This document shows positions 1 through 64,000 of a stretch of 64,000 nt of DNA, in pieces (the first letter of the stretch is position 1; every line of letters starts with the position of its first letter). The DNA is from Oidiodendron maius Zn (lineage: Eukaryota > Ascomycota > Leotiomycetes > Myxotrichaceae): assembly GCA_000827325.1 (NCBI GenBank), contig KN832900.1:148909-212908 (forward strand), written 5' to 3'. The position numbers were made by a program, and so were the translations under genes. The notes under the pieces were generated by a model that saw only the letters and a list, made by a program, of their open reading frames with translations, was not told the DNA's origin and made no database searches.

Positions 1-2640
1 TTAAGTATTTCTCCCTTTTCGCTTGAACCCCCTCTACAAATAAAATAAAGAGAAGACAAGCGCCTAAGTTTGTTGTCTTTACCCTTTTATAGTCAAGTCT
101 ATATAGAAGGTACTACTTATAAGGATAATCCACTTGATTTATATTTAGAGACTGAAGTTCTAAACAACTGGATAAGGATAAAAACCGATCTGCCTAAAAT
201 ATACTAGGGTATATTATATATGAATATACTTGTAAATCTATTTATCTGGCTCCTTCTCTCTAGCTTCCTAGTACTACCTATAATATTCTTGTTGCTTAGT
301 ATATCTTATATACTTAATAGCCTTGGAAATACAGGGAAAGTTATATCAAATACTATTAAAAACGTCTTATTCTTGTAGTCTGTAGGAATATACTTTATTT
401 GTAGGGTAGTCAGCTTAGTATTAATCTAGAGAGAGGATATACAAAATTATATCCAGTTAACAAATCCCCTCTTCTTATAAGTTTTATATCTTGGAATAAA
501 GCCTAGTACTAATAAGAGCAGACTAGCCCTCCTAAATACTCTTGTTAGTTTAGTTCCAACACTAATAAATATCTTTATAATAGAAGAAAGATACTGGTTT
601 GTTATAGCTATTATAACTGTAGGTATAGTGGTGTCTATAGCTGTCTGTATAATAATACTATATATCCTCGATTTGTATTGGATTAAGCAGGACTATAAGA
701 GGTACTATATAATGGACCTATCCTTTAGTAATAAATTAGGAGAAATTGAGGGTCCTAAAAGTACCTAAATAGATATACTCAGACATTATTAACTTAATCA
801 ATTTATTATTTTGTCTGCTAAGAATTATACTTAAAACATATATACTAAATTCTAAATCCTAAACTAACTTAATGTTATATATTGCTCTAGATAGGTTATA
901 GGACCAAGAACTATCCTATACTCCAGATTTGGCCTTGTAGTCTATATTCCTGGCAGTACTTTCTGTTTGTATCAAGAGAAACAGGTATAGAGTTCTCTAG
1001 ACCTAGAGCTGCTATATAATCCAAAGATCTCTCCTAACATTACTAGCCTGGCCTTAAGTGTCTATAGCAATGACCTGCCTATTATGCTTGACCTGAGATA
1101 CTTGGCCTTGGAGGAGATTAGGGTACAAGAGTAGAATAGGACTATCGTGGTATAAATAAGGCTAGTATCACAGTGGTTGAAAATAGTGTGGTCAGGGTTG
1201 ATATAGTAGAGGTAAAGACTAGAAATAACCTGAATGATATTCTAGTGCAGCTATAAAGTATCTATAGGCTTATATCTATCTTATATCTGATTATTCAATA
1301 ATTCTTCTAGTGTACTAAAGCTCAAGAAATTTGTATTATCTGTATATTGGTCTAGGCTCTATAAAGCTAGTGGAGGAAAGGTAAGCTGTAAAGAGCTGGA
1401 TAAGGCAGGGAGTATTAGGGGCTAAGGGGGGTTTAGTGCCTAGATATATATATTAGAGGATACTAGTTGATATAGTATATGTTGACTAGGGCCAGGTAAA
1501 TTAGTAGATGTCTGTAGTAGAGGCAGCTGGGGTGGTTAGTAAATGGCTAACTAGAGAATACTCTTACTAATAGCCTGAAACTATTCTATATTTCCATTTA
1601 TTTTCGATATATTGTCTTCTATTATCCTTTATAGGTTAAAACCGATATGACTAGCGGAGAAGGAGGCTTATATCTTAATATACTCTAACCTGACTTAAAG
1701 GTTAGTCAATTTCTTGGTATAGGATTAATATATATATATGTTTTGTATCTGAACAATAGCGGTATAGATACTATCTGCTACCCTTCTGATCTCTTCAAGA
1801 TACCCGAGCTCCTTATATAATAGAGACATTAGATCGGGAGCTTGCTGCTAATAGAGGGGTGTCCAAGGCCATAGCCAAGATAGACTTGCTATAGGCTACT
1901 AGAGTAGCGCTAATATAGGACTCTGAGATACTATCAACTGATAACAAGTACTATCTAATTGTTGGTTCTTGAATTCTTGGAATATAGTATATAGTTTATG
2001 AAATCTATCTAACTTATCAGCCGATATAGTAAAGGCAGAGAGATTCAGTAGGATAGTTGCAGTTAGGGGGGTAGAGCAATTTCCTGTGTTATATAGCTGG
2101 TATCTGGTGGTTTATTGTATATAAGCCACTTACTCCTCTTAATTAAGCTAGGTATATATAGAGGGAGCCTATACTGACTGTTTTCAGCTTATAGGAAAGT
2201 TTAAGAGGGGGAACTAAGGGGGGTATATTACTAACACTAATAGGGGTGCTTATGCCCTTACAGATATCCCTCTTTTAAGCGATAGGCAGCAGTCTATTTG
2301 GCGATACCACTCTTATCAAAGCTACAAACACTAGTATACTATAGCTGATTCTAAGACTATAAGCGTCAATATCAGTGGCTATTCTACTAGCTGACTAGAA
2401 TGCTAGAATTGGATCTATAAATAACGGTATATTTTATATAATCCCTGTACTGTAAGTATAGTTCGCTTAGGTTATAGGATAATGCACTATAACTCAGCAG
2501 CTGTATCTCATGATTGATTATCAAGGAGATAGCACTATTAAAGTAAGCAGGATATACCCCTAAGGTATAAGGACTTGTATTGAGTCTAGTTATATCACTA
2601 CAGCCAGAGCCACTTTCACTATAGTAGACAAGACAAGGAG
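1..2640. other. AT-rich RIP-decayed DNA, no gene seen
   Basis: All six frames are broken by TAG and TAA. The sequence is rich in TpA and strings such as ctata/tatag, as expected for DNA mutated by repeat-induced point mutation. It is probably old transposon sequence, but I could not recognise a family, a long terminal repeat or a conserved protein motif. Confidence 0.6.
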
Positions 2641-3330
2641 CCTGCTATCCACCCTAGAATTAGTGGCCTAATAGTATAATCAGTCTAGCTTATTGCAGGA
2701 TTGTCTATATACTATAATCTAGTACCTTGACTCTATACTAGTAGAACTCTATATAACCTAGCGCTTGAATCCGCTACTAATCTAAGAAGCAGAGCTATAA
2801 GGCCCTTCAGTATAGCCTGTAGGCTCTCTGCTAGAACTATTTCCAACCTGCAGCAAACTAACAAAGTGGATACAAGGAGGATGTATATAAGGGCTAGGCT
2901 CCAGGACAAGCTTCAAATTGCAGGGGAGCTTCCTGGAAGGTATTCAGCTGACCTATACCAAGCGTAACAGCAGCCAATACCTACTAGCAACCTATCCTAG
3001 AGTTAGCCAGCACTTCTATAATATAATCTCCGTATCCAATATAGTCAGTATCTGCCTTACTAGTCACCCTATAATCAGGAGCTTATAGATCCCGCTAGTC
3101 TCTATACGCTCGATAACTTTAACTATACTACCAAGGCACCTATTAAACCCTGCCAACTGCCTATATCTCCTACCCACTTCAGAGACCAGTATCCTATTGT
3201 TCCTATACTGCCTGTAGTATATCCAGCATCAGCTGAGTATAATACAGGTAGCAATAACCACTAAGGGAGAAGCAGAAGCGGAAGATAAGGGAGAGCGGCC
3301 TAGAAAGAGGGGCAAGATAAAGTAATATAG
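2640..3330 (+). pseudogene. decayed unknown reading frame
   Basis: Reading on the plus strand gives partly coherent protein-like text, rich in Pro, Ser, Gln and Tyr in its second half (about 3,000-3,320), broken mainly by TAG codons and at least one frame change. I do not recognise a domain. It could be the disordered part of a nuclear protein or a transposon gag-like product. This is a weak call based only on reading-frame coherence. Confidence 0.2.
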
Positions 3331-4039
3331 CAATATAATATATTCTACTGTTAAGTTATAAATCCAACTTATCTTCAGCAAGTAATATATATAGTAAAAC
3401 AGACCTCTATAACTCAACTGGCCTATTTATAAAAACTAAGATAGGCGGGGTATAATATAAAACAGAATATATATATAAGCTTGTATCTATAGCAGTCTTT
3501 ATTGGTATATCCTTCCCTCCTGAAAGCTGCTCCAAGCTGACCCTATTTATCACTAGCTATACACTTCCAGCAATAAGTAGTAATATACTCCCCCTCCTCT
3601 ATTATATACTATTCACTAGCCTAGCTAGTAGCAACAAGTAGAGTCATGTTTCACCCTCTCTATAGGTAGCCTAACGGAGCAAATCATTGATCTTTATACC
3701 TAAAGTATAACATTATAAAGCCTGAATGTCTATAGACCCTGAAGCTCTACTAGACTCCTAACCTAATATAAAGGGCGGACCAATTGGAAAGGCAGAATTG
3801 AGATGCTATTGAGAGATAAAGCTATACAGGAGGGTGACTTTATAAATGCTTTATTCTAGCTAGGCAGGATTCAAGACAAATTGATAAGGAGTAGATTCAA
3901 TCAAGACAGAGATAAGTATAAGATTCCAAATTGTTATTATAAAATAAATAGAGAAATATATTATTCTATATACTAGTTTACTATATAGAATAGCCCTATA
4001 TTGCAATACCCTGGGTTCCTAAATACTTATTACTAGAAA

Positions 4040-4260
4040 CGATAAGTATGGAAGAGCTAATTATTATTATACTGCACTATTTCTGCCTACTATAAGTCAC
4101 AGCTGATATATATTGGTGTTTCAATGCCTATTTATCCCTATATACTCGCCGCTAGGAATGACTCTTGTGGAAGAGTATGGAAGAGTTGATCGTTATTGTA
4201 CTGTATTATTTCCTGTCCTTCAGGAGTTATACCTGACCTGTATTGTTTCACTATAACAGC
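4040..4260. repeat. two-copy tandem repeat, ~120 bp unit
   Basis: A segment starting tatggaagagctaattatta (about 4,047) recurs about 120 bp downstream as tatggaagagttgatcgtta (about 4,168). The match continues through the following ~65 bp with differences that are mostly C/T or A/G transitions. It looks like a short tandem duplication that later diverged by RIP-type changes. Confidence 0.5.
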
Positions 4261-4374
4261 CTAGACTATGCTGATTTACAATAACCAGCACTACAGCTAA
4301 TTCCTGTAGATAGCATTGCAAGAAGTTGGTCGCCTCTTTAGTGGGCTGGTGCAGAACCAACAGTATAGCCATTA

Positions 4375-4650
4375 TTTCAAGCTACACCTAACCAGACAGT
4401 CGGGTCAATATAGCGGCCAGCTGATAAGTATAGTCAAGTGATAACTCTCTCTGAAACAGCCAGGTAGGGAGGGTGTAGTCCTTTTACAGGCAAAACATAG
4501 CTGGACAACAATGAATATACACTACAGCCATGAAAATAGACAGGTCGAGACAGTGGTCGGGAAAGAGGGGCTGAGGCAGGAAAGCAATTGTTCTCAAATC
4601 CTACTATATAGCTATCATTTCAAGCTACAACTAACCAAACTATCGGGTCA
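4375..4650. repeat. direct repeat, ~40 bp, 230 bp apart
   Basis: The string catttcaagctacacctaac followed by a TCGGGTCAA-like end occurs near 4,375-4,412. It recurs near 4,614-4,652 as catttcaagctacaactaac with the same continuation. The intervening DNA has no recognisable gene. Confidence 0.45.
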
Positions 4651-5019
4651 AGATCAAGTCAAGGGAAAGAGGGGAGGAAAGAGGGGGATGACCGTTACTT
4701 AAACAGCTAAGAGTTTAGTAGATACTAGAAATGATTTACTGATTAGAGGCGAAAATTATTAGGTTTAAGATAGGTAGTAGTATAAATAAGCGGCTTTTAG
4801 ATAGTCTAGGGGGGTTTTGCAAGTTAACTAATATCTAGAAATAGCTTCTAGTTGTGATTAAGGTGGCAGAGTTAGCGATATAGATTAAGTGCTGTCTATT
4901 AAAGTAAAAAATAAACTTTCATTTTCCCTGAAAAGGTATCAGAAACCACCTAAGGGAGCATTTACTACTAGCAGCTCAGTACCCTAACTATCTGCTATAC
5001 TATCATGTACCCGATATCG

Positions 5020-6010
5020 GATAACAGAGTCTTAGGAGTATAAACGCTGCCAAGAAAAATTTAGAAAGAGGAGCGGTAGTCTGTTCCACAAGGCAGAGGA
5101 ACTAGTAAGGCAGACTGATACCTGGGTGGCTCTTATAGTTCGTGATAGGACTAGCTGAATCAGGTCTCTCTAATCATCCAATAATAGCAATTAGCCCCTA
5201 TCAGCCAGAGACTTCACTGTAAGTGTATACTCTCTACCTCTCTATAGCTATACTTGCTAACAATTATTAAAGAAGCAAAACCTAGTAGGCCCTTACAAGT
5301 TTATCTAGAAATACCCTGTATCGGGTTTCTGGATAGTGACGATCTAGGATAAGGAGAGCGATATAGCCAGGGACGATACAGGCTTAGTTATAGAGAACGT
5401 TTATATAACAGGGACTGATCTAAAGGTTATATATGCTAGATCTATCACTATTAGCTAATATCATATAGGAGAGGTTACCCTCGATACCCTAAAACTGCAA
5501 TTAAACAAGGCACCAGTAGACAGTAGAGTGTACAAGTCTGATAAGTCTGACTATATACTACTTGACACGCTAGACAGAACGGATAACACTGATATACCTA
5601 GAGAGAGGGAGTCCTATAAGGCAAGTGTAGGCCCAAGAGGGACTTATCCTATAGCACTCGACCCTGATTCCAACATAAGTGGACTTGAAACTGCCGGGTT
5701 AGAAGTTATTACAGTATAGCACAGCCTAACACTAGACAAACGTGCTGGATCGACTAACACGACAGCCCCATTGGTACAGGGTCTAGACTGTATAAGAGAC
5801 GAGATTAAGAAGTCGCCTGAAGCCTGTATAATCAAGGGGAACAATATAGCCTACACTTATAATATACTAGCCCTAGATAGAGCCATAATACAGGGCCAAG
5901 TACCCAGCCTTGTAGACCTAGCCACCGTGCTCTATACTATAGGAGAGTATAGCCCTATAAGGATAATATCTTATAGATTACTAGAATATATTCGCTGTTG
6001 GATACTGTAA
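5020..6010 (+). pseudogene. decayed MADS-box-like protein gene
   Basis: One plus-strand frame stays coherent for about 330 codons, interrupted by about ten stops that are nearly all TAG or TAA. Near 5,060-5,150 it reads FRKRSGSLFHKAEELVRQTD followed by a VALIV strand. That resembles the MADS (SRF-type) pattern of a basic helix with KA.EL, a short acidic turn and a hydrophobic V.LI strand; small MADS-like proteins of this kind are common in Pezizomycotina. The longest intact pieces are 5,528-5,716 and 5,771-6,007, which lie in the same frame with a single TAG region between them. The C-terminal ~250 residues match no family I know. The domain call is by eye; a lineage-specific unknown protein is the alternative. 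Confidence 0.4.
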
Positions 6011-7000
6011 AACTGCTGCTTTATGACCGTTAGGACTGGATCTTTCAGCAGTAGGTGAAACAGGTATCTGTTACACTAGCCACTACAAACGAGGGGTAGT
6101 CGGCACCTGTAGCCTTTGTATTCCCTGCCAAGGGTGCCTTATTCCCCGATGTTAGCGAGTCCCACCCGGGGGAGAGAGGGCTATAACTGGCTGGTCTGGT
6201 ATACGAGGTCGAGAATATATAGCTATAAAGGACAGGATCCCTGAGAATTTTCCTAGATTAGCACTTGTACAAGAAAGGCAGAGGTATTAACTCAACTCTT
6301 GTCTGATTCTTATAATAGAATACCTATTTCTACCTATCTTTATAAGCTCTTGTATAACTGATTGTAGTAATTAGGATAGATATGACCGTTAAGGTTAGGT
6401 TTAGCGAGTAGCCTAGACTTCTTCAGGCCTAGTGTAACGTTAAGGGCGTCTAGTAGCACCTGTTAGATAGTATAGGGTGCACTACCTACTACTTCCCTAG
6501 AATAAGGATACTGCTAAATATACAAGGCTGAAGACCTTACCTAGGTTGTAGGCCTAGAGCAGTATAGCTTCTAACAGGTATCTAAATCTAGGGTTACTAA
6601 CGATTGTATATTAGAGCAAGCACTTAAAAAGCACTAACCTTCTAGCGATCACTAAAGGTTCCCCCTAATGGTACAAAAAAAAATAGATTTATTCATACTA
6701 CTTTATTTGTTTTATAGTACCAAGCTTAGCTATCAGGCAAGTATCTACTTTGTCTGGCTTGTTGACTTAACCTCTTGAACTATTGCCTTTATAGCTACAG
6801 CTATTATACTCTTGACTATCTTCCCCCTCTTTTATGTTATTAGCTATATCTTTATAAGAAAGCCTCTCTCCTGTCCTGCTTTTATTGTGTATCTCTGTTC
6901 TAGATAGGGTTCCCTGGCCTGGGGTATAATATCTACTGATATATTATCCTAGCTGCCTTCTCGCTATCCTCTAGTTCAAACCAACACAAGTTAGGGAGCA
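6011..7000. other. decayed DNA, no gene seen
   Basis: Composition is mixed and becomes more AT-rich after about 6,660. A short coherent stretch near 6,090-6,240 (plus) hints at continued coding relics from the preceding ghost gene. No domain, repeat or RNA gene is recognised. Confidence 0.4.
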
Positions 7001-7700
7001 GTATATTCTTCCGCTTGCGATCGTTATAACGTTTGACCTTCTTGCCCTCCTTATCTTCCTGTTCCAGCAGCAGATCGGTTGTTTGTATACTAATCATATA
7101 TCAGATATTAAGCAAGCTTATGCAGGTAGAAGGAATAACGGAAGCCAAAACAGAGAGGAAGTCTAGCCGCTCCGTGACGGCGAGGAGCTAGAGACTCTAC
7201 AGGGCGAGACTAGGCCAGGTGACAGACGCTAGATTCAAGTGATACAGGGCCTAGGCTACAATATCAAGGCAGTCAATCGCGCTAGCAGGGTATTCAGTGG
7301 GCTGCCGACAAAGTCGAGCCTTCCAAGCGTTGATTAACAGCCTATAGGAAGGCGCCTAGCCTACAAGAAGGATAAAGCAGACAGGAGATCCGCCAGCACA
7401 AAGGTTATTCAAATCACTAAGGGCGGACGGCCTCCAGGACCACTTCAGCCCGTTCGAGAGATGGGCCCTGACTCAGGGGAGGATAGGCTGCTTGTCATTG
7501 ACGTGGCACTAGATACAGGTGCCTTGATATTCCAGTACAACATATTACCAGTCTCTGCCGCCTCGGCATTCCAAGGCATCTAATCACTAGTCTCAACTAT
7601 CTTCTCCAGTGATATCTATCCTGACCACTATCCCGATATTCATCCGGCCTTTAGGACCATATCCGGGCTGCTATTGTATCAAGAGGCTTCTATTATAGGT
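7000..7700 (+). other. GC-richer segment with a broken unknown reading frame
   Basis: This ~700-bp stretch is clearly richer in G, C and CpG than its surroundings (gcggacggcc, cgccgcctcggc-like runs), so it has escaped most RIP. A plus-strand frame is open from the last stop near 7,340 to about 7,580. It reads as a basic segment, then an acidic one containing ALDTGALIF. DTGA recalls the active site of retroviral-type aspartic proteases, but the flanking residues do not support that family. I cannot name it. Confidence 0.3.
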
Positions 7701-10080
7701 TCAAGGCTATAAGAGGTAAATCAGTTTTAAGGTATTCTATTCTACTTGATTTAATATGTTTTAAGTTCTAGAGTATTTTGTCTTTAGTTGCTAGTTTAAT
7801 ATCGTTTGATACAAGAAATACAACCAGCTTTATACTATTCCTTCTATACTTAATATTCGACTTGTAAACAGAGCGACAATATTAAGGGGAGCAATAGGGG
7901 CAATAAGGGTGATAGTACTATATTAGAAGAGTAGAGAGTATACTACTATCAACCGATAGGAGTTATAACTGTTAAGATAGCGATAGGCAAGATCTATTAA
8001 CGTTAGTCTATATTAAGTCCTTAGCTGCCTAATATAATAGAGCAGGGTGTCTATTATAGGTTGTAGTAGTTAAGGCGAGTTGGTATAAGACAGGTAGTAA
8101 GGATAGAGTACAGGTATAGATTAGCTAGGATACTAAAATACAGCCTTGATATATAGACCAATATATAGAGTAACTTGGCTAGTAGAGTATTTATAGTACT
8201 ATAAGGTATAGAGAAACTTTCAATAGCGTTAGACAATACAACTATATAGATATAGAGTAAAAGATAAGATAGAGAAGAAAGAGACGATAGGAAGTAGGGG
8301 GAAATTCAATAAAAGGAAGTTCTATAAAATAACTGCTGTACTATTATTAATAGGTGTCCAGATTATGATATATTATAGCTATATATAACAGCAGTATAGC
8401 TTTTGTATATTTGTATAGCAGTAAGAAACTCTCTAGCAGCCTATCTACTATATCTAATCAAACCCTCTACCTTATATAAGCCTACTATTATTGACATATA
8501 TAAATAGTTCTATTTAGTCTCCTTATCAAATACAGTAAGTGCTTTTGAAGTCAGTGTCTATCCTGCTTTAGGCTAGAGGTACACTTCAGTAGTTCTATAA
8601 TAGCTTTACAGACCTTGATCTTACGGATAGCTATAGAGTCGAATCAGATAAGACAATATAGTACTATAAGCTAAGTAGAAACTTCTGTCTACTATTCTTT
8701 ATTAGAGGAATGCTGGAATTTCTATATTTGGTATCTTAAGTGCTAAAGTTGCTTTAACTGGTAAGTCTTGATTAGAGCGTTTTAGATCTAGCTTATATAT
8801 CTTTGGTATTTAGTATCGCTAGAAGAAGATAATTCAGGTAGGATATCATTATTCATTATGGTTAATATATCTATATTGTTACTAATAGAGCAGTCATTAT
8901 TGGACATCGCTATCCTCGACAAGAATCTAGTTTAGGCTAGAAAGATTTAATAGTATATATAGCTCTTCCAGAGAGTTTAAATTGTTACTTGAGCTACAAT
9001 AGTAGGCTCGATAGACATAACTATCTATAGGACATTTAATATAGAGGTGATTGGTTATAGGAGAGAGTAGATACACGGGGGGGCTATACTTTATAGGGGA
9101 GCAGCTAATCCCTGCTATCAGATAGCTGTATAAATGTATAGCAATTGCAGGAGGCTAGTATATCTATTATAAGGGAGTAGTAAGGCAGGTAACCTCTATA
9201 CTAGTTGGTTATACTTAAGGAGGCTGATAATCTTGTTCTTAGAGTAAAATCAATAAAGTCCTTTCTTTTAGAGAAGGAGCTAGAGGCAAGTGCTGCTTGA
9301 TCAAGCGATAGAGAAGTATAGGACAGTTATAGGGACAGAAATATATAAGGGAGGGAGGTCTAGAGGATAGGGGAATAGGAAAGATATTGCTGTATTATAA
9401 CTTCTCTCCTCTAGCACTTTTATATCTTTGGTTTCTAATATAGTGACTAATAGTCATTGTAGGAGCAGGCCAATTCTTGCCTATTCTATAGCTCAAGCCT
9501 GTCTTCTCTAGACCTTACTCTAGTATAGTAGTAAGGCAAATTAGATATTACCTAATATTTTAGTTAACTTAGCTAGGGAAATATATCAAAAAGCCAGAAC
9601 TAGCAGTAACCTATTCTTCTAATCCTGCTAGAGTCAGTTGCCTTTCAGCCTTGACTATAGCTATAACTGGATTCTATATAGTATATTTTGATTAAACTTT
9701 ACTAAAAAATTAGCAATATACAATTTGCCTTTTATTATAGCAAGGAGTTAATATAAATATATATAGGGCTTAATACCAAAAATAGATCAGGTGGTTATAA
9801 TTTGTTTGGGCGAAAGGGGAAAGCTATTTTATAAGCGATTATATCTACTATTTAGTCGATTTGGACTTTTATATAGTAACTAGCCTTGGTAGCAGAAGAG
9901 AAAAATATTGTCAGGCTAACTCTATATAAATAGATTGCCTCCCCTATAATTCCTCCTACCCCTCCCTCCTCCTTCTTTATCCTTCTCCCTTATTATCCTG
10001 CTTCTCCTAACTAAGAATTTTCCCTATTGCTACTAAGAGTGCTATAACTACTTGTAGAATATATATAACTGCTAGTATTA
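7700..10080. other. RIP-decayed DNA
   Basis: AT-rich and stop-dense in all frames. It contains one copy of a dispersed repeat (8,786-9,040, listed separately). Protein-like fragments are visible on the plus strand near 9,250-9,700, but nothing is recognisable as a domain. Confidence 0.5.
8786..9040 (+). repeat. dispersed repeat, copy A (same orientation as 48,877-49,135)
   Basis: From gatctagcttatat onward this stretch matches 48,877 onward. The match is strong over the first ~100 bp, for example tcgctagaagaagataattc against tcgctaggagaagataattc. It returns around gagagtttaaatt...ctacaatag at 8,971-9,010. Differences are largely transitions. The two copies are about 40 kb apart in direct orientation and probably belong to one transposon family. 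Confidence 0.6.
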
Positions 10081-10089
10081 AGCAAAGAT

Positions 10090-11290
10090 ATAGGAAGGGG
10101 AGTGCTTCTACTAAACTGAAGAAGCTTGAAAGTATCAAGATAGAAGCTAATCTTGAAGTAATTATCACTTCTACTCTAAAAGTCGAGAGTAGTGATAATA
10201 GCTATAATAAGAAGTATATAAAATCAGAAGATATAAGTATAAGCTATATATTTGCTCCTCTAACTTATACTAAACTTTTATAGAATAAACAACGGTTACA
10301 AGATCTTAATACTGTTTTATATAGTATTGGTATTAGCTGCAAGGAAGCAATAAATAAAGAAGAGTTTAGGCCAATATTAAGAAGAAACCTATAGGAGCTT
10401 TTACTAGATAATACCCACTTTCAGGGCTTTCTTTACTTAAATATAAGAGGTGGAGGGGATACATTCTTTGTGTTATGGTTTAATAATAGAGCTTAGTAGG
10501 TAGATTGGGTCCTTAATAGCTTTGATAAGAATTCTAATCAGACACTAGAAAGGGTGTTAGAATTATAGACTCTAAGGAAGAGAAATATACTTTTTGAAGT
10601 GATTATATAGGATGAATAGAAGAGATACCCTAGATAGGCTTGCAACTTACCTGGTTACCTGGTAGTTCAGACACTGGATTACTATTCTTGATACTTAGAA
10701 CCTCTCCTTAGCTTTTATAAAGGGCCTCCAGATATAAAGGGATTTTTGAAAGAGATAAAGCTATATATTGAAAGCTTGGACTAGGACTGTTTCAGAGATC
10801 TCTATTTTTTTGAATAATAATATTTAATTTATATACTAGAAGAAAATAATAGATACTTTAACTCTAAGTATTCTAAAATCTGTATATACCTCAATATATC
10901 CTATATCTTCTTATAAGTAATGACCTTATACCTCTAATTGGAATATACTATATAGTATTCAGTTATAGGCTATAATCGCTGTTATAAAGGTACTACCTCT
11001 TATAATTAGAAAAAGAGGGCAGGAGAGAAGGAGTAAAATAGGCAAGGATAACAAACTAGGTACATTAGGCAGAGGCTAGCTTTAGCTCCGCTTTACAAAG
11101 TACCTAAAGGTACAGTTAAATAGGGGTATACAGCCACTTGTCCAGAAATAGAGGCCGCTTAAAATAGTTAACTAAAAAACAGGCAACACCCAATTTATAT
11201 ATATAAATATACTACTAGGTCTCTCTTTATTGTTTAATCTAAATGTTATTTATAGTCCAAGATTAAAGTCCTCTATATGCTTGCTATAAA
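10090..11290 (+). pseudogene. decayed long unknown reading frame
   Basis: A single plus-strand frame reads coherently from about 10,090 to at least 10,800, interrupted mostly by TAG at places where Trp or Gln would be expected. The text is acidic and Ser/Lys-rich at first, then contains hydrophobic blocks such as FQGFLYLNIRGGGDTFFVLW near 10,420-10,480. No family is recognised. It may be a decayed host-type gene or a transposon gene. Confidence 0.35.
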
Positions 11291-11336
11291 TACTCTCCTT
11301 TAAGCGTACTTGATATCAACTAAGAAAAGAAGAAGG

Positions 11337-12120
11337 ATGTATTATATTTTGCCTTATATCCTGCTTGGTATACAGGCCCTTAAGTCCAGTTTAAGCTTAA
11401 CAGGCTTCTCTTCTACTAGCCAGACATAACACTATACTAACTACAGTATCCTATAATACAGCCAGGCCTGTATTAATGTTTTCAAGACAGTAGATTGCAA
11501 TTTATTACACCCAGATTCTAATTTAAACAATACCTGGGATACTGTAATTATTAAAGATATAGCAGTAGTAATTCAGCTACTTTACCCAATACAGGATTTG
11601 GCCTCCTTTCCAGTCAAGAGTCTCCACTATATGACTCCTGGTAAGGGAGACGCTAACTGTTCTTATATACAGTTTAGCTTCTTTAACGTTAAAAACCAGA
11701 CTGCTGGCTGGATATATATCAAGCCAGGGTAGACTGAAAATCCCTGTATCTCCTTTTTTAACAGTACTATAACAGGTTATAGCGGGGTCCTAATGTTAAC
11801 AGAAGTTCCAGAGAATCTTCTAGACTGGGCCAATAGTGATAGGAATATAGAAGAAGAGTAGGAAGGGAGGTTTAAAATCCTTTAAGGAAGGTTATAGACG
11901 GATAGGCCTTAAGGACAAATTAAGACTACCAGTTTTAAACCCTTGGTCCTGGGGTAGGATTCAAGGACTTTTATGATTGCTCCAATTATAATAAATAGAA
12001 CTTTAAATTGTATATCAGCTGATAATTTTGTAGCGATATAAGGGTCTGCTATACTATCCTATAGTCCTTCTACACAAATCTAGCATAAGTCCAAAGCTTG
12101 AATCCTTGCTACTATCAAGT
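11337..12120 (+). pseudogene. decayed secreted-protein-like gene
   Basis: An ATG at 11,337 opens a frame whose first ~18 codons encode a hydrophobic, signal-peptide-like stretch (MYYILPYILLGIQAL). About 240 further codons follow in the same frame, with Cys and Asn-X-Ser/Thr sites (for example NNT, NQT, NST), up to a TGA near 12,120. At least nine in-frame stops are TAG or TAA, as expected from RIP of CAG, CAA or TGG codons. The frame ends ~120 bp before the left terminal inverted repeat of the island at 12,246. I do not recognise the family; a secreted or cell-wall protein is the simplest reading. Confidence 0.4.
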
Positions 12121-12245
12121 ATATTCTAAAGGTGCTCTTTAGCTCTCCATGCTGGTTTATACTGTATATTTTGAAGTTAATAATATATTCCAGCTTGCTC
12201 TTAGATCCCTTTGGGCTTCATGTGTCGATTAATTATAGAAGGGTA

Positions 12246-12356
12246 CCCGACATCCCTGTGAAGCGAAAATCCCGTAGTAAGGCTAACGACCTCGACTGAG
12301 TTGCAAAATTCGCGTCCAAAAATAGCATTTCAGTTTTTGTAGCTATCTTCTTTTAT
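12246..12356 (+). repeat. left terminal inverted repeat of the island
   Basis: Begins right after TA with CCCGACATCCCTGTGAAGCG and runs to gtagctatctt...ttttat. It pairs inverted with 23,083-23,193. Shared blocks include AAGCGAAAATCC, GTAGTAAGGCTAAC and GTAGCTATCTT. Many of the differences are transitions. Related partial copies lie at 24,109-24,240. Confidence 0.65.
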
Positions 12357-12497
12357 ACCTGATATAGTCTATTCTCTAGCTTGGAGGTTTTTTCTTGATA
12401 GCTTGTATATTAGCTAATTAGTTAGACGATAAGTGTCTTCTGGCCGAACTGCCCTTTATCTAAATTAGATTGTTTTTATACATTACGAAAGATCTTA

Positions 12498-12655
12498 CAG
12501 TAATATTCGAAACTAGCTTCAGTCTAAACTCTATATGATTTTAAAATTGGCCCACAATTTTTGCCACCGCTTGCACTATTATAGTTAGCTTTGTTTCAGA
12601 CCATGATTCTTGCTTGGCATACAGCACGTGAGAAGTATATAGAGGTACCTAGCCT
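12498..12655 (+). repeat. left TIR of the nested element
   Basis: Inverted partner of about 15,752-15,907. It is near identical over the outer 45 bp, then patchy, with conserved actattatagttagc and cacgtgagaagtatatag-like blocks toward the inner end. Confidence 0.65.
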
Positions 12656-13041
12656 ACTTGGCTAACATCGGCACTTCATCAGGTCTGGTGGGTTGTCTGG
12701 CTCAGCTTATTCTAACTAATGAGAGAGTATTTTGATTCATGGATCCTATCATTACTCAGGAAATCTCGTTTCGTTTGCTTTCTTTGCCAGACAGCATTCA
12801 CCACAGAAGTAGAGAATATACAAATATTCCAGAGGGGAAATACAGCAGTATTACAGTAGAGAGATCTGATTCACGAGGACATGCCACTCTCTCTACACTA
12901 ATATTCAAGAAGATTTTTTCCATGAGTTGGTGGCAACACTTACTAGGTATATAGTAGTGCAGTCCCCCAGACCCCCTCAGGAACAGAGTTTCATAAAATA
13001 TAATCTTAGGCAGATGTATGAAATCTTTGCGATACACGTCG
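12656..13041. other. 3' flank of the HET-ankyrin gene, no gene seen
   Basis: Normal composition with CpG present. Short open frames on both strands (12,739-12,951 plus; 12,798-13,037 minus) overlap each other, have no recognisable motif and are probably chance. The stretch would contain the 3' untranslated region of the HET-ankyrin gene. Confidence 0.4.
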
Positions 13042-14310
13042 TCAAGAGGCTCCAGCTGATTTAAGCAGTTGTACTACCACCTCGTGTCCCTTCCCAGCTG
13101 CCTGGTGTAGGGCCGTCCGGCTATCTTTGTCCTTCGCATTGACGTCCGCCCCGAGGTCGACCAGTAGCCGTACTACTGCCTCGTGCCCCCTCTCAGCTGC
13201 CAGGTACAGGGCCGTCCGGCTATCTCTGTCCTTCACATTGACGTCCGCCCCGCGGTCGACCAGTAGCCGTACTACCGCCTCGTGCCCTTCCCAAGCTGCC
13301 TGGTGCAGGGCTGTCCGGCCATCTTCGTCCTTCGCATTGACGTCGTCCCTGAGGTCGACCAGCAGCCGTACTACCGTGTCGTCCCCCCTCTCAGCTGCCT
13401 GGTGCAGGCCCGTCCGGCCATCTCGGTATATGTCCTTCATATTGACGTCCGCCCCGCGGTCGACTAGCAGCCGTACTACCGCCTCGTGCTCTTCCCAAGC
13501 TGCCTTGTGTAGGGTCGTCTGGCCATACTGGTATATGTCCTTCGTATTAACGTCCGCCCCGAGGTCGACCAGCAGCCGTACTACTGCATCGTTGCCCTTC
13601 TCAGCTGCCAGGTACAGGGCCGTCCGGCCATCTCTGTCCTTCACATTGACGTCTGCCCCGAGGTTGACCAGTAGCCGTACTACCGTGTCGTTGCCCCTCT
13701 CAGCTGCCAGGTGCAGGGCCGTCCGGCTATACCGGTATTTGTCCTTCGCATTGACATCCGCCCTGAGGTCGACCAGCAGCCGTACTACCGTATCGTGCTC
13801 TTCCCAAGCTGCCTGGTGCAGGGCCGTCCGGCCATCTTCGTCCTTCGCATTAACGTCGGCCCTGCGGTCGACCAGTAGCCGTACCACTGCCTCATGTTCT
13901 TCCCTAGCTGCAAGGTGCAGGGCTGTCCGGCCATCTCTGTCCTCTGTATTAACGTCCGCCCCGAGGTCGACCAGCCGTACTACCGCCTCGTGCCCTACCC
14001 AAGCTGCCTGGTGCAGGGCTGTCCGGCTATACTGGTATTTGTCCTTCGCATTAACGTCCGCCCCGCGGTCGACCAGCCGCCGTACTACTGTATCGTGCCC
14101 CTTCTCAGCTGCCTGGTGCAGGGCCGTCCAGCCATCTTTGTCCTCTGTATTGACGTCCGCCCCGTGGTCCACCAGCAGCCGTACTACCGTGTCGTGCCCC
14201 TTCCCAGCTGCCTGGTACAGGGCCGTCCGGCTATCTTTGTCCTCCGCATTGACGTCCGCCCCGCGGTCAACCAGCAGCTGTACTACCGCCTCGTGCCCTT
14301 GCTCTGCCGC
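13042..14310 (-). repeat. ankyrin-repeat array, 99/105-bp units
   Basis: Within the HET-ankyrin gene, twelve highly similar ankyrin units follow one more diverged unit. The consensus runs TALHQAA.KGHEAVVRLLVD then RGADVN.KD. The basic unit is 33 codons (99 bp). Four units carry two extra codons in the inter-repeat loop (KYQYSR, KYRYSR, IYQYGQ, IYRDGR), giving 105 bp, and one unit lacks a Leu codon. Variation is concentrated in the loop and the first helix, as in fungal NLR and HET proteins whose repeats are kept alike by recombination while surface residues change quickly. No stop interrupts the array. Confidence 0.85.
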
Positions 14311-15477
14311 CTATAATAGCGGTATTAGGTTGCATGCTTTTATATTAATGTCAACATCGTCACGCACTAACAGCAGCTTTACTAGTGCCATATGCTCTTT
14401 ATCCATTATATACTTGAGCACTTCATTAGCAAATAAGTTCAAATTTTTTAAGAACTCTAAGAACCCCCAGTTAAAGAAGCAGCAAGGACAAGAGTCCAGC
14501 CTATTAAACTCAAGTAAGAAGGAGGTAGTGTTGAATATAACATCTTCAAGTTCCTTATTATAGTCTGCTTTTAGAATGTTAGTATTATATATATCTGAAG
14601 ATATGCCTAGTAAAGCATAAATCTGATCTCGGGGGTCAGTCGCTTCGCTATAGCGGAATTTATCTAGTATTGTATACAGATCTGGTTTTTTAGCCCACCA
14701 AGAGTGATCCCGAAGAGGACCTGGTATAATATTCAAGATAGATTCGTAATACAGGTCTAAGGTGATTCCTAGTAAAAATAGCATACAAGAAAAGATGTTT
14801 GTTGAGACAGATTTACTGCTACAAGTGATTTCAGCAACTTGTACATTAGTAGCTTCTTGGATAATCCAGACTCTCTTAAACCAATTCCGATAAAGGAGTG
14901 ACTATAAACCTTCGACTAGACAGTCTTTTTGGGCGTCATTTAAACTTTGTATAGTCGCTAACCAGATGTTCTTTAATTGTTTATCTGGAATTTCTATATT
15001 ATTTGAAGTATATTTAATATCCTCTTTCTCTAGTTGCTCCTTTAGTTGCTTTATATAATATATAATATAGTCCGTATCATAAGTAGCTTCACCTAACCAG
15101 ATAATAATTCGTTTGGCCTTACTGTAAATAGACCCTATCTGCTGAACTTGCTGGCCCTGTTCCTCCTTATTGTTTTAATCAATATAAAGAGCGTTAATCT
15201 AAAGGACCTGATCTTTTTCTTGGTAGCAGAGATCCCGAAGTACAAGATATATATTTTTTGTAACCTCCATTCTACTTTTATTGATCGTTATTTCATATAG
15301 TCTAGATTCACTTCCCCATATATAAGACAATGCTATATAATCTCCAACGTCTTCTAGTGGAGGGAGCTTTAACTCAAAAAGCTCGCACTGAATAGAGTCG
15401 CTATTGCCTTTAAGCAGTTAAAGAAGGCGGAAGGCGGGTCCCTTGAGACTAATTCGCTTGTACTTGAACTCCATCAT
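13042..15477 (-). pseudogene. HET-ankyrin incompatibility protein, five premature stops
   Basis: Starting at the ATG whose first base is 15,477, one frame runs 811 codons to TGA at 13,042-13,044 without a frameshift or intron. Codons ~47-55 (YIALSYIWG), ~91-103 and ~110-128 (SIYSKAKRIIIWLGE) and ~200-206 (FKRVWIIQE) are the three HET motifs. Codons 279-291 (ATDPRDQIYALLG) are the post-HET motif found in most of these proteins. Ankyrin repeats follow from about codon 380. Stops lie at codons 20 (TAA, 15,418-15,420), 93 (TAG, 15,199-15,201, at the conserved Trp), 101 (TAA, 15,175-15,177, at the conserved Gln), 192 (TAG, 14,902-14,904) and 389 (TAG, 14,311-14,313). All are explained by C-to-T or G-to-A change. 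HET proteins trigger cell death on recognition of non-self; the ankyrin array is the likely recognition surface. The HET half is AT-rich, the ankyrin half GC-rich and open. Confidence 0.85.
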
Positions 15478-15751
15478 CTGGTGTTGTAGCAGCTAGGTAG
15501 CGAGGAACACGTTGCTATCGGCTATAGGAAACAGGGTTGATGCCTTATATAACCAAATCTAGCGTAGAGCAGATTGGAAGGCTTGTCCGTTAAGGTAGGG
15601 CGGAAGAGGCGGATCAAAGTACAGGGCATAGTAGTATTGTATATCTAACTCAGGGAGAGCTTTGTTCGTCTCTGTTTGTACCGTGGAAGCTCCTAGAACT
15701 AGAATTGCAGGAAGTACCGATCTGAACCAAGGACGGTCCGTACCGTGACTG
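15478..15751 (-). promoter_or_regulatory. 5' flank of the HET-ankyrin gene
   Basis: This 274-bp stretch between the probable HET-ankyrin ATG and the inner end of the right TIR holds no open frame. It is the only place for the gene's promoter inside the nested element. No specific promoter motif can be named. Confidence 0.3.
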
Positions 15752-15907
15752 TCTTCAGTACCTGTATGTACCTCTCACGTGTTATGTGCTAAGCAGATAA
15801 TGCATGGGTACAATACTGCTAACTGTATCAGTACTAGTACAATGACGATTCTCGGCTAATTAAAAATCATATAGAGTTTAGACTGAAGCTGGTTTCGAAT
15901 CTTACTG
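15752..15907 (-). repeat. right TIR of the nested element
   Basis: Inverted copy of 12,498-12,655. The outer end reads (minus strand) CAGTAAGATTCGAAACCAGC and abuts TA at 15,908-15,909. Composition changes sharply about 50 bp outside it, where undamaged DNA begins. Confidence 0.65.
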
Positions 15908-15909
15908 TA

Positions 15910-16264
15910 CAACTTGAAGCTTTCTCAAAACTTATAATAGTTATTCAGATTTCGTATAGGATACTGGTATATATCTTAAACCTGAAGGTGCATGAGATGA
16001 CAAGGGTGAAAAGTCGGTGGTCGTAAGAATCTCGATTTTTGGACTCGGCTTTACTTGCCGCCTTATCCAGCGGCTCACTATAACCACGCCAATCTATGAT
16101 AATCTCAGCTTCGCCGTGTACAATGCACATGATTTTAGAAAGCGTAACCGAAATCTAGCGCCTAGTTTTGCCATATCATCATCGTCATCATCATCTCCCT
16201 TCCAGCTGTCGAGACATATGAAGCCGTAGGAGCTATAGACTCGGTTCGCTCGCTGAATCTCGAA
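15910..16264. promoter_or_regulatory. upstream region of the intact HET gene
   Basis: Normal-composition DNA after the nested element. It carries a short ATC/GTC trinucleotide run (about 16,174-16,196) and leads to a purine-rich context (cgaaATGG) at the HET start codon. Small open frames on both strands here have no recognisable content. Confidence 0.3.
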
Positions 16265-17578
16265 ATGGCATCGTCCAGCGTATACACAAACTGCCCGATC
16301 CAATCCAACCAAGTTCGTATTATCGAACTTCTTAAAGGCCAAGAAAAGCCTCTTTCCTACAAGTTTCACATTCACACATTAGAACAATGCCCTGCCTATA
16401 CAGCGATCTCATACGCGTGGGGTGATCCGGAACCTGGGACTTATGAAGCCCTGATAGACGGACAAACGTTTTGCGTTCGGCAAAATTTGTGGAATTGTCT
16501 CGACCAAGTGCGCCTAAATCACAAAATTAGATTTCTCTGGATTGACGCAATCTGCATCAACCAAAATAACCCGGTCGAAAAGTCGGAGCAGGTTTTGAAA
16601 ATGGGAGATATATATAGTAGGGCCACCGAAGTGTATGCATGGCTAGGAGAAGCAGATTGCCACACTAATCGTGTCTTCGATGTACTGCAGGAGTTTCGGG
16701 ATCGCAAGAGAGAAGCGGCATTTCCGACCCATTATGACACCGCTGAACAACTTTCGTATCATAGGCAACTGTTTCGCGATATCTATGAGAACAAGGCTGG
16801 TGCTTTACCGGAACAGAGCGATTTGGATGATGATATGTTGCACGAAGAATTCAATTGGCTTCGTCCCTTATATCTACGGCCTTACTGGCGCCGTGTCTGG
16901 ATTGTCCAGGAGCTAGTTCTGGCGAAGGTAGTTATTATTTGTTGTGGAGATAAATACATTGATTTTGACGACATATATGGGCTTAGCCTCGAATGGGGGT
17001 CATTTGAACAAGGCTTCGATACCGGGACTTATCAGATGCTGAAACCAGACTCGAGGGGATGGAACACCATCCAAGCAATTCGCGGCCACCGACGACGTCG
17101 GGATATTGGATGGGAGATAGTACGGGAGGTTCCGTGCCTGATGAACTTTGAGATGTCTGCACAAGACAATGGCGCGATATTCGATGAAGTCATTGGGATA
17201 TATGCCCAACATCACGAATGCAGTTGTCCAAAAGACAAAGTGTACGGTTTCCGTGAGCTAGTTCCACTATGGAAAGAAAAGCTTGAGGTGAATTATATGC
17301 AGTCTGATCTGGAAGTCTTTTTAAAAGTTGGGAAGCTTGATCTATTCGAACCAAAAAAGCACGGGGGATGGCAAGCGGCATTCTCTTTGTGGCTAGCAAT
17401 GGGATTAGGAGATCGTGAGAAGTTTAACGACTGTCTGCGGAAATCGTTCCCCGAGGTCACAATTGTGGAAACGAGTCACAGCCTCGAAATAAAAACACCC
17501 AAATTGCCGCATCACCTGCTGGTCAAGCTGGCAAAGTTGGGCGCCGACTTGGAGTCCATTGACCGTCCGCATTCCTAG
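16265..17578 (+). CDS. HET-domain heterokaryon incompatibility protein, intact
   Basis: A 437-residue protein in one exon. The HET domain shows all three diagnostic blocks: YTAISYAWGDPE at residues 45-56, LWIDAICINQNNPVEKSEQ at 91-109 continuing into IYSRA..VYAWLGE at 116-129, and YWRRVWIVQE at 207-216. The later CPKDKVYGF (321-329) is the usual post-HET DPRDKVYG block. The ATG sits in a good context (cgaaATGGCA). The remaining C-terminus (to LGADLESIDRPHS) ends without a recognised repeat domain; a short ankyrin-like GADLES could be a truncated repeat. HET proteins cause vegetative incompatibility by inducing cell death when different alleles meet in a fused cell. Codon use and CpG content are normal, unlike neighbouring RIP-damaged genes, so this copy may be functional. 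Confidence 0.9.
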   Translation: MASSSVYTNCPIQSNQVRIIELLKGQEKPLSYKFHIHTLEQCPAYTAISYAWGDPEPGTYEALIDGQTFCVRQNLWNCLDQVRLNHKIRFLWIDAICINQNNPVEKSEQVLKMGDIYSRATEVYAWLGEADCHTNRVFDVLQEFRDRKREAAFPTHYDTAEQLSYHRQLFRDIYENKAGALPEQSDLDDDMLHEEFNWLRPLYLRPYWRRVWIVQELVLAKVVIICCGDKYIDFDDIYGLSLEWGSFEQGFDTGTYQMLKPDSRGWNTIQAIRGHRRRRDIGWEIVREVPCLMNFEMSAQDNGAIFDEVIGIYAQHHECSCPKDKVYGFRELVPLWKEKLEVNYMQSDLEVFLKVGKLDLFEPKKHGGWQAAFSLWLAMGLGDREKFNDCLRKSFPEVTIVETSHSLEIKTPKLPHHLLVKLAKLGADLESIDRPHS

Positions 17579-18050
17579 CCCCTCTTCTCCCACATTTATC
17601 CTAGTTAAGGGTATCTCTGGGTTAAATTTTGGAGCCCTAACACAGTAGTGAATAGTAGTAGTATAGCCAGTTCCAAGGGCAGATATGACATGAAATAGCA
17701 ATAAGAAGTTAGAGGCCAATATTTTGTGGGTAGTTTTGCAATTCGGTCAGATTTTTTGCTTCGCGGAATCTTTCATCTTACAGTACTTTTGTGCCTCAAT
17801 AATGTGCTCATAGCTCATGACTTTTACACCGCTATAACAGCAAATATTTATTATTGTGATCGTCGGCGCACTGCTGGGAATCTTTTGGCACTGGAGCGAT
17901 GTTGCTAATTGCTCGCCACGTGATCCGACAACAAATCCATGATTTTATCATGGATTTGTGTCAACCTGGGCATGACTAAGCACGGATTTGGCTCGGAGAT
18001 TAATAGACCCACACACTCATTTTGTATTTAAACTAGGCTTCCCCTATTAG
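17579..18050. other. intergenic, contains a 12-bp-arm palindrome
   Basis: No gene is seen. At 17,931-17,959 ACAAATCCATGA is followed by a 5-bp spacer and its perfect inverted copy TCATGGATTTGT. This could be a stem, a palindromic binding site or the footprint of a small inverted-repeat element. Confidence 0.5.
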
Positions 18051-18491
18051 AGAGGGGCAATCGATTCTGGACGGGTTGACATCTATGGGACTCTCGAGCG
18101 GGGTGGAGAGCTAGACCGTTCAAGTATCCTCCAGATCCAGAGATTAGCAAGCGCAGCAGAGAATGCGTTCGCTGACCGAGCGATCCTCCTGGATGAAAAT
18201 CTACTTCTTTTCGAGCAAAATAATGAGCGAAACACTCGTAAGTCGATAAAAGCCACTGCGGTCGGCAGTGCGAAGGTCATGAGCTATGCGGACATTGTTG
18301 AGGCACAAAAGCAACGCGACATGAGAGAAGCCAACACTGGCACTGTGCCAGGGCGGGGTCGAGGACAGCCGAAGCGGAAGTCACCCACTGAAGTTCTTGG
18401 GAAGAGATCACGAAGTAAGGAGGTGGAAGTGGCGGAGCATGAGATTAAGTCGTTGGGATTGGAGAAGTACTGTTCTGTGCTACGATTTTAG
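18051..18491 (+). pseudogene. C-terminal fragment of a pogo/Fot1-type transposase
   Basis: An undamaged frame is open from after TAG at 18,048-18,050 to TAG at 18,489-18,491. It reads SSILQIQRLASAAENAFADR, a ...LLFEQNNERNTRK segment, then AKVMSYADIVEAQKQRD and the terminal LEKYCSVLRF. This is the characteristic C-terminal tail of fungal pogo/Fot1 (Tc1/mariner superfamily) transposases, beyond the DDE domain: LL.EQN..N.R, KVMSYEDIVEAQ.KRD, basic stretch, CSVLRF. The CENP-B-like DNA-binding part and DDE catalytic core are absent, so it cannot transpose anything. It lies in the middle of the TIR-bounded island and may be the relic of that element's transposase or of a separate insertion. It shows no RIP damage. 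Confidence 0.8.
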
Positions 18492-18684
18492 ATGTTAGAT
18501 TTCTGTGATTTTGCTTTAGATTGATGCTTTAATTGTTAGCCTAGATTTGACGTGATATTACTATCGTAGCTGAGGCAAAACCTCACATAAACTACTCCCT
18601 TCGCGTTATATCACCATGCATGTGGGACCGTCTCGAGCAGGTAGGGTGGTATCATATATCAGCCCCGCTGTATTTGTGGTTCCT
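18492..18684. other. convergent 3' region between transposase tail and HELLP-like gene
   Basis: No coding capacity. Its right part (about 18,625-18,684) is the 3' untranslated side of the HELLP-like gene, and weak similarity to the duplicate at 22,668-22,725 continues here. Confidence 0.4.
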
Positions 18685-19570
18685 TCAAAAGTGAATGTCA
18701 CTGATAGTGGCATTATTAGTTCCAATCTGGAATCCCTTTGCTAGATTTCCGAATGTTATATGCGTTGAACTTGCTTGCATTTCACTCGCAGCCTTGAAGA
18801 CGGCCTCTTCACTGACTCTTCCAAGCAACTCTACCAGCAACTTTCGTGAGGAGGCAAGCACATTTCGCGCTTCCTCAACTTGCTTGGCTGTATTCGCTGC
18901 ATCCTCTGCATCTTGAATTCGGTCTTCGCTAGCATCATTAAGTTGTATTTCCTCTAGACTGGTCTCTACTGCCGCCAACTGCATATCAGTCGATGAGATA
19001 GCCGTCGAGAGTTCAGTCTCCCTTACGGAAATAGATGTCTTGATCTGCTCAGTTATATTACTAGAGCGAATAGAGCTATATCTGTACATTATTATTAGCA
19101 TTAATCACAGTTATAACATCTTAGCATATAGCTACACACAGCGTCGCAATACCCACCACCGAGTTCATACCCATATAGTATATTTGGAGTTGGCCAGACA
19201 TTGCCTCTATTTGGCGCTGCTTAAGGAATCCAACATTAGCTCTGTCTTTCCAGGACAGTTTTTTTCCGTCGGAATGTTTCGTCCATAGTTTTAGATCAGT
19301 ACAGAACAACTTGCACACTATTGTACAGCTCTTGATTATAGATTTCGACTGCTTCACCACGGAGTCCCCGAGCAACTCCCACTCTACATCCTTCACAGCT
19401 TGGAGTGAATTGAGGGCTAATTCTATAAAGCGTAAGTTGGTTTTCAGCATCTCGAGGATTTTTGGCATATCGATGATGCGGCAGAGGTCGTCTAGAAGGA
19501 CTCGACTGCCGTGAAGTGCCGGAACAATGATACCGACCATGCCGGCACTTATACTGAGAGGATCAGCTAT
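18685..19570 (-). pseudogene. HELLP-like amyloid-controlled cell-death effector, start codon lost
   Basis: Two exons, 19,570-19,140 and 19,081-18,685, are joined by a 58-bp GT...AG intron (19,139-19,082) with a TGCTAAT-type branch site. The product is ~275 residues. The N-terminal part (DPLSISAGMVGIIVPALHG, then LLDDLCRIID, NSLQAV.D.EWELLG and LSWKDRANVGFLKQRQI) is the HeLo-like domain of fungal STAND effectors (Pfam PF17111). A coiled-coil stretch follows. The last 27 residues contain ITFGNLAKGFQIGTNNATIS, a pseudo-palindromic (PP) RHIM-like amyloid motif with QIG at 262-264. In this family the motif is templated by a partner NLR and the HeLo-like bundle then permeabilises membranes. The codon at the usual start (before ADPLS, 19,570-19,568) is ATA, one G-to-A change from ATG, and no in-frame ATG lies upstream. 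The rest is intact. A 5' exon missed by eye is the alternative to a lost start. Confidence 0.75.
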
Positions 19571-19772
19571 GAGTGCGATGCAATTCCAGAATCGATAACT
19601 GTAATAAACTGCGTGGCTAGTAGATAGGAGGAGCAGAAGAGGTCGAATGTTTGTCGGAGTTGGCAATTCGCCAGCTGACCCCGCTTAGCCCCAAGGCTGT
19701 GGGCGCTTAAAGCATCACAACTCGGTCTGCGACGTGACTCTCCAACTTAATCTGCTCCTCATTCTGCCCAGC
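19571..19772. promoter_or_regulatory. shared divergent promoter region
   Basis: The ~200 bp between the HELLP-like start position and the NLR start codon is the only space for both promoters, so the two genes may be co-regulated. Composition is normal. No specific element is identified. Confidence 0.4.
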
Positions 19773-20065
19773 ATGGCCCAGAGCAGAACAGACACTACAT
19801 TCGGGAATCTCGGTCGTGGCATTCAAATAGGGATCAACAACGGGCCGATCCTCTCTGCAGGTATGTCAGGAAAAATGGCCAAGCCCGATTTTGCTAACGC
19901 GATCTCACTGTTAGAGAGACCAGAAACACCACCGGTTCCGTTATCTACTGTCCGATTCCCTCGCGATGCTGATTATGTCGACCGGCAGGTACTGCTGGAG
20001 CGTGTCTGTACTAAATGTTCTATATCTGGGTCCTGGACTGCGCTTGTAGGCTTAGGTAGGGTCAG

Positions 20066-20120
20066 GTAAGTCATCAGGCATATATCTGGTTCTATCCCGG
20101 CTGGTCTAACCTCTATGAAG
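20066..20120 (+). other. intron of the NLR gene, within the Walker A codons
   Basis: GTAAGT donor at 20,066, CTAAC branch site at 20,106-20,110 and AAG acceptor ending 20,120. Splicing joins ...GTC AG and G AAG TCG, restoring the KSQLA part of the P-loop. The splice signals are undamaged although the flanking exon is RIP-hit. Confidence 0.75.
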
Positions 20121-21486
20121 GAAGTCGCAACTGGCTATCGAATACTCTTACCAGGTCAGAGATCAATTGCCTGATATATGGGTTTTTTGGGTCTATATGA
20201 GCAACGCAGCCTGTCTAGAGTAGAGCTATCGGGAGATTGCTGACTGCGTCAAGATTGCGGGTCGGAAGGATCCGAGGGCTAATGTCTTTAAGCTTGTTTA
20301 TGACTAGCTATACGACGAAAAGAATAGAAAGTGGCTCCTCATCCTCGATAATGTCGATAACGCCCGTTTCCTCTATAAAGCTCCACTCTTAAGCCAGGAT
20401 AGACCGGGAAGTGGCCAGGCAGGGATATTAAGATAGCCACTCTAGACTTATCTCCCTTAAAGCCAGAATAGGTCGATCCTTATAATAACACAGAGCAGGG
20501 AGGTAGCACTAAGGCTTATTGAACAGAGCAACATTATTGAAGTAGAACCGATGGACAAGGTGTATACAGTAGCACTTCTTGAGAAGAAGCTAGGAATGGA
20601 CGATAGAACAGACATTATGGAGCTTACATTAGCACTTGAGTTTATACCCCTGGCTATTATTCAAGCAGTAGCTTACATCTTATAAAGGGCACTGTATTGT
20701 TCCGTGCGGCTGTACCTTGAAGAGCTTCGGAAGAGCGATCGCAAGACGACAAGTCTTCTGAATCATAAAGGTGGGCACCTTTGCAGGGACTAGGAGGCAA
20801 AGAACTCTATTATCGTTATATAGCAAATATCGTTCGATCATATCTGTGAAATCAGACTATCAGCTGCTGATTTACTATCACTAATAAGCTTTTTTGACCG
20901 GTAAGGAATTCCCAAGGCTTTACTTCGAAGTCGAATCGAGCCAAGGAACTTGCAGCAAGACAAGGAAGAGAGGAATAATAATAACTCTAGTGAAAATAGT
21001 AATGAAGATAACACATTACAATCTAGTGTAAGTGATGGATTTGAAGACGATATCTTGGCCCTATAACACTACTTGTTTATCTCTATCAATATAGACGGCA
21101 CGACATTTGAAATACACAGACTAGTGCAACTAGCAATACAAAAATAGCTTCAAGATCACGGGAAGCAGGAGAAGTGGAAACAGCAATTTATTAGGAATCT
21201 TGATATAGAGCTTCCGACCGGAGAGTATAAGAACTGGGGAAGGTATCAGGTGCTTTTCCTGTACATGAAATCAGCCGTAATATAACAGCTGGAGGAACAA
21301 GGTTTATTAAGAGACTAGGCTTTAATACTATATAAGGCAGTATAGTATATATAGAAGTTGGGGAATGGGGTAGAAGCAGAGAAAATATCAATTCAAGCAA
21401 TAAAAGTTTGAAAGAGGATGCTTGGTCAAGAGTATAACAATACACTAGATAGTATAGCAATGGTAGGTTTTGTATATACGCTTAGG

Positions 21487-22340
21487 GGCTAGTAGGATAA
21501 GGCTGAAAAGCTAGAGGTTAAAGTGATAGAGACTTGCAAGACGAAACTCGGAGTAGACTATCCAGATATGCTGACTAGTATGGCTAACCTCGCGTTGATG
21601 TACTAGAATCAAGGCTGGTGGGATAAAGCCGAAAAGCTAGATGTCGAAGTGATGGAGACTTGCAAGACGAAACTCGGAGCGGACTATCCAGACATGCTGA
21701 CTAGTATAGCCAATCTCATGTCAACGTTTTGGAATCAAGGCCAGTAGAACGAAGCCGAAAAGCTATAGGTCGAAGTGATAGAGACAAGCAAGACAAAACT
21801 CGGAGCAGACCATCCAGATACACTGTCCAGCATGGCCAACCTTATGTCGATATATAGGGATCAAGGCTGGTGGGATAAAGCCGAAAAGCTAGACATGGAA
21901 GTGATAGAGACTTGCAAGACGAAACTTAGAGCAGACTATCCAGACATACTATCCAGTATAGCCAACCTCGCTTCAATATATAGGGACTAAGGCTGGTGGG
22001 ATAAAGCTGAAAAGCTATAGGTCAAAGTGATAGAGACTTGCAAGACGAAACTCGGAGCGGACTATCTAGACACACTGACCAGTATAGCCAACCTTATGTC
22101 GATGTACTGGAATCAAGGCTAGTGGGACAAAGCTAAAAAGCTATAGATTAAAGTGATAGAGACAAGCAAGACAAAACTTGGAGCGGATTACCCTTCTATA
22201 TTGACTGGTATAAATAACCTTGCCTTTACCTGGAAGAGCCAAGGTCGAGATACTAAGGCTCTTAAACTAATAGAGGAATATATATAGCGACGGTCTTGGA
22301 TCTTAGGTTCTAATCATCCTTACACTAACTCTTCCTCTAT
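21487..22340 (+). repeat. seven 126-bp TPR units
   Basis: Units start at 21,487, 21,613, 21,739, 21,865, 21,991, 22,117 and 22,243, each 42 codons (GWWDKAEKL..EV.ET, then CKTKLGADYPD and SIANL). Spacing is exact and DNA identity between units is high except for TAG and other transition changes. This is the kinesin-light-chain type of TPR usual in fungal NLRs. The last unit is more diverged (KSQGRDTKALKLIEEYI), as is typical for the end of such arrays. Confidence 0.8.
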
Positions 22341-22354
22341 AGCACTAAGTCAAT

Positions 22355-22725
22355 AGAAATCTTCAAGACTATCCCTGTTAACTGAAATAGAGCTTGTGGA
22401 AGTAGAGACGAGCTTAAAGGATATGTATCTATAACGCTAGCAAGGAGTGAAGGCAAAATATACAGAGAGTATAGCTAATATACAAGCAAGTTGAAGATAC
22501 CGAATTGCACTTGACTCGGGAAATTACTAGAAAACTGCTGTCTATAGTTAGAGATGCTGTCTTTAAGTCTACAAGTGAACTGTATAGCCGGTAAACATAT
22601 AGAAGCTTTGAAATCAGGAAAACGGATTCCAGATTGGAACTAATAATGCCGCTATTAATGGGATTCACTTCTAAAGGGAGCTACAAATGTAGAGGGACCA
22701 TTGTGTAGTAGCCTTTCTGCTAGCT
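22355..22725 (+). pseudogene. 3' remnant of a second HELLP-like gene
   Basis: This stretch aligns base by base with the 3' half of the HELLP-like gene (reverse complement of about 19,010-18,640). Landmarks are VEVETSLKD against AVETSLEE, caagcaagttgaag against caagcaagttgagg, and an identical run gattccagattggaactaat continuing aatgcc. The translated end is FQIGTNNAAINGIHF plus a TAA stop, a PP motif like the intact effector's SDIHF end. Similarity continues ~30-60 bp past the stop. There is no HeLo-like domain. The upstream part is in the same frame as the NLR, so a fused NLR with a second C-terminal amyloid motif is possible. Frameshifts and stops make it non-coding now. Confidence 0.75.
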
Positions 22726-23082
22726 TAGCTGTAGCATACAATTAAGCGTTATCAAAATGCAGGTGTAGCTATAGAGCAAACTTTCAAGAGACAGCAAGTA
22801 AAGCCGAGGGTAATTTTGTTGACTTAAACAGCCACAAGTTCTGATCCATGAAACTTAATATACCTTAAACCTATAACAAATGAAATTCTATTTGTAGTAT
22901 ATTTAAACAACTATCATATATTATGACTGAATTTCAAGTTATAGAAACATTATTGCAGTGTAGAAAATATATAATTCAGATATATAGCAGTTTAATTATA
23001 TGATACTTACCAGGCAACTTATTAGCCAATATACTAGTTATAAAAGAGAAAACACAATATAAGGGGAAGGAGTGCACTAAGA
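22726..23082. other. AT-rich, no gene seen
   Basis: A decayed stretch between the HELLP remnant and the right TIR of the island. No open frame or motif. Confidence 0.4.
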
Positions 23083-23193
23083 ATAAAACAAGATAGCTAC
23101 AGAAACAAAAATACCATTTGTGGTTATGAACTTTGCTATTTAGTGAGGGTGGTTAGCCTTACTACAGGATTTTCGCTTTGTAGGGATGTCGGG
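23083..23193 (-). repeat. right terminal inverted repeat of the island
   Basis: On the minus strand it begins, right after TA (23,194-23,195), CCCGACATCCCTACAAAGCG and continues to GTAGCTATCTTGTTTTAT. It is inverted relative to 12,246-12,356. Confidence 0.65.
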
Positions 23194-23195
23194 TA

Positions 23196-24108
23196 CTTGA
23201 GTTTATTTGTTAAGACAGATTCAGTAAATAATATATTTTCAGGGGAGGATTAAAGCACGGACTATCTGGGGTGTATATATTAATTTTTATCCCTATAAGA
23301 TACTTCATAGTACTTTATGGGACCTTACCAAAACCAAGAAGGTGCTTAAATTGGAAGCGTTGGCACTGAATTAAACAGCAAGGCAGAAATGGAGGGCGCT
23401 AAATCTCATGCTTTTCTAAGTATAGTCTAATCCAATATTAGATAGACTATAAGGAAACAAAGAAAGCTATTTTGTACTATAAGTATATACTCCTTTATAG
23501 CTAGATAAGCTCCAAATATATATCCCTTACTTTCCTGTATTCTTTTCATCCCTTCTTGTATATAATATCTGTATATTTAAAGTAGAGGTTAAACTTTGAT
23601 TAAGGGAGAGGCCTTTCCTAGAAGGATTGATTCCATTATTATTGTTGCTTAAATATACCCTAAAGTAATCCCTAGTAACTATCCTTGATACACTCTTATA
23701 TCATTGCTATAGCAGTATAGGGTTCTAAAGTAATAGAGTGAAGAGCAAAGGACAAAGATAAGGCTATCTATAAGCAAAGCAAGGTATAGAAATCACACTC
23801 TAGCCAAGAAAAGTATCTATCTAAAAGAGGTATAGATTATTGAAAAAAAATTTTATATTAGGGAAAAGAGGTATATATAGCTTTTAAAGATTTTAGGCAG
23901 TAGTATATACCTCCAACTATAAGAGGAATATAATAAGCTTTCTATAGAGCTAGAGGGCTTATTGGAAGATATAGAAAACCAGTGGATACAACTTTAAGAG
24001 GATAGTGGCTGGAGAGCAAGACTGATCCTTATTTAGTGGCGTTAGTGGAACTTCTATTACTACTAAGTTAACTTAGAAGTTAGGATAAAGCAATTAGTTT
24101 ATATAAGT
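23196..24108. other. RIP-decayed DNA, no gene seen
   Basis: Stop-dense in all frames, AT-rich, no recognisable repeat or motif. Confidence 0.5.
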
Positions 24109-24250
24109 ATCCAACAACCCTGCAAAGCGAAACTCCTGTAACATTAGACCAAATAGCAAAATTTACAGCTATAAATAGTAACCAATATCCCTACAAAGCG
24201 AAATCTTATAATAAAGCTAACAACCTTGACCAAATAGCAAAATTAGTAAC
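24109..24250 (+). repeat. two tandem partial copies of the island TIR
   Basis: Two related stretches start near 24,111 (ccaacaaccctgcaaagcga) and 24,179 (ccaatatccctacaaagcga). Both continue into a block ending gaccaaatagcaaaatt that corresponds to the inner part of the 12,246/23,193 TIRs. They have the orientation of the left TIR and are RIP-degraded. No partner in opposite orientation was found to the right. Confidence 0.5.
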
Positions 24251-24449
24251 AATCTTATACTATAATAGGTGCAGCTAATTCTTAAGACCTGATATACCAG
24301 GATTTACTTATACCTATATAACAGAATTGATACCTTCTACTTAGATGCTTATCAATTAGCAAGATATTTGGTAGTTTTCAGTTGATATATATAGCTATAT
24401 TTAAGGCAATAGTAATAGCAAGATAGAAGTATCTTGAAGGTATTACTGT

Positions 24450-26935
24450 TCTCTTTAGTTATCTTTATATAAGAGATATTATAAGTCAATTATACTATAT
24501 AGAACTAAACTACAATAAATCAAGCTAAAGCTATAACTTAACAAATTTAAGTAGCTATAAGCTAGAACTAAGGATACTCTCCTTAAAAGGACTCTGTTCA
24601 ATAAACTCGCTAATAGGCTTTTCTAGGCACTAGCTTAGTGGCACCTATAATCTATATCTTTATATATCTTCAATTTTAATATATAGGATTTCTAGCAGGT
24701 AAGGCTCTGGTCTTATAACCTCCTTTATAGGATACTAAGAAGCAAGTTTAATAATTAGAGTTATAGAGTTAGGTGATAAGATAGAATAGTTATAGAATCC
24801 TAATATATCCTCCTTCTCTAGTATATAGATTTTGTCTATAACGACTCTCTCTATATCAAAATTAGTATATTCTATATAGTCTATAGGAAACTCACTATTG
24901 AAGTCAAGCAATATATCTAGTATCTCTATCCAGTAGCGAATAGACTCTATTCTAGGGGTATCCGGTTGTTTTATATACTTAATGATTAATACTAATCTAA
25001 TCTTCTTAAACTCTACTATCGATATTCCTGCAATTTCCCTAGTATATCTAGTAAGGAAATTATAAATATACTCCTCTATATATTCAGGAGACCCTCCTCC
25101 TTTAATAGCAATCCTATAGTAAGAAGCTATTATACCTATAAAGGGATCAGTATCTACCTCACTTCCTAACTTGACCTCTATTATAAGCCAATATAATGCT
25201 AGCTTTTTAAGCATTTAGAAGAGAAGTAGTGTCTTTATATACACTAACTCTCCGTTGCTAAAGAATATAAGGTATTCAATACTACTATTAATAATATCTA
25301 GATAGAGTACCTTATAATAGATATAGGTCCTAGAGGGAAGTATAGGTAACTGGATAAGAGACTATTAGGTCTTGGGTAGTCCTCTTGGCTTCAGAGTAGC
25401 CTTGATCAGTTCAGCAAATTCAAGAGTATCCTTATTAACAATATTGTTATATATAAAGAGCTAGATATATATCTGTCTAAAGAAGAATAGAGAGAACTAT
25501 CGGATATCACTAGCTATAATGCTTTTAAGCTTGTCTGTAAGTTTATAATCGGAATAGCTATCGCCTGTAAGCTATTGTATAAGCCAGGATATATAGATAT
25601 ATAGGAAACTAACTTCTATATATCTATATAGGTCTATAGTACACTTTTTAATTATTGCAAATTGGCTTTTGTTAATCTCAAGATTCTATAGATCCTGTAA
25701 TACTTCTAAAACTATCTCTAGTGAGCCTAGGAGTAGCTTATTATAACTGTATATTTGAAGTATAATTCCTGTATAGTAAGTATATAAAGAGGAAACAAAG
25801 CCTAGACAATGTATATTAGACAAAGCCTCTTATAGTCTATCTTCAACAATAGTAGAGTAGAGTACTGCTTATATATTATACCTTGCTAAGGTATAGAGGA
25901 CTAGGTTCCTAAGGTATACAAAAAGACTGGTTTTTAACTCTTTATACTTTGGCTTATACTAGTAGCGGATTATACTGTTATCGAGAATAACGCAAGGAAC
26001 ACTAGCCTGAAATTTGGTTTCTAATACCTTAAATGTTGGTATTATTGGAAGATAAGGGTTTAGGTATAGGAAGCAAATATCTAATATAGCTGCTCTAGAA
26101 GAATTGATCTTTATAATAAGTTCTAGTGGCATTTTACTATAGGAATATATAGCACTATACTACTTCTCTATATAGTTATATTTGAGGTACTAAGAGACAA
26201 CTATTACCCTATAGTTTTCAAGACAAAGACAACCCCAAAACTTCTGGAGTTAGCTTAAGTCAAATCTATAGTGTCTAAAACCACAGTTCAGCCTAGGAAT
26301 ATCCTGTTATAAACCAATATACCTACCTGTAACCACTAATAACCTATTTTTAAGGCATGATATATATATATAAACTAATTTAGTAAGTAAATTCGATAGA
26401 TAATACTTTATATGATTACTGGAATTCAATCTCTTTAATCGCTCTAATATTATTGAAGATTGTCTCCAGAAGTGACTCTTGCTAAGGAATAGCCAGGTTA
26501 GAGATAAATTTTGTCATGATGTCTTCCTACTAATCCTGACTAGTTTGTATCAACAAAAGCCAATATATAAATATCCCTTTACTGCCTAGACAGGACAACT
26601 TTATAGAAGCGAATATATCAGTCATCTAGCTCTTCTCTTTAAGTCTTGAGAATATACTCCCAGAATCTTAGTCTAGGATAATATACTATAGATACTTGCT
26701 TGGCTAGAATTCGAATAAGCTAGTTTCATCAGGTACCAGAAACTCAAACTTGATAGATTTTTAGCCCTAAAGAGCAGTCATGAAAATCTAGGTTATTAGA
26801 TCTTATAATCTAAGAGGTAATTTCCTCTTCTAGTGATTTAGTAAGTCTTCTCCTACTTCCAGATTAGAAAACAGTTCTGCTACCTTGTTTTCTATATTTT
26901 CTAGCGGCTCTAGTAATAGGATTATGGTTTTCATT
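24450..26935 (-). pseudogene. decayed long gene of unknown family
   Basis: The minus strand reads as protein from a possible ATG near 26,932 (MKTIILLLEPLENIENKVAE) through blocks such as IKFEFLVPDETSLFEF, MTDIFASIKLSCLG, ILDICFLYLNPYLPIIPTFK and RYWYKPKYKELKTSL (the W now a TAG). It ends in an intact 159-codon open piece (25,214-24,735) and a short tail. Stops are overwhelmingly TAG or TAA at positions suited to Trp or Gln. The frame changes once, near 26,350-26,460, which could be an old intron or an indel. I do not recognise the family. Over 750 codons remain readable, so the original must have been a substantial protein. Confidence 0.5.
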
Positions 26936-29900
26936 CAACTTAAAGTATAATATTTCTGATAAAGTACAGCTATCTTATTACAAGTAGGTTTCTTATATAC
27001 CTTAGGCTTTAGAGTATTATATATTCTGCCAGAAAACTTTGACCAAGGATAATTAGTATTAGATCTGGACTTCTGGACTTATATCACTCTTACTGAATTA
27101 AGTAGAGTATATACTTTATGTTTAGAACCAATTGCCTATACTATAGATTTAATACAATTGTTATTGAATATAGGGCTATAGAGCAGATCCGCCTATATTT
27201 TTATAGCAGTATAGATTAGTAGAGGGCTATCTTTGAATTTTGTATCTATATTAAAAGATAAGGTTATAGTTGTCTCTACTATATTGGTTTTAAGAGTATT
27301 GGTATATTTAGTGATATATTTATAGAATATATTCAGCTCTAGATATTTCTTACTCCTATAAAATAAAGCTTCTCTAGTTTATATTAGTAAGTTTCTAAGC
27401 AATATAGGATCTAGATATACCTAACTACCTATACTATACTAGGTATATCCTTATTATTATAATATCTAACACTAACAATTGTAGTAATACTAGCTTGGTC
27501 AATATAAGGATCTTATACTAAAAGAAAATCGGCCTTACTTTACAGCCTTATTTGTTGAAATTATTATAAATCACTATCTGAGGTCTTAATAGGACCGGGC
27601 TGTCTAATATATCCCTTCTGTCCCTTATTTTTCAATAGGATACCTAAGAAAAGCAGCGTTAGAGGTTAAGGGTAGTCTACTATTTGGATTGCAAGTGTAA
27701 GGAAAGTCGATACGATTATTTGAGGCCTGATTTATAGACTTCAGGGCTAGTGTAATTAAGGCTTAAAAAGTTTCTAGAATAAACTTATACCTGTATATAC
27801 TTTAGTATCTTGTAGGTGGTATGTTATATATAATTAGAAAGAATATAGACAAAACTTTTTGTATAACAGGTGCTATCTCTGCTCTATAGTATAAGACTTC
27901 AAAAAAGCTGCTAGTATCCAATATATATTGGGTAAGAAGATACCTATAAGAAGTAGTAGGGGGGAGGGGTCCTATCCTAGCTTTTCTCTTTTCCTATCTT
28001 CATTATATTCAATGGCTGATTGATAAGCAATATAATTCCGGGGGTTCTAGGGTATAGAGAAACTAGCCTCTTAATAGTATAGGTTAGATTGCTAAAGGGC
28101 TTAATCTAGACCTAGATAGGCTAGAAATTATCTTAGGTATAGAAGATTAACTTCTATATAAGCTCTTAATTACCTTATCCTAGTCCTAGTACTCTAAGAG
28201 ACAGTATAGTTCCCGGATATTGCTAGCTAATTATAACCTAGCTGGATCTTGATGTATTTGCAAAGATACAGCCTGTATTATTGAAACTTCTATATACAGT
28301 ATATAAGCAGCCTTATAATACTCAGGGAAATGTATCGCTATTTGATTAGTGAAGATAGTCTAGTTTATATAACTAAAGGTTATTTATTGTTACTTATATT
28401 CTAAGTTCTACTATACTATAGTATCTCCTCCCTAAATATTACTAAGAATCTAACTACCAAATTTCCTATATATTATAAGATTACTTTAATATAGGTAATA
28501 AAAGGAATTCTAAGATATAAGCTTAATAGTCTAGTACTTTGATATTTATCTAATATTCTTTAGGGGCCAAAATAGCTACCTAAAGATTAAGGATATAGAT
28601 ATAGAGTCGATAGATCCACTACTAAGTTATAAATTAGCCAAGTCCAGTAATAGCTAGACAGGAGTTCCAGATATAACAAGTTATAAACAGACAAGTGTTC
28701 TAGTAACAATAAGTGATAGATAGGCAACTTAGGGAGGGATAGATCTAGTCTATAACTGCCTGTTATATATAGTTCTTGGTATAGCTACTTATGAATTATA
28801 TATAGATCTTGGATACTTAGCTAGAAAGTATTGTTTAGTGTATTTCAAGCCTTTAGAAAATTGAATAACAGCAGTATAGAGATACCTGCATCCCTCCGTT
28901 TCATATATAATTTCATTTATTCAGCAGAAAAATACTGATGCTATTCCAGATACTAGAAGATATACTTAGCTAGGGCCTGAAAAAGCCACTCCTACTAGGA
29001 ATATAAGAAACTAGTAGCCAGCTTCAAGAAAAATATTGTTAGGATTAAACAGTATTAATAATTTTCTTGTCTTCTATATACTATTATCTCTACTGTTCTT
29101 CTTGCTATTAGGTTACTATATAACGCTATTGTTTTGACTGTTCTTTTGATCTTCTTTAGAAGGAGATAGAGGTTTCGACTTTGGTTTTAGATAAGCTTTA
29201 TCAGTTAGTCTCCATTAGATCAATAATAAGATAAGAAGATTTATATAGAGTAGGTTTGTTTTTTATAGGTATATAGCTAGTTAATTTGCTATATAAGTAT
29301 ATAAACAGTATAATGATTATTTTATTTGTATCTTATATAGTGGTACCTTAATAGAAGAAAGGTTCTACTAAAAGAAAAGGCTATAGGATTGCAGGATAAA
29401 CTGGTGATAATATAGTCTATCTACTATTTAATTTAGATCTCGAGTAATAGTACCTTAATAAAAGAAAAGTTTACTAAGGGAAGAAAGCAGCTAGGAAAGT
29501 AGGATAATATAGTTAGTCTACTAGTAACATACTATACTACAATATACAATCACCTTACAGATACTAGTAGGATTAGAATATAGTATACTAATATTAAGAA
29601 GGGCAAGTAGTAGGTCAGTGAATAGGAAGGATTGAGCGCCTATTTCATACCAAGCATATTCCATATAGCTAATATACTACTAATAACAGACTGTTTTACT
29701 ATATTAATCCTTTTATTATATATCGAAATTTTGGATATAACGCTCTGAGTTATATTTCATATATTATAGAGGTATACTCTCTATAAACTACAAGTCTATA
29801 ACCCTAGCCCTTTAGGGAAAGTCGTGTATATACAGGATAGTAGGGGGAGCTAGAGTCATTTGTTATATTATATCTTAGCCTTTCTATATATACTAGCCAA

Positions 29901-32900
29901 GTAAGATTAGTATATAGGTATATCCTATAAATAGATATATCAAGATCTAGACCTTAGAGATCTTAGAGTCTGATACACTTTCAGAGCTTGCTATATAGAT
30001 CTATATATACCTAAAAGTATAGAAGAGAAAGGACCAAATCCCTCTCCTGGATCCTATTCTCTTGTTCTCCTGTTATTGGGACCTATAAGTATATCTGATT
30101 ATAGAGGTAGCTTACCTAAAGGAATATTATTAAATATCTGGCTCTATTGAATTCTGAACATTATAGATATAAAGTAGACTAAATTCAATGTATTCTGCCG
30201 ATTAGGCCTATATTGGAGATACTGCTACTGTCTATAGAGGAAGGAAATATAGAACCGAAATATATCTATATCTACTAAGCACTTGAAACCATTGGAGAAC
30301 ATTCGAACCTGGCTATAGCTTATAGTCAGTATTATTATATACTAGAAGGAGTTCAAATCTTACAGTATTGCTAGCGTTGATAGGTCTAAGAATACTAAAG
30401 GGTCTCGGACTTCCACTGATCTTTTGTATAACTCTCTAATATATGTTTATTCTGCTGCTAAGTCCTTTATATCATCCTTGTAGCTGTATTTAAAGGGCCT
30501 GCTGTTTTGTCTTATTATATCCTGACTTGTAATATTGAAGATAAGAGGGTTACCTATTAACGTTAAACTATACCTATAGTCTCTATTGTATTTGAATATA
30601 ATATAAATATATATCTAGAGAAGTTAGAAGGAATCTTTACCTACAAGAAGATGGAATTGCCTCAGGATTCAGTTGTTTGGTGGTATTGCTGTTATATTAT
30701 TGTTCTATAAAAAGGATCAATCTTAGCCTAATCCAAACCCGTTTGGACGGCTGGTCAAGAGCACTAAAAGAGAGATAGAATTTAGAGCCTTTCTTAAAAT
30801 AATCAGGGAAGGAATCACCTTATAGGTTTGTTCTATATAACCAAGCTTCTATAAACAATCTATATAGACAAGACTTACTAGGATAAAAGGAAAATGACCT
30901 TATAGTCTCAAGTATACCTTCATTAAGTACTAGAAGCTTAAGGGACTAGGTATTAGTATAGTTTGTATAGTAGCTCTATTATAACAAAGAAGACAATAAA
31001 GAAGAACAAGTTATAAAGGATAGTGAAGAGTAGGGCCAAGCTGATGATAAGGCTAGCAAGCACTTTGAAGAAGCCTTTAAGGGTAGTTATAATACTATTA
31101 CAGATTATAGAACAGCCTTCCTTGAAGAGACCAAGTAGCAGGTGAAAGATAGGTTTAATGTCTGATATAGCATGTATTGAAGTGGCTTGTTGGTGCTAGC
31201 CCTACATTCAATAGAATCGGTATAGAAATACTCTCTGGTGCTATATAGTAGCGAAGCCAAATGCAATGCAATATAGAGCGGTAGTAATTATAGAGGCAGC
31301 TTGGATACAGTAGGATATAGTATAGGAGGGGAAGTACCAAAAGCTGTTTGTTTTTGGCTATAACTAGAGATATCTGTTATACTGCATCTTAGCCTTTCTA
31401 TATACTGGCTAAAGTAAGGTTAGCAGCAGGTGGAGTTTTCCTATCACTATATATTCAGGGATTATCGGGGATTAGTTAAACTTTTTCCTGTCTATTATAC
31501 TAATCTTAAGACCCAGATAGCAAGAGACCTACCAAGCTATAACCTAAGTAGACGATCAAATAGTCAGCCTATATCTTATATATCTATATCTATAGATATG
31601 TTTACTCTATAACTGCTTTATAAGGCAAGCTATATAGCAGATTAAACTAACTTATAAGGAACTGAGATTAAGGAGCATTTTATATAGGATATATTATTCT
31701 ATAGAAAAATCTCCTATTGTTTTGCTTCTCCTATCAAGTGCCTAGAGAGAATTATAAAGGAGAGTTGATTCAATTCAACCCTAAATATTTATACCTTGCT
31801 TACAGTAAAAATACTAATATAAAGTATTATCTGCTAGTAGCACCCCTTAAATACCTGTATATATTAATGGTTTTATAGAGAGCTTTAGAAGAATACTATT
31901 CTATACTACCTACTAGCTGATCTAAGAAGTAGATGCTTTTATGATAACAGATCAGGATTCAGTATACCTCTCAAAAAGTCTTTTGGTTAATTACTGTCTC
32001 TTCCTTGATATAAATAGTTATATTATCGCTACAGCTAATAGTAGTCTTATATATTACTTGACTTGCTTTAGTCTCTAGAGGGAAACAGTAGGTAGAGATC
32101 TAGCAGGATATAGTATACTACCTATTAGTATAGGAGGTACTAAAGCAGACAGTTTAAGAAAGAGTTAACCTGTATTCTATAGCTTCCTCTTTATTTATTA
32201 TTTCCTACTCTATATAACTTAAATTAGATAGTAGGCCTTAGGACAGACAAGGTATAAGCCCTCAGCTATAGTAATAGACAGGAGAGGAGGGGTTTAAATA
32301 TCATAGTCTATTCTTAGCTAGGAAGGCTAGTTATAATACACTCTTTTTTTATAAGTATACTAAATGAATTTCATTAGTAGCCTAAACAAGATTAGCAATT
32401 ATAGTCCTTATATCCCTTTATATGTTTTTGGATAGTATTAGTCTATATATTCTATAACAATTATACCTAACAAGCATTTCTACTTTAAGACAGAGAGTGT
32501 ATTATAACAGGCTAGTATATAACTATAGGATAAACAAGATTAATTCTTTAAATATAGAGGAGGGACACTAGTAACAGTATAAAGGAATAGGAATTTATAG
32601 TTAAGGGTTAGGTGAAGCCTATAAATATATGGCTGTAGTGCTAGGCAATTAGTTGAGTATATCCGTTATTTAAGCCATGACCTTAAAGTAGCGACTGAGT
32701 TTATAAAGATTGTCTATATTTTCCTTATTGCTTGGATTACAATAAAGACCCAGTATAGAGCAATAGTTCTCTATAGCTATCTTATAATAACTATTGAGAT
32801 ACTAACGCTCTATCTTAATTCTCTAATAATGGTTAAGCTATAAACTGTCTATACCTTGCTCTAAATTCTCCTCTATAAGCAGTACATTTATATAATCAAT

Positions 32901-35630
32901 GTTCAACTAATCTGATCCGGTAGAGAAATTGGATATAAGAGAAAGATCTATATTACTATTCTTGGCTAACCTAGAGATATAAGCAGAATCTTCCTTATAG
33001 TGCTTCCGGTCTTCCTTGTACCTCCAGCTTGCAGACTATAAATAATTAGCTACCGCTCTTACCTCTATTGCTGGAACCTTCTTACCTTCCTTGCTTTCTG
33101 AAAAGCGGCACCTCGCTTAAAAATAGCTCTACTACCTGGACATTTTTCCTTTTTATATAAACAGTTATTATATACAGGCCAGGTCTCGTTATACTAGAAA
33201 GAGGTTAACTATATATCTTAATAGTAGGTTCTTGATACCTAAGATACTTTGATATATTGTATAATATAAGATATACAGCCTTTATAACTGATAGTCCTCT
33301 TTAATATAAGGTGGATACCTCTTTAGACACGTTAGGTAAATAGACTGGTATTGAGGAGTATATAATCAGCGTATTTTGGGGGTGTATGCCTTTATCTTCT
33401 ACTGATAACTCACTAGTCAGATAAGACCCCTAATAAAGTAGGTAGACAGTAAGAAGTCAAGATATTATAGAGCAATATTTTATAGAAAAAATTCTTGTAG
33501 ATCTTCGGATTTGAAGCTATATACAGTGTCTAGAGGCTTGCTTTAGAGTATAGTATAAGGCTAAATTTAATTAATCTCTGATAATTATCTATAAACAAGA
33601 ATAAGTAGTAATAATATATCCTAGAAATATATATTTCCCCTATAATTGTATATAAACGTTTTCAGTATATTCTATAGTAATAGATTTAGTAGACAAGACA
33701 TTAACGATATACCTTATCTAACCTTCCTAAAATCTACTTATAGAGCTAACTCTATATCCTCTATATCTACCTTACTCTAGAGAAAGGTTTTACTATCGCT
33801 GACCTACTTCCTCTATCTATAACGACCAGGTATTTGATTTATAACTATACTTAATATATAAAGAAAAGACTAGATAAACGTTAGCGATATTCCAGACAAA
33901 TTAACTTCTAATCTTAATACCCACCTATATTAAGGTAATTAAACCCTTATAGCTCTACTAGACTAAAATTATAACAATTAGGATAAGAATAAAACCATAT
34001 AAAACACTACTTCCTAGGATATACTAGTATACAATTTTTCGTTTTCTCTAAAATTATATTAGAAAATAGATATAAGAATATAAAAGAGTGAAATAGACAA
34101 CTAAAGTAAAGCAAAACAGGATTAGTAGAATTATCGATAAGCGGTCTACCTTGTAGTTAAACCTATAGTATATTAGCAGAAATCAGTATATAGCGCTTAT
34201 ATAGAGTTACTATATACAAAGCCCAATTTCTAAGAGAATATTTAAAATTACTAATATAAGGAGAGTTATATAATATTTTGGACTAAGAGTTAAGTCTGAA
34301 CAAACAACTAACTACTTGATATTAGCAAACGGATATACTCTCTATTAGGCTATATACCTTATATACTCCCTTACTACCTAAATTTATAAAAAGCAAACAA
34401 ACTATTACTATTTTATACCAGGTACTATCTGTTTTTCCTATTAGAAGAGACTATAACAAGGATATAGTATATACTATTATATACCAATACAAATATAACA
34501 AGCAAAACAGCAGTAATAAAAGAAATACTATATATAACTATCTCTAAGTATTGTCTAGAATCTAATAGGATATATCTATAATAGTGAAGATAGGCTATTA
34601 TCAGGACAGTAATTGAAAAGTATAGAGCTAAAGAGAAAGGGATTGAATCTATATCTGAGAGATCTAGAGTTCTATATAAGAAGGATATTATAGTAAGAAA
34701 AGACACTAGATATAGTCAGTAAGCAAAAGGGAGAGGTATACTATAGATTGCTTGGTATTAGTACTGTATCTTATATATCAAGTATACCTACAGCCGCCTG
34801 GACAAGTTTCAACCTATATATAGCTAGCAATATTATTATAGTTGATTAGAGTTTAACTTTCTTCCTATAGACATTTTCAAACAAGTTCTTATTGCAATAC
34901 CGGAAAGAAAGATAGTTTGTTAAGAGTAGCTAGTAGTTTCTATTAATACGTTTAGATGCCTCCAATAGCGCCTATATCAAAGATATTTAAAGTATATAAT
35001 AATCAATTTTGTCAGCCTTTAGATATATATCTAGCAATATCTCTCCTAACAAATACTACTCTGCTTTACTACTAGAATCCTATATATAAGCAGAATAATA
35101 CCCTGAAATAAACAGAAGCTATAGAGCAGCCTGGCTAACCAATATACAAATAGTAACATCCAATACTACTAAAAGGGCTTAGAGGTAATAAATAACAATA
35201 GTAGATTCAATAGTTAATATAATAGGCTCTTTGTTTTCACGGACTTTAAATGTCTGGAGGCAGTGTATAATAGCTCCTATAGCAGGCAAAGTAGGGTCAC
35301 TAGTACTAATCCAAATAAGGTACTACTTAGTAAATAGTTTCTCTTTTGATTAGCCTCAAATTTTCAATTTAGGGGTTCCTATTTTAGCCCTATTATATTC
35401 TTGATATTCTCAATCCTTGACCTGAACATGACTACTTGAGTATAAGATATCGATACTTTTAAAGGTACTGATACTAAATATATAGTCTATTTAGAAAATA
35501 TAGTATATAATCTAAGGTAGAAGAGACTGACTTCTGCTTCTTAATATACTTCGCTTCTGTTTTTTATACCTCTACTTCTCTTGTCTTTAGATCACTCGCT
35601 TTCTTATCTGCTATCTTCTCCTTATTCAGA
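26936..35630. other. RIP-decayed block with scattered ghost frames
   Basis: An AT-rich, stop-dense tract. Coherent plus-strand fragments occur near 30,980-31,370 (acidic, Glu/Lys-rich, then hydrophobic) and near 32,640-32,830 (RQLVEYIRYLSHDLKVATEF). Short open pieces on the minus strand (31,155-31,340; 34,425-34,706) are hydrophobic and look accidental. A ~60-bp direct repeat (atcttagcctttctatatac...) occurs near 29,866 and 31,385. No transposon family can be named. Confidence 0.4.
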
Positions 35631-35639
35631 GATTTATGA

Positions 35640-36270
35640 CTAACCTATCAATTACTCTCAGTATTATATAATAACTCCAGCTGATTCACCCAGATTTATT
35701 GTGTTTAAGCTATTGCTACCTATAGAACAGGCACTTAAAATACTAAGATAGCAATACAAAATAGAAGAAATACTAAAGGAATTAGACTAGTTAGAAGAGA
35801 GGGGCAAAGTCAACCTTATATCACTAAACCAGATTCTTAAAGCGTTTGATACTATTATAGACAGCAAACAACCAATAGAGCGTCTAATTAGTAATATAAA
35901 TCTTTTATTAATACTTTACAACTCTTTAGTATTAATTCTATAGCTTCTTGATACCTTTAGCACCTATACTATATAACTACAATATAAGAAGACATTTACA
36001 ACTCAGATATACCACTTCTATATACTTATATTCGTCTTGCTATACCAAATTGTAATACATTATAACAAGAAGAAAAGGGATATAGTCCACGAAATCATAT
36101 AAATATTAATCAGTAAGTCAGAAGAGAGGAATCTCGATCGCCTTCTATATGGGATACTCTAGGTTAATTGAATAATATATCAATTGGAAAAAGACAGCCT
36201 TAGCTATCTAGTATCCGAATTCTTTATGCTCTGTAAGTCGAACGTCTGGATATCAAGCCTAAGCTGATCT
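35640..36270 (+). pseudogene. decayed unknown reading frame
   Basis: One plus-strand frame stays coherent for about 190 codons with roughly eight TAG/TAA/TGA interruptions. It includes IEEILKEL, then LEERGKVNLISLNQILKAFD and RDIVHEII*ILISKSEERNL. The pattern is helical and Leu-rich. No family is recognised. Confidence 0.35.
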
Positions 36271-39200
36271 GGTGTTAGGTAGGCTACCAATAGCCTATTA
36301 TAGCCGCTTTATAGCAGCTGGAGAGAATATATTTTCCTTCTTTAGAACTAAATTTCTATAGAGTAGACTAAAGCTTAAGATACAAGTATACTTACCTTTC
36401 TGTATCCTATTTATTATTAAGAAAATAGTAGGTAAGATCTATAGGTAATGCTCTATAATATCAGGATAGAACAATACAGTCTAATTTCTCTAGTCTCTCC
36501 TAAATTTACAACAGACTTAGAAGTGCAGAATTAAGTACTATAGAATATCAGCGATATATCGAAGTCTATAATAGTAGAGAGATACTATTATCTCCGATCT
36601 TTAATCTTGAAGCTTCTTAATTTGGTATAAAGTTCCTATTACTGAGTTACTCTATAGAATTGCTAATGATTTAGTAGGTGGCTCTATTCCTAACTACAAT
36701 TCAATATAGGTAGATATTAATGAAATAATTACAGATAATATATAGGACAGTTAGATTGATATATCTACTATCTAATAATAGAAATTATATACTAAATCGA
36801 ACAACTAAGACTTGATATATACAAGGAGAGTAAATCCTTATTAACCCCCCTTCTTGTCCTTTTGTATTTTCCCTCTCTCTATATATAATACTATATATAT
36901 AACTTTGCTTCCCTGTTTAATATATAAAGAGGTCCTCCCAGAAATTAAATATACTGTATTTGTCTTATATATAAGCCGTTTATACTGATTAGTCGTTGAG
37001 TTGTAAAGGTAGCTATTAGCAGAGCCAGATATTTTGATAGGTATTAAAACAATGCATTTATCCTTGTTTACTAAGTTGTAGATAGCTAACCACCCTAGCT
37101 GGAACACTAGAAGTTATACTCCCTGAGATATAGAGAGGGACTTGCTCCCAGGAACAATAGGTTTGATCAGATTAGGTATCTGTAGTATATATCAGCTAAT
37201 CTATATATATACCTATTATAGACACGATCACTGACTGTCTTAAGCTGCTCTAGGAACTCCGTCTAGATCTCCTTTAAGATCATTGACTTATTATACTTGT
37301 ATTTTACCTTTGAATAGCTTGCCTTAGAAGCGATTGTATCGATACTGAATAACCTTACAAGGCTTGCAGTAAGGTCTTATATCTTCTCGCTAGGGGTAGT
37401 TATCTGCAAAAGGTCTAAACTGCCTTGTTATACAGGTAGATAGCTGGAAGGGCCTTGTTAAGCTATAATAGGTTTGTTATAGGCTATGAAATGATATTAT
37501 TAAATATAGCAGGGTTATATATATCGGATTTTCGCTTACTAGCCCCCTACTATATAGGGTAAAAGCCTCTTGTTATACTAAGACTGAATAGCTAGAGATC
37601 TAACTATCTACCCTTCTTTATAATATTATTTTCTAGACTAAAACTTTTCCTATAACTATATAAGTATACTATAACTATTTAAGAGTATATATTTACTAGA
37701 GGTAAAAGTTGTTAGATATAGTATACTAAAGTTATAGAGCTTATATATATGACTTAGTTAGTAATCTATAGATATTTAGGCTTTAACGGCTTTTAGACTG
37801 AAATAACTCTCAGAACTCTTATCAAGTCAAATAAGACCTCTGGTTTTGACCCTATAGTACCTTAATAATTGTATATATTGCTTGGCTTCAGTATTCTAGT
37901 ACCTTGCTATACTAGTGAATATATAAAGGGATATATAAGCAATCTTACAACTGATATTATATGAAAATTTCCAAATCCTAAACAAATATTTTTGCTTAGG
38001 CTATAAATAAAACCTTTCTCCTTTATATTGCTTATAGTATGGATTATAAAGCCCTACAGTTAGTCTAAAGTTTACCCTAGATTCTATCTTGAAGGTAGGC
38101 TAGTTTAATGCTAACTCAATATATAATATTATAATAATCTAATATCTTCTATATACTATTTATGATTCTAACGCTTTTTAATATTAGTACTGACTTTATG
38201 ATTCAAATAATCTGATTATTATCCAAAAAAAATTTTAAATAATAAACAGGTAATGTAAATCTATACAAGCCTTCTACTTTAGTTATTAGAGACCTTCCTG
38301 GAGATCTCAAGATCTCCTAGAATATTCCAAATTAGTGAACTTATACTACTTAATTTATTCTCCTTATATTTACTAATACCTTTCAATTTATATTATATAC
38401 TTTTAGGAAGTATATAGTTATTCTATAGCTCCTTTAGAGTATCTCTTATAACTTGACAATAGTATAATAGTGATTGATACTAAGATGCCTTAAACTCTTC
38501 CTATACTATATAGTAAGTGAATATTCTTTTGTTCCTCCCTAATTAGCCTTTACCTCTATTATATCAATTACTCTTAAACCTATATAAGCAATAACAACTT
38601 GCTCTACTCTTTCTCTCCTCTTTTCCTTATTAAATATCTTTAGTAGTATAATACTACTTTAAAGGTTATTACAAGAGTATAGCTGGGTATCTATACAATT
38701 ATAGTAAGGGTACTGTTTAGCGGATAATTTGGCTTTAACCTTTTTATTAATTGCCTACTATTTAACTTTGTTAGTAATATAAGTTAATAAGTAGAAAATA
38801 CTAATAATAGTATTCTACTACTATTAAGCTACTTTATTAATACTTAACTGCTCTTTAGTAGAGTCATTCTAACTCCTTTATATATTACTGAAGAGCTTTT
38901 ATTGCTCTGTCTCTAGCTTTTTATAGAAAGTAAACCAATATAATTCCTAGATATCTAACTTGATAGATTAGAAGAGCCAGGAACTAATATATAGCAATTG
39001 ATAATCTTGGACTGGAAGCTTGTAGTAAGTTTCTTGAAGAGCCTTTTATATATCATCGTTTATTATTTTCAGGTATAATCATAGGCTCTATAGCTTAAGA
39101 AGCAGCTTAAAAGCCAGCATTTTGAAAAATACTAGTGGAATAGGTAACTGCCCTTATTAGGGTTATTGATTACCTGCCTGCCTAGCTTTAGTAATATATA

Positions 39201-39985
39201 ACATTTCTTTAGTTTAGTATTTACTACTACTTACCGCTATAGGTAGACTTGAAAATATATAATTGTCCCTTAAAGAACTTATATTATATACTTTTATATA
39301 TAGGAGATAGAAGTATTATTGGAGGAAGGATAAAGAGGAGGCTAGACAAGCTATAAGAGAAAGTCCTTAAGGGTTGGTATACAGGTAACAAATGCTATAT
39401 ATCTACTGTTAAGATAGACTAATACTAGCTAGAGCGGAGTACCTGTCTTAATAGTAGTATTATATATTTTAAATAGAATAGCTAGGGTTATATTTAATTT
39501 ATATAAGATAATAATCTAGAGGATATAGCAGTGCCTTGGGTTAAAGGCTTCCAAACTATATTAGGCTATATTTTAGGCTGGAAGAGGCTATTTTTCGGAC
39601 TAGCTTTAGAGGATTAATCTATAGTTCTTCTCTACTTAATTACATTTAGGTGTTCTAATATAACTATATTTAATTATAGTTTGAATTTAGTCCTCCTATA
39701 TTTCTATTATATTAAATACTATAGGTCTCTCTATTGTAGCCTCTACCGCTACAAATAATAGTTAATCTAAAGGAGGACTATCAGAAAAGAGCAGGTCAAT
39801 ATAGCTCTAACAAATTACCCTTAGGCTCTTATTTAATAGTTGCTATAGCTGGATTATGCCCTCAAATAAGTATAACAGATTGCTCTAGATATATACCAAG
39901 AATAACAAGAATAATAATACCTCTATACTTCTAAAGGTATCCCTAATCCCTTATAGTGATATAGGATTCTACTACCTATCTCCTA
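36271..39985. other. RIP-decayed DNA
   Basis: No supportable gene. A short open piece on the minus strand (37,107-36,841; 88 codons) ends in a basic QKDKKGG-like tail and has no recognisable domain. TpA-rich throughout. Confidence 0.45.
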
Positions 39986-39989
39986 CTGC

Positions 39990-41110
39990 CTTAAGACCAG
40001 GTATATAAAGGTTTTTATATACTTGATAATACAATACCAAATGAATATAAAGAAGCCCTTCCACTCTCCGCTATTCTCTATAACTAGTATTTGGCTGAGA
40101 TTATACTCCTGTATCTCTATATCAGAGAGCTTATCTAGATCAGAATAGCAACTTCCCTAGACTATATATTTCCTATATAGAGCATTAAGCAAGCAGAAAG
40201 GTTTAACTCCACTCTATATCAAGCTTAGTTTCAGTACTTGTATCCAGAAACCGCTACAAAAAAGTATCTATTATCCTGCCTAGGAAGTTACTAGTGATTC
40301 TATAGCAACGTTAAAATATCGATTATAGAACTAGATCTCCAAGAGTACCCTAGACAATTTAAAACCTTCAGCTATCTTGAAATAGTTTCTAGAGTAGTTA
40401 TAACAGGATATACTCTCTATAGAGAATCTAGAAGATTCTATATCTGCCTATATACTCTAAGGACAGCTATATCAGAATGCTATATATATAGCGATGAAAA
40501 GGTAGCTCACCTAGCAAACCCCTGAAGTATATAGTGTATATCTATTACTCTTAAGGCCTAAGTCCAATATAGCGAAGAGTAGTTCTACCTCTCGAAAAGC
40601 AGCATTATATATTGCTCCTTGCCTTCTGTAAAACCAGTACTAGTCTGAAATACTGTCTAAGGCAGAGAGAACAGGAGTTTCTATATTAAGTAAAGAGGTA
40701 AGAAATTGAAGTATATATAAGTCTTGGCAGGCTATAAAGTCTTACAAGATCAAGAGTATTATATACTTGAGGACTACCTGCTTACTGTAAAGCAGCCAGC
40801 TATTTAAAAGAGTATCGAAGTCCTTCAGGTAAGCCGTTTGGCTAGCGCTAGAGCCTGTAGCCTCCGTGTGCTCACTAGAGAGAAGCTGTATATGGTATAG
40901 CAAGGCTGCAAGCGCCAAACCCAGCTTAGGATAAGGTTAAGGTTGCTGGATATCTTGGATAAGTCTATAGTACAGGTCCTTATACTTGTCTAAGGTAGCC
41001 TAGTCATTTACTGCTTGAGGCAGGCTGTAGAGTATAGAAGTGCTCGCTAAAAAGACTAGAGTGTCTACTGCTAGGCTAATAACTGTAGGGACTATATAGT
41101 AAAGATCTAT
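39990..41110 (-). pseudogene. decayed unknown reading frame, ~370 codons
   Basis: The minus strand reads coherently in one frame from about 41,110 down to about 39,990. It includes TLDKYKDLYYRLIQDI, LGLALAALLYHIQLLSSEHT and FREVELLFAILDLGLKSN, with TAG/TAA interruptions at intervals of about 20-40 codons. The content is helical with no Cys-rich or catalytic motif that I recognise. It may be a decayed host-type gene. Confidence 0.4.
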
Positions 41111-43260
41111 ACTATCTTGTCAGTATCAGTCTTCCTATATTTATAGGACCTTTATTATATTTAAAGGCAAATCTATTATACTTAGCCTAAGCTAATATTA
41201 TAGAGCACTCTAGCTAGAAGGCCCTAGAATAATATCAGTATTGATAACAGATACTCTTAAAGGTACTTTACTAATAACCCTTCTCTAAACCTAATATAGA
41301 GATTAGTTATTAATGCTTTACTTAATTATATAATGTCCTGTAGGGCTATAACTATAGCAAAAAGAGAAGACCTAGAAAGAGTCTTAAATATCTCCTAGGA
41401 GTTAAAGCTTCCAAAAAGATTAAATCCCTAGGTACCGAGGATATAACTGTATATATTAGCATTATTATTAGCAGTATAGTTCTAATAAAACCTTTTTTGC
41501 TTAAACTTCACCTCTAACCTACAGTATTTGAATAAATACCAGAAAAGGGATAGAGAATAAAGTTATATAGTATATTCAGAAATTTTAAGCTTGACTGACT
41601 TTTGAATATAGGAAATAATAGCTACTTTAGGGTTGATATAGTCATAAAACCACTTAAGGACTTTGTACTTACCTTTCCTAAGTAGCTAGCCTATAACATT
41701 TCTATTGTAACAATTAAGCAAATTCAAAGCAATAAACACTAGATACTAAGTGAATCTAGTCTGAACCTCAGAAGTAGCTCTCTACTTGATATCAGCTATA
41801 CTTTATAGGAAGGATAAGTATAGAGCTTACTAGTATATAGTATCCTAAAGTGGCCTATTTGACCTGAATCTGTCTATAATATAGTACTTGATAGCTAGAC
41901 TCTAAGATAACGGCTTTAATTGTATCCTCGAGATTCTTAGTGGTCTCTATCGTTTTCTGTAGCTGGACGTTAGTAGGAGGAGATCCCAACTATATATCTA
42001 TATATATATATATATCTCTATCTACTCAAGTTTGCTCTAGAGCCTATTTAGTCTATTAGGTAACAATTATCAAAAAGTCTTTAGGATACTAAAGAATATT
42101 ACCTGATTAGCTAAACTTATAACCAAAACAGCTCTACTGTTTAAACTGGTGCTACTATAGGGAGAAAGAGTGATACCGTTAGTATCCAAGAAGGTTACAG
42201 AAGCTAAGATAGATAGTACCTGATTAGTTTCTAGTATAAGGTATATAAATAGAGTATCTAGTGAAGATATAGCTAGTAAAGGAAGGGATATATAAGGCCT
42301 AATAGTATAAGGCTAAGTAGCTATCTTGATGTATATAGTAGGGTAGTATAACGCCCTAGCCAGAAAAACACAAATAAAGTGAATCCGGAGGTAAAGGGGT
42401 ATATACACTATAGTTGCCTTATACTAAAGTATTCTTATATATTGGAAAGGGAAGTATTGGCTTTATATTATATCGCTTTGCTTTGCTTCGCTTTAAATTA
42501 CCCTGCCTTGTCTCGCTACACTTCCTCTTATACAACTTCTCCTCTTATTACTTCGCTACTTTTCGCATCTCTTCTACCTGCTCTGCTCTGTCTTATATCA
42601 CCTTGTATTGCCTTACATTCAGCAGTACAATATCGGAGAAGCTGATAACCGCTATATTAATTATAAGTGCAGAAAAGGAACTTCAAATATTCTCTAACAA
42701 GTATATACTACTCTATCCAGACAGAGAAGCCTGAATCGAGAAGTAGATAGCCTTAGTAAAAAGCTACAAGTCAAGGAAAAATACAGCTAAGAGACAGGTA
42801 ATAAATATTATAGTTAATATCTAGAACTTCAGCCCTAAGCTATTTGTACTATATATATTATATATATTACTGACCTTGCTTGGTACTTTAAGATTACAGA
42901 TATATATAGTTAAGATTCAAGTATAGTAGAAGAAGATCCAGCAGCCCCTTGGTCTAAAGGAAGCTGTCCAGCTACTGACCGATATCCTACTACTATCAAG
43001 TAAAGACAAGCATAAACACAATAATATTACTAGTGAGGGTGCTTCTACTAGCTATCTTAGTTATACAGACAATCAACTACTAAAGCACTAACAGATATTA
43101 GCTCAGGTATCCAATACTAATATATATCCAACTGCTATCAACCCTATAGCCAGAGACATCTCTATAGGCTAAGATATTCAGACTCATTCTATAGGTAGGA
43201 TATAGGCCTCTTCAGACAAGGAGACTTCAAGCTGATCCAAAGCAATAGAGCCTACCCTTA
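41111..43260. other. RIP-decayed DNA with a pyrimidine-rich island
   Basis: Around 42,460-42,620 the strand is rich in CTTCGCT/CCTTGT-type strings and ends in a partial copy of the minisatellite seen at 48,790. Overlapping open pieces on the plus strand (42,379-42,645 and 42,414-42,734) are of low complexity. A (TA)n-rich run lies near 41,993-42,016. No gene is supported. Confidence 0.4.
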
Positions 43261-44060
43261 AAGCTACTCAATAACTAACAAATATAAAGCTCCCAGATAT
43301 ACAAGGTTTATAGAGTCCAGTCCTGTTGATACAGAAATCGCTAATAGCTGCTCAAGGACCGGAGGGTCAATAGACATTACTAACACCTGGATCTAATACT
43401 ACCCTAGAGGGGGTCAACCAATTCCAGGACGCTTATCCAGTCTTGGATCTGGAAGATATAGAGCAAGTATTTTACCTAACTCCTCTTGACTTCAACTTCC
43501 TACAACAAGGGGATTAGACATTCGAGGCAGATAATGTATTTTTATTCCTTAGTTAGTGATTTAAAGGGGCCAAGTATATACTAAAGTGGGGGAATGTCTT
43601 ACGCTTCCGGATGCTTGATAAAGATAAAGATATTATGCTTAGCTGGAATATATATACTGACCTACTTAAACATCTTAATAGCAGAGAGGCAAAGGGAGAA
43701 GAGGATAGATAGATTTGTCTTATAGTTGTCTAGGCTTAGTATATATTAAGGAAGATTTCCTATAAATTATACAGGTCTTATTATCTGTAATCTTAACTTT
43801 AATAAAACGTATACTGATCTCCTTTAGCCCTATTAGGATAACTCGAGTCTTAGTCTTATCTCCAGTAATCACTACCCTCCCCACTTCACTTCTCCTATCG
43901 ATTATAGCCCTATTAATATCCGGCCCAACTTTATATAGGAAGTCCTCTCTCCCTATCATTACGTTATCATTAAGTTTAGCCTTGTCAGAATCTGTAGTCT
44001 TTCGATAGATCAGTATATATCTAATTATATCAATCAGGGGCAGGGTATTATACAATCTGC
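43261..44060. other. broken unknown coding relics on both strands
   Basis: Plus-strand text near 43,300-43,520 (Gly/Pro/Ser-rich) and an open minus-strand piece of 111 codons (44,055-43,720; MYNTLPLIDIIRYILIY at its start) are the only coherent pieces. Neither matches a family I know. Confidence 0.25.
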
Positions 44061-44837
44061 TTAGCCTTCTCTATAAGCTGGTCCTGCCTAGCCCCCTCTT
44101 TATATGTTTCTTCTATAGCCCCTGCTATAGTGATAGAATGCTTGAATATACTCCTCCTACTATAGTATACTAGGCTCAGGAAGTAGAGGAGTAATACAAC
44201 CAGAATTTTGTTAATGTTCTTGTACTGATATACCTACATTAGGCAGGATTGGAAATACCTGAACTAGCTACTATTGTCGCTAACTAACCCCTAGCTCAAG
44301 GACCCTAGAAGGGGACAAGAGGTGTTTATAAGCTTCTAACCAGCTTAAAGAAAGAAGCAGGAATATAGTGATCAGTGATAGCTGGAAGGTTTTCTGCTAA
44401 ATACCCAGTAATCGTTTAACCAGTAAAGCAAGTAGGGTATCTGTATAAGAACTACCCTTTGTTTCAGTAGAGCTACTAGTCGCTATACTTAGTATAATAT
44501 AGGAAGTAGTTCAATTTCATAGCTAGGTTATATAACCCTATAAAAGCCCAAGCTTTGTCCTTATCTGCTTGAACTACTTGGTATTTAGGCTTGCTATATC
44601 TATACTACTAGTAGCCTTATAACTGCTTAGTAGTTAGTCTTGACTAAAGGAGCTATTATAAGAGCCTTATAACTGTAGTTATATTCCTAGCTTAAGCTGC
44701 CCCTTTTCCATCCCCCCTTAATAAAGGTAGTAAATATAAAGCAAAATACTATCGTTTTGTTTGGTTTTGAACTTGCTAACGAAAAGGAAGGTAGAATAGC
44801 TGTATAATATATAAGAATACATCAGGCTATATAAGGA

Positions 44838-44925
44838 GAGGCAATATAAAGAAAGGCAGAGCAGGGTAAAGAAAGGCAATATAAGGCAAGGTAAAGAAAG
44901 GCGATATAAGGCAAGGCAACGCTAT
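44838..44925 (-). repeat. minisatellite, CCTTGTCTTATAT-type units
   Basis: Units such as ggcaatataaagaaa and ggcaatataaggcaa repeat here at about 15-bp spacing. They are the reverse complement of the array at 48,790-48,849. A further short piece lies at 46,235-46,262. Confidence 0.5.
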
Positions 44926-45296
44926 AATACAGACCTCTAAATACTGTATATAGGATTGAGTATTCTACTTTATCTAAATCTATACTATAAAGTATATCCA
45001 CTCCCAAGTCCTTCAATTTGTCCCCTGTCTTACCAAGCAATTTATATTAGACACTAAAGTTAATCTAAAGCTAGACTTGGCTATATAGTATTGTTTAAAC
45101 TTGAGAACAAATGGTTTAGTCAAAATTTGCAGTAAGTATCCTCTTAGAAGCTATATAGATAAAAACAAGGCTAGACTCTATAGACCCTTAAATATCAACC
45201 AGTATACAATATAGACAGAAGCATATATAAAAATAATCAAATGTCTAGTTCTCTTATAAAACTATAGACCAAACCCTCCCTAGCTAAGCTAGTACT

Positions 45297-45530
45297 AAAG
45301 CTTACAACCAAAATCTCTTGTCCTTTATATAGCAACAAGTTTGTAAGCAAAGAGAACCTTAAGTTTCACCAGATCAGTAAAAAAGATCAGGGACTAGCTT
45401 GCTTTAGATAGCTAAAGCCTATAACCAGGATCTCTTATCCTTTATATAGCACTAAGTTTATAAGCAACTAGAATCTCAAGGATCACTAGATCAGTAAAAA
45501 CAGTCAGAGACTAATCTATTATAGAGTTAG
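45297..45530 (+). repeat. two-copy tandem repeat, 117-bp unit
   Basis: The unit beginning aaagcttacaacc (45,297) recurs at 45,414 as aaagcctataacc. Shared blocks include atctcttgtcctttatatag/atctcttatcctttatatag and agatcagtaaaaa. Differences are mainly C/T and G/A. Confidence 0.6.
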
Positions 45531-46359
45531 TTTAGATAGAACCTCCTAATCCTCTAATATACAATATATTCAGCTTGTCCCTCTTAGTCTTATATTACTC
45601 AACCTTATAGCCTTTTGTTTTTATACCTTTATATATTCTTTTTTATAGTCTGTCTATTCAGGCTTTATAGATTAGCGTTTTTGTCTTAGTATATAAAGAG
45701 TAAGAGCAATAAAATAGATATAGCGTTACAAAGTTAGTAACTATATATAAGAGATCTATTTTAAATTATATAGATCTAGTACTTCTCTAGTAGACTTGTA
45801 ACCTATAATTATAAACTAAATATATCAATTTATATTAATATAAGATTGCTAGCAATCTGACTTCATATACTATATTCTAGTAAGACCTAGTTCTTGTTAT
45901 ACTTACCTGACTCCAGCTCTATTACCCTCCTCTAGCCAGGGGCAAGAATCATAGCTTTAATTCTTCTATATTCTTGTACTTACTGTTAGCACTAGACCTG
46001 TCCCAAAATCCTATAAATAAATAGCAGTCATTTATTATCTAAGACAATAAGATTGGTCTAGACTATTTTGCAATTGATTCAAGTAACGCTTTCCTTTACT
46101 AAACACTCTAGGTAACGCTATAAGCAATCGTTCTAGGCTTGATATAATAGTAGCCCTTGGTTACAGACAGTATACCGAAATAGAGTAACTAAAGCTAAAG
46201 AGTCACCTATAATATCGAACAAAAAGTAATATTGCTGAAAGGCAATATAAAGAAAGGCAAGCAGATTTACTACTATCGACCCAAATTGGATCAGCTATAT
46301 TTACAACTATATTATTCCACCCAGCTTCTAATTTGCCTAGATCTATATTATGAAGTATA

Positions 46360-47110
46360 TTGTAGTCCTATAAGCAAGAATATCAGCTGATTGATTTCTG
46401 TATAATCGGATTAGAGTGGAGATATATTACTAAGAAGCTTAACCAGTCTTCTGCTGCCTATAAGAGGCAGTTTCTATACCTCTATCTACTAAAGACAACA
46501 AAAGCCTACTGGAAGTCTAAAGAAGATACTCTTCTTCTTGATTTATAATACTATAGGTTAGACTAGGATACTATTACTAACTGTATTCCTAGCTAGTCTT
46601 CTTATAGTTGCTTAAACTGCTTTCGAACTCTCTATCTATAAGGAAAGACATGGTTTGACTGGATACTAGAAGAAGATACTCTTCTTATCGATTTATGATA
46701 CTATAGGTAATACTGGAAAGTTATTGCTACCTGCCTTCCTGGCTAGTCTTCTAATAGCTGCTTATCCCGCTTTCAAACTCTCTATCTATAAGAAAAGACA
46801 CGGTTCAACTGGACCTTAGAAGAAGATGCTCTTCTTATCAATTTATAATGCTGTAGGTAGTGCTAGAAAGCTATTTTAAAGGAGATTCCAGGCCGCTCTC
46901 CTAATTCCTACTCTGTCTGGTTTCAGAAGAAAATATTAAGTAGATCTATAAAGAATATATAATAGCTGGTTGATTTACTCAGTTATAGATTTAGCCAAGA
47001 AGGTATACCAAAATAGTTAACAGCTAGTCTGCTTTAGCTTATAAACATCGCTTCTGGTGTCTTAATAAACAAGAGGCAGAAGCTACTACTAATAAACTTT
47101 TCAATACTTT
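46360..47110 (+). pseudogene. decayed Myb/SANT-repeat DNA-binding protein
   Basis: One plus-strand frame contains tandem repeats of about 43-50 codons with the Myb signature: W..EED.LLI.L, then a second Trp position, then the recognition-helix pattern LPG.S.NSC..RFQ.L. The best-preserved are WILEEDTLLIDL...YWKVIATCLPG*SSNSC (about 46,660-46,780) and WTLEEDALLINL...KEIPGRSPNSYSV (about 46,808-46,925). An earlier repeat is near 46,507-46,640 and weaker ones flank these. Several expected Trp or Gln codons are now TAG or TAA. Multi-repeat Myb proteins bind DNA as transcription or telomere-associated factors. This ghost could be a decayed host-gene paralogue or part of a transposon. Confidence 0.65.
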
Positions 47111-48789
47111 AATATAGTTAGACCCTCTAGCCCTTACTGTCTAGTATAATATACTAACCAATTTGAAGAGGCTAGCCAGGAATATACAGCAAGGAGAAGA
47201 TACTACCAAGCTTGGACAGAGTTCGAAATTAATCTTTTGCTATATAAGGAGTAGATTGCTTAGTTTATTGCTTTATACCTAAATATCAAGATCAAGTTAT
47301 AGTACTAGAAGTAATGAATAGCTTGCTATATTGACTTAAAGCATCAAGAAGAATGCTAATTTTATATATTATAAATAAAGGCGCTTTTCTAGATCTCCAA
47401 AAAACAATATTAAAAGCAGGGATCTACTAAGAAAACGAATTTATTCATTTTGTAATAGTGGTGGTATTGAAGCTATATTAAAAGATTAAAGAGCTAAATC
47501 TGAAATAGTATTATTGAAAGAAAGGATAATTATAACTTTAAGCCTAAGATTTCAATCTCTCCTTCAATAACATTATATATAAATCTTTAAACTTATAGCT
47601 AGACAGACTCCCTAGCCTCCAATATTTTCCAGCTATCTCTTACCCAAGACGATTTATTATAATCTATAGATTTTACTATTAATAAGTTATAAATACAATC
47701 CTAAAAGACTTCCAAAATACCTTCTGTCCTTATTATCCAACTAGCTTATTATAGACTATATATCTCTAGTTATATACAGTTGCCTAGATAATAGGTTACC
47801 TGAAGGCAGTAATAGTATCCTAGTCTATAGATTTATCTCTAGTCTTCTGCTTTATCTATAGGCTAGCCTATAGATTTAACTATCCACTTTTTTGATATTA
47901 TTTGAATTAAATTTATAATAGATGCTTTCCTAGCTCTATCTGACTTCTACTACTACTAATATAAGGAAAGAAGGCTGTTCTTAATAGTACTTGTATCTGC
48001 TAGGTAATCCAAACCATCACTGAATATTCTTACCTACCTATATTATAAAGTTAGTCTTAATATTTGCTAAAGGATATTCAAACCTTATATAGTTACCTTT
48101 TTTGGTAATCCCTATATAAAAGGATCTTGAATATCTACCAACTTTTCTTTCTAATTTCTGATATAGTTTAGCTCTTTCACTAACTGCTTTATATTATCCT
48201 TATAGGGATATTTTAAAGGGATACTGTCTAGTATTGTTATATCCTTAGTCTTATTGCTAAAGATAAGAGGATCACTTATTAAGGTTATACTATAGGTACT
48301 GTTTTCTACGTTTTCTTTAAGTATAATATATATATATATTAACTATATAGAAGTTAGAAGATCCCTCTAAACTAATAGAGAGGAAATACCTCAGGTTTTA
48401 GTAGTATTGCAATATTCCTATTATCCTAAGTTTGAGAGTGAAGATCTACCTCTTAGTTGGTCCAACTTAGTATTATAAAGAATAGATACTAGATAAAGAC
48501 AAGAGTTAGATTATATTTATAAATAGACAGAGAAGGTATTACCTTATCGCTATCTGGTTCTATAGCGCTTAAAGTCCTGTAATCAGAAAACCAGCCTTAA
48601 TTTATCTCTTTTATATCTAATAAATAGGGATAAGTCTTAAGTCATGAAATCCTATAGAGTTATTAAAGCTATAAAGAAGGTCTAGTCTTTATAGCTGGAG
48701 TCTAATTCACGTTTATATAATAGCAAGTATAATCTCTCTATTAAGTAGATACAGGGTGAAATCAGGGGCTGTAAAAAGCTACTTTCTCT
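47111..48789. other. RIP-decayed DNA, no gene seen
   Basis: Stop-dense and AT-rich. No recognisable motif or repeat. Confidence 0.45.
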
Positions 48790-48849
48790 GCCTTGTCTTA
48801 TATCGCCTTGTCTTATATTGCCTTGTCTTGTATTGCCTTGTCTTATATT
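48790..48849 (+). repeat. 15-bp minisatellite, four units
   Basis: gccttgtcttatatc is repeated four times with single-base variants, followed by a partial unit. Related arrays occur inverted at 44,838-44,925 and partially at 42,590-42,620 and 46,235-46,262, so the unit travels with a dispersed element. Confidence 0.65.
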
Positions 48850-48876
48850 ACCTTGCTTTCACTCGGAAATATCGTG

Positions 48877-49135
48877 GATCCAGCTTATATCTCTCTAGTA
48901 TCTGGTATCGCTAGGAGAAGATAATTCCGGTAGGATATTATTATTCATTATAGTCAATATATCCGTATTATTACTAATATAGCTGTTATTATAAAGCATT
49001 ATTATCTATAATATAAGAAATTCATAAAATATCCAAAAGGAGGTTTTAGAATACTTCTAGTCTATAGCAGAGAGTTTGAATTATCACTTATACTACAATA
49101 GCAGGATTAATCGATACAGTTGTCTATAATTACAA
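48877..49135 (+). repeat. dispersed repeat, copy B (same orientation as 8,786-9,040)
   Basis: Starts gatccagcttatat, 28 bp after the minisatellite. It matches copy A over the first ~100 bp and again around gagagtttgaatt...ctacaatag. Probably the coding part of the same transposon family. Confidence 0.6.
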
Positions 49136-49960
49136 CTTATAGGTATAGTTATAGAATCAAACAAGGGTAGGGAGTATAATTATAGTTATAGAAGCAGTAA
49201 AACCTAAATTCCAGGTAACTGAATAGTATATATCTAGCCAGATAGCGGAGGTATATAGTAATTGGAGGTAGAGGGCTACCCCTAAAAGTCCTAAGAGAAT
49301 ATCAAAGCCTTACTAAGCTAGTACAGGACAACCAGCTAGATCCAAGGTACAAATCGCTATCTTTATTATATCAAGATATATTTTATAGTTATAGGAGTAA
49401 CTAATACCTGCCTTCAGATATAGCCTAGGTATAACTAGCTAGCAGAGATATATAGGAATTATAGGAGAATAAGGTCAGTATATCTATCTATAGAGAGCAG
49501 CAAGCAGCAAGCCTTACTTGCCTAGGTCTAGTATAGGTGATTGCTTTAATTATATATTGCTGTATTTACTTTAGTCTAGGAATATTTATATAGAAGAAAA
49601 CAGTATTATATATTAAAAGAGAAATATATATATCTGACTATCTCCAGATTAGCTTATTTCCTTACTTCTAACAGTAGTAGAAGGTTCTATTCAAAAGAGC
49701 TACTTATATATACTATCGATATAGTCTTACCTATAGAATTTATAAACGAAATTCTTGTTGATTAATACTACTCTCTAAATATGTTTGAATTATATATAGC
49801 TTCCCTGCTTTATTACTAGAGCGAGGGCTATTATTACAATGTTCTTGATCTACTATAAAGTAATAGTGAGTATAAGGATTTTTAGAGATCTAATAAATTT
49901 GTACCTGATAGCTATTGAATTTAATTACAGCCAAACCCTCTAACTCTAAATAATGGACCT
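49136..49960. other. RIP-decayed DNA
   Basis: No open frame or motif recognised. Similarity to the 8.8-kb repeat fades here. Confidence 0.4.
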
Positions 49961-51610
49961 TAGTAGCACTATAATGATTGTAGGCCTAGTACAGGAACTG
50001 ACTCTATATCTATTCCCTAGTTGCCTTATTAAGGTTATTATACCTTAGTATAAGATAAATCCAGCTAAGGACTGCCTTATCAAATTATAAGATACAATTT
50101 ATAGTCAAGAATATAATCCCCTTATAATACTCTAGCTTATAGAGGAATACGGAGACCAGACTGTTACAGACTAGGTCTTTGTTTAAGTAATACTTAAAGT
50201 AGATATTAGCTTTATCAAGGAGAAGGATAGTACCCTAATACTTTGCAATCTGGAAGATCTAACCTAGCTGGTATTCTAGTGTTTCTGGACTGATTTTCAA
50301 CTCCCTAGCAGAGATCTAACTAGTTAACAAGAGGGCTTCTGGATATAAACGGGGTACCTTACTAAATACAGTAGGCTCTTCAGATGCTCAGATATAGCTT
50401 CAGCAGTTAAGGTCTTCCTGAGCCCAGGATTGCCACTTGATCAGGCGTCAGTATAAGCATAAAAGCAGGGGTAGGGTTTTGTACTAGAGGAGGATATTGA
50501 GACCCTGTCCCTTTCCTGTAATAACATCATTGAAATCGATATTAGACCTTTAATAGATATAACTAGTATAAGTTTCTATAATAGCTATAATAAGCTCTCT
50601 ATTGCCGCTTGAGATAATAAGGCTATTGAAGGTATTAGAGGACTACTGGATCTCGGTAATGTTAGCTATAGCAAATTTAGCTGGAGTCAATTTATTAATT
50701 CTGTATTTGACTTGTTCTGGAGGATACAAGCTTACCCTACTGCTTGTCTATAAAGCTAAAGCTAAGCACTATCAGGTAATAGATCAAGAAGTTGTCTTCT
50801 ATTATCTTAGCTGTCTTGTTATAGTATATAGCCAGGCCAGATGCTTCACTACTGCTTTTATTATTATCGTTATTATATAATAACATGTCCTACAACTTGA
50901 ACTTTACTATTATATTGGCTGGCTTAGTAATCTTCTACCAGGAATAGTTCGGATTGATCTTCTAAAAGAACTCAGTATCGATTATAACTCAACTATTAAT
51001 ATTAAATTCTATAGGCTAGCCCTTATCTATATAGAAGGCTATACCTTTATATTGGCGATAATGCAAGCCGATTAAGCAGGCAAACTTCTGGCTGTTCTTA
51101 ATAAGCTCGGCTCTTATATCGGTATGACTTAGGTGGTGCTAGAGCAGGAACACTTTAAGGAGGTTGATATATTTCAAGTCACAGAACTTTAGGATCTATA
51201 GCTTAATCAGTATACTTCCAAATTCTTTACTATTATAGTCTAGATACTAACCCTTGATATTCTAGTACCAAGACCTAGAATTGGTTGTCTTCTCTTTACT
51301 AAAGTTAAACTTTATATAGTATAGCTTATAGGTTCTGTAGCAAGTTATAAAAACTAGTTTGTTTAGCTTAAACAGAGCCTAGAGCAGGTTATATATAATC
51401 TCACTACTCCTAAGGAGCAACTTAAGGCTCTTCATTATATCTATATATGCCTCTTTTATATAGTCAACTAATAGACTAATATGATTTGTACTATTATTGT
51501 TAGGAGTCTAGATATCATTCCAGTTTCAGGATAACTTAAGCTAGAGTAGATAGTAATACAATAGATTTTGCTTAACCTAAGCTTTATAAGCAACTGAATT
51601 TCTATAGATA
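49960..51610 (+). pseudogene. decayed large gene of unknown family
   Basis: From an ATG near 49,963 (MDLSSTIMIVGLVQELTLYL) the plus strand reads coherently to about 50,730, with blocks LIEEYGDQTVTD, EKDSTLILCNLEDLT and YSRLFRCSDIASAVKVFL. An overlapping frame is open at 50,602-50,877 (LEDYWISVMLAIANLAGVNL). A third piece reads from about 50,970 to 51,600 (LAVLNKLGSYIGMT, PRPRIGCLLFTKVKLY). Most stops are TAG or TAA. The shifts between frames could be former introns. No family is recognised, but the text is regular enough that this was a real protein gene of several hundred codons. Confidence 0.4.
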
Positions 51611-53310
51611 ATTAGATAGGCTTACTGAAAGTCTATTCTCTTTTATACTGATAGTATAGGCATCCTCCAAGATACTATATAATATATCTTGTAACCGCTC
51701 TGACTTAATATCAATATAGAATATAGTCTCTCTAGTCTTCTTGTCTAGAAGGTATTAGATTCCTGACTCTTTAGACTATTAAGGAACTCACTAACTTGTC
51801 TATAAACTACAAATATATAGTTGTTATCTTTATCTATAGTCTAGGTTGATATAATAGATCTTCTAGCCTTATATATACCTACCTTTAAGTCCTAGCTGTA
51901 TAATAAAGGTTAGCTCTTTCAATCTAGGCTTGGATACTAAAAAGACAAATATTTTATTAATAGTCTTGAATCCAAGTTCTTGGGTTTAAGCTAGGGGCTG
52001 TCTGGGTCTAGCTTTGTCTACTATACCAGATAGGGGAGGCAGACCTGGTATTATATTAGGAGACTTGGAAATATTAAACTGTTTAATAGATTGGACTATT
52101 CTCTCTTACTCTAATATTAGTATTCCTGATATATAGTAGGAAAAACAACAATAGCTAGCTTGAGCTAGAGATTCTGTAGTTTGAACCTTGTCTACTCTTA
52201 CTTATAGAAGCCCTTAAATGTCCAAAAATTGCTTTGTTTACTGTAGTTTAAGCTATAGCAATACTATAGAATCTAACAAGCAGCAGTAGTAGCAGTTATA
52301 TTATATATCTGATATTATAGAAGGTATCTTTATAGCAGCTATAGCACTTGCTAATTCCCTATCTTACTTATTGTTTAGTATATCAATATCTGATGTAATA
52401 AGGCTATTAGGTAGAGTGCTAGACTATTAGAAAAGTAGTAGGCTATAATAAACTATCTCTGTTGCTATTATAATTACTGTTGAGATTAATCTGGAGGTAA
52501 GGGATTAAACCTTAGGAAATAACTAACCCTTATAAGTTTGTTGATTCTCCTATCTATTATCAGATACCCTAGTAGAGAACAACAATAGTCAATAAGGAAG
52601 TTATTCCTATTATCCCTAGCCAAGAAGTAGTAGATGGTTTTAGTATTATATATTAACTTATTAGCCTAAGGCTGGTTTTGTGGCTATATTATACAGCAAT
52701 ATAAGATATACCTACAATATAGTAGTAGGCTGAAACAATCTAACAGTTAGGTAATAAACCTAAGTAGAGATTATCTCTAGTATAAATATTACTAATACTT
52801 GATATTCCAACAGGTACTTCCCTAATACTACTAGATATATATAAATCAGAACTTATATAAATATCTTTTCTGTATATATAGATATATACTTTACTAAGCT
52901 ATCTGCAAAATACTTAAGCTACTATATAACCCTAGTAGATCTCTTACTTCCTTACTATTGAAGATTAGCTAGGGAAGATTAACTGATAGTACAAGAGACT
53001 ATCAAATAATCAGCTAGGATTTTTTATTGTTTGCTACTACTAGATACTAGGTCTGAAATTATTCTAGTTACTTAGTATATATCTTTAGGCAGGTTTAATA
53101 ATTCCTGTTTTTGTAATAAAAAACTATAGGGTAAACATTTCAAGGTCTTGTTTATATACTATATATACTAGGTTTGAAATTATCCTAGTATTTTAGTGCT
53201 AATTTTTTTATCCTTAATATATCTTGTTAGTAATATATCTAGTGAACAATAACGACAAGCAAGTTAGTTTTATAACTTAAGTCCTTGATTAAGAGACTTG
53301 AGTCGCTTGT
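51611..53310. other. RIP-decayed DNA, no gene seen
   Basis: AT-rich and stop-dense in all frames. No motif recognised. Confidence 0.45.
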
Positions 53311-53317
53311 TCTTAGT

Positions 53318-53850
53318 CTTTAAACTATAAGCTTATATCCCTCTAAAGTATAGTATCTAAACCTTACTGCTTTGGAACTAAGACTTAAAGCAGTTACTAA
53401 TAACCTTCTAATACAAGTCGAAGCTCTCAAGAAACGATAAGCGGAACTATCTATAAAGAAAGGCAGTAAACTTATAGAGTAAGTATATTCAGAAAAGGTA
53501 GACCTTATAGCCACTAGCCAATTAAAATGCTCCGAAATATTTATAAGGAATATTATATACTTCTTTAATAGTCAAGAGGATTCAGTAGTTGATTCAGATA
53601 ATACTAAGGCAAGGAAGAAACTGATCTATGAAAGATATAAACATATTTGTAATTTAAGTTATAATGGAATAATCCTCTGGGCAGCTACCTTTATACCTAC
53701 TATATAGATAGCAAACTTGATATCAAATAATACCTTTAATTATATCCTCAGGTATATTGAATCGGACAAGTATAAGGGATGGCTAATAGATATATACTAT
53801 ATCCTGAATAGATTAGGGATTAAAAAGCTACTATAAAGATCCTAAACGTT
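53318..53850 (+). pseudogene. decayed unknown reading frame, ~175 codons
   Basis: A single plus-strand frame has only about six stops in ~175 codons. It starts with a helical Leu/Lys-rich segment (ALELRLKAVTNNLLIQVEAL), then KKLIYERYKHICNLSYNGII and a YILRYIESDKYKGWLIDIYY segment. Stops are TAG or TAA. No family recognised. The damage is lighter than around it. Confidence 0.4.
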
Positions 53851-56800
53851 TTATAAGTTTCTAAAAGGTAAGTTTTCGTTTGCTAGAAGCTAGTAAATTG
53901 CTGATAAGTTATAAGCTGCTAAGGATAATAGAAGGAAAATATAAAGTATAAACCTACTAAAGAAATACAGATATATTACAGATAGGATAAATAATAATAA
54001 AGGTGGGATATATCTTATTAAATATAAACCAACTTTACTAACTATAGAAGTATTAAAAAAGACAAAGATAATATATGATAGAGAGGTCTTTATTGTTAAT
54101 ATTGATAATATAAGAGAAGCTCTATCCTATATTGAAGATATATAAGAAATATAGTTAATAAATCTAGAGGAAAAATATAATACTAATAATAAGAAGAAAA
54201 GATCCTTTATTATACTATAGATTTTAGAAGCATTAGGGAGAGACTTAGGTAAACGGAGCAAGCTAATGTAGCTATATATAAGAAGCTATATAGCTGACTC
54301 AATCTTCTACCAACTATTCTATTTGATTATATTTCTACTAATTTCCTGTTAATATCCTTGAATTTTGAGATATTAGATTGTTTAAGGTATATAATAGAGA
54401 ATATTTTCCTTTATAAGTATAGTCTTAATATCCTGAAAATTATCCAACTTCAGATATAGTATACCTTTATTGAAAATATTATGCCTGTTAGTATACCTAC
54501 TATATATCTTATTAGATTTATATATATACAGTTCACTATTCTTAATCTTAAATTTCTAGCCAGTCTGTCTAGTAGAGATATATCCGTTCAAATCTAACAA
54601 ATCAAGTATAACAGTTCCTTTAGAGAGAACTAGCTCTAATATATATCTAGTATATTGGTTAAGGACTTGGAGTCTAATAACCCTTAATAATTTATATATA
54701 TTCAGATAATCAGCCAACTCTAGAAGGAATATACTACTAATTTGGGATAAATCAGGTAGAGGCTCTGTTTAATATTTATATAGATAGAAACTATAGTCTA
54801 TAAGAACAAAAATATGTCTATATGCTTTACTGTAAACTATAGTTTGATTCGTGATTAGCTGGGCCTAGCGACAGTAAGGTTTATTATAGTTGATACTGAG
54901 CAATATTATACCTTTAAAAACATTAAAGTGGCTATATACTAAATGGATCCCTAGAATCCCCTTAGTATAGTTCTAAATAAAGAGGGTAGTAAGGTTATAT
55001 ATATAAATATCAAGGATATCTGGCTGTTATAAGTTACTCAGGAATATATTATAGCTGTAACTAGTCAGAGCTTCCTGATTCTAGAGATACTATTACTTAT
55101 ATCTTACTACTTATCTCCAAGTCTTAGACCTTGAGGACCCTATTAAGGCTAGGAACAATAGATTGGTTTGTTGCTCTATTCCCTATCTTCTATATCTTAA
55201 GAGATTAAACTATTAAGGGTTAAGTTTAAGGCACTCTCTGTATAGTAGAGAAAGAAATGTTATATATCAAATAAGTTAAAGCGAAATAGTTGCCCCTCTA
55301 TATAATATAGGGGTTTTATTAGTAGAGTTGGAAGCTAGTCAGGGAAACAAACTAAGTTATGACTGCTAGTCAGGAACAGCCCTGGATAGCGTCTAATCTC
55401 TAGTCTTATAGTTTGAGTTATAGTAGATAAAGTTATTTATAGGTACAAGACTAAAATTAAGAGGGTACTGTTATACTATATGACTTTTTCAGCTACCTGA
55501 TACTAACTGAAGAGACTCTAGCTCTATTAGACGTCTATATATTTAAGGCTGAAACGAGCTATATATAGTCTATATTCTATCAACTATACCAAGCTACTTG
55601 TATAATATATTCAATATACTAGTTGAATTTATAGTTAGAGGCGTTGGACCTAAGGGGTAAAAGATATCTGGACTAAACAGACAAGGCGATAGTATAACTC
55701 TTATACTCTTTCTAGTATATAAGGCCTAAAAACATCCTGTTTAGTACAAGAATAATCTGGTATCTTTAATATAGTATATTATCTTTCTTGGGATCTCTCT
55801 GCTACTTTAGCTAGAAAATATTTTAGTGATAAGTAGTATAAACAGCAAAAAACTATACTTTAGGAAAGGAATATTTATATAGTTATTTAGTCTATTAGAG
55901 TTGTTAGAGAGCTTTAAGGTTGCTAGACTATTATACTAAAGCTCCTGGATTTATTCTAGTAGAGGATAATCAAGGAGACTCCAAGTATAGTAAGTTATCT
56001 CCTTAAGATAGAAAATCCAAGGATTAATAGAAATTTGCTTTATTCTTAATTACTTGAATAATCCAAGACTATATAACTATAACAGACAGAATTCTGATAG
56101 TTCTATATTATTACTAGTTAGATCTTCTAAGCCTATCGCTAACCTCCGCTATTTCCTGTAAGTGCTTGTATATACTAGTACCTAAAGTTGTACTCTAAAA
56201 TATATTCTTAGTATAATATAGTTTAGGCAAAAAGAGTATATAATATATTTTATTAGCTCTTGAGATACTAGTATATTATAGCTTCTAGTTACTAATACAT
56301 TATATTATAGCTATAGCTATTTTCTATTAGAAGAACGTTTATATATATAGGTAGATAATATATACCTTAAGTCTAAATTATTAATACTTAATTTATACAA
56401 GAATACTACTCTTTAGTGTTTTAAACAAGTGTTGCTTTCTACTGACTAATACTAGCTATACTTCAATATCCATTATTATAGAGGTTTATCTACTAGTCTT
56501 AGTCTCTCTCTATCTAGTATTATCTTATTTATAAGTATACTCTCTCTTTTAGTATATATACTATTAATATATCTATGAAGATATATAAGTATAGCAATAG
56601 AGTCAATAAGGATTTCAATTTTAGTACCTATATAAATATAGGTATATCTGCCTATCCTGGTTGTAAAGAGAACCTGCTAGGTTCAAGCAAGATAAAAGGG
56701 AAGTATAGGAAGTACGATTATAGAAATCCTTAAGGTATAGCTTATATAAAATAATTGTATAGCGACTAACAGTGATTAGAGGTAGAAATAAAGAGGACTG

Positions 56801-56870
56801 AACTTTAGTAATACTAAGGTAGTAGCAGGATTATTGTGATTATAAGGTATCTTAAGAGTTCTATATAGTA
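53851..56870. other. RIP-decayed DNA, no gene seen
   Basis: Very TpA-rich. Short coherent fragments occur, but none can be assigned. Confidence 0.45.
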
Positions 56871-56879
56871 TCTTAGGTA

Positions 56880-57620
56880 TTCTAAATATACAGTTCTTTA
56901 GCTAGAAGCTTTTAGGTATATAGAAGGGTTCCTGTATCTTTATACTGTTCTGTCTAGTAACCTCTTATAATAGTACTGCTATCTAAGTCTTTAACTGTAG
57001 GGAATTTGCTTTTAGAGAAGAGCTTATCTACTATTTCTTTATAGTAGTACTTTTCTTTAACTGACTTAAAAGGCTTAGGTGACTTGTATAGCCAGTGACT
57101 GGTTATAATTATATAGAATACTGATTCTAGGCTGAATATATTAGTAGCTACTATAGACACCTATTTACTCTATAGATTAAAAAACCCAGAATCTAGAAGA
57201 TACCTACTATCGATATCCCTATATATAGAACCACCAAAATCAGTAAGATAAACGTTTAGTGTACTGTTATTATCACTATAAACAAGATAGTTCTTGGGTT
57301 ATTGATTGGAATATATAATGTTTTTCTGATAAATATACTAGGTGGCTTATATAGCTTAAGTATACTATTGAATATATATGGCTCTATTAACCTTGTTGTT
57401 ATAAGTATCAAGGTAGGCTTGTAAGTTGCTATAATTAGCCTTAGTGAAGAGTAGGCCTCTTGGATTTTCCAAGCAACCAAGGAACCTAGAAGTAGTATTA
57501 ATAACTATACTAAGAAAATTATAGTTGTCTATACTTAACCAGGTTAGGATATAACCTAAGAATCCCAAGTATTTCCTCTTTAATGTTAAAGCTGTATTTA
57601 ATTTCTTTGATAATAGTATA
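56880..57620 (-). pseudogene. decayed protein-kinase-domain gene
   Basis: The minus strand contains, in order, a segment like the kinase hinge (RGLLFTKANYSNLQAYLDTY), a catalytic-loop region reading about IIYSNQ*PKNYLV where kinases have H.D..P.N, then LTDFGGS (the Mg-binding DFG, about 57,235) and a C-lobe with ATNIFSLESVFYIIITSHWL, then KLFSKSKFPTVKDLDSSTII RGY (56,954-57,160 intact). The order and spacing match fungal serine/threonine kinases of the ...DIFALGSVLYEI...GKFPDV...I..CW type. The catalytic His and Asp are now Tyr and Asn, both explicable by C-to-T and G-to-A change, and several TAG stops intervene. It is a RIP-killed copy of a host-type kinase gene. Confidence 0.65.
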
Positions 57621-59250
57621 GATCTCTACTGTTAAAGAATTCTACTATAAGAAACGAGGAGATTTTAGAATAATACTAGGTTTCAGCTATCTAACAATAG
57701 AGGTTGATCTAACGCTAAGAACCTGTTTGATAGAAGGGTTATATTATAGTTCTAGGAGAGTTATAGATATAAGACTGGTTGTTATATTGTTAACTAGGGA
57801 TTTAATCTTGCTGTATAGGTTAGTAGAAGTAGCAGGCAGTCTAATTAGTGCCTACTTCTAATCTTTCAATAATACTATAGCTATTCTTAATATCCTGATC
57901 TACTAAAGTCTTTCTTTCCTATATCTATATAAGCTAAGAAATGTTAGCTAACAAGCGGGTAAGACTAAGAATTAGCTCTATAGAAGAGTATAGGCTCCAG
58001 GAACAGATCCGGTCAACGATCAATAGTATGCTAGTGTTTGTCTTGGTATAATAAAGGTCTTAGGTTTAGAGCAAAGAAGGATAAGATAGAATAGTTAAGT
58101 ATAATCTAGGAAAAGTTAGCAGGACTTAAATTTATATCTAAGGCTTAGAGTCATGTTATTTCTAACTTCCAGCTTTATAGAGGCTAACTAGTCTTGATTC
58201 TACTAGTATAAACAACCAACTCGCTAAGCCTAATCCTGTACCTGTACCTTAAACAATACCCTTCCCTAACCTAGCCTTTATACTTTATGAATTGAGGTTA
58301 TACTATAAACCTACTGATTAATTCTCTTGCCCTGTCTAGTTCAAATTTGCCTATCTATATTGGCTCCCAAGTAGTATACTATTACTACCAACTATTTTCT
58401 AGTTGCTGATATTACAGATCTTCTATTCTAGGTCTATAGCTAGAGAAGCTAGTTAAGATTTCTCAAAAGTAATAAAGGGCTATTATATATACTACAAGAG
58501 CCTATCACTAATACTGCTTTCAAGTTGCTATTATACTTAAGCTTTAATAATGTTGTCTTTAGAGCGGGTTAGCAGTTTATACTATTATATTATAGTTGTA
58601 GACTTAGGCTTGCTACTATACTTTATAGAAGGAGTTTCTGATTAATATAGGTAGAGCAAAGGCTCTACTTTAGTATTATCCTAGCATTTTACTTTATTGG
58701 GTATTATATAGTAAGACAACTATATTTCCTGTTATAAAATTTAGATAATAGGGATTAACTTAAACTAGTATAAGAGTTTAGTAGCTAAAAGCAGTAATAT
58801 CCAGTATATCTAAGATTAGGTTAACCCTATTAGTAATTAAACTCGATACGATATATTGACTTATTCTTGATCCTTATATGTTTTAAAGAAGCTTTAGAAA
58901 GGCTACTCCAGATACAGTAGGAAACAGACACTAAAAACATTATAGACTACTACTAAATAATACTAATCGACTTATTAAAACACTAGGCCTCCGCTACTAT
59001 ATATAGCTAGGACTACCTTATAAGGTCTCTCTTAATACTAGATATTATATAGTTCAGCTTGTAATTACAGCCGTTATTCTGATCGTCTTGTTGTAGCACT
59101 TACTGCTACCTTTGCAAATTCCGTCTAGAGTTAGTTAGGGGTTATCTAATATGGTAGCAAAACGCTAGTTACAAGATTACTGTTTAATACCTAAGCCTTA
59201 TAACTTATTTCTAGGGCTGCCCTTATGGCTGCCTTAGGTGTTAGGAATCT
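57621..59250. other. RIP-decayed DNA, no gene seen
   Basis: Stop-dense. No recognisable domain. The end nearest 59,250 leads into the chromodomain ghost on the minus strand. Confidence 0.4.
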
Positions 59251-59259
59251 AAAGCAGTG

Positions 59260-60450
59260 ACTTGACCAATTGCCTTCTGCTATATTATCAAGGTTGATAG
59301 GCCTCCCCTACCCTTAGCCTTGCACTCTTCCTTGAGTTATACTTAGAACTTATCTACTAGCTCCTTTACATGTCTTAATAAGTGCTTAGGCTCTAGTATT
59401 GGATACCAGTCCACCAAGTAATATAGAACGCTATTAATATATTCTCTACTAATGATTTTGCAGACCTTCTAATCCTAGTCTGTATCAATCACCTGTAAAT
59501 ACAGCTTGGCTCCTATCAGGGCAGATCCGAATATAACAGGAGTAAGTCTAGTAGTACTCCCGAGGTTGCTTTTATTAGAGGTGCTTCCAGGCACCTTATC
59601 TTCTTTATTCTCCGAAATTACTAAAGGAGAGTATATTAATTTTGTACTATAACTATTTAAGCTAGTTTTGATACCTACAGGAGCAGAAAGTTCTAGCCTA
59701 TTTGATAAGTTATTGTTGTCTTGTGATTTATTACAATTGCTACTATCAGTATCTTCTATACTACCCTTCCTGTCTTTATTATATAGGGTTAGTAGCATGG
59801 TATTATAGCCTAGATTAGGGTTGTAGTAAGGAAAGCTAAGCCTTATTTGTTTGGTAGAACATGGAGATAAGTTGGAATTCCTATAATTAGTATTATTATA
59901 AGGCTCCTTGGCTGGTTAATCAGAAGGCACGGATAAGGTTTCTAGATCTAGTGTATCGTGATCTGTTAGCCTATTGTTTGGAGTATAAGGACTATATCTA
60001 GCCTTAGTATTATTATACTCCAACTTGCTATTATAATCTAATTTAATCGGTTTATCTGTAGTATTGTTAGCAAGAACTTTATATATTATACTTTAAACAA
60101 TCAGTATACCTACTACTACTGCTTTTAGCCCTTAACTCTTAAGGATACAAAAGACAATTATCTAAAACTCTATCATCACTCTCCTTAGCACTGCTTTTGA
60201 TACCAAGTTCCTCTTCTAGTAGCTTTTGTTTGTATCTTGTAAGGAATCGGTTTAATAAAGGGAGGTTATTGTCAGTATTATTATCAGAATCCTCTCTTGG
60301 TATAACCTGGCCTACCAAGTATTAGAAAATACAGCTATAGCAAAGTAGATTTGAATATATACTACAAGCTTTATTCTTATCTGCTTTGATACTTTAGATT
60401 ACTTAAGCTGTATCCTTGCTATCTCTAGCAGGCCCTTTTTGCTAGTCACT
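59260..60450 (-). pseudogene. decayed chromodomain-containing protein
   Basis: The minus strand has an intact 107-codon piece (59,798-59,475), Ser/Asn-rich. In the same frame follow two TAG interruptions and a chromodomain-like C-terminus, KIISREYINSVLYYLVDWYP continuing LEPKHLLRHVKELVDKF (about 59,450-59,350): the YLV.W.......EP..NL....ELV..F pattern of chromodomains. Upstream (60,450-59,800) the same strand gives charged coherent text (LLNRFLTRYKQKLLEEEL). Chromodomains bind methylated histone H3 and also occur at the C-terminus of chromoviral integrases. No integrase core is seen, so a chromatin-type protein is as likely as a retroelement. Confidence 0.5.
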
Positions 60451-61056
60451 ATTGCCTGCCGCTCCTAGTATTAGTAGCAATTCAGCTGGCTCTTTTCTGG
60501 AGTTAGTCTATAATAGTTTAGCAGGAAGTTAGAGAGAGCTGTTGTTAGGTACTTCTAGGGTATATTGAATAACTGTAAGGATAGCTATCTTTATGAATAT
60601 AAGAGGGGGTTTTGTTAAATAATGCTTTAGAAGGGAGGTAGAGACTTCTTATAGATAAAGAGTATCTATATATTCTCAAGATATACTCCTATTTATATCT
60701 GCTGTCCCTTCTTACTGTCTGTTATCCGCTATACCTTATATTTAGAGTCTTCCCTACTAGATTCGCTCTATAATTACTCTCTATAGTATATACTCTCTAC
60801 TACAATTCCTATAAAAAACGCCTTAAGAATACTAGGCTACAGTTGCTTCTATAGCTGTAAGGTCTGATACTACTAGGTATATACTTATAGCTTAGTGTAT
60901 CTATTCTTAGCTATGCCTCTATACTACAATTAACTGATACTGGTATAATTTCTTGATCGTTAGTAAGGCTATACAAAAGCTAAGCTGTAGTGGCTGATGA
61001 TTGCAGGAAAAGGGGGTATTGTATAACCTTGGATAACTATCCTCTAATCTAAATTC
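60451..61056. other. RIP-decayed DNA, no gene seen
   Basis: No motif recognised. A minus-strand frame related to the next feature may extend into its right part. Confidence 0.35.
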
Positions 61057-61353
61057 CTAGGTACTTCCTCTTATCCAATATAATTTGTAAGATTCCTGCA
61101 CTAAGCACTCCTGGCAAATTATACTCCCTAAATCTTTTATCAAATCAGCCCTAATATATACCTTCATTATATATATAAACCATTCAGGGGAGGCTTGCCA
61201 GGATAGGCTACAGCTAGGTAGGAATGAAACTATATTGGTATAGTATTTGTACCACTTGCTCTCAGCTCTACCTAATATAGAGCAAACCCTGCAAGTTCTT
61301 AGCTGAAGGACTAGGGGTGTTAGCTGTATAGAAGGGGGGTTGTATGACTTCAA
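61057..61353 (-). pseudogene. 98-codon open remnant, Cys-containing
   Basis: An uninterrupted stretch with RTCRVCSILGRAESKWYKYY near the start and IICQECLVQES near the end, so two CXXC pairs about 60 residues apart that could form a zinc site. The downstream text on the same strand continues for some 60 codons with TAG stops. No family recognised. Confidence 0.3.
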
Positions 61354-61379
61354 GGGAGCTCTACTTGCTGTATATGAAA

Positions 61380-62050
61380 ACGAAGAGGGTTATTATCCTT
61401 GATATCTTATAGTACAACAAGTAAGCCCCCTGGCCAAGGTCCTGTATATAGACAAATCAGCTCAAGAACTAATTGTCTTTATAATATAGAACAACGTCCT
61501 ATATTTCTATCAATACCTGAATCTAATACAGCCTATTAATATACTAGATAGTGGTCTTTGCTCTAAAGTACCTATTATAGTAGCTAGAGCTGAAAAGCTA
61601 TCCACTATATACTGCTACTAGCAGGAAAATTGATATAACCTAATATAAGGGGTTATATATAATATTGCTATACTGTAGAGCCTGTTAGCAAGTCGGAGTT
61701 TTCAGCTAGCCTTAAGTCGTTATTAGTAGAGGTATAGGATTGGAGACAGGTAAACTTAATACTATATATATGATTTGTAACATTAGCGGTATATAGGCAA
61801 TGCTCAGCAAAATAGCAGGCTAAAAAGGGTAAGGGATATCAAGATATAGACAAGATTGCACCAGGTATATTATATCTGATTTAGGAGGCAGAAAGTCGAA
61901 TACAGAAAGAGGAATTTAAGGTAAAGTTTAAGTTTACTTGTGCTTTACTGGGGCTAAGCAGCTTTATAGAGAGTAGGGCAGTAGAAGGATGATAGTTGTA
62001 TAGGAGAATAGTAAAGGGATAACAATATAGATAGAGAAAGACTAATAGGA
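61380..62050 (+). pseudogene. decayed unknown reading frame
   Basis: Plus-strand text is coherent from about 61,410 to 61,680 (VLYIDKSAQELIVFII, KVPIIVARAEKLSTIYCY). In a shifted frame it continues from 61,680 to 62,000 (SEFSASLKSLLVEV, EEFKVKFKFTCALLGLSSF). Stops are mostly TAG. No family recognised. Confidence 0.3.
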
Positions 62051-62104
62051 TAGATGGTGGTATTTATATTGTTAAAGGAACTATAGCCAAGCAGTATACC
62101 ACTA

Positions 62105-62215
62105 AGCAATTAGTGCAGCTTTAGCTTAGCCCTAGCTCGCTTAGCGCTCCGTCAGCTAACTGACTAAAGCAGCCCTACTCCCTTCTAAATATAGAGAGGG
62201 AATTTGGTTAGCCTA
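62105..62215. repeat. imperfect inverted repeat at a composition boundary
   Basis: gcagctttagcttag (about 62,115) is mirrored by ctaactgactaaagcagcc (about 62,156), giving an imperfect hairpin-like structure around a GC-richer core (agctcgcttagcgctccg). It sits just before the abrupt switch to the CpA/TpG-free zone and might be a transposon end. Confidence 0.35.
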
Positions 62216-63540
62216 CTTTTAGTGTATATATAAATCCTATATAGAATACTTTAATAGTAGAGTTATTATTATAGAGTTATAGTTATCTTTTAGATTATTA
62301 ATAATAGAAAGAACTATTATAGCTATAGTTATATAGTATTCCTTTATAGCTCTATTAATCTCCTTCTTTATTATATATAAAAAAACATTAAACTAGATTA
62401 TAGAGAAAATAAAGCTTTACTAAAATTAAGAAATAATAGAATTTATACTTTTAAACTATAGGAATCCTAGTATTATATTAAGCTTACTAATATTAGTAAT
62501 AATAAAGTATATTAACTAATATCTTTCTATTTCTAATATATTAGTTACTTTAATAATAAAATTATAAGAATCTAAAGATTAAACTATAGTATTAAATAAG
62601 ACTAAGATAGTAATATAGTTATCTAGCCTTTAAAGCTCTTATAGGCTTAAGAGTCTTAAATAGATTATATAAACTTCTATATCTAAATTAAATAAAGTAG
62701 AAGAAGTAATCTAATATCTCTTTATATATATATTAGTTTAAATACTTATAGAAGACTTTCCTTTCTACTAGATATTAGAAGTAAGATAATAAGCTATTAG
62801 TATTAAATTTATAGCTAAAAAAGGTTTAGAGTAATAGGATTTAGTATATCTATATCTTCTATATCTTCTATAAATTATCTAAAAGTATATATTAAAGTAA
62901 TACTCTAGTTTATTATACTTATAATAAAAGCTTTATTACTAGTTTATTAGAAAAGGTAGCTAAGCTATAGAGTAATTATTCCTTTATAGCTAAAGTAGTA
63001 GATTAATAATAGTAGATAATATAGCTAAACTTAAAGAACTAGTAATTATAGACTATTATAAATTTATAGAAACTAAATTAGAAACTATATTAGGATATCT
63101 TTCTAGAACTAAATATTTAGTTCTTTTAATAAAGTTTCTAAAATAAAAGTCTAGAGAGAGAGAATTATATTAAATAACTAGAAGAAAGATTATATAAAGG
63201 TAATAGAATTATATATAGCTTAAATTAAACACTATATTACTAGATTATTTTATATATAAAGGAAGTAAGCTTCTTTTTTTAAAAGAGTAGTATTTAGTTT
63301 TCTTTTAATTTTCTAGATAAAATATACTTTATTACTTTAAGCTTCTAGTAATCTATTAATAAGGCTCCTTTAATCTACTAATATTCTATTATATATCTAT
63401 TAGCTAGTTATCTAACTTACTTTATATAAAAGAATCCTAATAATTAATTACTAAGATTATATATTTACTCTAGTTTATAATTAAATATTATTATTATTAA
63501 TACTCTGTTTAGCTATCTAGCTACAGAACCTCTACTAGAA
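62216..63540. other. RIP-saturated zone, CpA/TpG nearly absent
   Basis: Between about 62,281 and 63,500 I count no TG and only about two CA dinucleotides, and no CG, in over 1.2 kb. CT, AG, TA and AA dominate. Even compared with the surrounding decayed DNA this is extreme and indicates repeated or complete RIP. No gene can be read. Confidence 0.75.
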
Positions 63541-64000
63541 ATATCATAAGGTAAACCGTGCCCCTTAGGGCTGGACGAAACCCTTATGCATTGGTCCTTA
63601 TACGCACGAAGCGTCTTCGCCTGGTCCTCGCTGCTACTTAGCCGGTCTCACCGCCGACTATGTGATACCACCTGGAGCCTCTATAGCCCCCTTTCTTCCT
63701 CCTCCTCCTCCTGGTCCTGGATTGCTGCATACCTGCAGGCTCGCCGGAACTCAGGGAGGCGGCCGGTAGCTAGCAGCCACCTTACCACCGTCCCTGCACA
63801 GGCTGGGTCTGCCGTTGCTGCTGTGAAGTCGCGGGTGGTTCGAAGGGGGTGCGGTAGGAGGGCCCTCTGGAGCTCCTCTCTCTCTTGTTGTAGTTCTGGG
63901 CAATAGAGGACTATATGGGCTGGCGTTTCCCCTGTAATGCTGCAGCGACAGAGCGGCGTGTTCACTTCTGGGACCCTTCGCTGGACAGGAATGCTCGGAG
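63541..64000 (-). mobile_element. 3' end of a Tad/I-like LINE, runs off the right edge
   Basis: On the minus strand the frame from the window edge to TAG at 63,681-63,683 encodes TPLCRCSITGETPAHIVLYC, then PELQQEREELQRALLPH and an acidic EEEEEERGL end. The C.C....T..H....CP.....R..L pattern is the Cys/His-rich tail found after the RNase H domain in fungal LINE reverse transcriptases. A short 3' untranslated stretch (63,541-63,680) follows, with CpG-rich, undamaged DNA. The junction with the RIP-saturated zone at about 63,541 probably marks the element's 3' end. The reverse transcriptase itself lies outside the window. The lack of RIP suggests a recent insertion. Confidence 0.7.

Follow-up and report, generated by a model that had tools for sequence, protein, structure and literature searches.

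Fungal incompatibility genes serve the rejection of foreign partners, and their source and patchiness are an open question. An island of such genes lies between terminal inverted repeats (TIRs) in the 64,000-nucleotide stretch of Oidiodendron maius Zn DNA analyzed here (the window), and the question that it raises is whether a transposon carried them and, if so, of which kind. A preliminary description had read the island as one large composite element bounded by ~111-bp inverted repeats, each abutting a TA, at 12,246 and 23,193. The observation of a TIR-bounded gene island was confirmed, and the repeats and their TA are real, but the ends lie at 12244 and 23195, where TACCCGACATCCC is read at both. 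The inverted arms (12243-12481 and 22958-23196) align without gaps over 239 nt and are 70% complementary, with 168 of 239 positions matching against at most 97 when inverted placements were drawn at random in the window 20,000 times. The arms extend beyond the 111 bp first described, as a profile built from 20 ends of this kind spans ~450 positions. The reported change in base composition near both ends was also found, GC in 1-kb windows being roughly 30-36% in the flanks versus 36-61% inside the island.

Searching the genome for the TIR at other loci, as the preliminary description had proposed, recovered 87 copies of its core 24-mer (reversed control, 0), and inward-facing pairs defined 21 two-ended elements of 0.8-17.6 kb. 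The same ends recur genome-wide around other gene cargo, which bears out their reading as transposon ends. Within subfamily 1, to which the ends of the island belong, the TIR is ~450 bp long in the profile and its outermost 40 bp are strongly conserved. A sister subfamily (subfamily 2) has a 45-bp TIR, and the ends of the two are alike only at the tip, with 8 mismatches in the first 30 positions. TA starts 30 of the 35 subfamily-1 ends among those listed, the ends having been placed by alignment. The TIRs are about 60-90% alike, so movement may be old. The analysis covers one genome; a TIR 23-mer had no matches in viral and prokaryote contig collections, a result that, given the nature of these collections, says nothing about spread in fungi.

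The arrangement of these ends bears on whether the TIRs could instead be independent short MITE-like insertions flanking genes of a gene-rich accessory region, the genes never having been cargo. Short copies of 0.8-1.5 kb do exist (L012, L013, L021 and L037), and the genome is HET-rich. However, neighbouring end pairs 1.5-25 kb apart (n = 17) are inward-facing in 11 cases and outward-facing in 1; each outer end of the island is a single arm, with no complete short copy at either side; and elsewhere in the family two elements (L022 and one on C30) share both cargo and TIR, while a HET element has a clean empty site. Two separate small elements, which the preliminary description had itself named as a competing reading, are therefore very unlikely to account for the island.

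The structure of the island is further specified by two TIR remnants in its interior (Table 1). The left and right arms assigned to element A pair with a score of 75 (shuffle maximum 19), and those assigned to element B with a weaker score of 30 (shuffle maximum 18; 59% identity), whereas cross pairs between A and B arms are at noise level. Remnant 15758-15909 is the partner of the left outer arm and remnant 15906-16103 that of the right, so the island appears to have arisen by fusion of two or more elements. We propose that these were DNA transposons of a single family (subfamily 1) that carried cargo and were non-autonomous. The HET-ankyrin gene would have belonged to element A (12244-15909), and element B (15906-23195) would have held the HET gene, a relic transposase and a cell-death pair of the HELLP/PNT1 type. 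The two would have lain tail to head and have lost their abutting TIR halves, probably by deletion of the palindromic junction, so that a single left end and a single right end remained, 10.95 kb from each other. A single 10.95-kb unit (12244-23195), assembled once and moving whole, would also fit two intact, TA-flanked outer ends, and it would not be the only large element (C30 has one of 17.6 kb and C14 one of 9.6 kb). Such a unit is difficult to reconcile with internal remnants of which one pairs with the left and the other with the right outer arm, and with outer arms only 70% alike; furthermore, neither a second copy of the searched part (17600-22750) with the same ends nor an empty site was found. 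We regard it as improbable. The preliminary interpretation as a whole is thus partly supported: transposon ends, gene cargo, Fot/pogo type and TA stand, but the island is not one simple element. It is likely, in our judgement, that two subfamily-1 elements fused here and that the family is mobilised by a Fot/pogo transposase inserting at TA.

Table 1. Features of the island, in window coordinates
Feature	Position	Strand	Basis
Left outer TIR, element A	12244..12570	+	Profile positions 1-320, TA-ended; nhmmer 4.5e-70
HET-ankyrin gene, element A	13042..15201	-	Pfam; frame has stops
Right TIR remnant, element A	15758..15909	-	Positions ~405-253; outer ~250 bp missing; pairs with left arm
Left TIR remnant, element B	15906..16103	+	Positions 251-447; outer 250 bp missing; nhmmer 8.1e-24
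HET-domain ORF	16166..17575	+	PF06985, 1.6e-29
Inverted fragment of pogo transposase tail (weak)	17750..17944	-	ORF, tblastn, DNA match
Short repeat, ~123 bp	17959..18081		88-98% alike at several other genome places
C-terminal tail of Fot/pogo transposase	18081..18488	+	79% identical to intact C30 copy
HELLP-like gene	18688..19684	-	HeLo-like PF17111 part and C-terminal motif TFGNLAKGFQIGTNNATI; two adjoining open frames
PNT1-like NLR, frame-broken	19689..22284	+	N-terminal motif TFGNLGRGIQIGINNGPI, TPR repeats
126-nt (42-aa) TPR repeats of NLR	21347..22276	+	Repeat family; Pfam
Right outer TIR, element B	22746..23195	-	Profile positions 449-1, TA-ended; nhmmer 6.1e-108

The gene content given in the preliminary description was largely recovered. 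The HET gene is present as an ORF of 470 aa from stop to stop, with its first Met at 16265 and relatives at up to 81%. The HET-ankyrin gene has both of its domains, an ankyrin ORF at 13045-14310 and a HET fragment of the same gene at 14902-15174, but its frame is interrupted by in-frame stops at 15201, 15177, 14904 and 14313; as judged from the sequence, it may be a pseudogene or may contain unrecognised introns. The HELLP-like effector was borne out by a HeLo-like match (PF17111, 19124-19684) together with a motif of the G-phi-Q-phi-G type near its C-terminus. Motifs of this type (GFQIG/GIQIG, recognised by eye from the core published in PMC7885112 and putatively amyloid) also occur near the N-terminus of the adjacent PNT1-like NLR, for which the motif and a TPR_10 match were found but which is split into short frames. 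This NLR is 69% identical in DNA to that of another family element (L031) over ~2.2 kb. Finally, the pogo/Fot1-type transposase tail is real despite the lack of a match to PF03184 itself in the window, and it corresponds to residues 450-585 of the intact C30 transposase (L034:292-2046). The inverted fragment nearby matches pogo transposase more weakly (tblastn 41% over 34 aa, E 0.03; DNA 76% over 68 bp).

Insertion at TA is indicated by an empty site in the sister subfamily. A 3755-bp HET element carried in L034 has TA on both sides, and the paralogous site in L022 is empty with a single TA; this one case shows precise insertion with TA duplication for subfamily 2 and bears out the TA target for that subfamily. 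With either flank of the window island, no empty site was found in its own genome: the left flank is partly repeated elsewhere, but not through the insertion point into the right flank, and the right flank is unique apart from a 42-bp match.

We then consider what moves the family. Two intact transposases match PF03184 DDE_1, the subfamily-1 copy on C30 (98.4 bits) and L039:2431-4221 (115.3 bits), and both have a DD35D arrangement, with 35 residues between D2 and D3. HTH_Tnp_Tc5 scored 24.9 bits in L039, above the cut-off of 22.2, and 18.8 bits in L034, below it. In three places a subfamily-2 transposase is located ~620-670 bp inward of the long end (C30:89634-91172, which has HET-WD40 in the same element, C31:70871-72659 and C25:72653-73096), a placement with a rough chance expectation of ~0.0003 per transposase; this figure used 26 long ends, and a recount of 29 leaves it the same to one digit. 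A transposase remnant is also present near the long end of L043. The subfamily-1 transposase is found intact only on C30, with tails in L022, L020, L035 and the window. Among public records, the closest transposase relatives are 87-95% identical. These intact copies and remnants inside elements agree with the Fot/pogo type assigned in the preliminary description. A different TA-targeting transposase might nevertheless move the family, the internal pogo genes being nested passengers. The genome has 130 PF03184 matches, many with in-frame stops; distant pogo copies (24-26% identical) occur in L028 and L035; and the intact subfamily-1 copy, which is enclosed in a nested element of 17.6 kb and has no TIR immediately next to it, could itself be a passenger. 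Such a mover is unlikely in view of the recurrent position of subfamily-2 transposases inside the same end in three elements and of the presence of the subfamily-1 type and its tails in five TIR elements, whereas no other genome relative among the 75 scored (of 164 candidates) exceeds 69% identity. A Fot/pogo transposase is thus the most likely mover: a DD35D enzyme of this type would act on the TIR ends and insert at TA, and subfamily-1 elements would be moved by it as well.

Gene cargo is common in the family. At least one scanned ORF has a non-transposase Pfam match in 16 of the 21 two-ended elements, the families including HET, NLR, serpin, kinase, hydrolase and others, and a HET or NLR domain is present in 8 of the 21. 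One HET-ankyrin cargo is present in two copies, in L022 and in the C30 element, which have a common right TIR (86.7% over 2420 bp and 84.6% over 573 bp). A 7.0-kb subfamily-2 element holds an intact Fot/pogo transposase and a HET-WD40 gene, and L042 has HET, NACHT and WD40 domains in order across three adjoining open frames. A number of cargo genes are spread over adjoining frames or have broken ones. L018 differs from L011 by a 4.64-kb NLR insertion, around which no clean target duplication was seen. Similarity among L010, L014 and L018 was considered as shared serpins and rejected, the genome having only 2 serpins; it reflects another repeat. HET clusters number 15 inside 133 kb of elements, 0 in 111 kb outside and 1 in 92 kb of one-ended loci. 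We attributed 4 of the 15 (L035, L036, L041 and the second in L042) and the one-ended match to WD40 cross-matching by a single query, which leaves 11 inside versus 0 outside; of these 11, that of L011 is no more than a weak fragment, and the cluster in the window comprises two genes. This count is support only, as the outside sequence is largely AT-rich and not randomly sampled. Of the 481 first-look HET candidates, 150 were scored, and 4 of these lie in paired elements, where a rough estimate of coverage made by hand predicts ~0.5; HET genes being so numerous, some may be trapped by chance. Most copies examined have kept host-like genes, often of the HET/NLR incompatibility type, with the transposase lost or cut down. 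How the genes were captured, and whether element or host gains from the cargo, we can only infer.

It is conceivable, and we put it forward tentatively as the less probable outcome, that this Fot/pogo class lives by carrying and reshuffling incompatibility genes as mobile cassettes (HET, HET-ankyrin, HET-WD40, HET-NACHT-WD40, NLR and HELLP/PNT1), thereby seeding the very large HET repertoire of the genome and giving rise to new allorecognition loci. Loss of a cell-death cassette would then perhaps be punished, or the host would gain recognition diversity. Small cut-and-paste elements with one or two such genes would give a simple route for spread and recombination, one such gene-carrying element has an intact transposase alongside an incompatibility-type gene, and element fusion would explain TIR-bounded islands like that of the window.

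In the portions available of the literature cited here, the mobile carriers discussed for incompatibility genes are giant Starships. These tyrosine-recombinase elements of Pezizomycotina carry HET/NLR and other accessory genes, HET and NLR genes being named as their cargo in the available text (PMC9594970), which would favour reading the island as part of a Starship; but Starships are far larger, the ends here are TIRs with a TA target, and none of the 22 DUF3435 matches in the genome lies on contig C31. We rejected this origin as extremely improbable. Titles and abstract openings retrieved from the open-licence PMC literature described no pogo or Tc1/mariner elements with HET/NLR cargo, which is weak evidence of absence. 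According to the parts available of the Fot and pogo reports (PMC7386202, PMC4188875), the family resembles Fot and Fot-like pogo elements in its PF03184 DDE with DD35D, HTH_Tnp_Tc5 and TA target (Fot/pogo target duplications being TA or TAA), and the 45-bp subfamily-2 TIR falls within the 40-60 bp of the Fot class. In contrast, the ~450-bp subfamily-1 TIRs exceed both this range and the ~100 bp of FotC; very long pogo TIRs (392-856 bp) are reported there only in insects. Published pogo lengths are 1.2-5.2 kb (PMC7386202) and Sclerotinia Tc1-Mariner families 1.4-2.3 kb (PMC7386202, PMC4188875), whereas the elements here span 0.8-17.6 kb with extra genes, and even the subfamily-2 element with an intact transposase is 7.0 kb, above 5.2 kb. 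The H3-capturing hAT elements of Pyrenophora and Pseudocercospora (PMC3538342, PMC6710886) are likewise fungal TIR transposons with a host-type gene, in longer, likely autonomous and shorter forms; they belong to another superfamily, their cargo is histone H3-like rather than many different genes, and the accessible text mentions no incompatibility genes. ToxhAT (PMC6737239), 14.3 kb with ToxA, is similarly TIR-bounded, composite and gene-carrying, with an NLR-type gene and a nested transposon, but as far as its available description goes it is hAT-like with 74-bp TIRs, its authors found no target duplication, and here a family carries many different cargo genes. The HELLP/PNT1 pair of Podospora and Chaetomium, as partly accessible (PMC7885112), shares the adjacent NLR and HeLo-like effector, the common G-phi-Q-phi-G motif and TPR repeats, but here the pair is enclosed by TIRs and its NLR has a broken frame. 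The order of HET, NACHT and WD40 in L042 is that of the HNWD genes of Podospora; the sections available report that a transposable-element relic lies beside one pseudogene and that NLRs and transposable elements are generally associated (PMC1805685, PMC12222747), whereas in L042 the domains themselves lie between transposon TIRs.

Inverted repeats had been proposed at the two ends of the window's island of cell-death and allorecognition genes, and these were borne out: the arms, both starting with TACCCGACATCCC (at 12244 and 23195), are 70% complementary over 239 ungapped nt, and their 168 matches lie far above chance (maximum of 97 in 20,000 random placements). Both belong to a family of repeated end sequences, whose profile, built from 20 ends, spans ~450 positions, the outermost 40 being 90-93% conserved and the 20-base blocks further in 61-81%. 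The 45.9-Mb genome, fungal in gene content, has 87 matches to the 24-base TIR core (≤3 mismatches) and not one to its reversed pattern; the 17 neighbouring core pairs 1.5-25 kb apart comprise 11 inward, 1 outward and 5 tandem. Two degraded tandem copies of the same end lie to the right of the island (profile search).

The profile identified 21 two-ended elements of the window's type (subfamily 1) in the fetched sequence, with the far core of L035 coming from the core search; several, among them L021, L023, L031 and L037, have a damaged end. This count leaves out nine one-ended loci (L014, L016, L017, L019, L024-L027, and L040 of subfamily 2, a sister type with 45-bp TIRs), of which L024 may have a second end, though a weak one. 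When the longest ORFs were scanned against Pfam, 16 of the 21 gave a non-transposase match; scanned ORFs of L009, L013 and L037 had none, and L012 and L021 had no ORF scanned. HET or NLR domains occur in eight of the 21, an additional HET remnant was detected in L030 by tblastn, and the domains of L022, L029, L031 and L035 are spread over adjoining open frames (introns or frame breaks). The HET repertoire of the genome is very large (481 first-look candidates; all but about five of the 150 scored lack stops). The L010 serpin gene is open; Pochonia and Metarhizium have its closest named relatives (43-49%), and one other serpin was found in the genome. A ~160-bp repeat is common to L028 and L010 (97.5% alike), the L028 copy sitting in a TIR with GCTGA either side.

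Two-ended elements (profile) with their Pfam cargo, and coordinates of other features
Locus	Coordinates	Cargo or feature
L010	1886-3103	serpin
L011		hydrolase
L015		kinase
L020		methyltransferase + NmrA
L022		HET-ankyrin
L023		HET + SDR
L028		PRISE + HA2
L029		HET + NB-ARC + TPR
L030		T5orf172
L031		SesA + NB-ARC + TPR
L032		HET
L033 (inner)		Ras-ankyrin
L036 (outer L033/L036)		WD40
L035		SesA + NACHT + WD40
C30 element (L018+L034, 17.6 kb)		NACHT-ankyrin, HET-ankyrin, HET
Window	12244-23195	HET, HET-ankyrin, HELLP-like, PNT1-like NLR
Window	12244-15909	element A
Window	15906-23195	element B
Window	15758-15909	internal remnant of A's right TIR
Window	15906-16103	internal remnant of B's left TIR
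Window	17959-18081	~123-bp repeat
Window	23196-62000	right flank
Window	24108-24250 (+)	degraded TIR ends
L018	1741-6381	4.64-kb stretch
L028	858-1016	~160-bp repeat
L033	905-2199	1.28-kb element breaking outer TIR; CAGTCGGTTCCAGG-type ends, TA flanks
C7	1583076	other serpin
C30	89634-91172	subfamily-2 transposase, open, 597 aa
C31	70871-72659	subfamily-2 transposase, frame-damaged
C25	72653-73096	subfamily-2 transposase
C30	84806-91836	subfamily-2 element, 7.0 kb
C19	929800-935016	pair of subfamily-2 ends

A search for subfamily-2 ends (query L034:4523-4640) gave at least 40 matches (40 of 48 candidates scored), and at three places a Fot/pogo transposase lies ~620-670 bp inside a long end of this type; L043 has a transposase remnant near such an end and an SDR gene as cargo. 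The 7.0-kb C30 element combines the open transposase with a HET-WD40 gene, the C19 pair encloses a HET match, and in L042 HET, NACHT and WD40 occupy three adjoining frames. C30 carries an open copy (585 aa) of the subfamily-1-type transposase, tails of which remain in L022, L020, L035 and the window. Both open copies have DD35D, the spacing described for Fot transposases (PMC7386202). The 120 of 989 matches listed for the C30 transposase include public records at 87-95% and, at ~55-64%, sequences from Penicillium, Talaromyces, Cladosporium and Cercospora.

Since L022 (contig C1) and the C30 element share their HET-ankyrin cargo and right TIR, one cargo element is present at two places. In C30 a 3755-bp element interrupts this cargo element; the inserted element's 45-bp TIRs are of a related type, and it contains an open HET ORF of 643 aa. 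L022 represents the empty site of that insertion, with a single TA as against TA on both sides in C30. The left TIR of L022 runs directly into transposase codon ~547, a join left by either a deletion or a capture. Compared with the related L011 element, C30 has an additional 4.64-kb stretch containing a NACHT-ankyrin NLR, and no clean target duplication was seen around this stretch.

The preliminary description took the island for a single composite element. That it is TIR-bounded, with transposon ends, stands, but the internal remnants pair with different outer arms: the left arm with that at 15758-15909 and the right arm, more weakly, with that at 15906-16103, cross pairings being at noise level. 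This pattern argues that A and B were most likely once separate elements that later fused. Both remnants end at TIR position ~250, and a palindrome of abutting A and B TIRs that lost its centre would be left with such a symmetric cut. B may be composite in its own right, since besides the transposase tail it contains a short repeat and a second tail fragment in inverted orientation. The ~123-bp repeat between the two inverted tail fragments recurs elsewhere in the genome, in several places, with 88-98% likeness.

The genes ascribed to the island are present, but HET-ankyrin and the PNT1-like NLR have broken frames; the latter shares 69% DNA identity with the NLR of L031. RIP signature was judged by two dinucleotide ratios, TpA/ApT and a second index. 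It marks the window flanks (1.37-1.46; 0.71-0.83), and the right flank is AT-rich with RIP-like ratios (1.37-1.46; 0.71-0.76). Element A leans towards it (1.27; 0.96), as does its ankyrin ORF (1.68; 0.91), the NLR is intermediate (1.13; 1.10), and the signature was not seen in the window's HET ORF, HELLP-like gene and transposase tail (0.58-0.84; 1.33-1.38). Among 120 of 205 matches listed, named relatives of the HET protein (58-64%) belong to Geoglossum, Trichoglossum, Elaphomyces, Xylogone, Bisporella and Alternaria; their distribution is patchy.

The phenomenon is real and family-wide: transposons, most likely of Fot/pogo type, carry host-type cargo in which incompatibility-type genes abound. 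The island in the window is one such case, most likely fused and in part decayed. Fot transposons and the gene-capturing hAT elements of fungi are the closest known kinds, and the cargo, 450-bp TIRs and lengths seen here go beyond the descriptions found in the literature.
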